DNA of 64,000 nucleotides from Ornatilinea sp. GTDB taxonomy: Bacteria > Chloroflexota > Anaerolineae > Anaerolineales > Anaerolineaceae. The notes under the pieces are model-generated. The model saw only the letters and a list, made by a program, of their open reading frames with translations, made no database searches and was not told where the DNA came from. A program made the translations under genes and the position numbers. The stretch's first letter is position 1; every line of letters begins with the position of its first letter. Below are positions 1 through 64,000 of this stretch, piece by piece. The DNA is taken from NCBI GenBank assembly GCA_018433975.1, contig JAHDQE010000067.1:1-64000 (forward strand). The letters are read 5' to 3'.

Positions 1-373
1 AGAGCCGGTTGGCGGCTTCACGGGCCGGACGGGAGGTCAGGTTGACGGCTTTCGCACCGCGATCCGTGGCACGCCGGATGGCAAACCGGATTAATTCCTC
101 TCCCGCACCCTGGCGGCGGGCTGCCGCATCCACCACCACATCCTCGATCCAGGCATGCACGCCCAGGGGAGTGCGGTACACAACCAATGTCAATGTCCCC
201 ACGAACCGGCCGATGGCATCGCGCGCAACCACCAGATCTGTGGTCTCTGCCTGTGCCAGCTCTTCCAACATTGCCCGGCTCGGGAATGGCCCCGCAGAAA
301 GCTGGGGCAGCAGCCGGTCCAAAGCTTCAAGCAGTTCATCCGACACTTGATCAACAATTTCGATATCGACCAT
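1..373 (-). CDS. GNAT family N-acetyltransferase, partial (C-terminus beyond window)
   Basis: The reading frame starts at an ATG at 373 with a GGAGG ribosome-binding site a few bases upstream and stays open to the left edge, so about 124 residues are visible. Residues 86-94 read RRQGAGEEL, the R/Q-x-x-G-x-G/A loop that binds acetyl-CoA in the GNAT fold. It is preceded by the usual beta strand (WIEDVVVD). The acceptor substrate cannot be told from the sequence. It is divergent from the GGDEF-EAL gene at 568, with about 195 AT-rich bases between them that must hold both promoters. Confidence 0.8.
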   Translation of the reverse strand, partial: MVDIEIVDQVSDELLEALDRLLPQLSAGPFPSRAMLEELAQAETTDLVVARDAIGRFVGTLTLVVYRTPLGVHAWIEDVVVDAAARRQGAGEELIRFAIRRATDRGAKAVNLTSRPAREAANRL

Positions 374-567
374 ATCATCCTCCCATGGAAAGCTGGATTT
401 TCAGATAAAATAATTTAGAGTGATCCTGCTTTCTTAACCTGTTAAGTAAATGAAATGTGATACTCATTATTCCACATTTATAATACAGGTTGGTCCAATT
501 TCAGCGATTCAAATTATCATACTTTCAATTTTAAGGAATTTAAATTTCAGCAATTCTCTCTGAACCT

Positions 568-2985
568 ATGTCTTTACGAAAAAGAACCATGCGAACCACG
601 GGAATCATCACACTGCTCATCATCGGAGTGCTGTTGTTGGTGATGCGCATGGTACTGCTTTCAAACTACAATCAGCTTCAGGAGAAGACTACCCGCCACA
701 CTACCACAATAGTCCAATCGGAACTGACTTATGAAATAGACCATCTCGACAGTTCTGTCCGGGATTGGGCATACTGGGATGACACTTATCAGTTCGCCCT
801 GGACGGCAATCCGGAGTATATCCAGTTAAACCTCGACGACGGCGTTTTCGACAACCTCAACTGGAACTTCTTTGCCGTCTTTTCCGAAACGGGTAACCTC
901 ATTTACTTGAAGGCGTACGATCTCGCTCATTCCTCTGAAATAACTCCAAGTATAGATCTCCAGAACTGGTTGAAGACAGAGCCCTTCCTACAGCCGCAGT
1001 TCAAAATAGCCAGTATCCATCATGGATTCATCGCATTGCCCGATGATCCTTTAATGGTAGCCGTAGCGCCAATCCTGCCCAGTCTCAAAACGGGCCTGGA
1101 AGCCGGGAAGCTGGTCGTCGGCCGCTACCTGATCCTACCCAATTCATCCGACACACAAGAGATCACCTGGCACGAGATCCATAACCCCAAACTGCCCCCG
1201 GACTTGCAAGCTGTCCAGGCAGCTCTGGCAAGCCAGAATGAGAATATTTTTCTCAAGGCGCTCAATGACAAAAGAATCGCCGGCTATTTCACCCTTCCCG
1301 ATCTTAAGGGTGACCCATCCCTGCTGATCCGTGTGGAGGATAATCGAGATATTTACCAGCAGGGAATAAACACCATCATTATCTTTCTCGTTTTCTTCGT
1401 CATCCTTGGCATCCTCTTTGCAGGACTGGTACTTTACTCTCTCGAAAAAGGTATCCTTTCTCGGGTAGATATTATCTATTCGGGAATCCGTGATATTGGA
1501 GAGAGCCGGGATCTATCTCGACGCATCGATGTAAAGGGCGGGGATGAACTGGCGAAACTCGCAGAACGGATTAATGAAACTCTGGCGGCCTTACAGAAAT
1601 CTACATCCGCTCTGGAGAAAAAAGAAGAGCGTCTTAAATACGATTCGCTTCACGATGCGTTAACCGATCTTCCCAACCGCGCTTACTTCCTTCAACAACT
1701 GGACCTGGCTGCAGAAAGAACTAAGACCGATCCAAACTATTCAACAGCTGTGCTGTTGATCAACCTGGACCGATTCAAGCTGATCAATGACAGTTTCAAT
1801 TATGAGATCGGTGACCATGCCCTGATCCAGGTCCGGAACCGCATTCGTGGTTCCCTGCGGGGGGAAGATTTTTTCGCGCGATTGGGAGGCGACGAGTTTG
1901 CCATTCTGCTCAACAACACCAACCATCTCCAAAATGCCGCAGAAGTTGCCGGCCGCATCCAGCGCCATTTAATGGGGCCTTTCAATATCCAGGAACATAA
2001 CCTCTTCCTGACAGCCAGTATCGGGATCGCATTCACAACGCCTGCTCTGAGCGCCAAGGATGTTCTGCGGAATGCCGATATTGCCATGCGCTCCGCAAAA
2101 AACAATGGCAGGGCTCAATATGCACAGTATGAAGAATCCATGCATTTCACACACCAGGACCAGCTTCAAATTGAAAGCGGTCTGCTGCGGGCCATTGAAA
2201 ATAATGAATTTATCCTGCATTACCAACCCATTGTCTCTTTGAAGAATGGACGGATCGTTGCCGTAGAAGCGCTGATCCGCTGGCTCCATCCAAAGATGGG
2301 TCTGATTCCGCCAAACAAGTTCATTCCTATTGCCGAAGGATCCGGCTTGATCCACTCCATCAGTAAATGGGTGCTGGAAACTGCCTGTCATCAGCTCATA
2401 AAATGGCAGACCTTCTCATTGGTAAAATTACAGATCGCAATCAACTTTTCCGCACGAGAACTTCAGGATCAGAATTTTCTGAGTTTCATTGAAGATCAGT
2501 TTTCAAAATATAAAACCGCCTGCCAATTACTGCAAATTGAAATCACGGAAAGCACCGTCATGGCCGATGTTGATACGACAACGAATATGATGGCCAGGCT
2601 AAGAAACTTAGGGGCACATATTGCAATTGATGATTTTGGCACCGGGTATTCCTCTCTGGCGTACTTATCCCGGCTCCCCGCTTCCAGCATCAAGATTGAC
2701 CGGTCTTTTATCAGCAACATTGAGCAGAACCCGGAAAACCAGGCCATTGTCAGCGCGACCATTGCCATGGCCCATGCCCTCAACCTGGAAGTCGTGGCGG
2801 AGGGTGTCGAAACCTATGAACAAATGGAATTTCTGCGTTCCAGACAATGCGACCTGGCTCAGGGATTTTTCTTCTGCCGTCCAATGCCCGCTGAAATTTT
2901 CTCCAAATACCTTCAGGAACAGCAGCAACTGATCCTGAAAAACTACGGCCCACAACAGCAATCGGATTCCATCCCTTCCAGCTAA
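568..2985 (+). CDS. Membrane CHASE4-HAMP-GGDEF-EAL protein (diguanylate cyclase/phosphodiesterase)
   Basis: This 805-residue protein is a bifunctional c-di-GMP turnover candidate. An N-terminal membrane segment (about residues 10-30) is followed by an extracytoplasmic sensor whose DWAYWDDTYQF stretch (near residue 66) is typical of CHASE4. A second membrane segment (about 265-290) leads to a HAMP region. The GGDEF domain keeps the intact signature near residue 440, with RGED five residues upstream as the RxxD product-inhibition site. The EAL domain keeps EALIRW near 567, EITES, DDFGTGYSS and a late EGVET, so both catalytic halves look competent. Which activity dominates cannot be read from sequence. 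No good Shine-Dalgarno precedes the ATG at 568; an ATG at 589 is possible. It appears monocistronic. Confidence 0.93.
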   Translation: MSLRKRTMRTTGIITLLIIGVLLLVMRMVLLSNYNQLQEKTTRHTTTIVQSELTYEIDHLDSSVRDWAYWDDTYQFALDGNPEYIQLNLDDGVFDNLNWNFFAVFSETGNLIYLKAYDLAHSSEITPSIDLQNWLKTEPFLQPQFKIASIHHGFIALPDDPLMVAVAPILPSLKTGLEAGKLVVGRYLILPNSSDTQEITWHEIHNPKLPPDLQAVQAALASQNENIFLKALNDKRIAGYFTLPDLKGDPSLLIRVEDNRDIYQQGINTIIIFLVFFVILGILFAGLVLYSLEKGILSRVDIIYSGIRDIGESRDLSRRIDVKGGDELAKLAERINETLAALQKSTSALEKKEERLKYDSLHDALTDLPNRAYFLQQLDLAAERTKTDPNYSTAVLLINLDRFKLINDSFNYEIGDHALIQVRNRIRGSLRGEDFFARLGGDEFAILLNNTNHLQNAAEVAGRIQRHLMGPFNIQEHNLFLTASIGIAFTTPALSAKDVLRNADIAMRSAKNNGRAQYAQYEESMHFTHQDQLQIESGLLRAIENNEFILHYQPIVSLKNGRIVAVEALIRWLHPKMGLIPPNKFIPIAEGSGLIHSISKWVLETACHQLIKWQTFSLVKLQIAINFSARELQDQNFLSFIEDQFSKYKTACQLLQIEITESTVMADVDTTTNMMARLRNLGAHIAIDDFGTGYSSLAYLSRLPASSIKIDRSFISNIEQNPENQAIVSATIAMAHALNLEVVAEGVETYEQMEFLRSRQCDLAQGFFFCRPMPAEIFSKYLQEQQQLILKNYGPQQQSDSIPSS

Positions 2986-3044
2986 TTCAATATCGGATCT
3001 CCCGACACAGCCAAAGAGCAACAATGAAAACCCCACTAATTAAA

Positions 3045-3073
3045 TTGACGGGGAAGGTCAATACGACTATAAT
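3045..3073 (+). promoter_or_regulatory. Sigma-70 type promoter for the XRE-cupin gene
   Basis: TTGACG at 3045-3050 and TATAAT at 3068-3073 are separated by exactly 17 bases. Transcription would begin near 3080, about 28 bases before the ATG at 3108, which has its own GGAG ribosome-binding site. This is the cleanest housekeeping promoter in the first 5 kb. Confidence 0.7.
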
Positions 3074-3107
3074 TTTGGGGATAAAATGGATATAAAAGGA
3101 GCGTTAA

Positions 3108-3800
3108 ATGCCAAGACGAAATCGGAGCAACAGTGAGAGGCCGGGGCACGGCAGGGGTCGGCGGTGGGAAAATTTTCCCCAGCAGCACAACTTTTTTTCC
3201 AATGCTGTCCCTACCTCCGAAGTTAACGTCGGGAAACGGCTGCATGAACTGCGCGTTGAGCACGGCCTTTCCATCCGCAGCCTGGCGGAGATGAGTGGAC
3301 TGGCAGTGAACACCCTCAGTCTGATCGAGAATGCAAAAACTTCGCCCAGCGTCAGTACGCTTCAACAGCTGGCCGTTGCGCTTAATGTTCCCATTACATC
3401 TTTCTTTGAGGCTGACCGGGAACGAAAACAGCTCATCCACACCCGGGCAGAAGAACGCCCATCCGCTCATATTGAAGATACCCACATTGAAGATCTTGGA
3501 GAAGGGCTTTATAACTGGATCGTACAGCCCCTGGTAGTGACTCTGGAACCGGGTGCTTCCAGCGGCGCAGACCTGATCGTACATACCGGACACGAATTTG
3601 TTTACTGCCTGGAAGGCCGGCTGTTGTATATGGTAGAGGGCAAATCCTATCTGCTGGAAAAAGAGGACAGCCTGATCTTTGAATCGCATCTGCCGCACCG
3701 CTGGGAGAATGTGGATTCTACACCCTCTAAAATGCTTCTGGTGCTTTTCCCCTCCGATATCCGGGACAAGCCTGCAGAACGTCATTTTACTGTAGAGTAA
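3108..3800 (+). CDS. XRE-family transcriptional regulator with C-terminal cupin domain
   Basis: The 230-residue protein begins with about 40 polar, arginine-rich residues, then an HTH_XRE domain (about 42-95; GKRLHELRVEHGLSIRSLAE followed by SLIENAK, the usual recognition-helix context), and ends with a cupin_2 barrel (about 145-220, with HTGHEFVYCLEGRL). Such HTH-cupin proteins usually sense a small ligand in the cupin and regulate an adjacent metabolic or redox gene. The start is set by GGAG 8 bases before ATG 3108. Downstream is the thioredoxin/CcdA-like gene 134 bases away, a plausible target. A short palindrome, TCACA-n3-TGTGA (3812-3824), lies in that gap. The ligand is unknown. Confidence 0.9.
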   Translation: MPRRNRSNSERPGHGRGRRWENFPQQHNFFSNAVPTSEVNVGKRLHELRVEHGLSIRSLAEMSGLAVNTLSLIENAKTSPSVSTLQQLAVALNVPITSFFEADRERKQLIHTRAEERPSAHIEDTHIEDLGEGLYNWIVQPLVVTLEPGASSGADLIVHTGHEFVYCLEGRLLYMVEGKSYLLEKEDSLIFESHLPHRWENVDSTPSKMLLVLFPSDIRDKPAERHFTVE

Positions 3801-3933
3801 CCCATCTACTGTCACAATCTGTGATATACTCGAAAATTGCAACCCATGATGAGTGGCGTCCTGACTTAATCTAGGAGAGTTCTTTGCCGCACACAACTGC
3901 CAATTTTTTTGACCGATACAGTGCTTATTTCCT

Positions 3934-5589
3934 ATGAAACCTTCATTTAAATTTTTCACCCTACTTATTGGTATTTTCGCACTCGCCAGTCTGGGATTTT
4001 CCCATCCGCTCCATTCGGACAGTTCAGTCCCCCAACCTCCATCCGTGCAGGTTACACCACTGCCGCTGGGCGGGCAGGGTCCGGTCGGCCCCGGCCCCGA
4101 GCTGGATGCGCCGGTGCATGGATTGTATTTCTATTCCGAATCCTGTTCACACTGCCAGGCCATCTATAATGAAGTGATTTCCCCGCTCAAAGCGGAGTAT
4201 GGGGATAATCTTGACCTGCGCATGCTCAAAATCGACTTCCCGGAGAATTACGAACTCCTGATCCGCGCGGAACAGGCTTTCGGTGTGGAAGCGAAAGACC
4301 GCGGTCTGCCAACTACGTTCCTGGGCGATCAGGTTTTGATTGGCGAAGAAGCCAACCGGGACCACATGGCCGAGATTATTCACCAGGCATTTCAGGATGG
4401 CTCATTGGACTGGCCGGAGATTCCCCAACTCAATCCTCAAGCCCTGAACACCGAAGAAAGCCCAACCTTCGCCACCGAAGAAGTGTGTTCCGATCTGAAC
4501 CCCGAGGCCTGCGAGGTCGGTTCGCCGATCTATGCAGCCTATTTTTATCAGGTGGGCTGCCAATCCTGCAGCCGGGTAGAAGCCGACCTCAATTACCTGC
4601 GTTCCCGCTACCCCCAACTGGTTATTGAAGAGTTCAATGTTTACGATGAAGCCGCCCTTGCCGACTGGATGGCGCTTCGCGCCCGGCGCGGGGACGATTT
4701 CCACACCCCGGCCCTATTCATCGGCGACCAGGCATGGATCGGCGAAGAAGAAATCACCCCATCCGCTGTCGAGCAGGCTTTAATCAACTACTCGGCCAGT
4801 GGAGCGGATCGTTTCTGGGAAAACTTTGATCCTGACCAGGTCCAAAACGGAATGATTGAACGTTTCCAATCGATGGGCTGGCTGACCGTGGTTCTGGCCG
4901 GGCTGATTGACGGGCTCAATCCATGCGCTTTTGCCACATTGATCTTCTTTGTTTCTTACCTGACCCTGAGCGGGCGGAAAGGCAAGGAAGTGCTGGCTGT
5001 GGGCCTGGCATTCACCCTGGGTGTGTTTCTGGCTTATCTGGCAATCGGATTTGGTTTCTACAAAGTGCTCGATCTGTTCGGCTCCACCCTCACCATCCTG
5101 GGGAGATGGGTGTACGGCCTGACAGCCGTGCTGTGTTTTGGGCTGGCAGTATTCAGCTTTGTGGATTTCATCAAGGTACGGCGCGGCGGCACCCGTGATA
5201 TGGGCCTCAAGCTGCCCGAACCGCTCCGCAAACGCATCAATGCTACCATCCGCAAAGGCCGCAACACCCGGGCTTATGCCGCCGGTGCTTTTGTCACCGG
5301 AATGATCATCTCTTTCCTGGAACTCGCCTGCACCGGGCAGATTTACCTGCCAACCATTATCTTTGTCAGCTCCATTCCGGAACTGCGCCTGCAGGCCATT
5401 TTCTTCCTGGTGCTTTACAACCTGCTGTTCATTGCCCCGCTGGTTGTGGTCTTTATCCTGGCCTACTACGGCACAACCTCCAAGGACCTGGTCCAGTTCA
5501 TGGAAAAGAACGCCGCACCCATAAAGCTGGGCATGGTGTTTGTCTTCTTTTCCCTGGCCGCCTGGCTGACCTATTCGCTGATCGTCTGA
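3934..5589 (+). CDS. Double thioredoxin-domain protein fused to a CcdA/DsbD-like membrane domain
   Basis: This 551-residue protein has an N-terminal signal or anchor (1-23), a Pro/Gly linker, a first thioredoxin-like domain with CSHC at 71-74, a second with CQSC at 209-212, and a polytopic C-terminal half (about 310-551). The membrane half carries LNPCAF in its first helix and ELACTGQIYLP in a later one. These match the two conserved membrane cysteines of CcdA/DsbD, which pass electrons from cytoplasmic thioredoxin outward. The prediction is a transmembrane thiol-disulfide relay with two extracytoplasmic redox domains. Both outer active sites are atypical CxxC sequences. There is no clear Shine-Dalgarno at ATG 3934. 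The gene ends just before a bidirectional terminator. Confidence 0.85.
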   Translation: MKPSFKFFTLLIGIFALASLGFSHPLHSDSSVPQPPSVQVTPLPLGGQGPVGPGPELDAPVHGLYFYSESCSHCQAIYNEVISPLKAEYGDNLDLRMLKIDFPENYELLIRAEQAFGVEAKDRGLPTTFLGDQVLIGEEANRDHMAEIIHQAFQDGSLDWPEIPQLNPQALNTEESPTFATEEVCSDLNPEACEVGSPIYAAYFYQVGCQSCSRVEADLNYLRSRYPQLVIEEFNVYDEAALADWMALRARRGDDFHTPALFIGDQAWIGEEEITPSAVEQALINYSASGADRFWENFDPDQVQNGMIERFQSMGWLTVVLAGLIDGLNPCAFATLIFFVSYLTLSGRKGKEVLAVGLAFTLGVFLAYLAIGFGFYKVLDLFGSTLTILGRWVYGLTAVLCFGLAVFSFVDFIKVRRGGTRDMGLKLPEPLRKRINATIRKGRNTRAYAAGAFVTGMIISFLELACTGQIYLPTIIFVSSIPELRLQAIFFLVLYNLLFIAPLVVVFILAYYGTTSKDLVQFMEKNAAPIKLGMVFVFFSLAAWLTYSLIV

Positions 5590-5616
5590 TCCGGCCACCC
5601 GTATAAAAAAAACAGC

Positions 5617-5651
5617 AAAGTGTCTGGCCACATCAAAACGCCGGACACTTT
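5617..5651. terminator. Bidirectional intrinsic terminator between convergent genes
   Basis: Arms 5617-5628 and 5640-5651 form a 12-base stem with one G-U pair. An A-run lies just left (5606-5613) and a T-rich stretch right, so it can stop transcription from both the thioredoxin gene on the left and the radical SAM operon on the right. Confidence 0.75.
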
Positions 5652-5673
5652 GTCATTTTAATCCCCGAACACT

Positions 5674-6666
5674 TTAATGTCCGTTTACAGGCTTCCCATA
5701 ACGGCCTTTTGAAACCGTCCAGAAACGCTCTCCATAGCGTTCCACAACCTGAACGCGGCCGCTTTCCAAAAGCTTCTCCAACACATCCTCCGCCCCATAA
5801 TCGGAGAGCGCATCACGCAGTTGAGACTCTTTCATGGGATGTCGGGTCAGGATGTGCAGCACGGCCTGTTCAAGGTCCTGCCCGTTTCCAAGGTCAAACT
5901 TGCCGGCTGCCGGACGGACAACCTGCGCAGTTTTCCCCAGAATGCGCACGGCACGCTCCACCCCATCCGGATCCGGAGGCTTAACCCAGGATTCTGCGGG
6001 AGGGCGGGTGGGCAGGTTGATATGCACCTGGTCCGGGCGGACGGTTCGCAGCGCGTCCGCAAGCCGGTTGAGCGCTTCTTCACCGTCATTCAAACCCCGC
6101 ACCAGCATCACTTCAACCCATAAAGCACCCGGAAACGACTCCCGAAAAGCCGTCATCCCATCCAGCAGGCGTTTAAAGCTCAACTCCGGGAGCGCACGGT
6201 TGATCCTGCGGTATAGCTCCGCCTCTCCGGCATCCAAAGAGGGCAGCACCGCGTCCGCGGCCATCAATTCGGCGCGCACTTCCGGAAGATACAGCAGCGA
6301 ACCGTTGGTAATGACGGCCACGGGAAGCTCACTGCACGCCTTCACCTGCCGAATCAACCAGCCCAATTCACTGTAGAGCGTTGGTTCGCCGGAACCGACA
6401 AAAGTCACCCAATCTATCTCTCCGGGCTGGTGTTTTGCCAGAACCTCTCGCACTTCCTGAAGAATCTCCTCTTTTGGAAAATACTCGGCGCGCTCCTGCC
6501 CCAGCTTCATCCGGGTAGTTCTGCCCAACTGGCAATAAACACAGTTCCAGTTGCAGGTTTTAGCAGGCAGCGGATCAACCCCCAGAGACTGCCCCAGCCG
6601 CCGGGAAGGAACCGGCCCAAAAACAAAGCGAGGCTCACCCCCCATCGGGATTTCCCAGGGTTTCAT
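5674..6666 (-). CDS. Radical SAM protein (COG0731-like), last gene of the MinD/NifX operon
   Basis: The 330-residue protein has FGPVPSRRLGQSLGVD at its start and CNWNCVYC with cysteines at 38, 42 and 45, the CxxxCxxC ligand set for the SAM-cleaving 4Fe-4S cluster. The GSGEPTLY motif further in binds SAM. This family is common in anaerobes and archaea, and its reaction has not been assigned. The N-terminus overlaps the MIP18-like gene by 32 bases if ATG 6666 is used; ATG at 6645 would give 11 bases of overlap and keeps the conserved FGPVPSRR block. The C-terminal 60 residues look like a small winged-helix extension. The overlap implies translational coupling and a role tied to the upstream Fe-S genes. 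Confidence 0.88.
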   Translation of the reverse strand: MKPWEIPMGGEPRFVFGPVPSRRLGQSLGVDPLPAKTCNWNCVYCQLGRTTRMKLGQERAEYFPKEEILQEVREVLAKHQPGEIDWVTFVGSGEPTLYSELGWLIRQVKACSELPVAVITNGSLLYLPEVRAELMAADAVLPSLDAGEAELYRRINRALPELSFKRLLDGMTAFRESFPGALWVEVMLVRGLNDGEEALNRLADALRTVRPDQVHINLPTRPPAESWVKPPDPDGVERAVRILGKTAQVVRPAAGKFDLGNGQDLEQAVLHILTRHPMKESQLRDALSDYGAEDVLEKLLESGRVQVVERYGERFWTVSKGRYGKPVNGH

Positions 6667-6952
6667 TCAACAGATTATTCAACACCTCTGCCTGGATGTA
6701 ATCCACCACGGTGACCTTCTGCCGGGTCACCCCTTTCACTTCAGATACCGCATTCAGGATCGCCATTGAAAGGGAAACGGCTATCGGGCAAAGGTAAGAA
6801 GAGGGGCGAAAAGTGTATGCGACCTCGCCCTTTTCACTGACCGTCAAATCCTCAAGAAGGCGCATCCGCACTACATCAATCCCGGTTTCCGGGTCAATCA
6901 CTTCAGAAAGCCGCTGGAGAATTGCGTTTTCAAGCTGCATCGCATCTGTCAT
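6635..6952 (-). CDS. MIP18/PaaD-like (DUF59) Fe-S cluster assembly factor
   Basis: This 105-residue protein matches the size and pattern of the DUF59/MIP18 family: an early DPETGIDVV block (residues 20-28) and SSYLCP with the conserved cysteine at 55. Family members such as SufT and the PaaD N-terminal domain help mature Fe-S proteins. It starts at ATG 6952 behind AAGGTG and lies 16 bases after the second MinD-like ATPase. A role delivering or repairing clusters for its ferredoxin-like and radical SAM neighbours is reasonable but inferred. Confidence 0.82.
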   Translation of the reverse strand: MTDAMQLENAILQRLSEVIDPETGIDVVRMRLLEDLTVSEKGEVAYTFRPSSYLCPIAVSLSMAILNAVSEVKGVTRQKVTVVDYIQAEVLNNLLNETLGNPDGG

Positions 6953-6968
6953 ATTGCACCTTCATTTC

Positions 6969-7877
6969 TCATAATTCCAGGAATGAGACCGAAACGGAAT
7001 TCCAAATCTGCTTCATCGCCCGGCCGGCAGGCGAATCCGGGCGGAATTGTGTTACCGGAAAGCCGTTCATCATTGCTTTTGTCACCGTCTCATCAAATGG
7101 GATCCGGCCCACCACCGGAATAGAATGAGCCGCGCAGAAAGCTTCAATTTGCTCTGCGCTCGTGGGGTAAAGATCCGCTTTATTGACGCAGACCCGCGAA
7201 GCAATGTTGAAGTGCCGCGTCGTTTCCAGGATCCGTTCCAGGTCGTGAATGCCGGATACGGTCGGCTCGGTGACAATCAAGGCCAGGTCGGCACCGGAAA
7301 CAGCCGAGATCACCGAACAGCCAATCCCCGGCGGGCCATCCACAATCTGAAGCGGGTAATCCTCTTCCAGCGCGAGCAGCCGGGCCCGTTGTTTGACCAG
7401 GGTAACCAGCTTGCCCGAATTTTCCTCTCCCGGACTGAGCAGGGCATGGAAAAAGGGACCAAAATCCGTCTCGGAGCGGTACCAATATCCGGCTTGTTGT
7501 GGGATCATCCGGATTGCCTGTGCCGGGCATGGATAGACACAGGCTGCGCACCCCTCACAGGCGATGGGGTCCACCTGATAGACTGACCCGCTGTCCGGGT
7601 CGGGTGGAATAACCGCCTCAAAACGGCATACTTCGGCACATTTCCCACAAACCTCGCAGAGCCGGGGATCAATTTCTGCCACCGCTCCTCCGGTAAAAGG
7701 GTGTTCTTCAATCTGCCGCGGGTTCAACACCAGTTCCAAATTGGAAGCATCCACGTCCGCGTCCACCACAATCGCCCGCGCCGGCGGCCCGGATTGGCTG
7801 GCCAGATGTGCAAACGCAGCCGTCACGCTGGTCTTTCCGGTGCCTCCTTTTCCGCTCAATACCACAATTTGTTTCAT
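6969..7877 (-). CDS. MinD-superfamily P-loop ATPase with inserted 2[4Fe-4S] ferredoxin domain (second copy)
   Basis: The 302-residue protein is of the COG1149 type. A deviant Walker A (SGKGGTGKTS, residues 8-17) is followed by VVDADVDASNL. Two four-cysteine ferredoxin motifs then appear (C74, C77, C80, C84 and C107, C110, C113, C117), inserted in the ATPase fold, and IVDGPPGIGC gives the Walker B region. I chose ATG 7877 because it overlaps the stop of the preceding ATPase as ATGA, the usual sign of translational coupling; an in-frame ATG at 7889 is the alternative. Its specific reaction is unknown. Related ATPases carry or insert Fe-S clusters. It pairs with the paralogue at 7874-8788. Confidence 0.9.
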   Translation of the reverse strand: MKQIVVLSGKGGTGKTSVTAAFAHLASQSGPPARAIVVDADVDASNLELVLNPRQIEEHPFTGGAVAEIDPRLCEVCGKCAEVCRFEAVIPPDPDSGSVYQVDPIACEGCAACVYPCPAQAIRMIPQQAGYWYRSETDFGPFFHALLSPGEENSGKLVTLVKQRARLLALEEDYPLQIVDGPPGIGCSVISAVSGADLALIVTEPTVSGIHDLERILETTRHFNIASRVCVNKADLYPTSAEQIEAFCAAHSIPVVGRIPFDETVTKAMMNGFPVTQFRPDSPAGRAMKQIWNSVSVSFLEL

Positions 7878-8788
7878 GAAGGCACCCATCCAATCTGGTC
7901 TAAAATTGCCGCAAACATCTCCTGAAAATCCCCCACCCGCTCCGGAGCGGCCTCAAGTAAATTCTGCCCTCTGGCAATCGCCTCGGCAAATTCCCGCCGG
8001 AATGGGATGCGCATCAGCACCGGCAGCCCGTGCTCGCGGCAGAAAGTCTCAACCCTTTCATCGCCTATCCCGTCCCGGTTGATCACCACTCCTAACGGAA
8101 TATGCAGCGCTTCCACAACCTGTACCGCCAGACGTAAATCATGCAGACCAAATGGGGTTGGCTCGGTCACCAGCAGGACATAATCCGCACCCTGCATCGT
8201 CGATACCACCGGACAGGAAGCCCCCGGAGGCGAATCCAGAATCATCACCCGGTTCTGGGGATTCCCGGTCCAGCGCTTGAGCTGTGTGATGACCGGAACC
8301 GCCATAGGTTCCCCGACATTCAGCAGTCCCTGTGCAAAATCAATTTCTCCCGCAGCTTGGCCTCTGAAAAGCTGCCCGATAGAATGCGGCTCCTCATGGA
8401 TTGCATTCTCCGGACAATTCAGCGTACAGCTTCCGCAGGCATGGCACAATTGCGGGAAAACCATCACATGTTTGCCTACCACTGCAATGGCGTGATACTG
8501 GCAGACCTGAGCGCAGAGGCCGCAGTAGGTACATTTTGTCTCATCCACTTCCGGGATCAGCAAAACAGCCGGCGCTTCCTGCCGGATGTCCGGATTCAGG
8601 AAAAGATGCGCGTTCGGCGCCTCTACATCACAATCCAGAAACAACGGCGGCTGCGCCAGAAGTGAAGGGGCTTCCCGGATCGACGGCAGATATGCTTCCG
8701 TCAGGCTCAAAGCCAGGGCGGCTGCGACCGTTGTTTTCCCGGTGCCCCCTTTGCCACTGGCAACCGCAATTTTCATCCCCTGCTTCAT
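7874..8788 (-). CDS. MinD-superfamily P-loop ATPase with inserted 2[4Fe-4S] ferredoxin domain (first copy)
   Basis: The 304-residue protein has a deviant Walker A SGKGGTGKTT at 11-20, LDCDVEAPN (51-59), and two clusters of cysteines (86, 89, 92, 96 and 115, 118, 121, 125) that fit two 4Fe-4S clusters. MILDSPPGASC follows as the Walker B/switch region. Its ATG at 8788 overlaps the NifX-like stop codon by four bases. Such ATPases often occur as tandem non-identical pairs, as here, suggesting a heterodimer. Similar gene sets are found in many anaerobes, usually beside NifX/NifB-domain proteins, and their physiological role is not settled. Confidence 0.9.
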   Translation of the reverse strand: MKQGMKIAVASGKGGTGKTTVAAALALSLTEAYLPSIREAPSLLAQPPLFLDCDVEAPNAHLFLNPDIRQEAPAVLLIPEVDETKCTYCGLCAQVCQYHAIAVVGKHVMVFPQLCHACGSCTLNCPENAIHEEPHSIGQLFRGQAAGEIDFAQGLLNVGEPMAVPVITQLKRWTGNPQNRVMILDSPPGASCPVVSTMQGADYVLLVTEPTPFGLHDLRLAVQVVEALHIPLGVVINRDGIGDERVETFCREHGLPVLMRIPFRREFAEAIARGQNLLEAAPERVGDFQEMFAAILDQIGWVPS

Positions 8789-9138
8789 CCCTGCTCCTGG
8801 GCCGGGTCAAAATAATGGAGCTGCCCCGCCTTAAAGCGATCCACGGTTTCGCGCACCGTCTTGCTCTCCCCCAGAAAAACCATCGAAATACCGGCCGCGT
8901 TCAACACGTCCGCAGCCTTCGGACCAAAGTGTCCGCTGATCACCGCATCCACGCCCAATTCTCCTGCAAACTGAGCAGCCTGAATTCCGGCACCTCCGGA
9001 AGCATTCAACGCCGGGTTGGCATGCGACTCACAAACCAGCGTGTCCGTATCCACCACACAATAATTAGCTCCCCGTCCAAAACGCATATCAATGGGAGAA
9101 TCCAGACCCTCAGAAAGGGCCGTAATCAATATTTTCAT
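8785..9138 (-). CDS. NifX/NifB-type dinitrogenase iron-molybdenum cofactor domain protein
   Basis: This 117-residue single-domain protein has the family layout: MKILITALSEGLDSPID, then RFGRGANYCVVD, a GGAGIQAAQ helix, and GVDAVISGHFGPKAADVL. Proteins of this family bind iron or Fe-Mo-type cofactor precursors. No nitrogenase genes are present, so a nitrogenase role is unlikely. I chose ATG 9138, preceded by AGGAAGA, over the in-frame upstream start at 9198, whose extra residues do not resemble the family. It is coupled to the following MinD-like ATPase by a four-base overlap. Confidence 0.88.
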   Translation of the reverse strand: MKILITALSEGLDSPIDMRFGRGANYCVVDTDTLVCESHANPALNASGGAGIQAAQFAGELGVDAVISGHFGPKAADVLNAAGISMVFLGESKTVRETVDRFKAGQLHYFDPAQEQG

Positions 9139-9234
9139 AATTGCTGTCTTCCTACTTGTTAATAATAAAGCCGGATCCCATAAGGCACAATGGGGCACGC
9201 TTGGTTCTGCGCCCCATTACAAACATCAACGGCC

Positions 9235-9537
9235 CTATTTCTTTTCAATCCGGGCAATCCAGTCGTTGACTGCATCCAACCGTTGTTTAAGGAAACCGGA
9301 TTCTTTTTTAAGCTCATCCAGCTCTTCATCCGGGGTCAATCGGCGTGCTTCATAGTATTGTCCGCGGCGAGGGCGGTCCCCGCCGAAAAATCCGCGGCGC
9401 CTGCCGCGGCCGCCTCTCACAAAACGACCCATTGGAGCACCGGCATATCCCTGAACATCCGAATCGCCGCAAATTCCCATCTGGCGTCCTGTTCTGGCAC
9501 CTTCGCCCACTGGTCCTGTTTGATCTCTACCAGGCAT
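9235..9537 (-). CDS. DUF5320-like small Gly/Arg-rich protein, first gene of the operon
   Basis: The 100-residue product starts MPGRDQTGPVGEGARTGRQ, which matches the TGP..GPxTG(R) opening of the small DUF5320 proteins found beside NifX and MinD-ferredoxin genes in anaerobes. A Gly/Arg-rich middle (about 35-55) is followed by a C-terminal coiled-coil-like helix (about 68-98, DEELDELKKESGFLKQRL). It has the strongest ribosome-binding site in the window (AAAGGAGGTGA) and the operon promoter directly upstream. Its function is unknown. There are 96 bases between it and the NifX-like start. Confidence 0.82.
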   Translation of the reverse strand: MPGRDQTGPVGEGARTGRQMGICGDSDVQGYAGAPMGRFVRGGRGRRRGFFGGDRPRRGQYYEARRLTPDEELDELKKESGFLKQRLDAVNDWIARIEKK

Positions 9538-9572
9538 AAGTAATCACCTCCTTTTTACTATTTTATTACAAT

Positions 9573-9615
9573 ATTATATCATAAAATTGTTTGTTTTACA
9601 ACAATATCAAACAAT
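9573..9615 (-). promoter_or_regulatory. Promoter of the DUF5320/NifX/MinD operon with overlapping TTGTTTG operator
   Basis: Reading leftward, TTGTAA (9601-9596) and TATAAT (9578-9573) are separated by 17 bases. An inverted repeat, ATTGTTTG at 9586-9593 and CAAACAAT at 9608-9615, covers the -35 box and spacer. A further half-site, TTGTTT, lies at 9620-9625. A repressor bound here would block polymerase. A related inverted repeat sits at the osmC promoter. Confidence 0.6.
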
Positions 9616-9639
9616 TAATTTGTTTATTTAAATAAAAAA

Positions 9640-9664
9640 CCTCAGGAGCACTGCGCTCCTGAGG
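9640..9664 (-). terminator. Intrinsic terminator of osmC
   Basis: A perfect 10-base stem (9640-9649 with 9655-9664, loop of five) is followed on the minus strand by a T-rich run, directly downstream of the osmC stop. Confidence 0.8.
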
Positions 9665-9687
9665 ATACCATTCAAAACACTAAACTT

Positions 9688-10125
9688 TTATTTGATAGAA
9701 ATTTCGACGGGGGTGGCAGAAAACAGATTGTCTGAAATCGGGCAGCGAGCATCTACTTCCTTCATAAATGCTTCTTTCTCTTCCCGCGTCATATCTGCAT
9801 CAATATCCATAATCACTTTCATCGCCTGGAAACCGGCACGGTCATCCGCTTCTTTACCCATTAAAACTTTGGTATTGAGACCGCCTTCTACTTCACAGGA
9901 AAGACCACGAAGTTTAATTCCCTTCTGCATCGCTGCGATTTTCGCAATCGTGACCAAACAGCCGCCCAATGCGAAAAATTGATAATGCAGTGGTGTGGGG
10001 GCGCTGTTGGTGCCGCCCATCGTTTCCGGTTGGTCGATGTAAGCTGTGAAAGGGCCAGCATGCATTTCAATCTTATAGCCTTCCAATAATTTTGCATCGA
10101 CTTTTACAGTTTTTGTGATTGCCAT
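9688..10125 (-). CDS. OsmC family peroxiredoxin-like protein
   Basis: The 145-residue protein has the OsmC/Ohr fold pattern: PTPLHYQFFALGGCLVT with the first conserved cysteine at residue 56, and RCPISDNLF with the second at 128. In characterised members these two cysteines reduce organic hydroperoxides. Which subfamily (Ohr, OsmC or YhfA-like) it belongs to is not decided. It starts at ATG 10125 behind AAGGAGA and is monocistronic, ending in a strong terminator. Its promoter carries an inverted repeat similar to that of the neighbouring Fe-S operon. Confidence 0.88.
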   Translation of the reverse strand: MAITKTVKVDAKLLEGYKIEMHAGPFTAYIDQPETMGGTNSAPTPLHYQFFALGGCLVTIAKIAAMQKGIKLRGLSCEVEGGLNTKVLMGKEADDRAGFQAMKVIMDIDADMTREEKEAFMKEVDARCPISDNLFSATPVEISIK

Positions 10126-10187
10126 GTTGCTCTATATCTCCTTAAAAATAATTTTTTTCACAAACTCGCGACCAGTAATCTTAGCGC

Positions 10188-10223
10188 TTGTTTGTCAAAT
10201 TAAACAAACATTGAAAAATTTTA
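10188..10223 (-). promoter_or_regulatory. osmC promoter (extended -10) and downstream TGTTTG operator
   Basis: Leftward, TGGTAAAAT gives an extended -10 box (TAAAAT at 10223-10218). The inverted repeat TGTTTG (10189-10194) and CAAACA (10205-10210) begins about where transcription would start. The half-sites match those upstream of the DUF5320 gene, although the spacer is 10 bases here and 14 there. Confidence 0.45.
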
Positions 10224-10288
10224 CCATAATTCAGGTTGTTTTAGTGCTATTTAACCCATTTAACAAATCTGAAAGTTTCCCAATAAAA

Positions 10289-10315
10289 AAGCCGCCAGTG
10301 ATGACCCGGCGGCTT
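10289..10315 (-). terminator. Intrinsic terminator of adenosine deaminase gene
   Basis: AAGCCGCC at 10289-10296 pairs with GGCGGCTT at 10308-10315. The minus strand continues into a T-run (complement of the A-run at 10285-10290). Confidence 0.78.
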
Positions 10316-10339
10316 GAAAGTTCTTAAAAATATCGCCGA

Positions 10340-11365
10340 TCAAACCTGCCCCTGTGAAGCGGCCTCGCGTTTCTTTGCTGCCAGCGTACGCTTGGCATTT
10401 GAAGGCAGAAAAGCCAGCGAGAGCGCGTTGCGCTGCGCCTGTTGGGCGAGCGCCGGAGTCAGCCCCGCCGCCGGAGCCGCCACTTCGTATTCATAGCACA
10501 GATCAATATTACTGATCCCGGGGTCGTCCGTGTTGATGCTGGCCAGCAATCCCCTTTCCAAAAAGGTTTTCAGGGGATGTTCCGCATAGGAAGGCACCAC
10601 ACTGGTCTGGAGGTTGCTGGTCAGGCAGGATTCAATGCCGATTTCGTGCTCGGCCATATAATCCAGAATAGTCGGGTCTTCAATAGCGTGCACCCCGTGC
10701 CCAATCCGGGTCGCGCCCAGATCCCGGATAGCGTGCCAGATACTGTCCGGGCCCATGGCCTCTCCGGCATGAACGGTGACCTCCCATCCCACATCCCTTC
10801 CGCGCTTGAAATGTTCCGTAAACCACTCCGCAGGATAGTGGATCTCATCTCCGGCCAGGTCCAGCGCCACAATCCGGTCCCGATAACGCAGTAAAGCATC
10901 CAGCTCCTTCCAGGCAATATCCACCCCATACGTGCGGCTCAAAATCCCGATCAGGTTAACATGGGTGTTAAAATCCCGCATTCCGGCTTCCACACCATCC
11001 GCAACAGCTTCCACCACACCCGCCGGATCAAGCTGGTGAGATTCGGCCATAAACCAGGGGCTGAAACGCAGTTCAATGTAGTCAATCCCTTCCCGACGGG
11101 CATCCTCAACATTCTCATAAGCGATTCTGCGGCAGGCTTCATAATCTACTAGCACGCGCGACATCCACTCAAATTTCGCGATGAAGGTCATCACGCTGGG
11201 AGTTGGCTCCGTAACCTGTACATACGGCCGCAGCTCATCCACGGTGTCTGCCGGGAGAGGCAGGTTATGCGCACGGCCAAGCTCTAAAATTGTTTGCAGA
11301 CGAACACTGCCATCCAGATGACGATGCAGATCAATTAAGGGCAAAGAATGATCCATCATTTCCAT
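10340..11365 (-). CDS. add: Adenosine deaminase
   Basis: This 341-residue, full-length enzyme of the adenosine/AMP deaminase family converts adenosine to inosine in purine salvage. Zinc ligands appear as LHRHLDGS (His14, His16), the catalytic segment as VHAGE near residue 200, IGHGVH follows, and SINTDDPG near 290 holds the late aspartates. The start at ATG 11365 has GGGAGAAA upstream. It is monocistronic. The divergent neighbour is a PAS-GGDEF gene 240 bases away. Some relatives deaminate adenine or modified nucleosides, so exact substrate preference is unproven. Confidence 0.9.
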   Translation of the reverse strand: MEMMDHSLPLIDLHRHLDGSVRLQTILELGRAHNLPLPADTVDELRPYVQVTEPTPSVMTFIAKFEWMSRVLVDYEACRRIAYENVEDARREGIDYIELRFSPWFMAESHQLDPAGVVEAVADGVEAGMRDFNTHVNLIGILSRTYGVDIAWKELDALLRYRDRIVALDLAGDEIHYPAEWFTEHFKRGRDVGWEVTVHAGEAMGPDSIWHAIRDLGATRIGHGVHAIEDPTILDYMAEHEIGIESCLTSNLQTSVVPSYAEHPLKTFLERGLLASINTDDPGISNIDLCYEYEVAAPAAGLTPALAQQAQRNALSLAFLPSNAKRTLAAKKREAASQGQV

Positions 11366-11605
11366 AATTGTTTCTCCCTCTTATTTTGCAAATATCCTGA
11401 CCTCATTATCTATCAAGCGCTTCGTTCTGGCAAGCCGGTGCATCAGGAAGCTTTAAACCGCTTCCAAAAGCGAACCCGACTATATTGTTGACAATTTTAA
11501 TAAAAACGGGTTTAATTCTCTCAATGGTTGTTATTTAAAATGGGGAACTTCTGAGAACCGACCAAACCACAATTATTTCGGCTGAACTTTCTCCCGGATA
11601 AATGG

Positions 11606-13585
11606 ATGAAAAAAGCTGTAAAAATCAATCCTGTAATAAGCCTGATTTTCTACACCCTTCTCTACCTTGCGATGGGTTTTTTGATCATCCGCTACCATTG
11701 GTCGGCACATTGGCTGATGCTGCCGGCCGTTTTTAGCATTCTCGCTGCCCAATTTTTCCCGCTGTGGACCACATTGGCTATGGAAGCCATCTTTATGGTT
11801 GCCAGTCTGATCGTCCTCCTGTTTCTGCCCGTTGGTCTCAAACTCAATTCGCATATTTTGGAATTTTTGGTTTTAACCCTGGTGCTTTCCAGCACAATTT
11901 TGTTGATTCACAACCTCAACACCCGAAAAGAACTCACCGACCAGGAATTAATAAACAACCTCCAACGGGTGCAGTATGCCTTTGAGGGCGCTCAGGATGG
12001 CATCTGGGATTGGAAGCCGGCGATCCCCGAGCTTTATCTCAGCCCCGGTTTACAGGAACTGCTGATAGGAGAAAACACACCCTCTCTGGATTGTCACAAT
12101 TTAGCCCGGATTGTCCATCCCGAGGATATTGAATCCGTAACTCAGAAATTCACGGAGCATTACACCTGCCAATCTCCTCACATTAAAGTTGAAATGCGTG
12201 TAAGGGACCGGGCAGGGAATTGGTTGTGGTTCCTGCTTAAGGGGAAAGTAACCGAACGGAATGTCAACGATCAACCTGTACGGGTTGTCGGTACCGCGGT
12301 AGACATTGCAGAACAAAAGAAAATCGAACAGGCTTTGAAAGAATCCGGAATGATATTCCGCCAGGTTTCAGACAACATACGGGAAGTTTACTGGCTGCGT
12401 GACCGTAAGACCCGCCAGCTGATTTACATGAAACTAGACGATAGCATCAAAAACATGGAAAACACAAACGATGAGGTTCGTTTCAGTACGCCGGATTACT
12501 ATTACAAAAACATTTATCCCGACGACCGGGAAACGATTCGTAAATGTGAGAACGAGTTATATAAAACCGGAAAACCTTTTTCACAGGATTACCGGTTCTT
12601 TCACCAGGATGGTACCATTCATTGGTTGATGTGCCGGCAATATCCGGTTCTGGATGAACACGGAGATTTCTACCGGGTGATTGGAGTCGCCGAGGACATC
12701 ACGGAGCGGAAACATGCCGAACTGGCCCTGTTGAAAAGTGAAAAAAGGTTTCGGAATATGGTTGAACATCAGGGGGAAGGGATCGTTATCGTAGATACGG
12801 AAGAAACTTTTATTTACACCAACCCCGCGGTGGGGCATATCTTCGGCGTTTTCCACGAAACCCTGCTCGGGCACAGATGGCATGAATTTCTGGATTCCAA
12901 ACAACTGGATATCCTCCTGGCACAGACTGAAAACCGTCGTCAGGGAAAAGAAAACTCTTATGAACTGGTCATTAACCGGCCGGATGGCTTTAAACGCAAT
13001 GTTTTATGCACGGTTACACCCCGCACGGATGAAAACAATCAGTACGCGGGAGCCATCGAGGTGATCCGCGATATCACCGAGCGCCATAAAGAAGTGGAGC
13101 AGCTTCGCTACCAGAGCACGCACGATGCGCTGACCGGACTCAACAACCGCGCCTTCTTTGAGGAAGAATTAAATCGACTGGAATCCGGTGACCAGTATCC
13201 TATCGCAATCATCATGATGGATATGGACGGCCTCAAGAAGATCAATGATTACTCGGGACATGCCGCGGGAGACACCCAGCTTATCCGCACCGCTCAACTG
13301 CTTAAAAGTTCTTTCCGCGAAGGCGATATTGTCGCCCGGATTGGCGGTGATGAATTCGCCATTCTCATGCCGTGCACCGACCGGGAAACTCAGGACGGGA
13401 TCATCCAGCGCCTGCGGGAAAATATTATTCAAGAGAACCTGTCGGCGCCCTGGTCCGACTACCCCATTAAGATTTCGATTGGCGGCAAAGTGTGTGAAAC
13501 ACAGGGCTCCCTGAGAGACACCCTTGACCAGGCAGACGCCCGTATGTATGCGGATAAATCCCTGAGCAAAACAAACACCGCATAA
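11606..13585 (+). CDS. Membrane PAS-GGDEF diguanylate cyclase
   Basis: The 659-residue protein has three or four N-terminal membrane helices (about 8-105), then three PAS/PAC-type sensor domains (roughly 120-235, 240-370 and 375-490; each ends in the DITERK or VDIAEQKK-like C-cap). It finishes with a GGDEF domain (about 500-655). The active-site loop reads ARIGGDEFAIL and is preceded by REGD five residues upstream, the intact RxxD inhibitory site. No EAL or HD-GYP domain follows, so it should only make c-di-GMP. The signal is unknown. The start is likely ATG 11606. Confidence 0.92.
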   Translation: MKKAVKINPVISLIFYTLLYLAMGFLIIRYHWSAHWLMLPAVFSILAAQFFPLWTTLAMEAIFMVASLIVLLFLPVGLKLNSHILEFLVLTLVLSSTILLIHNLNTRKELTDQELINNLQRVQYAFEGAQDGIWDWKPAIPELYLSPGLQELLIGENTPSLDCHNLARIVHPEDIESVTQKFTEHYTCQSPHIKVEMRVRDRAGNWLWFLLKGKVTERNVNDQPVRVVGTAVDIAEQKKIEQALKESGMIFRQVSDNIREVYWLRDRKTRQLIYMKLDDSIKNMENTNDEVRFSTPDYYYKNIYPDDRETIRKCENELYKTGKPFSQDYRFFHQDGTIHWLMCRQYPVLDEHGDFYRVIGVAEDITERKHAELALLKSEKRFRNMVEHQGEGIVIVDTEETFIYTNPAVGHIFGVFHETLLGHRWHEFLDSKQLDILLAQTENRRQGKENSYELVINRPDGFKRNVLCTVTPRTDENNQYAGAIEVIRDITERHKEVEQLRYQSTHDALTGLNNRAFFEEELNRLESGDQYPIAIIMMDMDGLKKINDYSGHAAGDTQLIRTAQLLKSSFREGDIVARIGGDEFAILMPCTDRETQDGIIQRLRENIIQENLSAPWSDYPIKISIGGKVCETQGSLRDTLDQADARMYADKSLSKTNTA

Positions 13586-13746
13586 CCCAAAATGGTATCC
13601 TCTTGCTCCTTTACCCTCGGAGCTTTCTCCAACATGCAGCGATTTCATCTCCTCAAAACCGTGAAAAATTAAAAGGATAATTGTATAATACGGCTTAGAA
13701 AAAGTTTTTTTCAGGCCGTTTCGAAACGGTTTTGGGAGAATGGATC

Positions 13747-14499
13747 TTGAAAACTCAGACCTCACTCCACATCCCCGGGAAAACAAAGCCCTATGTGATG
13801 GCTCACCGGGGCAACCAGGTAGCCTGTCCGGAAAATACGCTGGCATCTTTTCGCCGGGCAGTTACCGACGGAGCCGATATTCTGGAAACCGATCTGCACC
13901 TTAGCGCGGACCAGGTCTTCGTCTGCATCCACGATGCCACAGTGGACCGCACCACCGACGGCAGTGGGGCCGTGGCTGAGATGACCTTGAAGGAGCTTAA
14001 ACAACTCAGCGCATCCTGTGGACGGACAGAATTCACGGAAGAACGCATCCCCACCCTTCTTGAAGTTGCCGGGCTGCTGCCGGAAAATGTCGCACTGGCC
14101 CTGGAGTTGAAAACAGACCGTTTCCTTGAATCGGAAGTCTGCTTCCGCCTGGCGAAGGAACTGGAAGCAGCCGGAGTGCGGGGCCGGACGGTGATCCTCT
14201 CCTTCTCCCGGGATCGATTACGGGCAGTCCAGCAGGCCGCGCCGGACCTTCCGGCCGGATTTATTACCCTGGATGAAAAATGGCCCTTAAAAGAGTTTGA
14301 ATTGATGGGGCCGGCCTGGAATCTGCTGCTGAAGAACCCCCTGTACGGGCTGATTGCTCACTTCAGGGGTCAGTTGGTAGCACCCTTGGATCCGGCTTCA
14401 ACAGCCCGTTATAACTGGTATCGCCTGTTGAATATGGATGCGGTGCTCGCGGATGATCCAGCCGCAGCACTGGCTGCATTGGGACGGAAATCACGTTGA
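13747..14499 (+). CDS. Glycerophosphodiester phosphodiesterase (GDPD family)
   Basis: The protein of about 250 residues hydrolyses glycerophosphodiesters to an alcohol and glycerol-3-phosphate. The GDPD hallmarks are MAHRGN, CPENTLASF, ILETDLHLS and CIHDATVDRTTDG, which include the metal-binding and general acid/base residues. No ATG fits the start. I chose TTG 13747 because GGGAGA sits 7 bases before it; TTG 13732 is an alternative. There is no signal peptide, so it is probably cytoplasmic. A second, more divergent GDPD lies at 29275-29925. Confidence 0.88.
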   Translation: MKTQTSLHIPGKTKPYVMAHRGNQVACPENTLASFRRAVTDGADILETDLHLSADQVFVCIHDATVDRTTDGSGAVAEMTLKELKQLSASCGRTEFTEERIPTLLEVAGLLPENVALALELKTDRFLESEVCFRLAKELEAAGVRGRTVILSFSRDRLRAVQQAAPDLPAGFITLDEKWPLKEFELMGPAWNLLLKNPLYGLIAHFRGQLVAPLDPASTARYNWYRLLNMDAVLADDPAAALAALGRKSR

Positions 14500-14547
14500 T
14501 AGATCTCAACCGATAATATCCTTTATTTATAGGGAGGACAGCTCCGG

Positions 14548-15261
14548 ATGAAACAACAAATTATTGCTATGGGCGGCGGGGGATTCTCGATGGAGCCCGA
14601 TAATCTTGCACTGGATGAGTACATTCTGGAACAGACCAATAAACCTCATCCGTCTGTATGCTTTTTGCCAACCGCCAGCGGAGATTCTCCGGAATATGTG
14701 GTTAAGTTTTACGCTTCCTTTACCAAACTGGACTGCCAGCCAACCCATTTATCCCTTTTTCGCCTTCCCACGGCAGATCTGTCGGAGCTTTTGCTGGCCC
14801 AGGACGTAATTTACGTCGGCGGCGGCAACACCCGCAGCATGCTGGCCTTATGGCGTGGGTGGGGATTGAACCGCATCCTCCGCAAAGCATTGGAGAACGG
14901 CGTGGTGCTGGCCGGGATCAGCGCGGGGGCCATCTGCTGGTTTGAACAGGGTGTCACCGACTCCGTTCCGGGCGAGTTGTCTGTCCTGCCGGGATTGGGT
15001 TTTCTGCCCGGGAGCTGCTGTCCGCATTACCACAGCGAGGAAGACCGGCGCCCGGCCTACCATCGCATGATCGTAGCCAGTGCCATCAAACCCGGGTTTG
15101 CGCTGGATGACGGCGCGGCCGTCCATTTCATCGATGGCGAGTTGAGCCGGGTCGTCCGCTCGCGTCCGGAAGCCAATGGCTACCGGGTGGATTCTGTAGC
15201 CGGGGAAGTGCGGGAACAGCCCCTCGAAATGATCGATCTGGATAGCTACGAGATCAATTAA
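14548..15261 (+). CDS. Peptidase E-like protein (family S51)
   Basis: The 237-residue protein shows the S51 fold signature: IYVGGGNT (88-95), then GISAGA with the nucleophile Ser125 in a tight turn, and PHYHSEEDRR further on. Characterised relatives (dipeptidase E, cyanophycinase) cleave Asp-Xaa dipeptides or cyanophycin. The overall length fits peptidase E better. The start ATG 14548 has AGGGAGGA upstream. It follows the GDPD gene by 48 bases and may be cotranscribed. A hairpin at 15318-15335 lies downstream. Confidence 0.85.
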   Translation: MKQQIIAMGGGGFSMEPDNLALDEYILEQTNKPHPSVCFLPTASGDSPEYVVKFYASFTKLDCQPTHLSLFRLPTADLSELLLAQDVIYVGGGNTRSMLALWRGWGLNRILRKALENGVVLAGISAGAICWFEQGVTDSVPGELSVLPGLGFLPGSCCPHYHSEEDRRPAYHRMIVASAIKPGFALDDGAAVHFIDGELSRVVRSRPEANGYRVDSVAGEVREQPLEMIDLDSYEIN

Positions 15262-15317
15262 CGAACAGCCTCTCCGAAAAATTTCTAACGATCCTTTGGT
15301 CTCCCCCTAAATGGGTA

Positions 15318-15335
15318 GGTGCGCTGGAGCGCACC
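15318..15335. other. GC-rich hairpin downstream of the peptidase E-like gene
   Basis: GGTGCGC (15318-15324) and GCGCACC (15329-15335) form a perfect stem with a TGGA loop. It is followed by A-residues on the plus strand, so it is not a classical terminator for the upstream gene. It may stop leftward transcription, protect the 3' end, or be a REP-like element. Confidence 0.5.
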
Positions 15336-15482
15336 AAAAACGTAAGCTCGCTAAAGCATTTTTAGATCTGAATCCCTGAATGTATCCTCCGGCCCATGAC
15401 TTCCCGGATATAATGGTTCCGGGTGAAGGATCCATAGCCGTCCTTCAATGTGCCTCAAAAAAGAATTATCAAGGAGAAACGA

Positions 15483-16130
15483 TTGACCGCCTGCCTTGCC
15501 GTTAAAGAACTAAGTAAAAAATATGCGTCGTTTTTAGCCCTGTCACCGGTTTCCTTTGAATTAAACGCAGGAGAAATCACCATTTTATCGGGACCCAACG
15601 GCTCCGGAAAAACCACCCTGCTTTCCTGCCTGTCCGGTCTCATCCGTCCTTCAACCGGCACGGTTGCCGTATCCGGCTTTGACCTGTACCGCGACGAGGT
15701 CGAGGTCCGGCGCCGTCTGGTGTTCGTCCCCGACGTTCCCCGCTTTTACCTGGAATTGACTGCCTGGGAGCACCTGCGCTTTATTGCCATGGCCAATAAT
15801 GCCACGGGCGACTTTGACCGGCGGGCTGAAGAATTACTGCGCAAACTCGATCTGTGGGAAGCGCGGGACCTTTTCCCCCATCATTTTTCGCGGGGAATGC
15901 GTCTGAAGCTGGGCCTCGCGCTGGGCCTGATCCGTCCCTTTGAGGTGCTCCTTCTGGATGAACCGACTTCAGCGCTTGACATCGAAAGCGTTGCGCTGTT
16001 GGTTGACGAACTGCGCGGCCTGCGCGACCGTGGAACCGCAATCCTGTTATCCACACACGACCCGAATCTGATCGACCAATTAGGGGACCGGCGCCTGATG
16101 ATCCATCAGGGCGTGATTGAGGCGGATTAA
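15483..16130 (+). CDS. ABC transporter ATP-binding protein
   Basis: The protein of about 215 residues carries Walker A GPNGSGKTT (37-45), a degenerate signature FSRGMRLK in place of LSGGQ, Walker B VLLLDEPTSALD, and the switch histidine in LLSTHD. The layout is that of exporter-type ATPases such as CcmA. TTG 15483 is preferred as start because AAGGAG ends 6 bases upstream; an in-frame GTG at 15450 is less well placed. It is directly followed by its permease (stop 16130, next ATG 16132), so the two form an operon. The substrate is unknown. Confidence 0.9.
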   Translation: MTACLAVKELSKKYASFLALSPVSFELNAGEITILSGPNGSGKTTLLSCLSGLIRPSTGTVAVSGFDLYRDEVEVRRRLVFVPDVPRFYLELTAWEHLRFIAMANNATGDFDRRAEELLRKLDLWEARDLFPHHFSRGMRLKLGLALGLIRPFEVLLLDEPTSALDIESVALLVDELRGLRDRGTAILLSTHDPNLIDQLGDRRLMIHQGVIEAD

Positions 16131-16131
16131 G

Positions 16132-17733
16132 ATGAATGCCGTTAACTGGCTGCGCACCCGTCAGGAGGAACACGAGCTCACCTACTGGCTATCCATTGTC
16201 TCTTATAACAAAAAGGACCGTTCCTTCAATAACCGCATCTATCTGCTCTATCTGATCCTGTTTTTCAGCGTCTGGATCTTTGTGACGCTGACATTCTTTG
16301 CAGGTGTTGGGGCCCTATTACTGCGTTTATTCAACGCAAATCATCCCGCCCAGGCAGCCCTCCTCTGTGAGGTTCTGGTATTGGGAATCTGGAATATTTT
16401 TGCCCTCCGGGCGGCCCTCAAGCGCAGTCCGGTCATTTTCTCGGAGCAGGATGCCACATTAATCTGCCAGATGCCGGTCAATCACCGCCAGGTGACTCTG
16501 CGCTGGTTCCTGATGCCCTGGTTAAAAAGCGCCATTCCTTTCTGGCTGATGTCCATTACCATTGGTTTTTCACTCGCGGAAATTGGCATGGCGGGAGCCA
16601 TCGACGCCGGTCACATTTTCGCTTATGCGGGATACGGCCTCCGGGCCTGGGCTGCGATGCTGCCGGTTCATCTGGCGCTCTTTGCGTTTCAATGGGCGAT
16701 TGGGGTTTATTTCCTCCAGAAAGATCGGGATCGGCGGCAGTTTACCTGGCCGGTGATGATCTTTGCAATTGTGGTCTCATCGCTTGCTGTGTTTTCACTG
16801 CTGTACGCGGGGATTTCCGATCCCTTTGTTAAAACCCTTTTCTTCCCCCTCCTGGCAGGGTTCGGCACCGGCAGTTTACTGCCATCGCTGCTCCCAGGCG
16901 GCATCCTGGCTGTTGCCTTACTGGGGGCATTGTACGGGGTATCCGGCTCTTTCAGCCTCAGCCGCGCCGCACAGGAAACGCAGGGATGGGAAATCATCCA
17001 TACGGCGCTGCAATATGGGTTTACGTCTTATGCGGAAAGTTTGCAAACGCAAAACCGTCTGGGGGTAAGGCGGGCACCTTCCCGGATGCCGGCCTTTGCG
17101 GGCGCCGGGATACTGGTCTGGAAAGATATTCTGCAATCACGGCGTGCCTTCCGGCTGGGATCATTGGGCAACTGGTTTACGATATTTGCCGTCATGCTGG
17201 GTCTATCTTTACTGCCGGATCTGGCCAGCCTTACACTGGCCATGTTTTTCTGGGGCAATACAATTGAAAAAGTATCCGTGATCCGGCTCCGGAACGATCT
17301 TTCCTGCTGGCCTTTAACCCGGCAGCTTCCAATTTCATACAGGAAGTTCCTGATATTTGAATTGGGCCTGGCATATCTGCTCTCCGTTATGGTCAGTTCA
17401 GCCGGTTTGGGCCTCAGCACCGCCCTTTTCCACACCCGGATCCACTCATTGATTTTGTTAATCCCCGGAATGGTTGCAGGCGTGGCGGGAATAGCCGCTT
17501 TGGATATCATCCGGCATTCCCGAAGCAATTTGCTGCTGAACGGCTCGGTGCCCAATGTGAATGCCGGAGGCATTCTACTCGGGGTTCTGTTTGCGGTCAT
17601 TCCGCTATACATCTACGTTTTTCTGCCGGGGATCATTGGGCTCATTTTATCCATTCTGGTGAGCTTGTTCCTTGGGTTTGCTGCCTTCCGCCTTGCCCTC
17701 CATGCCTATCGGAATATCGGCGATTCCGGATAA
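16132..17733 (+). CDS. ABC transporter permease, multi-spanning
   Basis: The protein of about 533 residues has roughly 12 hydrophobic helices and no soluble domain. It starts one base after the stop of the ATPase gene, so the pair most probably forms a complete exporter (permease with two copies of the ATPase). No substrate-specific family was recognised; ABC-2-type permeases of this size move lipids, peptides or drugs. The first 25 residues are cytoplasmic and charged (RTRQEEHELTYW). It converges with the MATE-like gene 39 bases downstream. Confidence 0.8.
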   Translation: MNAVNWLRTRQEEHELTYWLSIVSYNKKDRSFNNRIYLLYLILFFSVWIFVTLTFFAGVGALLLRLFNANHPAQAALLCEVLVLGIWNIFALRAALKRSPVIFSEQDATLICQMPVNHRQVTLRWFLMPWLKSAIPFWLMSITIGFSLAEIGMAGAIDAGHIFAYAGYGLRAWAAMLPVHLALFAFQWAIGVYFLQKDRDRRQFTWPVMIFAIVVSSLAVFSLLYAGISDPFVKTLFFPLLAGFGTGSLLPSLLPGGILAVALLGALYGVSGSFSLSRAAQETQGWEIIHTALQYGFTSYAESLQTQNRLGVRRAPSRMPAFAGAGILVWKDILQSRRAFRLGSLGNWFTIFAVMLGLSLLPDLASLTLAMFFWGNTIEKVSVIRLRNDLSCWPLTRQLPISYRKFLIFELGLAYLLSVMVSSAGLGLSTALFHTRIHSLILLIPGMVAGVAGIAALDIIRHSRSNLLLNGSVPNVNAGGILLGVLFAVIPLYIYVFLPGIIGLILSILVSLFLGFAAFRLALHAYRNIGDSG

Positions 17734-17772
17734 ACTTCCCTGCTCTTCAGCGCGGAAGGACGGCAGGCAAAA

Positions 17773-19134
17773 TCAATTGGCAGGGGACCCTTCCGGAAGG
17801 ACTTCCCCGTCCCGCTTTTGAACATTCCGCTGCACCGGCAGGCTGCGGTGCCACAGCCAGGCGGTTTGTGCCAGGCTGGCAAGCGTATAAGCCGCAGAAC
17901 CCACATAGGCCCCGGCAAACGCTCCCCAAACAACTCCCACGCCAAGGATCAGGACGGCCGATATCAGGAAGATAGCCACCGATTCCGGGATGCCGCGCGT
18001 GTTGCGCCCGTGTAAAATCAGGCCCTGATACCAGCTCTGCGAAGTAGCCAGAGAGGCCATAGGAATCGACAGCAGGAAACCGATCTGCGCAATTTCAGAC
18101 AGCGAGGGCGGAAGCGCAGAAACCCGGTTGAACCACAGCAGAGAAAGCGGTGTCACCGCGATCAGCACGCTGATCGCCCCCAGCGTGGCGGACAGGTAGC
18201 GGGTGAAACGCCGCAGGTTATCGAATGAGCGGGGCTGGTCGAGCATGGCCACAACCACCTCGTTCAGAGCAATGCCCAGACTGCGCAGCATGAAGGTCAG
18301 CCCGGAAATAACCGGCCAGACCGCCAGAGAATCGATTGGGTTGGGCATCCGGCTGATCCCCGCGCTCCCAATGGGCTGCCAGATAAAAGTCATCAACGAT
18401 GTAAGCGCCAGCGGGATGTAGAACTGAGAAAATTCTTTCAGCGTGATGGGGTCTGCGGGAGGCGCATAACGCACTTGCTGCACCAGCACCGGGCGGACCC
18501 GGAACCCCACATAGACCGCCTCGCTGGTGACCCCCAGCGCCTGGGCCGCAGCACCGGCGACCACACCGGGAACACCCCCCAGCAGATACGCGGTCGTCAG
18601 GACGACTACGTTTGCCATCAGGCGCACCGCAGTGCCCACTGCGACGGCATCCGAGTGGCCAAACCGGATCAGCACGCCCTGGTTAAAGCGGCGGTAGGCA
18701 ATCGCCGCGCTCCAGGGCAGCATGATCGCCAGACCGATCCGGGCCGGCGCAATAATTTCTTCCGGCGCGCCGATCAGGGTACGCACAATGAAATAATACA
18801 GCGGGGTAAAGGTCACCAGAAGGTGGATCCCCGTGACTGCCACGGCCAGCCAGATCATATAACGCCGCAGCTGCCGGTAGAGGGACCAGTCTTTGCTGAG
18901 CGCGGTAGAAGCGGACAGCAGCATAATGACCGGTGATTCGATGATGATCGCAACCGGAGCAACGATTCCCCCATACGCGGCCAGATTGATTTCAGGGTTC
19001 GCCAGCCGGGCAATCACTGCGCTCACGCCGATTGATTCCAGGCTCATAAAAAACCAGCTGGCCGCCAGTGGCCACCAGGTTTTAAAAATCTTTTGAATAG
19101 AAATAGTTTGAATTTTGCTCGTGTTTACGGTCAT
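17773..19134 (-). CDS. MATE-like multidrug/flippase-family membrane protein
   Basis: The protein of about 453 residues has some 12 membrane helices arranged in two similar halves, with no soluble domain. Weak features of the MATE/MOP superfamily are visible (for example GGVPGVVAGAAAQALG in the first half). Remote members include lipid and polysaccharide flippases, so the substrate is open. ATG 19134 is taken as start; an in-frame start at 19257 would overlap the upstream gene and add non-hydrophobic residues. It is the last gene of the PadR-led operon, which suggests inducible efflux. Confidence 0.72.
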   Translation of the reverse strand: MTVNTSKIQTISIQKIFKTWWPLAASWFFMSLESIGVSAVIARLANPEINLAAYGGIVAPVAIIIESPVIMLLSASTALSKDWSLYRQLRRYMIWLAVAVTGIHLLVTFTPLYYFIVRTLIGAPEEIIAPARIGLAIMLPWSAAIAYRRFNQGVLIRFGHSDAVAVGTAVRLMANVVVLTTAYLLGGVPGVVAGAAAQALGVTSEAVYVGFRVRPVLVQQVRYAPPADPITLKEFSQFYIPLALTSLMTFIWQPIGSAGISRMPNPIDSLAVWPVISGLTFMLRSLGIALNEVVVAMLDQPRSFDNLRRFTRYLSATLGAISVLIAVTPLSLLWFNRVSALPPSLSEIAQIGFLLSIPMASLATSQSWYQGLILHGRNTRGIPESVAIFLISAVLILGVGVVWGAFAGAYVGSAAYTLASLAQTAWLWHRSLPVQRNVQKRDGEVLPEGSPAN

Positions 19135-19240
19135 GGTGTCAAGAATACAGGTTCGCTTAAATTTATCCAGCGTTGAAGTATAGCACCATATCCGCAAATC
19201 CGGGCGAGGTTCAACAAGCTTAATCGAGATCCCTGTATAC

Positions 19241-19681
19241 TCAGGGAAAAATTTCATTCATCCGTGTCTGAAGTTTATTCCATCCCCAATAGGCTGCGAT
19301 TAACACCAGAACCAATCCCCCGGCAGCATAGAAATACCAGGCGGGCATAACCAGCATAAAACGAATCCCTAAAGTCAACAGCCCTGCTGCCACGCCCATC
19401 AGCCAGCCAAAGGCCAGCCTCGCCCGTTCAAATTCATTGAACACGCTTTTCCCCATTTTACCGAGCAGTAAATAAAGCCCTGCCGTCAATCCCAACATCG
19501 CGAGCAGCACCCAGATTCCCAGCCAGGGAGTCACTTCCAGAAATTGCCGGGTCCGGTAAACTTCCGCGTAAACCGGGAAATCAAGATAGGTCACTAAAAG
19601 CAGGACCGTTTGCACGGTTAAGTAGATTGGCAAGGCTTTGATAACCCAATCTCCCTCTGTATAAAAATGATCTTCACGCAT
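19241..19681 (-). CDS. Hypothetical four-helix membrane protein in the PadR operon
   Basis: I do not recognise a named family. The 146 residues contain four hydrophobic segments (about 15-32, 52-72, 90-108 and 113-130) separated by short charged loops, and a basic C-terminus. The gene has a good ribosome-binding site (AGGAGAG) and starts 9 bases after the PadR gene, so it is cotranscribed and probably under PadR control. Small membrane proteins of unknown function often follow PadR regulators. A partner or sensor role for the MATE-like transporter is possible but unproven. Confidence 0.7.
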   Translation of the reverse strand: MREDHFYTEGDWVIKALPIYLTVQTVLLLVTYLDFPVYAEVYRTRQFLEVTPWLGIWVLLAMLGLTAGLYLLLGKMGKSVFNEFERARLAFGWLMGVAAGLLTLGIRFMLVMPAWYFYAAGGLVLVLIAAYWGWNKLQTRMNEIFP

Positions 19682-19690
19682 AACGCTCTC

Positions 19691-20062
19691 CTATCCATCC
19701 GTCGAATGCACCGATTCCATCCGGGAAGCAACTTCGGGCATCTCAAACACCCGGAGGTTGCGTTCAATAAATTGCTTGAGCAGCCAGCGGCCCTTTTCGG
19801 TCAAATGATAGTACCGCCGGTCAGGACCTTGATGGGAAGGCTTGATTTCACTATCCACGATCCCAAAGCCCTGGAAACGGTTAAGCGCCCGATAGATACT
19901 GTTATCATCCACAGAAATCGTTCCCTGGCTGATGTCTTCGATCAGCGCCCCCATCTCAAAGGGATAACTCGGGCGCTCATGAAGCAGCAGTAAGATCCAG
20001 AAACTCAATAATCCCTTTTTATAGGTTGCTTCCCACTTTAACAACAGGTTTTCTTTTTCCAT
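19691..20062 (-). CDS. PadR family transcriptional regulator
   Basis: The 123-residue protein has the PadR winged helix: KKGLLSFWILLLLHERPSYPFEM, DNSIYRALNRFQGFGIVDSE and RRYYHLTEKGRWLL, the Y-x-L-T-xx-G wing. PadR proteins are usually ligand-responsive repressors of efflux or detoxification genes, often autoregulated. A perfect palindrome overlaps its promoter, supporting autoregulation. It heads a three-gene operon with two membrane proteins. Confidence 0.92.
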   Translation of the reverse strand: MEKENLLLKWEATYKKGLLSFWILLLLHERPSYPFEMGALIEDISQGTISVDDNSIYRALNRFQGFGIVDSEIKPSHQGPDRRYYHLTEKGRWLLKQFIERNLRVFEMPEVASRMESVHSTDG

Positions 20063-20077
20063 TATTCATCCATTAGA

Positions 20078-20100
20078 CTATTATACAAATAGTATAATAG
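20078..20100 (-). promoter_or_regulatory. Palindromic operator/-10 region of the PadR operon
   Basis: CTATTATAC (20078-20086) and GTATAATAG (20092-20100) are exact inverted repeats with a 5-base spacer. The leftward -10 box TATAAT (20085-20080) lies inside the left arm, so a bound dimer would occlude it. The ATG is only 16 bases beyond the palindrome, giving a very short leader. Confidence 0.65.
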
Positions 20101-20335
20101 CATGAATAACAAAAGTCAAGCGGTTGTTTTTGTTTTGGTACGATTCGGGAAGAGGAAACTGCGGGTACAATCCGCCGCAGGTTGGAGATTGACAGCGCCC
20201 CTTTCCTGCGCTCTCGAGAAATTATTTTATCTCCGTATGCCCACCTCTCACAAAAGGATTTTCACGCCCGCAAAGTCTAACAATAATCCAAGCAATTGGA
20301 GCACACGGACGGAGGTTGTATCGTTTAAACCCAAA
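20101..20335. other. Intergenic stretch between the PadR operon and gltB terminator
   Basis: About 235 bases separate the PadR operator from the gltB terminator. A 91-codon rightward frame at 20102 lacks a ribosome-binding site and family resemblance, so I see no supported gene here. Confidence 0.5.
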
Positions 20336-20362
20336 GGTTGCCGGAAAGAATTTCCGGCAACC
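20336..20362 (-). terminator. Intrinsic terminator of gltB
   Basis: A perfect 12-base stem (20336-20347 with 20351-20362, three-base loop) lies 27 bases beyond the gltB stop. The minus-strand sequence after it is T-rich but interrupted by G residues. Confidence 0.7.
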
Positions 20363-20389
20363 TTTGAAATGGATTAATCATCCGCTCAA

Positions 20390-23300
20390 TCAAGAAGATT
20401 CATCCAGGACCGGATAATTTTCAAGGACCGGAATAACCTTAACAAACCGTTCCAGCAGGATCTTCTCTTCACAAAATTTCTGGACCCGCTCAACCTCTTC
20501 ATATTGGTGTGTCTGTTCCAGAGACTGAACATACTGCCCCAACAGCCCTTTCAGGCTGCCAACATCACCTTTTTCGAGGGGCTGAATGGACACATTGGAG
20601 CCGCGCGCCAGCCGCTTCCGGAGGGCGGTGAGATCGAAGCCCATTTCGGGCGTCAGCATCTGGTACACCACCCCGCCCGTCATCCCGGAAAAAGCGTAGG
20701 GACCGGGGTCGCCCAAAATGACAACCTGTCCGGCGGTCATATATTCGCAGGCATAGCCTTTCAGGTTCGCGCGGGTGCCCATGCTTCCCGACGACCCGTT
20801 TACCGGTTCCGTGATTTCTCCGCCGAGCACCACGGAAGCCCCGGAAAGCCGGATGCAGGCCCGTGTATCGGCGTTGCCCTGGACGAGCAGCGTCCCCTTG
20901 ATCGCCCCGTAAGCGAAGCTTTTTCCCACGCTGCCGTCGATGCGCGAGCCGTCCTTGTTGAGCCCCTTCATCACGGCAATCCGCCCGCCGTTGGCGCCCT
21001 TCCCGACTCCGTCCTGCGCGCCGCCTTCAATCAGCAGGTCGATCTTATCGCTGACCCAGGAACCAAACCCGTTCCCGGCAATCGAAGAGGGGCCAAAGTG
21101 CAGGTGCAGGCGGTCGATCCGCTTCTCCAGATCCGGGTTTCTGGCCAGTTCTCCGGAGAGATGCGAGCCCAGGGCCCGGTCGAAGGCCATGACCTCATCC
21201 TGGTAGGTGATTTCCTTTTCTTCATCCGAGATGATGTTCAACACCAGCTCGCTCATCAACCGGGTCAGGCTGTTGCGCGGGCGGGTCAGCAGGCGGCCGA
21301 CCCCCGGCTCCAGCTCGACCCGCGGCTTCATGGGAACCGACTCGAAAATCGCGGAGAGATCAATACGTTCTTTCAGCATAACCTGGGTCAGCAGGTCCGC
21401 CCGGCCCACCATATCCTGCAGGCAGGTGAAGCCCAGGCCGGCGGTGATCTCCCGCATCTCCTCCCCGATCGCGTTCAACAGGCGCACCAGTTGGTCCACA
21501 GCGCGCAGGTAATCCAGCGGGGTAAAGTTCTTTAATCCGGCTTTTTTGGCTTCTTCCAGGGTGCGGATCTGGGTGGCAATCCCGGAACGGCACAACCCTT
21601 CATTGCACTGGCGGCAGACCGTGCAGCCGATGGCAATCATCGGCAGGGTCGCAAAGCCCACCCGGTTCGCGCCCATCAGGATCATTTTCACGGCATCGCT
21701 GCCGCTCTTCATCCCGCCGTCGCACCACAGCTCCACCTTGTAGCGGATGCCGGCATCGATCAGGGCGCGGTGCGCCTGGAGGATGCCGATCTCCACCGGC
21801 AGCCCCACAAACTGTTTGGCGTGTTTGCGGGCTGCTCCGGTGCCGCCATCATACCCGCTCAGGTTGATAATATCCGCACCGGCCTTGGCAATACCCACCG
21901 CAATCACCCCGATGTCGGGCACCACCGGACACTTCACCGAGATCATGGCATCCGGGTTGACCAGTTTGATCTCTTCAATGAGCTGCGCCAGGTCCTCAAT
22001 CGAATACAGGTCATGGTTGTTGGAAGGCGAAAGCAGCGGCACGTAGGGCGTGGTGTGGCGCGCTTCGGCCACCTGGACGGTGATCTTGTACCCCGGCAGC
22101 ATTCCGCCTTCTCCGGGTTTCGCGCCCTGTCCGATTTTGATTTCGATCACACTGGCAGAGTTGAGGAACTGGGCATTGACCCCAAAACGCCCGGAGGCCA
22201 CCTGCTGCCCGCGGTTGCGTTTATACAGCCCGATGATCCCCGGCAGTTCGCCGCCTTCGCCGTTGATGCACAGAATATCCAGAGTAGACGCGGCATGGGC
22301 GTAAGTGCGGAATGCCAGCTCGGATTGGGAACCGAAGGACATGGCTCCGATCACCAGCGGCATGCGGTGGTTTTTAATTTTCAGATCAACATCTTCAACG
22401 CTCACCTTGTGTTTTCCGGGTTTGAAACCCAAAAGGTGGCGCAGCGCGACCGGTTTCTCTGCGGAAAGGCGCTGGTAAGTGTCGCGCACTTCCTGATAGT
22501 CGATCTTCCCTCTGGCAAAATCGCCCACTTTTCTCCAATAGGAAGGATAAAAGTGGGCGGTCTTGGGTAGGGGCGATTCGAATGACTGCTGCTGGAGTTC
22601 CTCCGCGCGGGCAGAAGCCTGCTGGTCCAGGTCTTTCCAGGATAACCCGGCCTGATTGCCGCCGAAGAAGTTCGGGCTGTTCAGGCACTCGGCCAGTTCG
22701 GTGGATAAGCCGATCGAGCTGCAAACCCGGCCGTAACCGCGCAGCTCGTGGCAGCCCATGGTAGAGATAACCTTTTCCAGCCCGATATTGATCTGCCGCG
22801 CCAGGCGGTATTGTTTTTCGATCAGTTCTTCCGGATTCCCGGCGCTTGAGCCCTCGTCCGCCCCAATGCTGATCGCAAACATGGCGTAGGGGTTGACCGC
22901 ATCCAGACCAAAGCCGCTCAGGAGCGCGATATCGTGCAGGTTGCGGATGCTGGCGCTGCGCAGGATCAGGCCCGTCCGGCGGCGCAGGTTAACCGAACTG
23001 TCGGCCTCCCGCAAAGCTTTATCCACCACAGAAGAAGCCAGATGCGGGTCCAGCCAGCCCAATCCCTGCCGGAAAGCCGGATGATCATCCAGTATCAGAC
23101 ACTGGATACCGGCCCGGGCCGCCTTAACGGCTTCCCGGCGCAGCCGCTCCAGCGCGGTTTCCACACTTTCCTTTTCCTGAATACCCAGGTTCAGGCAGGC
23201 CACCCGCCCCTGGAAGGATTCTACAAATTTTTCAATCGTCATGCTGCCGATGCGTCTGGCAACAGCCTCCCCCACTTCCGCGCCGCCCAGAGCGGGATGC

Positions 23301-25027
23301 CCGCCGGTCAGCAGGAGGGTGTCCAGGGTGATCAGGATATCCGCGGAATTCGGCGGCTCTCCGATCTCGGGCCGGGCGCCCACCAGAGTCTGTGTGGAAA
23401 ACGCTTCCATTTCCCGCCCACGGTCGATGGCCGGGTTGGTCACCACGGCCACTTTTTCCTTGAAATAATCCGAAAGGTTGGTCCGGTTCGGGTCCAGCGC
23501 GGCCAGAGGGCCGTCGTATCCCAGGGAAGAGACCGGGTCTTTCCCGGTACGGATTACCTCCCGGATGTCGGCCACATGTTCCTGCCGCCACCCTGCGGCG
23601 GAGAGCAGGTTGCGGTCAATCGGGCGCACCTGGTCGGGGTCATCCCATGCGATCCGGCAGCCGGAGGATGAAACGGCCGGCCGCTCGCTGTCCGTTTTTT
23701 CGGGTAATCGGGGCTCCTCAAACACCGGAGAAGAGGTCTGATTCCACGCGGACCAATAACGGCGTGCCAGCTCGGGGGCTTCACGCTGGAAGGCCGTGCC
23801 CATCACATACTTTTTGATCTGAGCATCGTCAAAGACCTGAACGCCCTTCCCGCGGTTCACCCGCAGCCCCATTTTTTCACCCGGAGCCAGCGGTCGGGCG
23901 TCGCTCAACATATTTTCAAAGAAGATCGCGCCCCGTTCGGAGCTGAAGACGTGTTCTTTCTCGGTCTCAAAATACCACAGCGGGCGCAGACCCAGCGCGT
24001 CCACACTGGCCATGGCGATATCATCGTGGCGGGCAACGATCCCGGCCGGGCCCTGCGCGTAAGGCCCAAAGGCCTGGCGCAGGCGGGTGTAGACGGCCCG
24101 CAGTTCGGGGTCCATCTGGGCCACTTCCACCGGGGCGGGCGGGAAGATCATATCCAGCGCCTCAAACAGGTCCAACCCGTATTTCACAATCAGGGTATGC
24201 AGGGTGCGGTCGACATTCTGAGAATCCGACCCCAGGTAGGGCAGGTTCACCCCGATCTGGCGGGCCTCCTGGCAGAAGCGGTCAATGGTGTTGATCTCGC
24301 CGTTGTGCCCCAGGACGGCAAAGGGCTGGGCGCGCTCAAAGGTGGAGACCGTGTTGGTGGAATAACGCGCATGGCACAGCACCATACAGGTGTCATAGCT
24401 GCGGTCTTTCAAATCCGGATAATACCGCCCCAACGCTTCCACCGAGCCGCGCACTTTATAAACCACCGAAGTGTTGCTTAAGGAGGCAAAATGGACCCGG
24501 TACTGGTCTTCAATCCCTTCCTGGATGTTCAACAAACGGCGTTCGATATCCGGCGCTTCACTGTATCCGGCAATTTGCCAGAAAGTGGGGGCATCCTGAA
24601 GCGCACTGCGCCCCAGGACTTCAGGACGGACTTCAGGCCGGATTTCCATTAAAAGGTTGAGGTCCGCCTCCCGAAACCGGGCATTGATGTCTTCGCTGAT
24701 CTCCGGATAAGACAGCGTATGCGGCACAAAGAGATGGCCCACCCAGAAGCCGGGGTGTGTTGCCAGCGACGAGCGCAGACCGGCATGGCTCAATTTCCTG
24801 GCCCACAGTTCGCGGGGAATATCGGTCTGTACCCCTGCGCCGTCCCCTTCTCCGTTAACAAACCCGGTGCGGTGTCCCATGCGCACCAGCGAATCCAGCG
24901 CCCGCTTGAGGGTGCCAAAGGTGCTCATCCCATGCTTCCGTGCGCTGAGATAAATGGCGCAGCCGTCTCGCTCCAATCCATAAGGAAATTCTTGAGGCAG
25001 ATCGGTACGGATATTTTTATTTTTCAT
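20390..25027 (-). CDS. gltB: Glutamate synthase large subunit (GltB)
   Basis: The 1545-residue protein combines all GltB modules. A class II glutaminase domain sits at the N-terminus (DGCAIYLSA with probable nucleophile Cys23; GHRTGFVNGEGDGAG). Then come the central domain, the FMN-binding synthase barrel (NLSGYDGGTGAARK), a cysteine set at CTVCRQCNEGLC for the Fe-S cluster, and a C-terminal GxGxG helix domain (NGSSGSMGTRANL). It makes two glutamates from glutamine and 2-oxoglutarate. No gltD is adjacent, so the electron-donating subunit must be elsewhere or be a ferredoxin. The ribosome-binding site AAAAGGAG precedes ATG 25027 and may be sequestered by the leader hairpin. The residue after the cysteine differs from the common CGVG. 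Confidence 0.95.
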   Translation of the reverse strand: MKNKNIRTDLPQEFPYGLERDGCAIYLSARKHGMSTFGTLKRALDSLVRMGHRTGFVNGEGDGAGVQTDIPRELWARKLSHAGLRSSLATHPGFWVGHLFVPHTLSYPEISEDINARFREADLNLLMEIRPEVRPEVLGRSALQDAPTFWQIAGYSEAPDIERRLLNIQEGIEDQYRVHFASLSNTSVVYKVRGSVEALGRYYPDLKDRSYDTCMVLCHARYSTNTVSTFERAQPFAVLGHNGEINTIDRFCQEARQIGVNLPYLGSDSQNVDRTLHTLIVKYGLDLFEALDMIFPPAPVEVAQMDPELRAVYTRLRQAFGPYAQGPAGIVARHDDIAMASVDALGLRPLWYFETEKEHVFSSERGAIFFENMLSDARPLAPGEKMGLRVNRGKGVQVFDDAQIKKYVMGTAFQREAPELARRYWSAWNQTSSPVFEEPRLPEKTDSERPAVSSSGCRIAWDDPDQVRPIDRNLLSAAGWRQEHVADIREVIRTGKDPVSSLGYDGPLAALDPNRTNLSDYFKEKVAVVTNPAIDRGREMEAFSTQTLVGARPEIGEPPNSADILITLDTLLLTGGHPALGGAEVGEAVARRIGSMTIEKFVESFQGRVACLNLGIQEKESVETALERLRREAVKAARAGIQCLILDDHPAFRQGLGWLDPHLASSVVDKALREADSSVNLRRRTGLILRSASIRNLHDIALLSGFGLDAVNPYAMFAISIGADEGSSAGNPEELIEKQYRLARQINIGLEKVISTMGCHELRGYGRVCSSIGLSTELAECLNSPNFFGGNQAGLSWKDLDQQASARAEELQQQSFESPLPKTAHFYPSYWRKVGDFARGKIDYQEVRDTYQRLSAEKPVALRHLLGFKPGKHKVSVEDVDLKIKNHRMPLVIGAMSFGSQSELAFRTYAHAASTLDILCINGEGGELPGIIGLYKRNRGQQVASGRFGVNAQFLNSASVIEIKIGQGAKPGEGGMLPGYKITVQVAEARHTTPYVPLLSPSNNHDLYSIEDLAQLIEEIKLVNPDAMISVKCPVVPDIGVIAVGIAKAGADIINLSGYDGGTGAARKHAKQFVGLPVEIGILQAHRALIDAGIRYKVELWCDGGMKSGSDAVKMILMGANRVGFATLPMIAIGCTVCRQCNEGLCRSGIATQIRTLEEAKKAGLKNFTPLDYLRAVDQLVRLLNAIGEEMREITAGLGFTCLQDMVGRADLLTQVMLKERIDLSAIFESVPMKPRVELEPGVGRLLTRPRNSLTRLMSELVLNIISDEEKEITYQDEVMAFDRALGSHLSGELARNPDLEKRIDRLHLHFGPSSIAGNGFGSWVSDKIDLLIEGGAQDGVGKGANGGRIAVMKGLNKDGSRIDGSVGKSFAYGAIKGTLLVQGNADTRACIRLSGASVVLGGEITEPVNGSSGSMGTRANLKGYACEYMTAGQVVILGDPGPYAFSGMTGGVVYQMLTPEMGFDLTALRKRLARGSNVSIQPLEKGDVGSLKGLLGQYVQSLEQTHQYEEVERVQKFCEEKILLERFVKVIPVLENYPVLDESS

Positions 25028-25033
25028 CGGTTT

Positions 25034-25083
25034 CTCCTTTTGGATATATGTACCAATACAAGATTGCCGAAAAGGAGCGGCAA
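25034..25083 (-). promoter_or_regulatory. Putative SD-pairing hairpin in the gltB 5' leader
   Basis: In the leftward transcript, TTGCCG and CGGCAA (25083-25078 and 25069-25064) form a stem whose 8-base loop is CTCCTTTT. The gltB ribosome-binding site, AAAAGGAG at 25041-25034, is the exact complement of that loop. A loop-SD pseudoknot could switch translation. No known riboswitch family was recognised. Confidence 0.45.
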
Positions 25084-25428
25084 CTTTTTAAAAGTTAACT
25101 TCAACTGGTAATTCAATCGGCTGGAGGGCATCGGGGGAAGTAGGATCCAGATGCGAACCAAATGCAATTAACTCGGTTGTGTTTGGTTGAATGAGACTCG
25201 TCTATACAACCCGGGCGGGTGTAAAAATTTGTTTATTTTATCATACAAGTCAATGATTTTGGAATAGTTTTTTAAAATTTTGCTGCATGCCGCTCTGAAA
25301 AAATGGATTTCACGGGAAACAACATTATACAAAGCATCGAATTTATGCTGTACAAACAATATACTATACAAAGAGGTCTCGGACAGCCCGGGGCATATTT
25401 TGTTCGATTATTCCGGAGAGGTGTAAAG
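25084..25428. other. gltB / TspO-like divergent intergenic region
   Basis: This AT-rich stretch must contain both divergent promoters. An AACTTTT/AAAAGTT palindrome is at 25082-25096. Short frames on either strand lack ribosome-binding sites and are not accepted as genes. Confidence 0.5.
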
Positions 25429-26193
25429 ATGAGGTTCTTACGCTGGATGAATGGATTGGCATTTGCTGCCACACTGACGGTGAACGCGCTCGCCAATATT
25501 TTGCCGTTGAACGGCCAGAACACCGGTGAAATATCGGACCGCTATCCGGTGTTATTTACCCCGGCCGGATATGTGTTTTCCATCTGGGGACTGATCTACC
25601 TGCTGCTGGGAATTTACTCGGTCTACCAGCTTTTGCCTGGCCAGCGCAATGCGGGCTTTGTGAAGCGCATCGGCTGGTGGTTTGTGGCAAGCTCCGTGTT
25701 TAACATCACCTGGCTGTTCATGTGGCACTACAACCGGATCGTGCTCAGCGAGGTTGCCATGCTGGGGCTGCTGGTTTCCCTGCTGGCGATTTATCTCCGC
25801 CTGGGGATCGGGCGCCGCGTGGCGGATTCCCGGGAAAGGTGGCTGGTGCACCTGCCGTTCAGCATCTATCTGGGCTGGGTTTCTGTGGCAACCATCGCCA
25901 ACACCGCCATATTGCTGTACGATCTGAACTGGAGCGGCTTTGGCATCGCGCCCGAAATCTGGACCGCGGTTGTGCTGGTAGTCGGCGGGCTGTTGGGCGT
26001 GTGGATGACCCTGGTCCGCAGGGAAATCGCCTATCCTCTGGTGATCATCTGGGCTTTCGTGGGTGTGGTCGTTCGCCGGATGGATACCCCCATCGTGGCG
26101 GTCACCGCGGGGCTCACCGCCCTGGTGGTGCTACTGGTGCTGGTGAGGAGTGTGCTGCGGAGAGGGCCGGCTCCGGTAATTCAAACCGTTTAG
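25429..26193 (+). CDS. TspO/MBR-like tryptophan-rich membrane protein
   Basis: The 254-residue protein has seven to eight hydrophobic helices. Features of the TspO/MBR group and its longer bacterial relatives include FTPAGYVFSIWGLIYLLLG (residues 45-63), repeated aromatic Trp/Tyr residues and SVFNITWLFMWHYNR. Classical TspO is about 155 residues with five helices, so this is an extended version. Relatives bind tetrapyrroles or respond to stress; the ligand here is unknown. ATG 25429 has GGAGAGG 8 bases upstream. The in-frame upstream start at 25303 would add a non-conserved 42-residue segment. Confidence 0.75.
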   Translation: MRFLRWMNGLAFAATLTVNALANILPLNGQNTGEISDRYPVLFTPAGYVFSIWGLIYLLLGIYSVYQLLPGQRNAGFVKRIGWWFVASSVFNITWLFMWHYNRIVLSEVAMLGLLVSLLAIYLRLGIGRRVADSRERWLVHLPFSIYLGWVSVATIANTAILLYDLNWSGFGIAPEIWTAVVLVVGGLLGVWMTLVRREIAYPLVIIWAFVGVVVRRMDTPIVAVTAGLTALVVLLVLVRSVLRRGPAPVIQTV

Positions 26194-26220
26194 CCGCTAT
26201 TCTCTTGAAATTCACTTCAA

Positions 26221-27514
26221 TCAATCCGGTTTGATCCATTTCAGTTGAGCACGGTCATTAACCCAATTCAATACAAGGAATGCTTTCTGTTCTTCATCCC
26301 AACCAATAACCGAATCATTCCCATACTCTCTGAACTCGCCTGTTTCCCAATCCCAGATCAGGAAAGAGTATTCTCTGCTCTGTCCCAGAGTATATGAGAG
26401 AATCGCGGTAAAACGCTTGTCAAGGGAGGTCACAGAGGTGGAACCTCCATAATAATATCGATCGCCATATTTATCTGACAAAGATTCTTTCTTTTCTACT
26501 TTCCCGGTAGAAATGTTGTAAATGACATAATTGTCTTGATTTGAACCCGAGTCCACGAGAACCAGCCGTTCATTGTCCTTATCGGTTACACCAATTTTAT
26601 AATTCCCCTGCAAGTCCCCCAGGCAGCGCGGTTTGTCCGGCTCATTTTCATAGAGTGCGATGATTTTCGAATAACCTGCGGATTCATCATCACTATAGAG
26701 GGATATAAATACAACACCATGCTCCGGATAGATCTGCATCACATACCCTTCGGGGAAGGATGCGATATCTTCCTCGCTCAGGGTATATTGATAGCTCTGA
26801 ACCAGTTGTGCATCCATGTCAAACACTTGGATATCGAATATCTTCTTATCACCATATGGGCTGGTGAAGAGGGCAAATTCAGACCCATCCCACAGCCAGC
26901 TCATGTCCATACACTCACTGTGTGTGTTTATTGCGGTGTTCCGGGCAGATTTGACTTGTAAACGGCCGTCGGTTTCCTCCAGAATGTAGAATTGGTCGCG
27001 AAAGCAGCTCTTCTCAGGATTGTAAAGCTTCGGCGCATACAGAAACGCCCGATTGGGAGACCAGGAGAAATCATAGACATAAATATACTCATCTATTGGA
27101 GTCAACTCGTCAAACTGAAAGACCGTAAACGGGAAGGACAGGGATGCGATTGAATAAGTAGTTGCGATGTCAATCACAAACCACTTTCCGTTATGTGATA
27201 ATGCGAAATTGTATTCGTAACCCGCTAGTTGTGGTTTATTGATCCACTGGTCGAACTGGTATTCCCTTGTTCTAAGTATTTGGGAATACTCGTCATTGCT
27301 GGCAAGAGTACCATTTATAATTTCCGGGGTTGTGGTACTTTCCTTTTGAGCAGTTGGCGTTGGGGTCTTCGTTGGAGCCGGGGGTTGCTGTAGGTGAAAT
27401 TTTCACCGGTTGGGTTTCGGTGATTTCAAATGTAGATGTTGGAAGCACCGCTGTCCCATTGCTGCATCCAACAAGCAGTACGACAGCCAGCAGGAAAATA
27501 ATGGTCCTCCGCAT
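26221..27514 (-). pseudogene. Lipoprotein paralogue split by a one-base frameshift
   Basis: The N-terminus (ATG 27514, MRRTIIFLLAVVLLVGC with an LVGC lipobox) and the body (ending at 26221) are in different frames. Comparison with the intact paralogue at 27751-28995 places the break at a run of five G on the plus strand (27380-27384) where the paralogue has four. Removing one base restores a continuous lipoprotein of about 430 residues. The downstream frame is open back to the homologous TPTAQKESTTTPE linker, upstream of any start codon. The body has beta-propeller-like strands (YIYVYDFSWSPN, FLIWDWETGEF). It is either a recent pseudogene, a phase-variable gene or a homopolymer sequencing error. 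Confidence 0.75.
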
Positions 27515-27561
27515 GGATTTCTCCTTTTTCATTACCATTGACATGCCCCCATGAGCAGTTG

Positions 27562-27585
27562 GGTGCGGTCGCTTTTGACCGCACC
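27562..27585. other. Hairpin in the leader of the frameshifted lipoprotein gene
   Basis: GGTGCGGTC (27562-27570) and GACCGCACC (27577-27585) form a perfect 9-base stem. At the equivalent place upstream of the intact paralogue a REP-like element is found instead. Confidence 0.5.
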
Positions 27586-27701
27586 AGCCCTCAACTCGCC
27601 ATCGACTGTTCGGACATAAAATTAACCCATTGATAAGTCATCATGACAAAAAAGCATGTCCCTGCCGGGGGGAATAACCGGCGGTGTTCAGGCATGAGAA
27701 C

Positions 27702-27707
27702 ATTATA
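27702..27707 (-). promoter_or_regulatory. -10 box shared by both lipoprotein paralogues (copy 1)
   Basis: TATAAT on the minus strand at 27707-27702 lies in a block that is repeated almost exactly upstream of the second paralogue (box at 29203-29198). This conservation supports use as a promoter. No good -35 was seen. Confidence 0.4.
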
Positions 27708-27750
27708 GCCAGTTTACGCTTTGGGTGTGCTGCAGCGCCCTACCCGCTCA

Positions 27751-28995
27751 CTACTTCAATCCATCCAACCGGAGGATGTAACGCGTTACCCCGCCCGGGA
27801 TGAACAGCATATAATCTTCTGATGGTGAGATTTTAAATGAATAAGTTTCCGCTTTGGCGTCATACTCCTTCAACCGGCCAAATTCCACCAATTTCTCTAT
27901 CTCTTCAGTTTTGATATTGTATTTGAGAATATCCCCATAGGTATCATTCTCATCTTGTTCTGGTTCTAAATCTGTAAAATAGAGGTATTGACCGTCCATT
28001 GACCACTGCACGCGAGGAAACCGACTTTCTATATCAAAAATTTTGACAACAAATGGCAACTGTTTCGCTTTCTGAAGAAAAGTGCTTACTCCCGCTTCTG
28101 GGTTCCTCGCCTTTTGACAGGTCTGAAAGAATTCCAGATAATCTTTCGTGTCGGTGATCAGTATGGGGGCGAATTCAGGGATTTTGCGATCTTGAGTTTT
28201 TAGTGAAAGATATTGGTTCCCAACAGGTGAAAACCAATACCCTCTAAAAGAGAAAGTAAAACAATCATCTATGTAGGTATACTGTTTCTTTTGGACATCA
28301 ACAATAAATTTGGTGGTGTCATCAAATTCACAATTCACATATACTCGATTTTCATCCAACCAGATCAAATTTGCCGGCGGTATAAATCCACCGCAGGCAC
28401 GCCAGAACCCTCCTTCTGAATCCAGAATGATCGTAGATTCCTGTTTTTCGTCATCCCACATCCAAACATCGTATTCTGTAATAAGCCTGGGTTGTTCAAC
28501 ACCCTTTACATACAAATACTTGTCTTTATCAGGAAACGCAAAGACCTCAAAAAGGTTCTCATTCCCTATTGCATCCAGGACTCGCTCAGGGACATTTTCA
28601 ATATATTGGTCCGTATACCGCGAAAATTCTTTAACCCTTCCCACAAAATCCTTTTCTTGAAAACAAAACACAATCCCCTCTTGAGAATACCCGCCTATGT
28701 AGTATTCACCATTCGCCGTCCAGCCTTCATATTGTCTATAGATTTCCTCTGTTCCAGGTATTTGGAAATACTGGCCAATGCCGACAAGAGTACATTTTGT
28801 AATTTCCGGGGTCGTGGTACTTTCCTTTTGAGCAGTTGGCGTTGGAGTCTTCGTTGGTGCCGGGGTTTTTACCGGTGAGGTTTTCACCGGTTGGGTTTCG
28901 GTGATTTCAAATGTAGATGTTGGAAGCGCCGCTGTCCCATTGCTGCATCCAACAAGCAGTACGACAGCCAGCAGGAAAATGATGATCCTCCGCAT
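27751..28995 (-). CDS. Lipoprotein with Thr/Pro linker and propeller-like body
   Basis: The protein of about 414 residues starts MRRIIIFLLAVVLLVGC, with the LVGC lipobox lipidated at Cys17. A Thr/Pro/Lys linker follows (residues 35-65), then a body with repeated beta-strand motifs (YLYVKGVEQPR, RVQWSMDGQYLYFTD) resembling WD40/TolB-like blades. I recognise no named family. ATG 28995 is chosen because GGAG lies 7 bases upstream; earlier in-frame starts add a non-signal segment. The first about 65 codons and the 5' leader are nearly identical to the frameshifted paralogue at 26221-27514, while the bodies differ strongly. The region is AT-richer than its surroundings. Confidence 0.78.
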   Translation of the reverse strand: MRRIIIFLLAVVLLVGCSNGTAALPTSTFEITETQPVKTSPVKTPAPTKTPTPTAQKESTTTPEITKCTLVGIGQYFQIPGTEEIYRQYEGWTANGEYYIGGYSQEGIVFCFQEKDFVGRVKEFSRYTDQYIENVPERVLDAIGNENLFEVFAFPDKDKYLYVKGVEQPRLITEYDVWMWDDEKQESTIILDSEGGFWRACGGFIPPANLIWLDENRVYVNCEFDDTTKFIVDVQKKQYTYIDDCFTFSFRGYWFSPVGNQYLSLKTQDRKIPEFAPILITDTKDYLEFFQTCQKARNPEAGVSTFLQKAKQLPFVVKIFDIESRFPRVQWSMDGQYLYFTDLEPEQDENDTYGDILKYNIKTEEIEKLVEFGRLKEYDAKAETYSFKISPSEDYMLFIPGGVTRYILRLDGLK

Positions 28996-29044
28996 GGATT
29001 TCTCCTTTTTCATTACCATTGACATGCCCCCATGAGCAGTTGGG

Positions 29045-29108
29045 TAGGTTGGGTTGAGCGCACCTTGCGAAACCCAACATTTCTCCGTTTTCCATAAAAA
29101 TATTTCCC
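29045..29108. repeat. REP-like palindromic repeat, copy 1
   Basis: This 64-base element begins TAGGTTGGGTTGAGCGCA and contains the inverted pair GTTGGGTT / AACCCAAC. It matches the copy at 29923-29986 with only a few differences. It lies in the 5' leader of the intact lipoprotein gene. Confidence 0.8.
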
Positions 29109-29274
29109 ATCCGCACGCACCGGCAACGCGCCGCCACACGGTGAGGAAGCATGTCCCTCCTGAGATGAATAACCGGCGGTGTTCAAGCATGAAGACATTA
29201 TAGCTAGTTTACGCTTTGGGTGGGCTGTCAGTGAGCCCTACTCGCTTGCTGAAGAACATCAGTATAATGAGGAC

Positions 29275-29925
29275 ATGAAGCCACTGCGGATAGCACATCG
29301 AGGCGACACGCAAAATTACCCCGAGAACTCTATTGAAGCTTTTCAATCCGCATTTGATCTTGGTGCGGACGGAATTGAGTTTGACATTCAATGCCACGAA
29401 AATGGGGAAATTGTTGTCGTCCATAATTACACACATGATCCACATCAGGATTATCCATCACTGGAAAAAGTTTTGCACACTTTCTCTCCAAAAGGAAGAC
29501 TGGAGATTGAGATAAAAGCTCTGGAAGAGGAATGTGTTCTTAAGGCAGCAAGAATAATTCATCGAATCCAACCGCAGGATTTTGAAATAACTTCTAATGA
29601 AATTCCTTTAATACCCGTTATTCGCAAGTATTTTCCTGATGCTTTGGTTGGATTAATTTTCAATACTTGTCTCCTGGAAAAATGGATGCCTGTTTCCCAT
29701 ATCCATCGATTACTTCTTGGATATATGAAGCTAACGGGGGCAAATGTCTTACACCTGGGGCTTGGATATTATTCAAAAGAACTCGTAGTTCTTATGCATG
29801 AAAATGGTTATCGTACTCATACACATTTAGGAAAAGAAAACATTAAAGAATATCAGCGAGTGAAAAGTCTTGGTATTGATCAGTGTTCATTGGACGACTT
29901 GTCAATTTTAAGATTAGAAAAGTAG
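29275..29925 (+). CDS. Glycerophosphodiester phosphodiesterase, second and divergent copy
   Basis: The protein of about 216 residues opens MKPLRIAHRGDTQNYPENS and continues with DGIEFDIQCHENGE and VVHNYTHD, the GDPD catalytic signatures. It is shorter than the copy at 13747. ATG 29275 has GAGG 5 bases upstream; a TATAAT at 29263-29268 is so close that the transcript could be leaderless if it is used. The codon and base usage is AT-richer than most of the window. The TAG stop at 29923-29925 is formed by the first three bases of a REP-like element, so the natural C-terminus may have been trimmed by its insertion. Confidence 0.82.
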   Translation: MKPLRIAHRGDTQNYPENSIEAFQSAFDLGADGIEFDIQCHENGEIVVVHNYTHDPHQDYPSLEKVLHTFSPKGRLEIEIKALEEECVLKAARIIHRIQPQDFEITSNEIPLIPVIRKYFPDALVGLIFNTCLLEKWMPVSHIHRLLLGYMKLTGANVLHLGLGYYSKELVVLMHENGYRTHTHLGKENIKEYQRVKSLGIDQCSLDDLSILRLEK

Positions 29926-29986
29926 GTTGGGTTGAGCGCACTTTGCGAAACCCAACATTTCGCCGTTTCCCATAAAGATATTTCCC
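29923..29986. repeat. REP-like palindromic repeat, copy 2
   Basis: This second copy of the 64-base element starts exactly at the TAG stop of the GDPD gene. The same GTTGGGTT / AACCCAAC arms are present, followed by the conserved ATTTC-CCGTTT-CATAAA tail. Confidence 0.8.
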
Positions 29987-30089
29987 TCCACAGTGGGCAA
30001 CGTACCGGCAGCATACTAAAAGCGCAGATTCGTTATAATATTTTATATCCAAATACCCGATGGGGTTAATGAGAGGGAAAATTGAAAGC

Positions 30090-31337
30090 ATGAAAAAAAA
30101 GTCGTTGGTGCTGATAATTGCTGCGTTGTTAATTGTGGTCATTATTGAGACCACTCTCTTGTTGGGGAAGGCAAAGTCGAGCCTCCCTTCAGAGATTGAG
30201 CCGGATAGTACGCCCATCGTGGAAGTTATTGTTCAAAGCGATGAACCAATCGTAGAAGCTACCGTTCAAAGTGATGAACAACCCACGGAGACTGCTGTTC
30301 AGAGTGATGAACTGATCGCGGAAACTGCCGTTCAAAGTAACGAACCGATCCCGGAAGTCACCGTTCAAAGTACTGATTACCCTGTGCAGAAAACCATCCC
30401 TGGAGGCACAATCGTTTTTGCTTCAAAGGTTGAGAAATCCGAATCCCATACTGAATACTACGTCATGAATGGAGACGGGAACCGGATTTCTTCTGTAGGG
30501 TATTACACTGGGTCTACAGCCTGGTCGCCGGACAACACAAAACTGGCCGTTGGTTGTGAAAATATCGACCAATTGTGCATATTGGATATGACGAATGTGA
30601 GCAATACCAGAAGCTTTCCCATGGTCATCCATGTCTATAGACCTGAAGTCATTGAAAAGATCGATTTGCCGGCGGAATGTGTTGAAAATCTTATCGTCCC
30701 CTTTGGAGTCCCATCGATCAGTTGGTCGAGAGATGGAAAAAGCCTTGCCGTAGTGTGTCGGATCTCCCCTTATTCCGATAGGCATAATGGAAAAGTATGT
30801 CTGTTGGATTTGGCTGGCAATCACCATGAGTGTTGGCCGGACGAGGTGGGCGCGCAGGTTCACAAGCTGGCTTATTCACCCGTGGAAGATATTTTTGCTG
30901 CCGTCATTGGAGGAAGAATATACCTGGCGGATATGCAAGGTAACGTCATCAAAGAACTGGCGATTGGGATAAACCCGGCCTGGTCACCGGACGGTATGTA
31001 CATTGCTTTTTCAACATTTAAAGACGGTGGGCCGACAAATGGAATTGCTATCATGGATAGGGATGGCAATAACCAGCACTGGCTGTATGTTCAGCCGGAT
31101 GCTGGTGAATGGGAAGAGTTTATTAATTTAATGGGACAACAATTTGATGGAAGGAATGGTGGAAGAATCAGTTGGTCGCCGGATGGGCGCTACATTGTCT
31201 TTTCAGGGAACTATTTGGGCTATTCAAATTTCATTTTCCGGGCGGATAGAATGACAGGAGAAATTATCATCCTTGCTGATAATCAACTTTATGATTACGT
31301 CGGTGATCCCAATTGGGGAGCCTTAGAGATAGAGTAA
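30090..31337 (+). CDS. Membrane-anchored TolB/WD40-like propeller protein
   Basis: The protein of about 415 residues has an N-terminal anchor (MKKKSLVLIIAALLIVV), five tandem copies of an 11-residue unit with the core VQSDE (30219-30383), and a C-terminal propeller. The propeller has repeated PD40-type blades such as STAWSPDNTKLAV, NPAWSPDGMYIAF and RISWSPDGRYIVF. Such repeats act as protein-binding platforms in the envelope; no enzyme residues were seen. ATG 30090 gives the best anchor, but ATGs at 30060 and 30069 are possible since no start has a clear ribosome-binding site. A TATAAT at 30034-30039 may be its -10. It ends in a hairpin terminator. Confidence 0.78.
   Translation: MKKKSLVLIIAALLIVVIIETTLLLGKAKSSLPSEIEPDSTPIVEVIVQSDEPIVEATVQSDEQPTETAVQSDELIAETAVQSNEPIPEVTVQSTDYPVQKTIPGGTIVFASKVEKSESHTEYYVMNGDGNRISSVGYYTGSTAWSPDNTKLAVGCENIDQLCILDMTNVSNTRSFPMVIHVYRPEVIEKIDLPAECVENLIVPFGVPSISWSRDGKSLAVVCRISPYSDRHNGKVCLLDLAGNHHECWPDEVGAQVHKLAYSPVEDIFAAVIGGRIYLADMQGNVIKELAIGINPAWSPDGMYIAFSTFKDGGPTNGIAIMDRDGNNQHWLYVQPDAGEWEEFINLMGQQFDGRNGGRISWSPDGRYIVFSGNYLGYSNFIFRADRMTGEIIILADNQLYDYVGDPNWGALEIE
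30219..30383 (+). repeat. Five tandem 33-base units in the TolB-like gene
   Basis: Five consecutive 33-base units each encode 11 residues around VQS(D/N)E. They diverge at third positions and at the variable ends of the unit, so the protein repeat is better conserved than the DNA. Confidence 0.8.
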
Positions 31338-31355
31338 TCAAGCCGGGTAGATTCA

Positions 31356-31379
31356 AAAAAGCTTCGTTGACAGCTTTTT
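31356..31379 (+). terminator. Intrinsic terminator of the TolB-like gene
   Basis: AAAAAGCT (31356-31363) pairs with AGCTTTTT (31372-31379) across an 8-base loop. The right arm doubles as the T-run. The -35 box of the next gene is inside the loop. Confidence 0.6.
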
Positions 31380-31395
31380 AATTTAGAGGTATCCT
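31367..31395 (+). promoter_or_regulatory. Rubrerythrin promoter
   Basis: TTGACA (31367-31372) and TATCCT (31390-31395) are 17 bases apart. The -35 box sits within the loop of the preceding terminator, so termination and initiation signals overlap. Confidence 0.65.
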
Positions 31396-31437
31396 ATCGT
31401 CTATATCAATTTCATTAAAGCACAGGAGGAATTCAAC

Positions 31438-31941
31438 GTGACAAAAACTCTGGACGATTTAATGGCTGCTTTCGCAGGTGAATCTCAGGCCAATCGAAAA
31501 TACCTGGCATTTGCCGAACAGGCAGAAAAAGAAGGTTTCTCTCAGGTAGCAAAGTTATTCCGGGCTGCCGCTGCTGCCGAGACCGTGCACGCGCACAATC
31601 ATCTGCGCGCCATGGAAGGCATTAAGACCACCGCCGAAAACCTTCAGGAAGCCATTAACGGAGAGAACTACGAAGCCGTGAGCATGTACCCCGATTTTAT
31701 CAAAGACGCTGAAGCCGAGGGAGAGAATAAGCGCGCACTGCGCAGTTTCAAGTTTGCCCTGCAGGTGGAACAAGAGCACGAGGCACTTTACCAGGAAGCA
31801 TTGAATAACCTGGAAGCAGAGCAGGATGAAGAATACGACTATTACGTCTGTCCGGTGTGCGGTTCAACCCACCCCCGCCAGGCCCCCGAAAAATGTCCCG
31901 TCTGCGGTTTATCCGGCCAGAAATTTCTCAAGGTCGATTAA
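31438..31941 (+). CDS. Rubrerythrin
   Basis: The 167-residue non-haem iron protein reduces hydrogen peroxide in anaerobes. The N-terminal ferritin-like four-helix domain shows GESQANRKYLAFAEQAEKEG, ETVHAHNHL and VEQEHEALY, giving the di-iron ligands. The C-terminal rubredoxin-like site has cysteines 138, 141, 153 and 156 (CPVCG repeated twice). The start is GTG 31438 with CAGGAGGA upstream. It is monocistronic between its own promoter and a strong terminator, as expected for an oxidative-stress gene. The length is somewhat short for classical rubrerythrin but complete. Confidence 0.95.
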   Translation: MTKTLDDLMAAFAGESQANRKYLAFAEQAEKEGFSQVAKLFRAAAAAETVHAHNHLRAMEGIKTTAENLQEAINGENYEAVSMYPDFIKDAEAEGENKRALRSFKFALQVEQEHEALYQEALNNLEAEQDEEYDYYVCPVCGSTHPRQAPEKCPVCGLSGQKFLKVD

Positions 31942-31964
31942 ATCCTGAATCAAGCAGCATCTCT

Positions 31965-31990
31965 CGCCCCCGGTTTTTTACCCGGGGGCG
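31965..31990 (+). terminator. Intrinsic terminator of rubrerythrin gene
   Basis: CGCCCCCGG (31965-31973) pairs perfectly with CCGGGGGCG (31982-31990), followed by six T. This is the strongest terminator in the window. Confidence 0.92.
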
Positions 31991-32043
31991 TTTTTTATCC
32001 GGCCATTTTTAAAACCGGTCGGCCTTACGGGGATGAAAATAGC

Positions 32044-34275
32044 TCAGCCCTTTTCGGGAACGTCTTCCGGCGCCAGATTTTCAAGGAAATAATCCCGGAT
32101 GCGCTCCTCCATAAACACCCGGTCTTCCAGCTTGCGGGGCAAATGTCTTTCGTCCGGGAAGAGCATCAGATCATACGGTTTCCGCTCCCGAATAAGGGCA
32201 TTGATCAACCGGGCGGTGTGGCGGAAATGGACGTTTTCATCCACCAGCCCGTGAATTAACAGCAGCTTGCCCTCCATCTGCCCGGCGGAATAGATCAGAC
32301 TGCTCTCACGGTAACCTTCCGGGTTGGATTGGGGCGTCCCCATGTAGCGCTCGATGTAGTGCGTGTCATAACCATCCCAGGCGGCAACCGGCGCACCCGC
32401 CACAGCCACCTTAAAGGTCTCCGGGGCACGCATCAGGCACATGGCCGCCATAAAACCGCCATAACTCCACCCGTAGATGCCCACCCGTTCCGGGTCCGCC
32501 AGCCCCTGGCGGACCAGCCATTTGATCCCTTCAACCTGGTCCCGGACTTCAAAATCTCCTATGCGGTTCTTGATGAACCCTTCAAAATTGAGCCCGCGCC
32601 GGGCGCTGCCGCGGTTATCCAGCACGAACACCAAAAAGCCCAGGCCGGACAGATACTGCGCCCGCATAGAGGAAGTCATCCGCCAGGAATTCGAAACCAT
32701 CTGGTTGTGCGGCCCGCCATACACACTGACAACAACCGGGAACGGCCCGCTGCCGTAGCGCTGCGGCGGCCGGTATACGGCACCATACAGCTCAATTTCA
32801 TCCTGATTTTCAAACCGGATCAGCTCCGGCGGAGCCAGCTTGAATTGGGCGATCCGGGAGTCAGCCCCGGTAAAAACTTCGCAGAGGACCGCGCCATCCG
32901 CCAGAGAGCGCAGGGAAACCCGGGGAGGTGTATCCACCGACTGGAAGGTATCCACAAACCGCGTCAGGCTGCGGTCCACAACCACCGCATGGGTCCCCGG
33001 CTGGTTGGTGATCCGGCGGGGTTCTTCCCCTTCAAAAGACACCGCGTACAGATGGCACTCCAGCGGGCCGTCCTTCGTCCCCGTGAAGTAAACCACCTGG
33101 TTGTGTTCATCAACCCCGGCGATGGACTCCACCATCCATTCCCCCTGTGTGAGCGGCCGGATGAGCTGCCCCTGGTTGTCGTAGAGATACAGATGGCAGA
33201 ACCCGGTCCGTTCGGATGCCCAGATGAAGCCCCCGCCCCGTTCCCAGCCAACCCGTTTAAGCGGCCTGAACAGGTCGTGCAGGTTGATCCACACGCTGCT
33301 GGTCTCGGTGAGCAGCACCCGGCGGCTGCCGGTGTCCGGCTCAAAACGCACCAGTTTCAAGTCGGTCTGTTCCCGGTTTTCCAATTGAGCTGTCAGCCCC
33401 CCGTCCGGCAGCCAGTTCACCCGCGCCAGATAGAGGTCTTCATCCTCTCCCAGAGGCATCCAGATGACATCGCCTCCGGTTACCGGCACCACGCCCAGAC
33501 GGACGCGGGCGTTGGCATGCCCGGCAAAGGGATAGCGGTGATCTTCCTGAGCGGTTTCGCCCACTTCGTCCTTTCCCGGATGGAGAATGCGGTAAACCGG
33601 GATGTGGGTTTCATCCACTTCGGTAAAGGCGATGAAAGAGCTGTCCGTCGACCACCAGTAACCGTGCTCCCGCCCCATTTCCTCCTGGGCAATGTATTCG
33701 GCCAGTCCGTGGGTTTTACCGGTGCCCCTCGCGCCGGAAGTGAGCTGGCGCGGCTTTCCGCCCTCAGCCGGGACCACGTACAGCTCCGCGTCCCGGACAT
33801 AAGCCACCCACCGGCCATCCGGAGAGAATTGCGCATCCTGCAAGGGGCCATCCTCGCCGCGCACCAGTTCCCGCAGTTCACCGTCCAGGCCGTCCTGGAT
33901 GTACAGGCCGTCCCCGAGCGGGATCAAAATCCGCTCCGTGCGCCTGGCCCAGGCGTACTGGGTCACCCCCAGGCCGCGCTGGCGCGTGCGCTCGCGGCGC
34001 AGCTTTTCCTGCAAAGAGAGCTTCTCTTCGGTCGCCCCCAGATCCTGCGCGTCGACCACCACCCGGGACCGGCAGGTCTCGGGGTCAAAAGCATACAACT
34101 GCTGCGTCAGGCTGCCTTCGGCGCTGAAAAGGTAGGTCAGCCAGCGGTTATCGGGGCTGAACGCGAACTTTTCGGGAACCGCCGTCCCCGGCAGCGGATA
34201 GGCGGCAACCGCTTCGATGGGGATATCAGACCGGGCAATCCGCTCTCTAAATGTTTCTTTCTGTTCTGGTTTCAT
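32044..34275 (-). CDS. S9 family peptidase (dipeptidyl peptidase IV-like)
   Basis: The 743-residue serine peptidase has an N-terminal eight-bladed propeller (DPP_IV N, about 40-500, with [11 protein letters not shown]- and STDSSFIAF-type blades) and a C-terminal alpha/beta hydrolase domain. The triad is visible as GWSYGG (Ser604), LVDENVHF (Asp679) and ERH (His711). Such enzymes remove dipeptides, often Xaa-Pro, from peptide N-termini. There is no signal peptide, so the protein is probably cytoplasmic. It is leftward, with 80 bases to the SDR gene upstream. Confidence 0.93.
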
Positions 34276-34355
34276 TCTGACTTCCTTAGTTTCTCAACAA
34301 CGATCAATAAGATTGAAGCGATATGTTTTCCTGTGACAACCATTAAACGGCCGCA

Positions 34356-35687
34356 TTATGATTTCGTGGTCACAGATTGCTGACCATCGATTTCCTTCAG
34401 GATACGCGCCAGGCTGTGAATCGCAGAGACTCGCTGCACTGTACGCTGTGCGATCTCTTCCAAAAAATCGGCATCCCGGGTAAAACGGGCCGTCTCGTCC
34501 GGGACACCCTGGTAATAAACGGCCAGTTTTTCCAACAATTCCCCCGCGCGCGGTACGGTGGCCTGATCGCCCGGTTCTCCCGCCCCCATGCGGCTCAACT
34601 GGGCGGTCAGGCTTTCAACCAGGCGCTGCCAGTCCTGAAGGCGCAGCCCCGCTTTGCTTTTAAAGCCGCTGCGGGCCATAGGCCGGATGAAAACCGGGAG
34701 CTGGTTGAATTCCGAACTGGTTTCATCCAGAATGGCTTGAAGCTGCCGGCTGAGGGCCAACGCCCGGGAGGCCTTTTCAGCAGAGTCAAGTTCAATTGAT
34801 TCTGCCTCTGCGTGGTCTTCCGGTTGAACTTCCCCGGGGACTTCCGGAGCGACCTCCGGCACCTTTATCTGAAGCAATCCGGCTCTCTCCAGGATTTCAT
34901 AGCCGTTGACAACTTCGCCGTGGAATTCACCCGCGCAGTTTACCACCAGATACGCTGCCGCTGCGGCCGCGTGCGCCGCGGGCATCAGACCTTCATAGGC
35001 CGGATGGAGCGAAACGTGCAGGAAGGCTTCGACCGTCATACCCAAAAGAGGCGCCAGCCGTTCGGCCACACCGCGGATGCCGGGCGTATCCACCATACCG
35101 GGGGCAAATGCCACCACGTGGACTCCCTCTCCACCCACTTCGGCGGCCAGAGACTGGCTGAACCCGGACAGTCCCTGCTTGGTGGCGATGTAAGCGGACA
35201 ACCCCGGCATCGCATCCGTGGAGATCATATTGAGGATGGTGCCGTGCTTCCGGTCGATCATATCCGGGAGGAACGCCTTGCAGGTCAGGAACGCGCCGCG
35301 CAGGTTTACGGCCACAACCTGGTCCCATGTGGTGAGGTCCATCTCCACCACCCGCGCTACCGGGCAGCGGATCGCGTTGTTGATGAGGAGATCCACCGTG
35401 CCCAGGTCTTTGTGGACCGCTTCGGCCAGATGGGCCACATCCTCTTCCCGAGAGACATCCGTCCGGACAAATATTGCCGTGCCGCCGGCATCCCGAATCT
35501 GTTTCACGGTATCCTGGCCGGATGCAGCGAGCTCCGCAACGGCCACTCTGGCCCCCAGGCTTGCCAGCGCAGCAGCGGTCTCCCTGCCAATCCCCTGTCC
35601 GCCGCCCGTAATTAAAGCCACCTGCCCGGCCAGCATCCCGGGCTGTAATCCAATGCAGTCAAGAAGATTTTCTTGAGAAATCGTCAT
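34356..35687 (-). CDS. SDR-family oxidoreductase with a C-terminal helical extension
   Basis: The first about 260 residues form a classical short-chain dehydrogenase: TGGGQGIG nucleotide-binding loop, NNAIR, catalytic Ser in NMIST and SAYIATK with the YxxxK pair. The remaining about 180 residues are unusual: an acidic Pro/Glu linker (PEVAPEVPGEVQPEDH) followed by a predicted helical region with no recognised domain. Typical SDRs end near 250-280 residues. The substrate is unknown. It starts at ATG 35687 behind AAGGAA. Confidence 0.85.
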   Translation of the reverse strand: MTISQENLLDCIGLQPGMLAGQVALITGGGQGIGRETAAALASLGARVAVAELAASGQDTVKQIRDAGGTAIFVRTDVSREEDVAHLAEAVHKDLGTVDLLINNAIRCPVARVVEMDLTTWDQVVAVNLRGAFLTCKAFLPDMIDRKHGTILNMISTDAMPGLSAYIATKQGLSGFSQSLAAEVGGEGVHVVAFAPGMVDTPGIRGVAERLAPLLGMTVEAFLHVSLHPAYEGLMPAAHAAAAAAYLVVNCAGEFHGEVVNGYEILERAGLLQIKVPEVAPEVPGEVQPEDHAEAESIELDSAEKASRALALSRQLQAILDETSSEFNQLPVFIRPMARSGFKSKAGLRLQDWQRLVESLTAQLSRMGAGEPGDQATVPRAGELLEKLAVYYQGVPDETARFTRDADFLEEIAQRTVQRVSAIHSLARILKEIDGQQSVTTKS

Positions 35688-35819
35688 TTTTCCTTAACCC
35701 TGTCCGGTCATCCGGACACCCAAAATCTGCCGTAAAGACAGCATTTACTCTCTCCCGGTTGTCCTCACGGCAGAGAAAAAGCAGTACTTTTTAGATAAAC
35801 GATGCGTGGAGTTTTCCCT

Positions 35820-36191
35820 TCAAGCGATCTTTTCGATACAATCCGTCGGGACCCATCCCGGTTCGCCCTGCATGTTCAAGCACCAGGTCCAATGGGTCAA
35901 AACCTGGATGACCAGCAGTTCGTCTCCGGACCTCACGGTAAGTTCTTTGCCGTCATAGTCCTTACAAAGCACCGCGCCTTCCTCACGGCGCAGGAGGTAG
36001 CGCTCGGGCACCCAACCGGTATTTCCATTCTGGTCTTCGCACCACAACCAGCCCGGCCATTTCTCTTCCCGCCGGTGGATCTGCACCCAATCGCCGGCTT
36101 GCAGCACAAGGGGCTTCTGCACAGCGGACTGGTAATCCGCCACCACCCGGGACCGCCAGCCCTCGTCAAAATCTAAAATTTTCCTGCTCAA
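35820..36191 (-). CDS. Protein with two SH3-type domains
   Basis: The protein of about 123 residues contains two tandem SH3-like modules (about 15-65 and 70-120), each ending in a GWVP motif (NTGWVPERYL and EPGWVPTDCI). Bacterial SH3-like domains usually bind peptide or cell-wall ligands, but no signal peptide is visible here. The likely start is TTG 36191, 5 bases after GGAGG; TTG 36206 is in frame but lacks a site. It follows the FG-GAP-like lipoprotein gene by 33 bases, suggesting cotranscription. Confidence 0.65.
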   Translation of the reverse strand: MSRKILDFDEGWRSRVVADYQSAVQKPLVLQAGDWVQIHRREEKWPGWLWCEDQNGNTGWVPERYLLRREEGAVLCKDYDGKELTVRSGDELLVIQVLTHWTWCLNMQGEPGWVPTDCIEKIA

Positions 36192-36224
36192 CACGACCTC
36201 CGCCAATAAGAACTTTCCCTGCCG

Positions 36225-37604
36225 TCACGGCAGCCATAATCTTAAAGTCTGGGCCTCCGTGCCCACGCCAACCGCGATCTTCCCGTTGCGCAGCACGGCC
36301 GCTCCCAGGTTTGTGGTAATTTTTCCGCCGGCCGGAACACTCCAGATCATCTCGGCACCCGCAGCCGTGTGCTGTACCGCCGCCAGTTCAGTCCGATCCG
36401 GGGTCATCAGGAGTACTTCCCGGCGACCATCGCCGTCAAAATCCCCTCCCGCGGCCTGGTCAAGGTTGCGGGAACTCAGCACATGCGAAGTATACCCCTC
36501 CAACTGTGCGACCCGCCTTAATTCATTCCCCTCCATCCGGAAGAACTCCACAACCGGCTCCAGGTGAGGCGTGAGGACGTCCACCAGCTCCATTTCACCC
36601 TCCGGGCCAAAGGGACCGGCCGCGATGAGGTGCCGCCAGCGGCTGCCCTGTCCAACGCCCGGGCTGGCCGCAAGCTGTTCTCCGGATTCCGCGTAAACCA
36701 CCAGCCGCGCTCCCTGATGGTCATCGCTCACCGTCACAAGGATCTCACGGGTTCCATCCCCATCCAGGTCGGTCCAGAGGGGCGCCACCCCTTCCACCAC
36801 GGCGGGTGAGTCTATTGTAATACTGCGGAGAACCTGTGGAACCGGGTCGGTCCTGACCAGTTGGATGCTGCCCGCTTCCAGGGTATCCCCCAGGGCGCCG
36901 TGCGGGTAGCGGTCGGTCGCATCTCCCAGGAGGAGGATCCGGTCCTGTTCATCCACCAGCAGCCGTGCGTCCGGCAGCGCGTTAATCGCTTCCTTCCATT
37001 CGTGATAGCCGTCGTCCACCACCAGGTCACCGTTTTCTTCCAGATAGGCCAGCCGCATGGTGCCGGTCAGAAGAACGGCAGGGGACAGTGTCGAAGCGGT
37101 CTCCGAAGGCGGCACGGCCAGGGCAGGCTGGTCCGCGACAGCGTACAGCAGCGGCGGCATTCCGGCGGGCATTGCATCGGGGAAGACTTCTGCCGGTTCC
37201 ACCCGGTCCGCCGCAAACACATGGTAAGCCTGCGCGTGTCCGTCTTCAAAGACAGCCACCCACAGCGAACCCTCTTTTGCCGGGACTGCCGCCACCCATA
37301 CCGGGGTGTCCTCCAGGGGGAGATCGATCCACTGCGCCGATGGCACGGCCCCCGCACCGGAGACCAGACGGTTGCCGTCCGCGCGCTGGCCGGCATAGCC
37401 CAAAAACAGTTCGCCCGAGAGTCCCTCATCCGGCCCTGCCGGGGATAGAGTGCCCTCCGGCGCGCCGCCGGGCGTGGATTCTGCCGCGGTTGGGGGCACA
37501 GTCGCCGTTGGCGGAACAGCCGAAGTTTCAGGGCGGCAGCCTGCCAGCAGTGCACAGCATGCTCCCAGCAGAATCATTTCTGTCCAACGCAATTTGGCTG
37601 CCAT
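36225..37604 (-). CDS. Lipoprotein with FG-GAP/VCBS-like repeats
   Basis: The 459-residue protein has a signal peptide ending in LLAGC (Cys22-23 region), a Thr/Pro/Ala linker (about 27-60), then a beta-rich body. The body includes calcium-type DLDGDGTREILVT and DFDGDGRREVLLM motifs, characteristic of FG-GAP/VCBS propellers. It is probably an envelope binding protein; the ligand is unknown. GGAGAGG before ATG 37604 supports the start. It lies in a leftward cluster of lipoprotein genes (38889 to 35820). Confidence 0.72.
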   Translation of the reverse strand: MAAKLRWTEMILLGACCALLAGCRPETSAVPPTATVPPTAAESTPGGAPEGTLSPAGPDEGLSGELFLGYAGQRADGNRLVSGAGAVPSAQWIDLPLEDTPVWVAAVPAKEGSLWVAVFEDGHAQAYHVFAADRVEPAEVFPDAMPAGMPPLLYAVADQPALAVPPSETASTLSPAVLLTGTMRLAYLEENGDLVVDDGYHEWKEAINALPDARLLVDEQDRILLLGDATDRYPHGALGDTLEAGSIQLVRTDPVPQVLRSITIDSPAVVEGVAPLWTDLDGDGTREILVTVSDDHQGARLVVYAESGEQLAASPGVGQGSRWRHLIAAGPFGPEGEMELVDVLTPHLEPVVEFFRMEGNELRRVAQLEGYTSHVLSSRNLDQAAGGDFDGDGRREVLLMTPDRTELAAVQHTAAGAEMIWSVPAGGKITTNLGAAVLRNGKIAVGVGTEAQTLRLWLP

Positions 37605-37655
37605 CTCCTCTCCTTTTCTACGATCAACAGGCCTTCAGCGGATTGCTCCGCCGCC

Positions 37656-38171
37656 CTATTCCCGCAGCTTGCCCGACTGCCGCAGCGCCTCAATGATCCG
37701 CGGATCTGAACGGAGGTCCACCCCAGCGAACAGTTTCGGGGATTCGGGGTAGCCCAGTTGGATGCGAAGGGGGCGGTCCTCTGTGCCCAGGGGCTGCTCA
37801 ATCACCACACCATCATAACTGAGTGAAGAATACAGCACCCAGAACGCGCCGCCGTAAATCCGTTCCGGTCCCACGCAGACCACAAAGGCAGGCCCTCCGG
37901 ATACCGGGACCTCCAGATCCGCAACCCGTTGAAAGGCTTCTTCGGTCAATTCCATTTCATGTGTGGCCGGGTCGTACCAGACAAGGTCCTTTTCCGAAAG
38001 AAACGGCGATTCTTCAAGCGGGAGATTCTCCAGATCGCCCTTTACCAGAAGGTCAAGCGGAGCTTCCTCTGCTAAAAGGTAAACATTAAAACGCTCCCGG
38101 GCAGGACTGCACGCGCCCCCCAAAAAGGCCAGAGCTACAAATACCCAAAAGATTTTAAGGTGTTTCATCAT
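37656..38171 (-). CDS. Hypothetical lipoprotein
   Basis: The 171-residue protein has a signal peptide and a lipobox-like GGAC around residues 18-21. The mature part is mixed alpha/beta without recognisable catalytic residues (FVVCVGPERIYGG and FWVLYSSLSYDG are the most hydrophobic strands). No family was recognised. Two consecutive ATGs (38171 and 38168) are possible, with AGAGGTG upstream. It is 51 bases from the FG-GAP-like lipoprotein gene and probably in the same transcript. Confidence 0.65.
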   Translation of the reverse strand: MMKHLKIFWVFVALAFLGGACSPARERFNVYLLAEEAPLDLLVKGDLENLPLEESPFLSEKDLVWYDPATHEMELTEEAFQRVADLEVPVSGGPAFVVCVGPERIYGGAFWVLYSSLSYDGVVIEQPLGTEDRPLRIQLGYPESPKLFAGVDLRSDPRIIEALRQSGKLRE

Positions 38172-38349
38172 TCACCTCTGTATTTATCCGGATATTTCAT
38201 CATTATACAGGGAAGTTTTCAAATTCTGTACATTAATCGTGGCAAAATCATCTGTCCCACATCAGGAGCAGACTGCCTCACTCGTTTAAAACACCAGCAG
38301 CCGGACCAATGGGGCGGCTGCTGTGAACGATCCGTAAAGAGAGTCCTGA

Positions 38350-38889
38350 TTACTCCAGAGCTGCTCGCTCCTGCACAATCACTTCCTGCTTAAATTCCTC
38401 AAAGCCCGGCAGTTCAATCCGTACCCGGTCCCCTATCTCGGGGGAAACTCTCAGCTCCGAAAGAGGCACCGAGAATCCACAGGTCGCTGTCGGGGTTCCC
38501 GGGTTCCAGGGCAAATCCTCTCCCGAATAACAGTTATAGTCCTGTCCGCCAAGTTCCGCCTGAAACAGGGTCTCCTCGGCACCATTTTCGGGGATCAAAT
38601 AACCCGCTGCCAGGATGTTGCCCATAAAAAACTTTTCTTCTCCTAAAACCACTTCCCCGTTCTGGTCTGTGAGGTCGAAAAACACCAGCAAGTTATTCTC
38701 ACTCTTTGCCATAATCACATCCTGAACGCAGGCACCATACTGGCAGTTTTTTACCGGGGCCACTTCTTCAGTGGGTTGCTCCACCGGAGCCGGTGAGGTT
38801 TCCTGTGTTTCCGGCACCGGACTTGCCTGTGGTCCACAGGCAGAGAGCAGCAGTACGATCAATAATCCAAGCAATCCAATTTTTTTCAT
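38350..38889 (-). CDS. Hypothetical lipoprotein
   Basis: The protein of about 179 residues has a signal peptide MKKIGLLGLLIVLLLSAC with a typical lipobox, a Pro/Glu linker (residues 20-45) and a beta-sandwich-like mature domain containing four cysteines that could form disulfides (CQYGAC and two later). No named domain was recognised. ATG 38889 gives the standard signal-peptide start; an in-frame GTG lies two codons earlier. The gene is the first of the leftward lipoprotein group. Confidence 0.65.
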   Translation of the reverse strand: MKKIGLLGLLIVLLLSACGPQASPVPETQETSPAPVEQPTEEVAPVKNCQYGACVQDVIMAKSENNLLVFFDLTDQNGEVVLGEEKFFMGNILAAGYLIPENGAEETLFQAELGGQDYNCYSGEDLPWNPGTPTATCGFSVPLSELRVSPEIGDRVRIELPGFEEFKQEVIVQERAALE

Positions 38890-39015
38890 TCCCACAAGGG
38901 CACCTTCCCAATCCTAATTTTTCAGGTCTGATGCGCCTGAAGCCTCCCCATTATACTCCGAAGTTCATCCCACCCAACGGCCGGTGCGCACTCCACGGCA
39001 GCAGCGCGAACACGG

Positions 39016-40140
39016 TCAATCTCCCAGACAGGTACCGACGCTGCGGGCACTTTCCAGCCAGGGATGGCCCATCGGGATCGTTTTTCGCTTCCCGGCGACC
39101 TCTTCCAACGGGACCGGTTCCATACCATCCCCCCGGGCCGCCACCATGACCCCGTAACGGCCTTCATGCAGCAGCCGGGTGCAGGCCGTTCCCAAACGGG
39201 TCGCCAGCAGCCGGTCCGCGGCCGAGGGTGCGCCGCCGCGCTGCAGGTACCCCAGAATGGTCACCCTGGATTCCAGCCCGGTCAGTTTTTCCAGGTTTTG
39301 GGTCAGTGCCAGCGTGCTGTTGGACCGCTCTTCTTCCAGCCTGACGAGTTCTCCGGAAAGTTTTTCGCGTTTGTCTTCATCTTCCTCTTTCCGCAGCTTT
39401 TCCTCAACCGCGTTCTTTTTCGCAGCCAGTTCCACAGGCATCGCGCCTTCCGAAACGGCTACGATGCTGAAACGCTTTCCGCCCCGGCTGCGCTGCAAGA
39501 TCGCGTCGGCAATTTCATTTACATTGTAAGGAATTTCAGGGATCAAAATGACATCCGCGCCGCCGGCCACTCCGGAACCCAGCGCCAGCCATCCGGTATT
39601 ATGCCCCATAATTTCCACCACTACAATGCGGTGGTGGCTGTGTGCCGTACTGTGCAGCCGGTCAATGGCTTCGGTGGCGATTCCCAGCGCGGTATCAAAA
39701 CCGAATGTCACATCGGTCATGGCGACATCATTATCAATGGTTTTGGGCAGGGTGATGATATTCATGCCCCGGTTCTTGAGGCGCAGCGCGCTTTTCTGAG
39801 TCCCGCCGCCTCCCAGACAAACCAGAGCGTCCAGATGGTAGCGTTCATAGGTATCCATCATGGCGTCGGTCATATCCAGATATTTTCCGCCGACCGGCAT
39901 TTTATGTGGTTTATCACGGCTGGTCCCCAGGATGGTACCGCCTCGTGTGAGAATCCCGGAAAGCGACTTTTCGTCCAGCCGGATGGTGCGGTTCTGCATC
40001 AGGCCGCGGAAACCATCCAGAAACCCCACAAACTGCATATCATACAGACCCAGCCCGGCTTTTCCAATTCCCCGCAAAGCGGCATTCAGCCCCGGGCTGT
40101 CTCCGCCCGCCGTGAGTACGCCTACATATTTTGCACCCAT
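39016..40140 (-). CDS. pfkA: 6-phosphofructokinase (PfkA family) with an altered phosphate-donor site
   Basis: The protein of about 374 residues phosphorylates fructose 6-phosphate in glycolysis. [26 protein letters not shown] and IPEIPYN match the family. At the donor site it reads GGGGT (110-114), where E. coli ATP-PFK has GGDGS, and Lys133 (PKTIDND) where E. coli has Gly. Gly at the second selector position argues for ATP; Lys is typical of PPi-dependent and mixed-group enzymes. ATG 40140 is chosen with AAGGAG upstream. The C-terminus is about 55 residues longer than E. coli PfkA. Confidence 0.88.
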
Positions 40141-40287
40141 TCTGCACACTCCTTACTACCCCTGTCGTCGAACATTTTTAATAAGACTTTACCAATTTCC
40201 GGCAGATACACCCGGAAACCGGAGGTCTTAAACACAGCCCGGGCACGCCCCGTGCAGTTTCCACTTTTTATTCCCTAAAAATCGGCT

Positions 40288-40557
40288 TTATGAGCGAGAG
40301 CTTTTGCGGCCCTCAAAGAACTCCACCAGCCCGCTCCACAACATCAGGAACGCCACGCCTTCGTCCAGGTTTCCAACAAACGGCAGGTTGTCCGGGAGCA
40401 GCTCAAAAACACCCAGGGTCGGGTTCAGGATATAGATCAGGCCGATCAGCGCCAGAATATACACTGCCCAGACCGGGACGCCCTGTTGGGAAAGGGGCGT
40501 TGTCATCCATCCTGCTTTCCGGATCGCTTTATTGGGCTCTTCACCATGCTCATTCAT
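40288..40557 (-). CDS. DUF1232-like small membrane protein
   Basis: The 89-residue protein has one or two hydrophobic segments (about 28-46 and 62-80) and the NPxxxxxELLPD(N)LPFVGNLDEG pattern seen in DUF1232 (YkvA-type) proteins. Function of this family is unknown. GGAGGA 4-5 bases before ATG 40557 supports the gene. It lies between the GNAT gene (38 bases) and pfkA. Confidence 0.68.
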   Translation of the reverse strand: MNEHGEEPNKAIRKAGWMTTPLSQQGVPVWAVYILALIGLIYILNPTLGVFELLPDNLPFVGNLDEGVAFLMLWSGLVEFFEGRKSSRS

Positions 40558-40595
40558 ATCGTTCCTCCATCATTAAACAGCACCTTTCGCACCGC

Positions 40596-41054
40596 TCAAA
40601 ACTCAACTTCGTACAGATCGTAATGCGTCGCCTGCATCCCCATGGAGCGGTAAGTCTGCTGTGCCGAGTGGTTCTGGCGGTCCACATACAGACGCAGCCC
40701 GCAAACTTCCGATTGCTGCCGGGCCAGGCTCTCTGCGTAGCGGTAGAGGCGCTTAAAGACGCCCTGCCGCCGGTATTCCGGCAGGACATAAACACTTTGA
40801 ATCCACCAGAAAAGCCCGTTGCGCCAGTCGCTCCATTCGGAAGTGATCATCAGGGTTCCGGCCACCTCGCCTTCAATTTCTGCCAGAATATAAAACCCGT
40901 ATTCGGGATGGCTGATCAAATTCTCCACACCGGCTTTCACCACCGGCTGGAACAGTTCCCTGTTCTCTGTTTCCCACGCCATCGTCGTGTTGAAATATGC
41001 CAGAATCTCGGCATCCGCTTTTTTTGCTTTTCGAATTTGAATGCGTTCACTCAT
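40596..41054 (-). CDS. GNAT family N-acetyltransferase
   Basis: The protein of about 152 residues starts MSERIQIRKAKKADAEIL and has the acetyl-CoA loop RRQGVFKRLYRYAES near residue 90-104, plus an N(H)SAQQTYRSMGM helix near the end, typical of GNATs that act on amines or peptides. ATG 41054 is preferred although the AAGGAGG site is 11 bases away; GTG 41075 would place that site within the coding region. The substrate is unknown. Confidence 0.88.
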   Translation of the reverse strand: MSERIQIRKAKKADAEILAYFNTTMAWETENRELFQPVVKAGVENLISHPEYGFYILAEIEGEVAGTLMITSEWSDWRNGLFWWIQSVYVLPEYRRQGVFKRLYRYAESLARQQSEVCGLRLYVDRQNHSAQQTYRSMGMQATHYDLYEVEF

Positions 41055-41204
41055 CAAAAATAAAACCTCCTTCACACCTTTAAATCATCAATTTGTCGCC
41101 CGTTCACAACGAACGGACACATCTGGTATTCTGCGTTTGAAACCGTGCATTTCGATTAATTCTACCAAAGAGCACTGGAAAAAATGATCTGCCGGATAAA
41201 AAAC

Positions 41205-41229
41205 AGCCTCCGGAACCTCTCCGGAAGCT
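41205..41229 (-). terminator. Intrinsic terminator of the PilZ gene pair
   Basis: A 10-base stem with one mismatch (41205-41214 with 41220-41229, loop of five) is followed on the minus strand by a run of T (complement of the A-run at 41198-41203), just beyond the second PilZ gene. Confidence 0.75.
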
Positions 41230-41275
41230 GGCAAGATGGATTTTCTATTAAAACACAAGCCCGTTTTGAAAGCAA

Positions 41276-41980
41276 TCAACTCACCTCTTGGGCCGCGGCG
41301 GCCTGTGCTTCAAAGGCCATATCATAGCGGGCCGTAAGCTCCTGCAGAATGGCGATCCTGCGGCAGGAAATATACGAAGGGATCAAACCGCGCTGAGTGA
41401 TGGTCTCGGTAAACACAATGCCCAGGCGTTCATCTTCTCCCAATGGGGTAATGGTTTTAATCTGCCCCGAAAGCCGCATCGAGCCGTTGGGAAGGTGCAG
41501 GGTAAACTTGACCCGGTCATACTTTTTGAAAAACTTTTCTCGGAGCTCAGCCGAAAGGCGCATACCCACACCTGTCAGAGAGACGTCGTGCAGTTGGGCT
41601 ATGACCGTCTCCACGGGGCCTTCCACATCCACCAGGGTTGGTTCGGCGGGTTCCACCCGGATATTCATCCGGTTCCCAAACCTTGCATCCGGCAGGTCCC
41701 AATTTCCCAGTTTCCCAATTCCTTCCAGAATATCAAAGGAAAGCACCGAGCAGGCCACCGCCCCCAGCGGTTCGCCCACCAGCAGCCAGGTGGTATCTTC
41801 CCATTCCAGACAGACCGAGCAAGGCGGTTCAATTTTCAGGACGGCAACATCCCCTTCAAGGTTCTGGACCTGCGCACTGCTGGATACCGGGAGGCCTTTA
41901 TAGAAATTCAGAATTTCGACCTTCTGTTCCCGCCCCATAATTTGCTTCAAATCCGAAATCAAATGGGTCTTATTTACCAT
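41276..41980 (-). CDS. PilZ-domain protein, second of a tandem pair
   Basis: The protein of about 234 residues has an N-terminal YcgR-like flap (about 1-105) and a C-terminal PilZ domain (about 110-230). The c-di-GMP-binding pattern is RMNIR near 108 (usually RxxxR) and DVSLTGVG (D/NxSxxG) near 140, so binding is plausible. It is paralogous to the next gene, sharing LNFYKG, EPP.S.CL.WE.TWLL and overall size. ATG 41980 matches the paralogue's start and has AAAGGA upstream. The output partner is unknown; no flagellar or pilus genes are nearby. Confidence 0.85.
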   Translation of the reverse strand: MVNKTHLISDLKQIMGREQKVEILNFYKGLPVSSSAQVQNLEGDVAVLKIEPPCSVCLEWEDTTWLLVGEPLGAVACSVLSFDILEGIGKLGNWDLPDARFGNRMNIRVEPAEPTLVDVEGPVETVIAQLHDVSLTGVGMRLSAELREKFFKKYDRVKFTLHLPNGSMRLSGQIKTITPLGEDERLGIVFTETITQRGLIPSYISCRRIAILQELTARYDMAFEAQAAAAQEVS

Positions 41981-42041
41981 CTTTATCCTTTCAGATCCAT
42001 CGAAAGAACGCACTTTCAATCCATTCCGGCATACCGGACTC

Positions 42042-42752
42042 TCAAAGTGTGCCGGTTGCTATTTGGGATTTCTCCCGTTGTTTTTTGTGTTCAAAATCAT
42101 AGCGGATCTTCAAAATTTGAAGAATTGCTTCCTGCCGTTGGGCAATATAAGTGGTGATGAAGGGATGATTCTGTTCTTCATCAAACCGGATCCCCAGACG
42201 GTAAAAATCTTCGCCCCGGCTGACATTTTGAATCACGCCGGGAACCACCACTTTGCCTTGAGGCAGCCGGAGGGAGACTTCTACCGCTTCCCCTTCGCTG
42301 AACACTTGCTGCGGCCCCAGAGCCGGGATTCGGACCCCAATCCCTTTGGTAGAGATATCCGCCAGATATTCAATCATTCGGCGATCTTCGTTCTCAACGG
42401 CCACTTCAATATGAGAGCGAGGCTCCACCCGGGCCACCGTCCGGCGGTCAAAGCCCGTATTTTCCGGCTTAAAACCACTCAGCACAACCCTGCCTGCAAG
42501 CAAATCAAAAGATTCAACCACCGCGCGCCCTATAACGCCGGTCCCTTCCAGCAGGAGCCAGGTTTCACCCTCCCAGCTCAGACAAATCGAATAGGGCGGC
42601 TCCATTTGCAGCACAGCTTTTTCCGCAGAGATGGATTTCAGCCATGCATCAACTTTAATCGGCACACCCTTATAGAAATTCAGCAGGATAATTTTTTCCT
42701 GCTGATTCAATTTTTGGGAAAGATTCTCAACAATCTGCCCCCCGTTGACCAT
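42042..42752 (-). CDS. PilZ-domain protein, first of a tandem pair
   Basis: The protein of about 236 residues is organised like its neighbour: N-terminal flap and C-terminal PilZ (RRTVAR near 105 and DISTKGIG near 137). The R-x-x-x-R and D/N-x-S-x-x-G residues are retained. ATG 42752 is chosen over 42764 because both paralogues then begin MVN. The 61-base spacing and common orientation suggest an operon arising from tandem duplication. It is a probable c-di-GMP effector. Confidence 0.85.
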   Translation of the reverse strand: MVNGGQIVENLSQKLNQQEKIILLNFYKGVPIKVDAWLKSISAEKAVLQMEPPYSICLSWEGETWLLLEGTGVIGRAVVESFDLLAGRVVLSGFKPENTGFDRRTVARVEPRSHIEVAVENEDRRMIEYLADISTKGIGVRIPALGPQQVFSEGEAVEVSLRLPQGKVVVPGVIQNVSRGEDFYRLGIRFDEEQNHPFITTYIAQRQEAILQILKIRYDFEHKKQREKSQIATGTL

Positions 42753-42909
42753 ATTCCTCACCATTTATCCTGATTTTAGGCTGCGATGCATCTATAGAAT
42801 AGCCGGCCGGACCACCGGTTACTTCATTTATATTGTAGCACAAAGCCGCCCCAACTCAACGGTTGCGACTTAACAGTCACTTGACAGTGTAATCAACAAA
42901 TCCCACCGC

Positions 42910-43902
42910 TTACCGGCGTGAAGTCTCCTGCAGTGCCTCTTCCTCGCTCCGGTCGGTTGCGGGCGGCGGCGCTGGCGAGAGGGAAGCAATTTCCTGCCAC
43001 ATCCCGGGCGTCATCTCAATTTCCAGCGATTTCAGCGAACCGGAAAGCTGGCTGAGGTTGCGCGCGCCAATGATGGGGGCCGTGACGGCCGGGTGGTTGG
43101 CTGTCCAGGAAACCGCCAGCGCAGTTGGCTCAAATCCTCGCTCCAGGGCATATTGCGAAAACCGCTCCGCCACTTCATACATCCAGAGCTCACCGTATCG
43201 AATTTGATAACGCTTGCTTTCAAGCAGGCGCCCCTGCTCCGGCCTGCGGTCAACCCCGTATTTTCCGGTCAGCAGCCCCCCGCCCAGCGGGCTGTAGGAG
43301 ATTACGCCCAGCTGCTCCGCCGCCGCCATGGGCAAAATTTCCACTTCAGCCTGCCGTTTCACCAGGTTATACATCGGCTGGATGCAGACGAACGGCGACC
43401 AGCCCGCGCGAGCCGAGATACCCAGCGCTTTCTCCACCTGCCAGGCGGCAAAATTGCTGGCCGCGGGGTAAAGGATCTTGCCCTGCCGGACCAGATCATC
43501 CAGCGCGCGCAGGGTCTCTTCCAGAGGGGTGCCGTCATCGAAATGATGAATGAAATAAACATCAATGGTTTCCGTGTTCAACCGCCGCAGGCTGGCTTCC
43601 ACCGCCTGCTGGATGTGCCGCCGGGATGCGCCGCGGGCGTTGATGTCTTCTCCCGCCGGGAAATAAACTTTGCTGGTCACCACCACTTCATCCCGGCAAT
43701 CCGCAATCAGCTTCCCCAGGATCTCCTCCGAGCGCCCGCCCTGATAAATATTCGCGCAGTCAAAGCAATTGATACCCAGCTCCCGGCAGCGGTGAAACAT
43801 CTCTGCCGAGGTTTGTTCATCCGCGTCCTCTCCAAACGACATGGTCCCAAGCACCAGAGAAGAGATTTTTACGCCGGTCTTTCCAAGATATCTGTATTCC
43901 AT
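42910..43902 (-). CDS. Aldo/keto reductase
   Basis: The protein of about 330 residues is an NADPH-dependent oxidoreductase. The catalytic tetrad is visible: Asp in NCFDCANIY, Tyr in the same motif, Lys in TSKVYF and His in IHHFDDG. The nucleotide-binding IIGARNLSQL is near the C-terminus. It starts at ATG 43902 (MEYRYLGKTG), with GGAGGGAG upstream. It resembles the AKR11/12-type voltage-channel beta-subunit relatives; the substrate is unknown. Confidence 0.92.
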   Translation of the reverse strand: MEYRYLGKTGVKISSLVLGTMSFGEDADEQTSAEMFHRCRELGINCFDCANIYQGGRSEEILGKLIADCRDEVVVTSKVYFPAGEDINARGASRRHIQQAVEASLRRLNTETIDVYFIHHFDDGTPLEETLRALDDLVRQGKILYPAASNFAAWQVEKALGISARAGWSPFVCIQPMYNLVKRQAEVEILPMAAAEQLGVISYSPLGGGLLTGKYGVDRRPEQGRLLESKRYQIRYGELWMYEVAERFSQYALERGFEPTALAVSWTANHPAVTAPIIGARNLSQLSGSLKSLEIEMTPGMWQEIASLSPAPPPATDRSEEEALQETSRR

Positions 43903-43933
43903 TTCAACCACTCCCTCCAATAACAGGTTCCAA

Positions 43934-44518
43934 CTAGGGGCATAAATAGATGTGCCAATCCGTCAGGCGGGATTCAATCTCCCCCCGTTTGCATTTCCAC
44001 ATCCTGCCCATCCAATCGACCACCCAACGCCCGTCGTCATCGTGCATTTCGATCCGGATTTTCCTCGCCGCGATCGAATCATCCGGGCAGTCATCGCTGA
44101 CGAAGATCAGGATCACGCTGCCGGCATTGGATGGCAAAAAATACACCTTCTTACTCTTGCAGCCGGGTTCTGTGGGAGGCCAGGCTTCCAACCGCGTGGC
44201 AATTTCCAGCGGGTCGTTTCCCCATTCAAAATTCTCCAGGCGTGAAAGTTCCATGGATTGGAAAAAATCATTATACTGGCTCAGGTCCATTACCTGATAA
44301 GCTTCCCGGTCCTCTTCCTGCGGGAAGAGCAGCACCGAGGCATCATAAGGGAACAAAATGGCATTGGTGGGCAGGGGTGCAACCGGGATGGGGGCCGCTG
44401 TGGGTGTTTCCGTGGCTTTCCGCAGGAATCCAAAAGCGGACTGGCAGCCCGCCAGTAAAGCTGCCGCGCCCGCCAGCAGTACGAAAACACGCCACCGCCG
44501 TCCCATATGATGTCTCAT
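43934..44518 (-). CDS. Hypothetical lipoprotein
   Basis: The protein of about 194 residues has an arginine-rich start, a signal peptide ending LLAGC and a short Thr/Pro linker. The mature domain has no recognised motif; paired cysteines (CKSKK, DDCPDD, MWKCKRG and the C-terminal CP) suggest disulfides. ATG 44518 has GGGAG directly upstream; ATG 44536 is also in frame. It sits 20 bases downstream of the flavin reductase gene. Confidence 0.65.
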   Translation of the reverse strand: MRHHMGRRWRVFVLLAGAAALLAGCQSAFGFLRKATETPTAAPIPVAPLPTNAILFPYDASVLLFPQEEDREAYQVMDLSQYNDFFQSMELSRLENFEWGNDPLEIATRLEAWPPTEPGCKSKKVYFLPSNAGSVILIFVSDDCPDDSIAARKIRIEMHDDDGRWVVDWMGRMWKCKRGEIESRLTDWHIYLCP

Positions 44519-44538
44519 CCCGCTCCCGGAAAACATCC

Positions 44539-45069
44539 TTAATCTGCCCGGTACTTTGACTCTCCCACCACGGAAAGGGCTTCCCCAAAATAGAAGCGGT
44601 GATAATCCTTTCGCGTGTAATGGTGGTCGATTCCCGGATCCAGGAAATGCTCCGGGAGCAAGTCCTGCCAGTGGATCTTACGGCAGGCAATCACCAGCTC
44701 CGCTTCGGCGAAGGCAGGTGCTGCCACGCCTTCCACGGCAGCCGGAGTCAGACCGGCTTCTTTAATTTTATCGCCATCCCGCCCGGATTTTGTCCCCAGA
44801 ATTTGCAGGGCCTTCCGGTATTCTTCCGGGAAAACACACACCGTAAAGGTATCGTACTGCTCCATGAACTCAAATGTAAAACGCGGAGGACGCACAACCA
44901 CCTGAACCACCGGCCTGTGCCACATCGTGCCCAGAAAACCCCACGAAACCGTCATGGTATTGAAATGCTTCTTTTCAAAATCGCCGCTGGTTACCAGCAT
45001 CCACTGCTTGTCAAATATGCTGAAAGGATTGGTCTTCAATTGTTCAAAAGGGATTAATGCTCTTGTCAT
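44539..45069 (-). CDS. Flavin reductase-like FMN-binding split-barrel protein
   Basis: The 176-residue protein matches the flavin reductase/FMN-binding split-barrel family: FNTMTVSWGFLGTMWHRPVV contains the FMN-binding T-x-x-W and RP elements, and FTVCVFPEEYRKAL follows. Relatives reduce flavin, or act as small FMN redox proteins in anaerobes. AGGAGAT before ATG 45069 supports the start. No oxygenase partner is adjacent. Confidence 0.87.
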   Translation of the reverse strand: MTRALIPFEQLKTNPFSIFDKQWMLVTSGDFEKKHFNTMTVSWGFLGTMWHRPVVQVVVRPPRFTFEFMEQYDTFTVCVFPEEYRKALQILGTKSGRDGDKIKEAGLTPAAVEGVAAPAFAEAELVIACRKIHWQDLLPEHFLDPGIDHHYTRKDYHRFYFGEALSVVGESKYRAD

Positions 45070-45125
45070 GCGGATCTCCTGATAAATGTGTTGGGATTAA
45101 CGATTATTCAAAACGGATGGAGGCT

Positions 45126-45491
45126 TCACGATTCGTTTTCCAGAAGGATTTCCGTCTGAAAATACCGTTCCTGAAAGGCGGTCAGCTCCTGAATGCGCTC
45201 TCTGCTCAATCGCTCGCCCATTGGCGAGACGACCAGTTTATCCTCATTGTCATCCAGGCGCAGGATGACTGCAATACACCGGCCGGAAGTTTCCTGCAGC
45301 GGGCCCTGCACGCCGAGGACGTATACATCCTGTTCCTCGCCGTCCGGCGCGCTGATGCCGGGCACATAACCGTAGTTCACGAGGTAGAGGAATCCATGTT
45401 CCGGATGCCGGGAACCCATTGGCCGGTCTATTACGACTTGCACCTGCTTTCCCAGAAATCTTCCGGCTGTCTGTCTTCGATCATTCTCCAT
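45126..45491 (-). CDS. Inorganic pyrophosphatase-like small protein
   Basis: The 121-residue protein has VQVVIDRPMGSRHPEHG, NYGYVPG and APDGEEQDVYVLG, reminiscent of the soluble type I pyrophosphatase core (the D-G-x-x-D-V/A stretch binds metal). It is shorter than the usual 170-180 residues. Similar short proteins are annotated as pyrophosphatases in Firmicutes, but their activity is less certain. It is 11 bases downstream of rnhA and likely cotranscribed. Confidence 0.75.
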   Translation of the reverse strand: MENDRRQTAGRFLGKQVQVVIDRPMGSRHPEHGFLYLVNYGYVPGISAPDGEEQDVYVLGVQGPLQETSGRCIAVILRLDDNEDKLVVSPMGERLSRERIQELTAFQERYFQTEILLENES

Positions 45492-45502
45492 TTCAGCCTC
45501 TG

Positions 45503-46006
45503 TCAGAACAGGGAAAGCTGGGGGGAATCCTGCTGCTCATACGGCAGGTCGGGCGGCAGGCCGGGCTGGCTGGCTGCCTGAACCGCCAGCCGGTCGCAGC
45601 GTTCGTTTTCTTTATGCCCGGCATGCCCCTTCACCCAGGTAAAACTCACCCGGTGCTGGGCGCACAGGTCCAACAACTGCTCCCAGAGATCGGGATTCAA
45701 CGCCTTTTCCCGTTTGTTCTTTTTCCACTGGTTGGCACGCCAGCGCTGCGCCCAACCCTGGTTAATTCCATCGGCAACATATTTTGAATCGGTCATCACC
45801 GCCACTTCACCGGGAGTTTTCAGGGCTTTCAGGCCCTCAATCACCGCCATCAGCTCCATCCGGTTGTTGGTCGTCCGGCGGTAGCCGCCGGAAAGTTCCT
45901 TGCGGTGAGCCCCCTGAATCATCACCACGCCGTAGCCGCCAGGTCCCGGGTTGCCGATACTGCTGCCGTCGGTATACATCAAAATTTTCGGTAGGTTTTT
46001 TACCAT
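45503..46006 (-). CDS. rnhA: Ribonuclease HI
   Basis: The 167-residue enzyme cleaves RNA in RNA-DNA hybrids. The D-E-D-D catalytic set is visible in [11 protein letters not shown] (Asp13), [16 protein letters not shown] and [11 protein letters not shown], and the basic handle [12 protein letters not shown] is present. The C-terminus carries a short Pro/Gln-rich tail ending SPQLSLF, which resembles a clamp-binding (QLxLF) peptide. That could tether it to the replication sliding clamp; this is inference. Start ATG 46006 has AGAGG upstream. Confidence 0.95.
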
Positions 46007-46037
46007 TAACCTCTCAATTCTTTTCGCTCAATAATTC

Positions 46038-46607
46038 CTATCCAATAATCAACTCATCCAGACTCCGTTTGGGAACATGGTGCTTTCCGTCTGCGTCGCG
46101 CCAGTATTTTATCTCGCCATCCGGCTTCACCGCTTCAATGACCACCTGCTCAACCGGCCTTCCCAAAGCGATCACCAGCAGAATCTGATACCGTTCCGGG
46201 ATTTTCAGCACCTCACGCAGCCTGTCCCGCTGGATGGAGCCGATCATACACCCGCCGTATCCCGCCTCAACCGCCCCCAGCAGGATGCTCTGGGCAGCAA
46301 TGCCCGTATCCCTGTCGAAGGATTTGCCAATCTCGGTATCCCCCAACAGGATAATATAGGCCGCCGGACGTTCGCCGGGCTCGGGGCCCTTCCAATTCTT
46401 GAGATAACCCGCCCAAGCCAGGCAGTCAAAAATCGCTGCATTGCGTTCCGCCTGGTTGGAAAGCAAAAACTTAAGCGGTTGAATATTCGCTCCCGAAGCG
46501 GATAACCGGGCCAGATCCACCCAGGCCCGAAGCTGTTGTTCACCGATGGAGGTACTTTCCTCAAAGCGGCGGTAGCTTCTGTTTTGAGCAATCAGGTCTT
46601 TCAACAT
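46038..46607 (-). CDS. Nitroreductase family protein
   Basis: The protein of about 189 residues shows the FMN-dependent nitroreductase pattern: NRSYRRF early, DLARLSASGANIQPL, and EAGYGGCMIGSI followed by IPERYQILLVIALGRP. The FMN-contacting Arg and Ser/Gly residues are retained. The length is typical. ATG 46607 has GGAGGG 8 bases upstream. The substrate is unknown; family members reduce nitro compounds, quinones or flavins. Confidence 0.88.
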   Translation of the reverse strand: MLKDLIAQNRSYRRFEESTSIGEQQLRAWVDLARLSASGANIQPLKFLLSNQAERNAAIFDCLAWAGYLKNWKGPEPGERPAAYIILLGDTEIGKSFDRDTGIAAQSILLGAVEAGYGGCMIGSIQRDRLREVLKIPERYQILLVIALGRPVEQVVIEAVKPDGEIKYWRDADGKHHVPKRSLDELIIG

Positions 46608-46707
46608 CCTAAACACCCTCCCGATTTAGCTTACGGATTTCATAACGATCCAACGTCCTCTTATTGTAACCAATTTAATCCCATACCCACGGGAATTGTC
46701 CGGAGGC

Positions 46708-47577
46708 TTACCCTTTAAACACCGGCTCTTCCAACCCGCGCACTCCGGGCCGGATGCGCAGCAGATCACCCGCAAAGGGCTGTTTCTCATGACCGCCTTC
46801 CGGAATCCAGGCCCGCGAGGAGGTGATATACAGTTCATCCAGTTTTTCCCCGCCAAACATCACACTCGAAGGGAACTGGACGGGAACGGGTACCTCCCGG
46901 TCCAGCGCTCCGTCAGGGGTGTAGCGGCAGATCTTCCAGGCGTCCCAGCGGGCGCTCCAGATATATCCTTCAGCGTCCACCGTCAGGCCGTCCGGTTCGC
47001 CCTCATTCTCCGGCGTCCGGACCAGAACCCGTTTATTCGAAATGCTTCCGCTCTCCGGGTCAAAGTCATAGGCATTGATGCAGCGCCGTGCGGAATCGGT
47101 GAAATACATCGTGCGGTTGTCCGGGCTCCAGCCGGTCCCGTTGGATATGGTGACCCCGGTCTCCAGGGTATGCACGCTCAGGTCGGGGTCCAGACGGTAA
47201 AGGCTGCTGGTCTCTCCGTATTCCGTGGTCATGGTGCCCGCCCAGAACCGCCCCTGACGGTCCACCGCGCCGTCGTTGAAGCGTGCCTTTGGCTTGCCCT
47301 CTTCCAGTCCAATGATTTTTTCCAGCCGTTCAAACTCCGGGTCAAGAAAGGCAAAATGCTTTTCGGTAGTCGCCACCCATCCGCCTCCGGCACGCAGGCC
47401 AATGCAGGTCACCATCTCGCCGGGGTCAAAGGCTTTCGTTTCCCGGGTGGTGGGGATCAATTTCCAGATCTTTCCGCCAAACATATCCAACCAGTACAGA
47501 GCTCCCGCTGCGGGGCTCCACAGCGGCCCTTCGCCGTGCATATTGTGGCACGAAACCACGTGTTCGATTTCACTCAT
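46708..47577 (-). CDS. SMP-30/gluconolactonase family protein
   Basis: The protein of about 289 residues is a six-bladed propeller of the SMP-30/LRE family. EGPLWSPAAGALYWLD, RFNDGAVDRQGRFWAGTM, ISNGTGWSPDNRTMYFTDS and GEPDGLTVDAEGYIW carry the Glu, Asn and Asp metal ligands. Characterised members hydrolyse sugar lactones. ATG 47577 has GAGGAC upstream; an ATG at 47601 is in frame. No sugar pathway genes adjoin, so the substrate is open. Confidence 0.9.
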   Translation of the reverse strand: MSEIEHVVSCHNMHGEGPLWSPAAGALYWLDMFGGKIWKLIPTTRETKAFDPGEMVTCIGLRAGGGWVATTEKHFAFLDPEFERLEKIIGLEEGKPKARFNDGAVDRQGRFWAGTMTTEYGETSSLYRLDPDLSVHTLETGVTISNGTGWSPDNRTMYFTDSARRCINAYDFDPESGSISNKRVLVRTPENEGEPDGLTVDAEGYIWSARWDAWKICRYTPDGALDREVPVPVQFPSSVMFGGEKLDELYITSSRAWIPEGGHEKQPFAGDLLRIRPGVRGLEEPVFKG

Positions 47578-47693
47578 TCTATGTCCTCTGTTCCTTTCCA
47601 TCCTCTTCAGAGGGCGCAGCCGGTCTGCTGTGCCTCCAAATCCGTACCTGTTTATTTTACAATCAAACGCGAAGTTAATCCGTTAAATCAAAA

Positions 47694-47720
47694 CCATCAC
47701 CCAACAAACTCGGGTGATGG
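47694..47720 (-). terminator. Intrinsic terminator of the larger Thr/Pro-rich membrane protein gene
   Basis: A perfect 9-base stem (47694-47702 with 47712-47720) has a 9-base loop and a T-rich minus-strand tail. Confidence 0.72.
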
Positions 47721-47779
47721 CAGTCATCCAATGAAGATTTACCGGATCGATAAAGAGACAGCAGACGTTTGGAAAACGA

Positions 47780-48703
47780 TCAACGATGCGGCCAGGGGTT
47801 CCACGGCGATGGCCGGTGGGGTCTGGGGTAGTGCCAGCCGGGGTTCGCATCCGTAGGCTGTGGGTCCTGTGGGGAATCGGTAGGTTCTTGAGGAGGCTCC
47901 GGCGTATCGGCGGGAGGCGCTGAAGTAGGCGGAACCGCAGTAGGCGCCGCGGGAGGCGGTGAAGTCGGGGGAATTGCGGTAGGCTGTGCAGTGGGCGGTA
48001 TTGCGGTAGGCGCTGCGGGCGGCACCTGTGTGGCAGTGGGTTGTGGTGTTTTCGGCAAAGAGGTCGGCACGTTAGAAGGGGTCTGTGAAGCGGCCGGAGG
48101 TCTGGAGGTCTTCGTAGGCAGAGAAGTTGGCGTATACGAAGGCACCGTCGTGGCGGTACTGATCGGGTTATGGGGTTTCGGCAGGTCCTGTTCTGTAGCT
48201 GTAGCAGTGGCCGTTGCCATGACCGTTGCCGTCGGGTATACCGTCGGGACGGTCGGACTGGTCGTTTCGGTATAGATCGCCGTAGCCGTTGCTTCCCGGG
48301 TCGGGCGCGTGGTCGGTTGATTCGTGGGCTGGCGGAGCGTCGGCTCGCTGGTCGGCGGCTGGAAGGTGGGCACCGGGGTCTTCAGGCTTTCCCGGATCTT
48401 CTCAATCTGCTCTTCGGCACTGCCTGACTCCGCCCCCTCCTGAACCACCTGTTCTACCAGATCCATTGAAACCGCGGGGATGACATAATCCCGCAGGTCT
48501 GCGCTGTAATCCGCCTCAAACTGGGAATGGACGGAGATGGGCATCTGTCCCAGACTGATGGCCTGGGCCCGGGTCGGGTCCAGCAAGAACCAGCCTAAAA
48601 CAGCCAGCCCAAACGCCAGAATCAGTACAATAAAATTCCGCCAGGGCAGTGGCTCACGGAAAAAATGAAGGATGGAGGTTCTCTTTCGAATGACTTTGCC
48701 CAT
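47780..48703 (-). CDS. Membrane-anchored Thr/Pro-rich protein, paralogue A
   Basis: The protein of about 307 residues has an N-terminal membrane helix (about 22-43), then a conserved block of about 60 residues (MPISVHSQFEADY, YVIPAVSMDLVEQVV) and a tail of about 190 residues made largely of Thr, Pro and Ala. The tail ends in a His/Pro/Arg-rich motif (HYPRPHRPSPWNPWPHR). The conserved block also occurs in the protein at 49050-49706, defining a small unnamed family. It is probably an extracytoplasmic stalk. The start is uncertain (ATG 48703, or GTG 48718). A structured-looking leader precedes it. Confidence 0.7.
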   Translation of the reverse strand: MGKVIRKRTSILHFFREPLPWRNFIVLILAFGLAVLGWFLLDPTRAQAISLGQMPISVHSQFEADYSADLRDYVIPAVSMDLVEQVVQEGAESGSAEEQIEKIRESLKTPVPTFQPPTSEPTLRQPTNQPTTRPTREATATAIYTETTSPTVPTVYPTATVMATATATATEQDLPKPHNPISTATTVPSYTPTSLPTKTSRPPAASQTPSNVPTSLPKTPQPTATQVPPAAPTAIPPTAQPTAIPPTSPPPAAPTAVPPTSAPPADTPEPPQEPTDSPQDPQPTDANPGWHYPRPHRPSPWNPWPHR

Positions 48704-48718
48704 ATAAATTTGATGCAC

Positions 48719-48905
48719 ACCTTACCATTTTGGCAGTCAATGCCCTATTACAGCGATCAGGGTATCCGGCAGTTACGCAGTAGATCCGGGAGTCGAGCTC
48801 CTGTGGTTGAGAGGACTTGATCCGGCTTAACTTATTCACTTTGAGTACGCGTTGAAAGTGGGATGTAGCAGCCTTATCGGCCGCGGTCCCAATCATCTTA
48901 GCATG
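48719..48905 (-). ncRNA. Unassigned, structured-looking 5' leader upstream of paralogue A
   Basis: The minus strand holds several local hairpins: CACTTT with AAAGTG (48859-48842 region), GGAG with CTCC, and CCCT with AGGG. Conserved-looking sequence runs right up to the start of the gene, and no plausible coding frame exists in it. It does not match c-di-GMP, TPP, cobalamin or ydaO riboswitch patterns that I can recall. This is a candidate only. Confidence 0.25.
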
Positions 48906-49049
48906 AAACAGGGGAAGAGACGAGTAATTTTTAGCGTTAAAAGCCGGTTTGTAAGGGAATTGTTAGGTTATAGTAATGAAATAATATGTATTTCGTTCCG
49001 GTAAACATTTTGCCCCCTGATAAATTACCACGCGTGAATAAAGTGGATT
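48906..49049. other. AT-rich spacer between the two Thr/Pro-rich paralogues
   Basis: These AT-rich bases contain likely promoter sequence for the leader of paralogue A. No gene was seen. Confidence 0.4.
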
Positions 49050-49706
49050 TTATGGCCGGGCAGGTTTTGTCTTCTTGATCTTCACCGGGTTGGTGGGATT
49101 CACTTTTTTGTCCGGTTTGGGGGTGCTGACCGTTTTGGGAGCCTTCGTGGGTTTTTGCAAAACCGGCCCGGCCTGGGTAGGACGCACGGGCAGGTGGCCA
49201 ACCGATGTTGGGGTGGCTTCCGGCAGCAGTATTTCGGAGGGTGTTGAGGTCGGCAGCACAACAATCAACGCACTGGTGGGTTCCGGAGACGGCCGAGGCG
49301 TTGCCGTTGCAGCCGGAAGAGTCTTTTTGGGTTTACTTTCCTCTTCGCTTTCAGATTCGTCGGACGTTGCAGTGTTCTGGATCACCACCGCAGACGCGGG
49401 GAGATTTCCCGTGGGCGGATCGTACTCGGAATTGCCGGATGAAGCCGCAGAATCCCGGATGACCTCGTCAATCAGATCCAGAGAAATGGCCGGGACCAGA
49501 TAATTGTTAGAGTCAACCGTATAGTCCGCAGCATAGGCCGAATGCATTGCGACCGGAATAGCCCCGGGCGCTTTCGCCATCACCCGGATGGGGTTGAACA
49601 TCACCCAGCTCAACAGCAGCATGCCTGCCAGCGTGATCAGCACAGCAAACAAACGCCAGAAAGAAGATGTTGCCCGAGAACTGAAAAATAACTGAAAGAC
49701 GTTCAT
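49050..49706 (-). CDS. Membrane-anchored Thr/Pro-rich protein, paralogue B
   Basis: The 218-residue protein has an N-terminal membrane helix (about 18-38), then IPVAMHSAYAADY and YLVPAISLDLIDEVI, the same block as in paralogue A (x-P-(I/V)-x-x-HS-x-x-x-ADY and (V/I)PA(V/I)S(M/L)DL). The tail is Thr/Pro/Lys-rich. I find no recognised domain. The basic C-terminus (PDKKVNPTNPVKIKKTKPARP is lysine-rich) could contact wall polymers. ATG 49706 is preceded by GGGTGGG. Confidence 0.7.
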   Translation of the reverse strand: MNVFQLFFSSRATSSFWRLFAVLITLAGMLLLSWVMFNPIRVMAKAPGAIPVAMHSAYAADYTVDSNNYLVPAISLDLIDEVIRDSAASSGNSEYDPPTGNLPASAVVIQNTATSDESESEEESKPKKTLPAATATPRPSPEPTSALIVVLPTSTPSEILLPEATPTSVGHLPVRPTQAGPVLQKPTKAPKTVSTPKPDKKVNPTNPVKIKKTKPARP

Positions 49707-50582
49707 TCTTTACCCACCCAAATTTTAATTTATGTATTTTAAATCTAACACATTACTAACCAATCTTCCAACCTTTAACACCCGCCTTGCAAGATTGTAA
49801 AGTTCAAAAATGAAAAACGCTCCGGAGATCATCCGGAGCGCATATGGATTCAAGTTGAAACCAGCCGGTAGACAATAGGCTGGGTAGAGGGCGAAGCCCA
49901 AAACCCGCCAAAACCGGACAGGTAAACGTAAAAAATTAGCGGGAAGCCACACAGGGCCAACACCCTTCTCGCAACAACAGGGGCAGCTTACAACCATTCC
50001 AATTCCTCGTGTCTTTGCGAGCGGACGCAGTGAGCGAAGCAATCTCCAACCAGCAAAAACGCGGGCCAATGCTTTCCCTGCGCATACCCCCCCGAACCAG
50101 CGATGGTGCAGCCAGTAGCAACCGTAGGCTGGGTAGAGGGCGAAGCCTGAAACCCACCAAAACCGGACAGGCAGAACGCAAAAAAATTAGCAGGAGACTA
50201 CACAGGACCGACACCCTTCTCGCAGCAACAGGGGCAGCTTATAACAATTCCCTTCCCTCGTGTCTTTGCGAGCGAACGCAGTGAGCGAAGCAATCTCCAA
50301 CCAGCAAAAACGCAGGCCAATGCTTTTCCTGTGCGTATTACCCCGAACCAGTTATGGGGCAAAAAGAGCCAAAGTAAAGGCGTATGAATTCAAGTTAAAT
50401 TATTGGTTTTGGCGCGCTGCCCAGTACACCTTTGCGTCTTACTAAGAACACCTATATTAACGTCCAAAAAGCGATCTGCCGGGCTGGCTTCATTTCTGTT
50501 AATTTATTCAATTTAATTTATAATGTGAAGAAGCAATCTGCTCATCGCGGAGTAGACACCACACAGGATACGGAAAGCATTT
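49707..50582. repeat. Gene-free region with two tandem composite repeats left of rsgA
   Basis: Two diverged copies of a unit of about 250 bases are present (a GTAGAG landmark at 49884 and 50133). Each holds a degenerate REP-like start (GGCTGGGTAGAGGGCGAAGC), an internal spacer, and a conserved 76-base core (50005-50080 and 50256-50331) containing CGTGTCTTTGCGAGCG. Frames that cross the repeats translate the repeat itself and are not genes. Confidence 0.8.
49818..49840 (-). terminator. Leftward intrinsic terminator with no obvious gene
   Basis: CGCTCCGGA (49818-49826) and TCCGGAGCG (49832-49840) form a perfect stem followed by a T-run on the minus strand. The only genes on its right are rsgA (opposite strand) and, beyond the repeats, the cyclase. 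Confidence 0.75.
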
Positions 50583-51653
50583 ATGGATAAACTGGAAAGC
50601 ATTGGGTATAGTGAATGGTTCCAAAGTCAAGCGGACATAGATCAAATTGCTGCTCATGAAGTCGCGCGCGTCGTTTCAGTGCACAAAGACAGCTATGCCG
50701 TAACAAAAGGTCATGGCGAAGTATTTGCCGAGTTGTCGGGGAATTTGTACTATACGGCAAATTCTTCTTCAGACCTGCCAACAACCGGAGACTGGGTTTA
50801 TGCTGATTTTTATGATGACGACTCTCACGCAATCATCCATGGAGTGTTACCCAGAAAAACGTTATTAAAAAGAAAAACATCCGGAAAGTTAGTAGAATTT
50901 CAGCTGATCGCGGCAAATATTGACGTTGCCTTCATTATTCAATCCCTGGATTACAATCTGAATCTGAGAAGATTAGAGCGCTATCTGGTGATGGTAAACG
51001 AAAGCGGGATCACCCCGGTGATACTGCTGAGCAAGTACGATCTGATATCTCCGGATAAGGTTGAGGAGATAAAGGAAAATATTTTAAGGATCGCTCCTCA
51101 AACGACTGTTTGGGCTTTTAGCAATGTGAGTGGGGAAAATATTGATACGATTAAAAGTGCTTTACTGCCTGGGCATACTTACTGTTTGCTGGGCTCATCT
51201 GGCGTTGGGAAAACCACTCTTTTAAACAGTATCCTGGGCAGCGAACAATTTGAAACGCAAGCTGTGAGCAGCAAAAAATACAGCAAAGGCAGGCACACCA
51301 CGACAAGCCGGGAACTAATCCAGCTAGAGAATGGAGCGCTGCTGATAGACACCCCCGGGATGAGAGAACTCGGCAACATGTCTGTTGATACGGGTCTTGA
51401 TGAAACATTTTCTGAAATAGCAGAGCTGGTCCAACACTGTAAGTTTGCGAATTGCACGCATACCATAGAAAAAGGTTGCGCGATATTAGCAGCAATAGAA
51501 GCAGGTGAATTGGATAAAAAACGTTACAAAAACTATCTGAAAATGAAAAAAGAATCAGCGTTTAACGAAATGTCTTATTCCGAGAAAAGGAAAAAGGATA
51601 AAGATTTTGGAAAGATGGTTAAATCAACCCTGAAAAACAAAAATAACCGGTAG
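50583..51653 (+). CDS. rsgA: Ribosome biogenesis GTPase RsgA, AT-rich and repeat-flanked
   Basis: The 356-residue circularly permuted GTPase matures the 30S subunit. It has an N-terminal OB fold, G4 LLSKYD, G1 GSSGVGKTT (about 203-211), G2/G3 GRHTTTSRE and DTPGMREL, and the zinc site CKFANCTHTIEKGC (about 286-299). All motifs are in place and it is full length. Its base composition is clearly AT-richer than its neighbours, and tandem repeats flank it on both sides, which points to acquisition or transposition. It is not evident whether this is the only rsgA in the genome. Confidence 0.92.
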   Translation: MDKLESIGYSEWFQSQADIDQIAAHEVARVVSVHKDSYAVTKGHGEVFAELSGNLYYTANSSSDLPTTGDWVYADFYDDDSHAIIHGVLPRKTLLKRKTSGKLVEFQLIAANIDVAFIIQSLDYNLNLRRLERYLVMVNESGITPVILLSKYDLISPDKVEEIKENILRIAPQTTVWAFSNVSGENIDTIKSALLPGHTYCLLGSSGVGKTTLLNSILGSEQFETQAVSSKKYSKGRHTTTSRELIQLENGALLIDTPGMRELGNMSVDTGLDETFSEIAELVQHCKFANCTHTIEKGCAILAAIEAGELDKKRYKNYLKMKKESAFNEMSYSEKRKKDKDFGKMVKSTLKNKNNR

Positions 51654-52331
51654 TACCAAACAAGCGTTTACGCAAGCGTTAGGACCCATTAATAAAAACT
51701 CGGCGTCTTAATCGCTTGATTTCCAAGTTCCATCGCTTATGTCCCCAGCACAAACCAACTGACAGGTTGGGTAGAGGGCAAAGCCCGAAACTCAACAACT
51801 ACAAGCTATAAGCGCGAGAAGAGACAGGCACCGACCCCACGGGGTTCTGAATACCCTCTGTACTGGCAGCCTTTTGTAAAACATTTTATTCCCTCGTGTC
51901 TTTGCGAGCGAACGCAGTGAGCGAAGCAATCTCCAACCAGCAAAAACGCGGGCCAATGCTTTCCCTGTGCGTACCCAATCAAACTGACCGGTAAGCTGAG
52001 TAGAGAGCAAAGCCCGAAAACCAATAACTACAAGCTATAAGCGCGAGAAGAGACAAACACCGACCCCATAGGATTCCGAATATACTCTGTCCTGGCGGCT
52101 TCTTGTGAAATATTCCATTCCCTCGTGTCTTTGCGAGCGAACGCAGTGAGCGAAGCAATCTCCAACCAGCAAAAACGCGGGCCAATGCTTTCCCTGCGCG
52201 TACCCAATCAAACTAACCGGTAAGCTGGGTAGAGGGTAAGACCCAAAATCCAACAACTACAAGCTATAAATATGAGAAAAGACTAGCACCGAACCCATAG
52301 GGTTCTAAATATCCCCCGTATTCCACCGGTA
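51654..52331. repeat. Gene-free region with tandem composite repeats right of rsgA
   Basis: Two full units with a period of 229 bases (GTAGAG landmarks at 51771, 52000 and a truncated third at 52229) carry the same 76-base core (51892-51967 and 52121-52196) as the left-flank repeats. The sequence between cores is a second subtype (ACAACTACAAGC...). Short leftward frames here are repeat translations. Confidence 0.8.
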
Positions 52332-54563
52332 CTACAGCATGATCCCCGGGCCGTCCACACGCATTGGCTGGCGCAGCCGGTAGATCTGGACCTGTTCGGC
52401 TTTCCCCTTCACCGCCCGCTGCCCCAACGGATTGATATTGAACTCGCTGCGGGAATCTCCCAGAGCTTCCAGGGTGGACTGGCTGATCACGATCCCGCTG
52501 CCGGAGAAGAACTGTCGGGTGAGCGCTTCCAGGCGCTGGGTGGTGTTGACCGTGTCGCCGATGATCGTATAATGCAGGCGGTCGGAGCTACCCAGGCCGC
52601 CGGCCATCACCAGCCCGGTATTGATCCCGATCCCGGACATCATCAGCGGCAGACCTTCCTCCGTGCGTTTCTGGTTGAAGTTTTCAATCGCTTCCAGCAT
52701 ATCTAGCCCGGCCTGGCAGGCTGCCATCGCGCTCTCCTGCGGAGAGAGCAGGCTGGGTAAAATGCCAAAGAAAGCCAGGATGGCATCCCCATCAAACTTG
52801 TTGACCACACCGCCGTACGCGGTGATGATCGGCACCAGCTTTCCATAATAGGCATTCAGCCATTCGAACACCAGAGCAGGGTCCATCTTCTCGGAGAGCG
52901 TGGTGAAATCGCGGATATCCGCCATCAGCACGGTTGCCACAGCTTCTTGACCCGCCAACCGCAGATCGCCGGAGGAAAAAGTTTGCCGGAGCTGCTCGCG
53001 CACTTCCGGAGACACCGTCCGCCCCAGCAGGTCGCGATAGATCACCCCTTCCTGAAGCCCCGCCACCATAAAATTGAAAGAACTCGCCAGAGCGCTGAGC
53101 TCATCATCCCCACCTGTATCCAGTTTGACTTCCAGATTGCCCTGCGCCACCTGATGTGAAGCATCCAGCAAACGCTGCAAAGGATTGGTGATCATACGTG
53201 CCAGATAGACCCCCACGGATACCACCAGCAGGATTCCCACCGCAACCAGGACAAAGATTTGAATGCGGGTAAACTGGCTGGTGCGGACCAGGAAAGACTG
53301 CGCCAGCGCCACACCCAGCAGACCCACATCACTGCCGCCGCGGACTTCCCACGGTCCCAACAGCTCGGTGTAATCCACGCTTTCGCGGGCCAGGTTGCGG
53401 GTCAAACTGCTTTGTGCCTGGCCGGTAAGGACCTCCTCGACCTGAGAATCCAGCAGCGGAAATCCCTGGTCGGTGGCATACAGGGTAGAAGCCAGTGGGC
53501 GGCCATTCAGATCATAGAGGGTGGTTTCCGCCAGTGTCTCCTGTTTCATCTCGCGCGCCAGGGTACTCAAATGACGGCCAACCAACAGCACCCCCACCAC
53601 CTGATTCTGCTCGTCGTAAATAGGGCCGGAGATATAGAAAACATCTCCCCAATCCGACTGCACCAGACCGGCGTATTTATCCCCGCGCTCATCCGATTGT
53701 CCCTGCAGGACATTCTGAACAAAATCCAATGATTTGAAATGCACTTCCCCCGCAGAAAACGCATAATCCGCCGGCCCGCCCCCTGCCACACTGCGCATCG
53801 AGAGCAGGCTGACGCCGTCCGCGTCCAGCACCTCCACCACTTCTTCACCGGCATTGACCGCCAGCGGCAGCACCAGCGTGCGCAGCGTCTCGGTTTCTCC
53901 GGCTTGCACCGCTTCCGGGATCCCCTGAGAGTTAACCACCAGACGCAGTGTGGAGAGCATGTTGTTTTCCTGGCGCACCATCCAATCCGCACTTCTGACG
54001 CCGGTTTCCACCAGCTGGTTCAGATACCTTTCCTGAACCGACTCCAGCACCACCTGGCTGACAATATAAGCCCCTGCCAGAGCAAAGATCAGCGCCAGAA
54101 TCAGATACGGCAGTGTGATCTTGACCCGCACCGGCATGCTGACGCGCGGCAGCGGTTGGATCGGGCGTCCTGGTTTGACCTCGCCGCGTGCTTCCGCAAT
54201 TTCTCTCTCGGCGAAATTTGCCAACGCGCGGTCAAGCCACTGTTTGTTAAACGGCTGGCGGATAAACACGGCAAACCCGTGTTCGCGGGCCAGCATTTCC
54301 CGGTGCAGGTCCGGGAACTTATGGGTGATGACAATCTTACATTGGGGGTATTTGTGTTGGGCGCGCTGCAGAAAACCAATCCATTCATTGGCCGGGAAGT
54401 TAATATCCACCAGCATGAACTGGAATTCCAGTTCGTTTAATAAAGTCTCGGCCTGACCAAGATCCCAGGCTTTCCAGATCTCATCGCCTCGCCCGTTAAA
54501 ATAACGGGTGAGCTCCTGCGCGGCTTTCGTTTCGGTTTGGACCAATAAGACCCGCTGCGCCAT
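52332..54563 (-). CDS. Membrane class III nucleotide cyclase with N-terminal receiver-like domain
   Basis: The 743-residue protein starts with a receiver-like domain (1-118, MLVDINFP with a phosphoacceptor-type Asp near 53). A membrane helix follows (about 150-170), then an extracytoplasmic Cache-like sensor (about 175-435), a second helix, HAMP (about 455-505) and a class III cyclase domain (about 545-720). Metal aspartates are in LMADIRDFT and NKFDGDAIL, and the Lys of NKFDGD fits adenine. HYTIIGDTVN has Thr where class IIIa has Asp, as in class IIIb. It probably makes cAMP. An N-terminal receiver in a membrane sensor cyclase is unusual. Confidence 0.9.
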   Translation of the reverse strand: MAQRVLLVQTETKAAQELTRYFNGRGDEIWKAWDLGQAETLLNELEFQFMLVDINFPANEWIGFLQRAQHKYPQCKIVITHKFPDLHREMLAREHGFAVFIRQPFNKQWLDRALANFAEREIAEARGEVKPGRPIQPLPRVSMPVRVKITLPYLILALIFALAGAYIVSQVVLESVQERYLNQLVETGVRSADWMVRQENNMLSTLRLVVNSQGIPEAVQAGETETLRTLVLPLAVNAGEEVVEVLDADGVSLLSMRSVAGGGPADYAFSAGEVHFKSLDFVQNVLQGQSDERGDKYAGLVQSDWGDVFYISGPIYDEQNQVVGVLLVGRHLSTLAREMKQETLAETTLYDLNGRPLASTLYATDQGFPLLDSQVEEVLTGQAQSSLTRNLARESVDYTELLGPWEVRGGSDVGLLGVALAQSFLVRTSQFTRIQIFVLVAVGILLVVSVGVYLARMITNPLQRLLDASHQVAQGNLEVKLDTGGDDELSALASSFNFMVAGLQEGVIYRDLLGRTVSPEVREQLRQTFSSGDLRLAGQEAVATVLMADIRDFTTLSEKMDPALVFEWLNAYYGKLVPIITAYGGVVNKFDGDAILAFFGILPSLLSPQESAMAACQAGLDMLEAIENFNQKRTEEGLPLMMSGIGINTGLVMAGGLGSSDRLHYTIIGDTVNTTQRLEALTRQFFSGSGIVISQSTLEALGDSRSEFNINPLGQRAVKGKAEQVQIYRLRQPMRVDGPGIML

Positions 54564-54590
54564 AATATCAGGATCACCTTCGTAAAGAAA

Positions 54591-56234
<1,644 letters not shown>

Positions 56235-56438
56235 AATTTAAATATACCATCACAGTCTTTATTAATCCAGCAGAGTAATCATATTGTTTAACTCCGATTT
56301 GTCGGGAATTTTAAAAAAGGAGTTTAACCGGTCTCCGCCGGTCTCTATCTTCGTCCCATTCATCGTATGCCGTATAGAAAGCGCACTGCAGAATGAGACA
56401 GCTCTTCCAGAGTAAACTTGAAGGATCAGCCAGAAGAT

Positions 56439-57395
56439 TTACGGATTGCAATTCAGCGTGAAAACCGCTTTCGGGAAGTATTGGTGGTTGGGCTCATTCA
56501 CATACAGCCGGATCCAATAATTATTGTAGGTATTTCCCGCTCCGCCAAATTGCCAGGTGGTGCTGACCGTTTTGGTGCCCGCCTCGTCGAACTCCAGTGA
56601 CTTTTCTGCGCTGGACCCGCCATCGCTGCGTTCCCAATGATAAGTAACTTTTCCTTCTCCTGTCACCTTAATGTCCGCCTCAAAAGTAAACTCATGCGGG
56701 CAGGCTCCGGTAAAAGTCTTCTGGTCCACCAGCGTGGTGGCCGAAATTACTGCAAAGATGGGTGAATCAACGACAATTTCCACATAGAAAGACTTATCTG
56801 CCTGAGCGCCAATTCCAAAGACGGCGCCGGAAGCATTGCGCAGCCGCCAGTTGCCGCGGTAGGTATCCGCTTTGGAAGGCGCAGTGAGATTGACCGAAAG
56901 ATCAACGGTTTCCCCCGGCGCGACGGTCTCCGGCATCGACACCGAAACCGGACCGTTCATCGCATTGCCGTCGGAAAAAACCAGTGCATAGCTGGTGGAC
57001 CAGGTACAGGTCCCGTCATTTTTCAAACGCCAGGTCTTTTTAAAATCTTCTCCCGGTTCAAATTCGGTCCCATCCGGCACGGTAACATCGGTTACAAACA
57101 CGGCCTTATCGCAGATTTTTTCACTCGAGGACGAGGGGGTGGATGAGGGTGCGGTGGATTGGGGCGTTTCGGTTGGGGGTGCCTCGGTCGGCGACGCGGC
57201 GGTTTCACCGGCCTCGGGAGTGGCCGACTCTTCACGCTGGTTGGCAAAAGCTTCCACCGTCAGCGCGGCGGCCGTTTGAATCGCGTTGGGCCCTTCCGGT
57301 TGAATGGGCTCTGTCTCTTTACGCGGCAGGTTGCAGGCCGAAAGCGCAAGAAGCATGGTCAGGGCAATCAGGGTGAAAGTAGTGGACTTGTTCAT
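56439..57395 (-). CDS. Lipoprotein with NBR1-type Ig-like (four-tryptophan) domain
   Basis: The 318-residue protein has a signal peptide with LSAC lipobox (Cys21), a Thr/Pro/Ser linker (about 45-92), then an NBR1-Ig-like (FW) domain (about 100-210) with the characteristic KTWRLKNDGTCTW and YRGNWRLRNASG stretches. The last about 100 residues form a second beta-sandwich with two cysteines. The FW domain is a binding module in eukaryotic autophagy receptors and is common in Chloroflexota surface proteins. Start ATG 57395 has GAGGAAGAG upstream. Confidence 0.8.
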   Translation of the reverse strand: MNKSTTFTLIALTMLLALSACNLPRKETEPIQPEGPNAIQTAAALTVEAFANQREESATPEAGETAASPTEAPPTETPQSTAPSSTPSSSSEKICDKAVFVTDVTVPDGTEFEPGEDFKKTWRLKNDGTCTWSTSYALVFSDGNAMNGPVSVSMPETVAPGETVDLSVNLTAPSKADTYRGNWRLRNASGAVFGIGAQADKSFYVEIVVDSPIFAVISATTLVDQKTFTGACPHEFTFEADIKVTGEGKVTYHWERSDGGSSAEKSLEFDEAGTKTVSTTWQFGGAGNTYNNYWIRLYVNEPNHQYFPKAVFTLNCNP

Positions 57396-57994
57396 TATCT
57401 CTCTTCCTCATTCGTGGTTGGAAACCCAATCGATTTTTCTTCATTCTACGTGATATTCAGCAGGGATTCAACTTAAAACACAGCCTGTATTACGGATATA
57501 TTTTAACAGCTTCTATTATAAATCCCGGTTTAATGCTTTGGAGCCATTTATAAAAGACCTGGCTGTCCGGTGCATATTTAAAGTATATACACATCGCAGC
57601 AAAAACTGCCGGGAACAGTAATGTTCAAAGACACAAGAAAATTGTTTTGAGGAGGAAAATCGATTGGGGTATTTAAAGGATTTGGGGAAGGCAAAGTCCT
57701 GGAGGAACTTCTTTTGCCTTCCCCGACCCTAAATTCAAACCACTAAATAAGGAGCCCTAAACTTGTTCACACATGTCTATGTACAAGTACTTTGTCATTA
57801 TAGCAAATTTAAATAAAATGTCAAGAGGTATTCTACAAAAAAAGGGAAGAAAAACCAAAAATGGTTCTCAAAAGCCCCTCCTGCCCGAACCCTGCAGGAT
57901 AAAAAAAACCATTCCAGGTTTGTGACCTGAAAAAACACATGCCAAAATCCCGCTTTCGTCCCAAAGCCGGTCTTCTTTCACGGCAATTCTCTGC
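57396..57994. other. Intergenic region with a ribosome-binding site and long hairpin but no accepted gene
   Basis: About 600 bases hold a GGAGG (57651-57655), a possible 22-codon TTG-started frame (57664), and a perfect 12-base stem (57684-57695 with 57713-57724) with a 17-base loop. An ACTTGT...ACAAGT dyad is at 57761-57788. No protein family was recognised. Confidence 0.4.
57684..57724. other. Perfect 12-base-pair hairpin
   Basis: GGGGAAGGCAAA (57684-57695) and TTTGCCTTCCCC (57713-57724) are exact inverted repeats around a 17-base loop containing a second GGAGG. No T-run follows on either strand, so a terminator is not the obvious reading. Confidence 0.6.
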
Positions 57995-58000
57995 TACAAT
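57995..58000 (+). promoter_or_regulatory. -10 box for the HIT gene
   Basis: TACAAT preceded by TGC gives an extended-type -10. A clear -35 is not seen. The ATG lies about 54 bases downstream. Confidence 0.4.
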
Positions 58001-58053
58001 AATCGGATACGGGAAAACACATCGGGTAAAAAAAGAGAAGAAGGCACTCACCA

Positions 58054-58545
58054 ATGGATTTTCTATGGACACCATGGCGGATGGACTATATTATGAGCGA
58101 TAAATCTTCTGCAGGATGCGTATTCTGCAACGCATCCCAACAAGACAACGATAACGAAATGCTGATTGTAGCACGGGGTACCCACAACTTTGTGATTCTG
58201 AACCGCTTCCCTTATAACAGCGGCCATCTGATGATCGTCCCTTACCGCCACCAGTCCTCCCTGGAAGCCCTCAGCCCGGAAACCCGGGTGGAAATGATCG
58301 AAATGGCTTCGCAGGCCGAACACATCCTCAATCAGGTCTACCGTCCCCAGGGCTTCAATATGGGGATCAACCTCGGGAAATCCGCCGGAGCCGGGATCGA
58401 TACGCACATCCACTTTCACATCGTCCCGCGGTGGGAAGGCGACGCCAATTTTATGTCCACCTTAGGACAAACGCGGGTCCTCCCGGAAGAACTTCCCCGG
58501 TCTTACCAGCGGATCAAGGCCGCCTGGGACGGTGCTGAAAAATAG
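58054..58545 (+). CDS. HIT family hydrolase/phosphorylase
   Basis: The 163-residue protein has a zinc-type CVFC (residues 22-25), ILNRFPYNSGHLMIVP and the histidine triad HIHFHIVPR (about 118-126), whose second His is the nucleophile in nucleotidyl transfer. The arrangement with two cysteines resembles bacterial Ap4A phosphorylase/AMP-lysine hydrolase-type HIT proteins. It is rightward, directly left of the DnaA-box cluster, and transcribes towards it. Confidence 0.9.
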   Translation: MDFLWTPWRMDYIMSDKSSAGCVFCNASQQDNDNEMLIVARGTHNFVILNRFPYNSGHLMIVPYRHQSSLEALSPETRVEMIEMASQAEHILNQVYRPQGFNMGINLGKSAGAGIDTHIHFHIVPRWEGDANFMSTLGQTRVLPEELPRSYQRIKAAWDGAEK

Positions 58546-58599
58546 CATGGATAAGCAGATAACCTGCTAAAAAAGTTCTCAAACCATCCCCCACTTTCA

Positions 58600-59190
58600 C
58601 TGTATTTAACGCATTGCGTATATATTTATCCACAGCTTCAACACTTTATCCACAGTTTTTGACACTTTATCCACAGTTTTATTAAAAAACTCTGAAAAAG
58701 TGTCCCATTTCCCGCTTGCGCTGTTCTTTCATTAATTAGAGTCCCGCCCCAACATTCTTTGTAATTTTTAAGATTTTCTCCCAATATTTTTCTTGGCAGA
58801 TTCCGCCTTCCCTTATTACCGGCGGCGCCCTTCTATCCGGAAAACTTCTCAACAGGCCTTGTGGAGAAAACCCCTCTTTTTCCACAGAAACGGGCCGTCT
58901 TATCCACAGATTTGCGGCATTTTATCCCGGCTTCTCCACCATTTCAGGTTCTAAAACAGATTCTCTCCACAGGATTTCCCAAATCTGCGCATTCCTCTCC
59001 ACAAAAAGTCCCCCATTCTCCGAAATTTCTCCACAAAAATTTCCGTGCTTTTCCCAATTTTCTCCACCCTTTCAGAGAGTTTATCCACAGTTTTTGGCGG
59101 GTTATCCACAACTCGTGAAGTCTCGGCTCTACAAAAATTAATCCTGGGGTTCAAGATATTGTGTGCCCGGGAGATGTGGATAAAATTTTC
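58600..59190. other. Candidate chromosomal replication origin (oriC): DnaA-box cluster
   Basis: Seven exact TTATCCACA boxes are present: six forward (58626, 58646, 58667, 58900, 59081, 59102) and one reverse (59175-59183, TGTGGATAA). Several one-mismatch boxes accompany them (58878, 59027; reverse 58860). The first three repeat every 20-21 bases as CACTTTATCCACAG-type units. AT-rich stretches at 58676-58700 and 58735-58800 could be the unwinding element. The region encodes no gene. Chance would yield far less than one exact box. dnaA itself is not in the window, which is unusual but known in some phyla. Confidence 0.82.
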
Positions 59191-59318
59191 TCCGATCTTC
59201 CCGTCCCCTTAATTTCACCTATCGCCGACGAAACCAAACCGGACAACACGCTTCCGATCTCCTGCACCGGAAAACTTTCGACCTCGCCCTGAAAACCTCC
59301 CTTCATCACAAACTTCAC
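59151..59318 (-). CDS. Possible small protein of 51-55 residues beside the origin
   Basis: A leftward frame from GTG 59318 (or ATG 59306 with AGGTGA 8 bases upstream) to the TGA at 59151 encodes MKFVMKGGFQGEVESFPVQE and about 35 more residues with balanced composition. It overlaps the reverse DnaA box, lies beyond the gatB terminator, and matches no family I know. Coding status is doubtful. Confidence 0.25.
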   Translation of the reverse strand: MKFVMKGGFQGEVESFPVQEIGSVLSGLVSSAIGEIKGTGRSEKILSTSPGHTIS

Positions 59319-59347
59319 CTCATGATCCGCGTACCCCTGAATACAAA

Positions 59348-59371
59348 GAGGCCGCCTTTTCAGGCGGCCTC
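59348..59371 (-). terminator. Intrinsic terminator of gatB
   Basis: GAGGCCGCC (59348-59356) and GGCGGCCTC (59363-59371) form a perfect 9-base stem with a 6-base loop; a short T-containing tail follows on the minus strand. It lies 25 bases past the gatB stop. Confidence 0.72.
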
Positions 59372-59395
59372 GATAGAAGCATCTAATGAATAAGG

Positions 59396-60832
59396 TTACT
59401 GTCCCAACAACTCCTCAAGGACCTCACGGGCCAGTTTGGGGGCCGCCTTGCCGCGCATCTTGCGCATCACCTGGCCTACAAACCAGCCGATCAGGCCCTG
59501 TTTGCCGCCGCGGTAGGCTTCCACTTCGCCCGGGTTTTCGGCAATCACTTCCGCGCAGACCGCCCGGATCGCCGAATCGTCACTGACCTGCGCCAGGCCT
59601 TCCGCTTCCACGATCTTTCCGGGGGCGGTTCCGCTCTCCTCCACTTTCTTGAGCAGCTTCTTGGCGGTAGCGTTGTTGATCGTGTTCGCGTCCACCAGCT
59701 TGAGGATTTCCGCCAGGTTTACCGGCGTAAGCTGGAGCTCGTCGGCGGTCTTCCCGCTTTCATTCAGCATCCGCATCACATCATTCATCAGCCAGTTCGA
59801 GACACTTTTAGGATCACCGCCGTAAGCCTGAACAGCAGCTTCAAAGTAATCCGAAAGGCTGCGCTCGCTGGTGAGCACTTCGGCATCATAATCCGGGAGC
59901 TGGTAATCCGTCGTAAAACGCTCGCGGCGGGCCAGCGGAAGTTCCGGAAAACCTGCCAGGATTTCGGCTTTCCAGGCCTCATCCAGATGTACCGGCAGCA
60001 AATCCGGTTCGCGGAAGTAGCGGTAGTCGGCCTCGGTCTCTTTGGAACGCATCTTCCGCAGTTCCCCTTTATCCGCGTCCCAGTCCAATGTCCAGGGCTT
60101 AATCTCGTTGCCCGCTTCAACTTCGCGGATCTGCCGTTCCAACTCTGTTTGCAGCGCGGTGCGCACGGCCTCAATCGAGTTTACGTTTTTGATCTCGGTT
60201 TTGGTGTTGAGCACCTCCGACCCTTTGACACGGATGGAAATATTGCCGTCACACCGCAGATGTCCCTTTTCCATATCCCCTTCAGAGATACCCAGCCAAC
60301 GAATCAACTGGCGCAGCCGGGTCAGGTATTCCGCGGCCTCTTCGGGGGTGCGTAAGTCGGGCCGGGTGACCATTTCAACCAGCGGCACGCCGCACCGGTT
60401 GAAATCGATCAGCCGCCGGGCGCGTTCGTTTTTGGTTTTTCCGGCATCCTCTTCCATGTGCATCTTCTCGATGCCCACCCGGCGGGTGTAACCTTCCGGC
60501 ATCGGCAGGTCTAAATAACCGCCCACGCCGATCGGCTGGTCAAACTGGGTGATCTGGAATCCTTTAGGGAGGTCGGGGTAAAAGTAATTCTTGCGGTCAA
60601 AATGCGATATTTCCCGCACTTCGGAGTGCATGGCCGTGGCCAGCAGGACCGCTTTTTCCACCACATGCCGGTTCAGCACCGGCAGCACGCCGGGCAAACC
60701 GGAACATACCGGGCAGATATTGGTGTTGGGCGGTTCCCCCCACGAGTCCGCTTTGCAGGAACAAAAAATCTTGGTAGTAGTATTGAGCTGGATATGGGTC
60801 TCAAGACCGATTACGGCTTCATATTCTGTCAT
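59396..60832 (-). CDS. gatB: Asp-tRNA(Asn)/Glu-tRNA(Gln) amidotransferase subunit B (GatB)
   Basis: The 478-residue tRNA-dependent amidotransferase kinase subunit converts mischarged Glu-tRNA(Gln) and Asp-tRNA(Asn) together with GatA and GatC. ETHIQLNT at the N-terminus, zinc-type cysteines FCSC and CPVCSG, FDRKNYFYPDLPKGFQITQ, and the C-terminal YqeY-like helical domain with NPGEVEAYRGGKQGLIGWFVGQVM are all present. gatA and gatC are not adjacent. It is transcribed leftward, towards the candidate origin. Confidence 0.95.
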   Translation of the reverse strand: MTEYEAVIGLETHIQLNTTTKIFCSCKADSWGEPPNTNICPVCSGLPGVLPVLNRHVVEKAVLLATAMHSEVREISHFDRKNYFYPDLPKGFQITQFDQPIGVGGYLDLPMPEGYTRRVGIEKMHMEEDAGKTKNERARRLIDFNRCGVPLVEMVTRPDLRTPEEAAEYLTRLRQLIRWLGISEGDMEKGHLRCDGNISIRVKGSEVLNTKTEIKNVNSIEAVRTALQTELERQIREVEAGNEIKPWTLDWDADKGELRKMRSKETEADYRYFREPDLLPVHLDEAWKAEILAGFPELPLARRERFTTDYQLPDYDAEVLTSERSLSDYFEAAVQAYGGDPKSVSNWLMNDVMRMLNESGKTADELQLTPVNLAEILKLVDANTINNATAKKLLKKVEESGTAPGKIVEAEGLAQVSDDSAIRAVCAEVIAENPGEVEAYRGGKQGLIGWFVGQVMRKMRGKAAPKLAREVLEELLGQ

Positions 60833-60931
60833 ACAAATCTCTCATCCTCGAATGGGTTTTGTCAACGACTATGAGATATTATAAACCACCCGGGAAAGAA
60901 AAAGTGCTGAACAGACGCATTTCAACAGCGC

Positions 60932-61762
60932 TTACCGGTTGGCAAACACGGCAGTGAAGTAGCCGCCGTAAGTGCTGTCCGGGGTAAAGGCATAACCGAT
61001 ACCCACTTCTTCAAAGTCCTCGTGGAGCATAACTTCCTGGTGCCCGGCGCTTTTCATCCAGGCTTTAAAAGCCTCCTGCGCGCAGTTATAAGGCCCGCTC
61101 CCGGCGTAGATATTTTCTCCGGCGGATAAATAAGGATACCCTCCCGCATCAATCCGGGTAAAAGAATTGGAGCCGTCGGAACCAATGTGGTTGAAATAAT
61201 TCTGGCAGGCCATATCCTGGCTGTGCCTGCGGGCAATCTCGACCAACCGGGGCTCAAAAACAAGCTCGTTCAACCCCTGGCTGACGCGCTCCTGGTTGAT
61301 CAGGTTCAGCAGGATTTCTTCAAAGGCGTCGTTGCCTTCCACATCACGACCGGGGACTGCCGCTTCCGTGGGGAAATCCACCGGGTCGGCAGCCAGGACC
61401 TCGGCTCCGGGGTCCTGAGTGGACTCCGGGGTGTTGGGGGCCAGAGACTTTTCCGCGGAAAACACCTGAGTGTCTTCCGGCGCGGGGATAGTTGCTCCGG
61501 CAGCATCCTCCGCCGGTTCCGCGGTGAATTCCTGTTCACCGGCCTCAAGCGGCTGGCCGGGGGGAGGGGGAGCCGTTTCTCCGGATGGACTGCCGGCGGC
61601 GTCCGGCAAAAATGGAGTGACGGATAACTCCGGGGACTGATGTGTGGGGGTTTCCAGGGGGGGCGCGGAAACCTCGTCAATCATCGTCGGGGCATTACAG
61701 GCAGCCCCGATCAGAAAAACCATTAATAAAAGGGGGAAAGTGGCCTTTCGGATCGCTTTCAT
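60932..61762 (-). CDS. CAP (SCP/PR1)-domain lipoprotein
   Basis: The protein of about 276 residues has a signal peptide and lipobox (IGAAC), a long Pro/Glu/Ala-rich linker (about 25-140) and a C-terminal CAP domain (about 150-276). The domain carries NQERVSQGLNELVFEP, ARRHSQDMA, YFNHIGSDG, AGENIYAG and GYFTAVFANR. The two His and one Glu positions that form the CAP cavity are visible. Function of bacterial CAP lipoproteins is poorly known; some bind lipids or act on the cell surface. ATG 61762 is preferred over ATG 61780. Confidence 0.87.
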   Translation of the reverse strand: MKAIRKATFPLLLMVFLIGAACNAPTMIDEVSAPPLETPTHQSPELSVTPFLPDAAGSPSGETAPPPPGQPLEAGEQEFTAEPAEDAAGATIPAPEDTQVFSAEKSLAPNTPESTQDPGAEVLAADPVDFPTEAAVPGRDVEGNDAFEEILLNLINQERVSQGLNELVFEPRLVEIARRHSQDMACQNYFNHIGSDGSNSFTRIDAGGYPYLSAGENIYAGSGPYNCAQEAFKAWMKSAGHQEVMLHEDFEEVGIGYAFTPDSTYGGYFTAVFANR

Positions 61763-61868
61763 ATCTTCTTCTCTTCTCATCCTCTTAATCTTAACCGGTC
61801 AGGTCGTCCATCCGACAAAGGCAATGCAGGACCGGGGCGTCGGTCTCATGCTGCCAACCGGTATAAGT

Positions 61869-63881
61869 TTATGGTACACAATTGAAGTCGCGTTGGGCGG
61901 CTTCGATGAATTTTTGATCTTCTGCAGTGGGAGGTGTAATGTTTTGAATACGGTTCCAGGTATCGCACAGCGCCGGGCGAAAGAATTCGTCCGAAAGCAC
62001 ACTGTCACTGAGTTCCCTGGCCTGATCCCAATAACCGGACCGGGCATAAGCTTCAATAAAAATCAGTAATTCAGATGGTTGGCGAGGAAAAAGCGACCGG
62101 CTGAGAGCGTCATCGCCCAGGGCGGCTACAGTATTCCAATCACCCTGCTGGCGGGCCAGTTCTGCTTTTTCGTAAGTATAACACCAATTGTGCTCCGGTT
62201 CAGCCCCCAGAAAATCGGGCGGTTGGTGGGGGTCCTCCGGATCCGGAATGATCCGTTCCGGGTGGCTCAAACCGAGCGAATCCCGGGCAGACTCCGAGAG
62301 CAGCAGATGGTTCCCCTCGTCAGGCGTCAGCACGCGCAGGCATCCCGGAGGATCGTAGACCACCAGCAGCATGTGGTCGGCGGGCTGCTCAAATTTCAAA
62401 GTTCCATAACCGACGTAAATCGGAGTCTCCGGGTCCTCCAGCGGGAGATATTTTTCCTCGAACTTATAAAAATCCAGCATGGAGTATGGATATGTCAACG
62501 AGCGGGATTGGGGGGCATAAGTGTAGTTGAGCGCCGGAGTGAGGAACTTATCCACGTGATACCAGAAGGGGGATTGGTCTAGGGTAACAATGGTCCCTTC
62601 CTCCAGAGCAGGTGCCCGCCAGGCAAGCTGCCAGTAGAAATCCCGGAAGACCTGCCATTCTTTGCGGTATAGATTCGCGTTCTGGAAATGCTGTCCCACG
62701 GAAAGGCCGACCAACACCGCCACCACAACCGCCTGGAGCCGTGGGCGGCGCACCAGGCCGATCAGCGCCGGGATCACCAGGCAGACCCCCAGCATGAAAG
62801 CCAGCGTGGTGCGGTCCCAGGGGAAGTCCAGCGAAAGCGGAATATTGGTGATCCAGAACGGCCCGCCGCACACCACCAGCGCGACCGCGCCTACCGCCAG
62901 CCACTCCAGGTCTTCGCGCCAACCCCGTTCGCCGGTATCCTCGGAAGAGGGTCCAAGGTTCAGCAGCAGGAACCCAATGGGCACCAGCGCGGCCAGCGCC
63001 AGCGCCAGATAAAGCGCCAGCGCACGCGGCCCAACCGGGATGGTGGTAAAAAGCTGTATCCAGGTGCCAAAAGTCACGGTAAGAATGTCTTTCCCCACCG
63101 TCCCCGCCAGTCCAACCAGTGTGCTCCAGAAATCCGTTTTGAATGCGTCCAGCAGGCCCGGCTGGTAAGAGACAAATTGCACCACATACACCCGCCACAG
63201 CAGGAAAGCGGCCAGCACAGCCAGATAAGGCAGCCAGTGCAGAAGCACCTGCCGCAAACGCTTTCTCCGATCGGGTGTGCGTTCCGATAGGATCAACCAC
63301 AGTAAAACCGGCCGGAGCAGTTCCAGACCGACAAAATATTCAATAAAGAAGATGTTAAATGAAAGGGTAAATGCAGCCAGCGTGAACGGCCAGAACCGTC
63401 CGGGGCGCTTCTCGGCCTGAACCATCGCCATCAGAGAACCCAGGAACAGGGCCAGAACAATAAAGTGCAGGGAATACTCCAGCGCCAGCGGCTCCTGTTT
63501 GAAAGCCGGAAAGACGACAAACAGCAGGGCTGCCCAGACGGCTTTATGTTTGGCTTCCGGCCACACCATTCGCAAGAACCGCCACAGCAGCACGCCATCC
63601 ACCCAGCGCAGCAGCAGGAGGAAAATATGATATCCGGCGAAATTCTCCTCAAACAAGGCGGTTACCGTGGCAAAGATGTACGCGCCCGCCGGGCGCACCC
63701 ACGAGATGAAGTCCACCACACCGCGCCAGCCGGCCACATGGTTCACATACACAAAAGGCCAGTCATCCGCGTAAAGCCCCATCCAGGGAACCAAGACTCC
63801 ATAAGCCAGGACACTGGCCCACAGCAGGCTGACGGGGACCGCCCATTTGGGAAGATGGAATTTATCCTTGAAAGGGAACAT
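61869..63881 (-). CDS. Multi-spanning membrane protein, GT-C-like
   Basis: The protein of about 670 residues has some 10 hydrophobic helices in its first about 400 residues and a soluble C-terminal domain (about 440-670) with repeated helix pairs. Early LYADDWPFVY carries an acidic pair in the first outer loop, reminiscent of GT-C glycosyltransferases, but the match is weak. I chose ATG 63881 because the upstream gene, still open in another frame, ends at 63889. A start at 63950 would overlap it by 62 bases. No substrate can be inferred. Confidence 0.65.
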   Translation of the reverse strand: MFPFKDKFHLPKWAVPVSLLWASVLAYGVLVPWMGLYADDWPFVYVNHVAGWRGVVDFISWVRPAGAYIFATVTALFEENFAGYHIFLLLLRWVDGVLLWRFLRMVWPEAKHKAVWAALLFVVFPAFKQEPLALEYSLHFIVLALFLGSLMAMVQAEKRPGRFWPFTLAAFTLSFNIFFIEYFVGLELLRPVLLWLILSERTPDRRKRLRQVLLHWLPYLAVLAAFLLWRVYVVQFVSYQPGLLDAFKTDFWSTLVGLAGTVGKDILTVTFGTWIQLFTTIPVGPRALALYLALALAALVPIGFLLLNLGPSSEDTGERGWREDLEWLAVGAVALVVCGGPFWITNIPLSLDFPWDRTTLAFMLGVCLVIPALIGLVRRPRLQAVVVAVLVGLSVGQHFQNANLYRKEWQVFRDFYWQLAWRAPALEEGTIVTLDQSPFWYHVDKFLTPALNYTYAPQSRSLTYPYSMLDFYKFEEKYLPLEDPETPIYVGYGTLKFEQPADHMLLVVYDPPGCLRVLTPDEGNHLLLSESARDSLGLSHPERIIPDPEDPHQPPDFLGAEPEHNWCYTYEKAELARQQGDWNTVAALGDDALSRSLFPRQPSELLIFIEAYARSGYWDQARELSDSVLSDEFFRPALCDTWNRIQNITPPTAEDQKFIEAAQRDFNCVP

Positions 63882-63888
63882 CACAAAT

Positions 63889-64000
63889 TCAATCCAGGTC
63901 TTTTTTCGGCGTTTTGACCGCCCTCGGCGCATGTTTAAGGAAATCTTCAACCAGTTTCATATCCGGCGCAGGAGCCAGGCTGTGGTCAAAGGAGCCGTCC
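63889..64000 (-). CDS. Partial gene, C-terminal 36 residues (N-terminus beyond window)
   Basis: A leftward frame open from the right edge ends at a TGA (63891-63889), reading ...DGSFDHSLAPAPD and LVEDFLKHAPRAVKTPKKDLD. It is 7 bases before the start of the multi-spanning protein, so the two are probably cotranscribed. The family is not recognisable from this piece. Confidence 0.5.
   Translation of the reverse strand, partial: DGSFDHSLAPAPDMKLVEDFLKHAPRAVKTPKKDLD

Follow-up and report, generated by a model that had tools for sequence, protein, structure and literature searches.

A phased DnaA-box array, probably lying outside oriC, between a HIT-domain gene and gatB in an Anaerolineaceae genome

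The window, the stretch of 64,000 bp analysed here, corresponds to bases 1-64000 of contig C31 (69,897 bp) of a MAG from an uncultured Anaerolineaceae bacterium (Chloroflexota), made up of 130 contigs (5.26 Mb, 97.8% complete, 9.45% contaminated). Within it, an intergenic stretch of 850 bp (58546-59395) separates the ORF of a HIT-domain protein (58054-58545, + strand, Pfam HIT) on the left from that of gatB paralogue A (59396-60832, - strand, Pfam GatB_N and GatB_Yqey) on the right, both of which point toward the intergenic DNA. A terminator-like hairpin lies downstream of gatB (59348-59371, - strand), and the start of rpoD is 2.4 kb left of the first DnaA box. HIT, gatB and rpoD are the neighbours given in a first-pass annotation of this DNA, which had also noted that dnaA is absent here; indeed, dnaA is found on contig C17, as a single copy with one exact DnaA box in the surrounding 19 kb. 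The genomes G011 and G024 have a collinear amidase (gatA)-gatB-HIT block (58-79% identity), and the orthologues of gatB paralogue A in sister genomes are 60-75% identical. Like most sister genomes, this one has two divergent gatB paralogues (~43% identical), the second being located on contig C7 (G000:C7:8091-9530).

The intergenic DNA had been described as a dense cluster of DnaA boxes, six of them in the same orientation and the first three recurring every 20-21 bases, and this description holds. Seven exact TTATCCACA boxes lie within 558 bp of gene-free DNA (58626-59183), starting at 58626, 58646, 58667, 58900, 59081 and 59102 on the + strand and at 59175 on the - strand, together with one-mismatch boxes at 58860 (-), 58878 (+) and 59027 (+); the first three exact boxes are spaced by 20 and 21 bp. 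Over the whole window there are 32 sites with at most one mismatch, compared to 10.2 on average, and never more than 20, in shuffled sequences. Since the genome contains 83 exact TTATCCACA sites in 5.26 Mb, at least seven exact boxes in 558 bp would be expected with P ~1e-18 at the genome's own rate, or ~1e-14 when corrected for all places. It is very likely that this is a real DnaA-binding cluster.

The boxes are arranged predominantly in one direction, with 12 of the 14 boxes carrying a TCCAC core on the + strand and two on the - strand. The first group is an oriC-type triple, TTATCCACA-N11-TTATCCACA-N12-TTATCCACA (58626-58675, +), which matches the triple of the order with zero mismatches. 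The second, overlooked in the first-pass annotation, is a longer chain made up of strong and weaker boxes, namely nine co-oriented boxes on the + strand (58878-59110), starting at 58878, 58900, 58932, 58963, 58995, 59027, 59060, 59081 and 59102, of which the last two are strong. Its steps of 22, 32, 31, 32, 32, 33, 21 and 21 bp equal two or three helical turns, and helical phasing is supported both for the 12 co-oriented boxes (R = 0.92, permutation p ~0.0002) and for the nine-box chain (permutation p ~0.0004). Within the chain the strongest boxes occupy the downstream end, as they do in the triple. The two boxes on the - strand stand alone, one with a single mismatch (TTCTCCACA, 58860-58868) and one exact (59175-59183). 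A tandem duplication was considered as the source of the 32-bp steps and rejected, as the 21-bp triple is all that Tandem Repeats Finder detects, and the 32-bp units have little in common outside the box. The most AT-rich 30-bp stretch (58762-58791, 83% A+T) is a possible unwinding element, located at a position that differs from the place used in oriC; the 45 bp upstream of the triple are 62% AT at the window site versus 84% in the genome's own oriC on contig C7.

A DnaA-box cluster is one expected feature of an oriC, and the first-pass annotation had proposed the site as the probable chromosomal origin. Cumulative GC skew, computed contig by contig for C31, C7 and a 547-kb contig of the relative G009, does not bear this out. 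On C31 the skew is negative both before and after 58.6 kb, as far as the end of the contig (69.9 kb), with neither a cumulative minimum nor a strand switch at the cluster. The leftward orientation of the genes to the left, taken in the annotation as the sign of a left replichore, is real, but it persists on the right-hand side of the cluster and so indicates no replichore switch there. As the skew keeps one sign and genes run leftward on either side, the replication fork seems to pass through the site from the right.

The features expected of this chromosome's oriC are found at a separate locus, on contig C7. Five exact boxes and several weaker ones, in both orientations, are present at C7:27070-27483, beside the cumulative skew minimum of this contig at 26944, and a triple at 27434 is preceded, 64 bp upstream, by the palindrome CCCCCTATATATAGGGGG. 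The gene order, dNK1-oriC-nucleotidyltransferase-like-dNK2, is common to ~18 sister genomes, the name of the nucleotidyltransferase-like gene being given from sequence alone, with no Pfam match. In G009, the skew minimum of the 547-kb contig (211570) is 0.4 kb from a triple starting at 211952 in the same dNK/nucleotidyltransferase locus. When up to three mismatches were allowed, 72 of 101 genomes in the order contained the TTATCCACA-N11-TTATCCACA-N12-TTATCCACA triple, mostly as one copy each, and none contained the reversed control. The CCCCC-ATATAT-GGGGG form of the palindrome is found near 19 of the 38 triples examined, including that on C7, usually 52-64 bp upstream. The oriC of the Anaerolineaceae is thereby located, apart from dnaA and marked by a box triple and a palindrome that are conserved; here it lies among two deoxynucleoside kinase genes and the nucleotidyltransferase-like gene (G000:C7:25947-29438), with dnaA relocated. 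The first-pass annotation had itself named a skew minimum elsewhere and comparable clusters elsewhere in the genome as observations that would speak against its proposal, and C7 provides both, in a context conserved among sister genomes as to genes, triple and palindrome. Based on skew, gene context and this better candidate, we rejected the window site as the main chromosomal origin, a role that is very unlikely from the sequence features.

Several observations concern these oriC loci more generally. The palindrome at L005:9371-9387 corresponds to G000:C7 near 27370, and we know of no described protein for the CCCCC-ATATAT-GGGGG palindrome of Anaerolineales oriC loci. In G027, which belongs to another family, dnaA adjoins the nucleotidyltransferase-like gene and has box clusters on both sides, and one relative has four oriC-type triples in 2.3 kb (G074:C25:40488-42715). 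The only parS pair in our genome is on contig C93, so parS, considered as an origin marker, is neutral between C7 and C31.

Given the origin signature on C7 and the one-signed skew of C31, the window site is best viewed as an extra DnaA array, and with the true replication origin on another contig it is most likely a DnaA control or sponge site. We consider it probable that this is an array located outside oriC that binds DnaA and, by holding it, limits initiation. DnaA would nucleate on the strong boxes and then spread cooperatively along the weaker phased ones, and an array of this size could hold many DnaA molecules. Replication of the array would double this capacity, leaving less free DnaA for oriC and delaying the next initiation, a model which follows the proposals made for the DnaA-box clusters (DBCs) of B. 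subtilis and for E. coli datA. The array may act by titration alone or, in addition, by ATP hydrolysis or nucleotide exchange. Box orientation and helical spacing matter for DnaA oligomers (PMC4285127; PMC10316083), and the one-way, phased boxes of the window, compared to boxes in both directions in the C7 oriC, count toward an array. Counting against it are the perfect oriC-type triple and the 83% AT stretch, which are origin-like traits, and the lack of conservation at this place: a conserved HIT-gatB array was considered and rejected, since no cluster was found at the HIT and gatB loci examined in relatives, nor at the gatB loci of named genomes.

DnaA control sites located beyond oriC have been investigated in depth in E. 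coli and B. subtilis; the open-access literature searched yielded no description of one for the Chloroflexota. As in these two species, the DnaA boxes of the window site are densely packed in non-coding DNA that is not part of oriC, and the site is most likely, from its sequence, a DnaA-box array of this type, real and well above chance. B. subtilis has six DBCs outside oriC, whose joint deletion leads to early initiation (PMC5295017), and they are oriC-proximal according to the title of Okumura et al. 2012, cited therein; the arrays of relatives of our genome are also near oriC. Unlike the six DBCs, a single such array was found in this genome, with 12 one-way boxes in strict two- or three-turn phasing, in a different phylum and with a function predicted from sequence. 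Like E. coli datA, the window site is a non-coding locus of at most ~1 kb that is rich in DnaA boxes and lies away from oriC; datA itself contains five boxes and depends on IHF (PMC5295017). Compared to the order-wide oriC (dNK1-oriC-nucleotidyltransferase), the window has the same 20+21-bp TTATCCACA triple, but it lacks the palindrome, the skew minimum and the dNK/nucleotidyltransferase neighbours, and its boxes run one way instead of in both directions.

Further phased arrays are present in five relatives (G009, G011, G012, G019 and G042), 18-34 kb from oriC. The nearest relative, G011, has a second array (C6:42229-42867) of 17 co-oriented boxes in ~21-bp steps, 23 kb from its oriC, which is like the window array in its many co-oriented boxes and its convergent genes outside oriC; its gene context is different, including a holA-like ORF, and no shared spacer sequence was found. 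This adjoining ORF (DNA polymerase III delta subunit, G011:C6:42892-43920) is named from sequence only. The distances from the array to the genome's own oriC are ~29 kb in G009, 18 and 23 kb in G012, 21 kb in G019 and 34 kb in G042. In G009, G012 and G019, which consist of few contigs each, the phased-triple search revealed no array farther than 34 kb from oriC, and the chance of a random array position falling within 34 kb is estimated at roughly 2% each. The surrounding genes are convergent in the window, G009 and G011 and divergent in G019, G012b and G051. In ~1.6 Mb scanned, chains of at least three phased boxes were found nowhere except in oriC-type clusters or these extra arrays; much of this DNA had been picked for box pairs, but most of G009:C9, C31, C7 and 13 further stretches of our genome had not. 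The window array and the C7 oriC are on different contigs and, from the contig coordinates, at least 38.7 kb apart; no join of C31 to C7 by synteny was found among the available contigs.

Mis-binning would explain the two loci differently, C31 then coming from another Anaerolineaceae species with its oriC between HIT and gatB. The contamination rating of the MAG (9.45%) leaves room for this, and C31 has a slightly higher G+C and a tetranucleotide profile toward the edge of the bin (r 0.88-0.94). However, other contigs of the bin deviate equally, and the tetranucleotide profiles are compatible with C31 inside or outside the bin and do not discriminate. Furthermore, rpoD, HIT and gatB paralogue A are single-copy in the bin and all on C31, so a foreign C31 would leave the host without all three. 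G011 is the best relative for rpoD and HIT of C31 and for dnaA of C17 alike, and even inside C31 the skew does not switch at the cluster; together these points make this explanation unlikely.

The site could also be what remains of a former origin, or one half of an ancestral multi-part origin that has become detached. Several relatives do have two or three oriC-like triples inside ~34 kb, and the two clusters that flank dnaA in G027 are ~2 kb apart. However, the nine-box chain is still in helical phase, which suggests current selection over decay, and the array locus varies among relatives with no common ancestral position seen; hence a relic seems improbable.

The perfect 20+21 triple, with a layout identical to that of the order's oriC triple, the 83% AT stretch and an identity of ~81% over 59 bp with the genome's own C7 triple region could be read as signs of another chromosomal origin, a working one or a backup, for example an oriC module that was duplicated, came to lie between HIT and gatB, and fires sometimes. 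Against this are the constant sign of the skew around the site, the leftward genes on both of its sides and the non-conserved locus, although an origin that is rarely used or recently acquired would be expected to leave little skew. The CCCCC-ATATAT-GGGGG palindrome of the C7 oriC was not found at the window triple, but it is missing at several genuine oriCs as well and is therefore a weak test of origin status. Altogether, a second origin here is decidedly unlikely, and we strongly doubt that there are two DnaA-dependent origins on the chromosome, the conserved dNK/nucleotidyltransferase one and a recently acquired HIT-gatB one, with the latter firing at least under some conditions. Finally, DnaA is also known as a transcription factor (PMC8203912) and some extra arrays of relatives (G019, G012b, G051) lie between divergent ORFs, but control of a neighbouring gene by DnaA is highly improbable here, since the two neighbours, HIT and gatB, are directed into the array, which is downstream of both and follows a terminator-like hairpin after gatB, their orthologues elsewhere lack boxes, and no promoter-like excess fitting the regulation of HIT or gatB was found at the array.

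Modelling indicates that titration alone prevents premature re-initiation at fast growth only with titration sites near the origin, and E. coli is without such origin-near sites (PMC9640692). As several Anaerolineaceae seem to carry origin-near arrays, cultured members of this family could serve for testing the titration idea.

To the left of the HIT-domain gene, a perfect 12/12 match to a sigma-70-type promoter, with a TG before the -10 element, is present on the - strand (57797-57824), upstream of a lipoprotein-like gene (56439-57395) with an N_BRCA1_IG domain.
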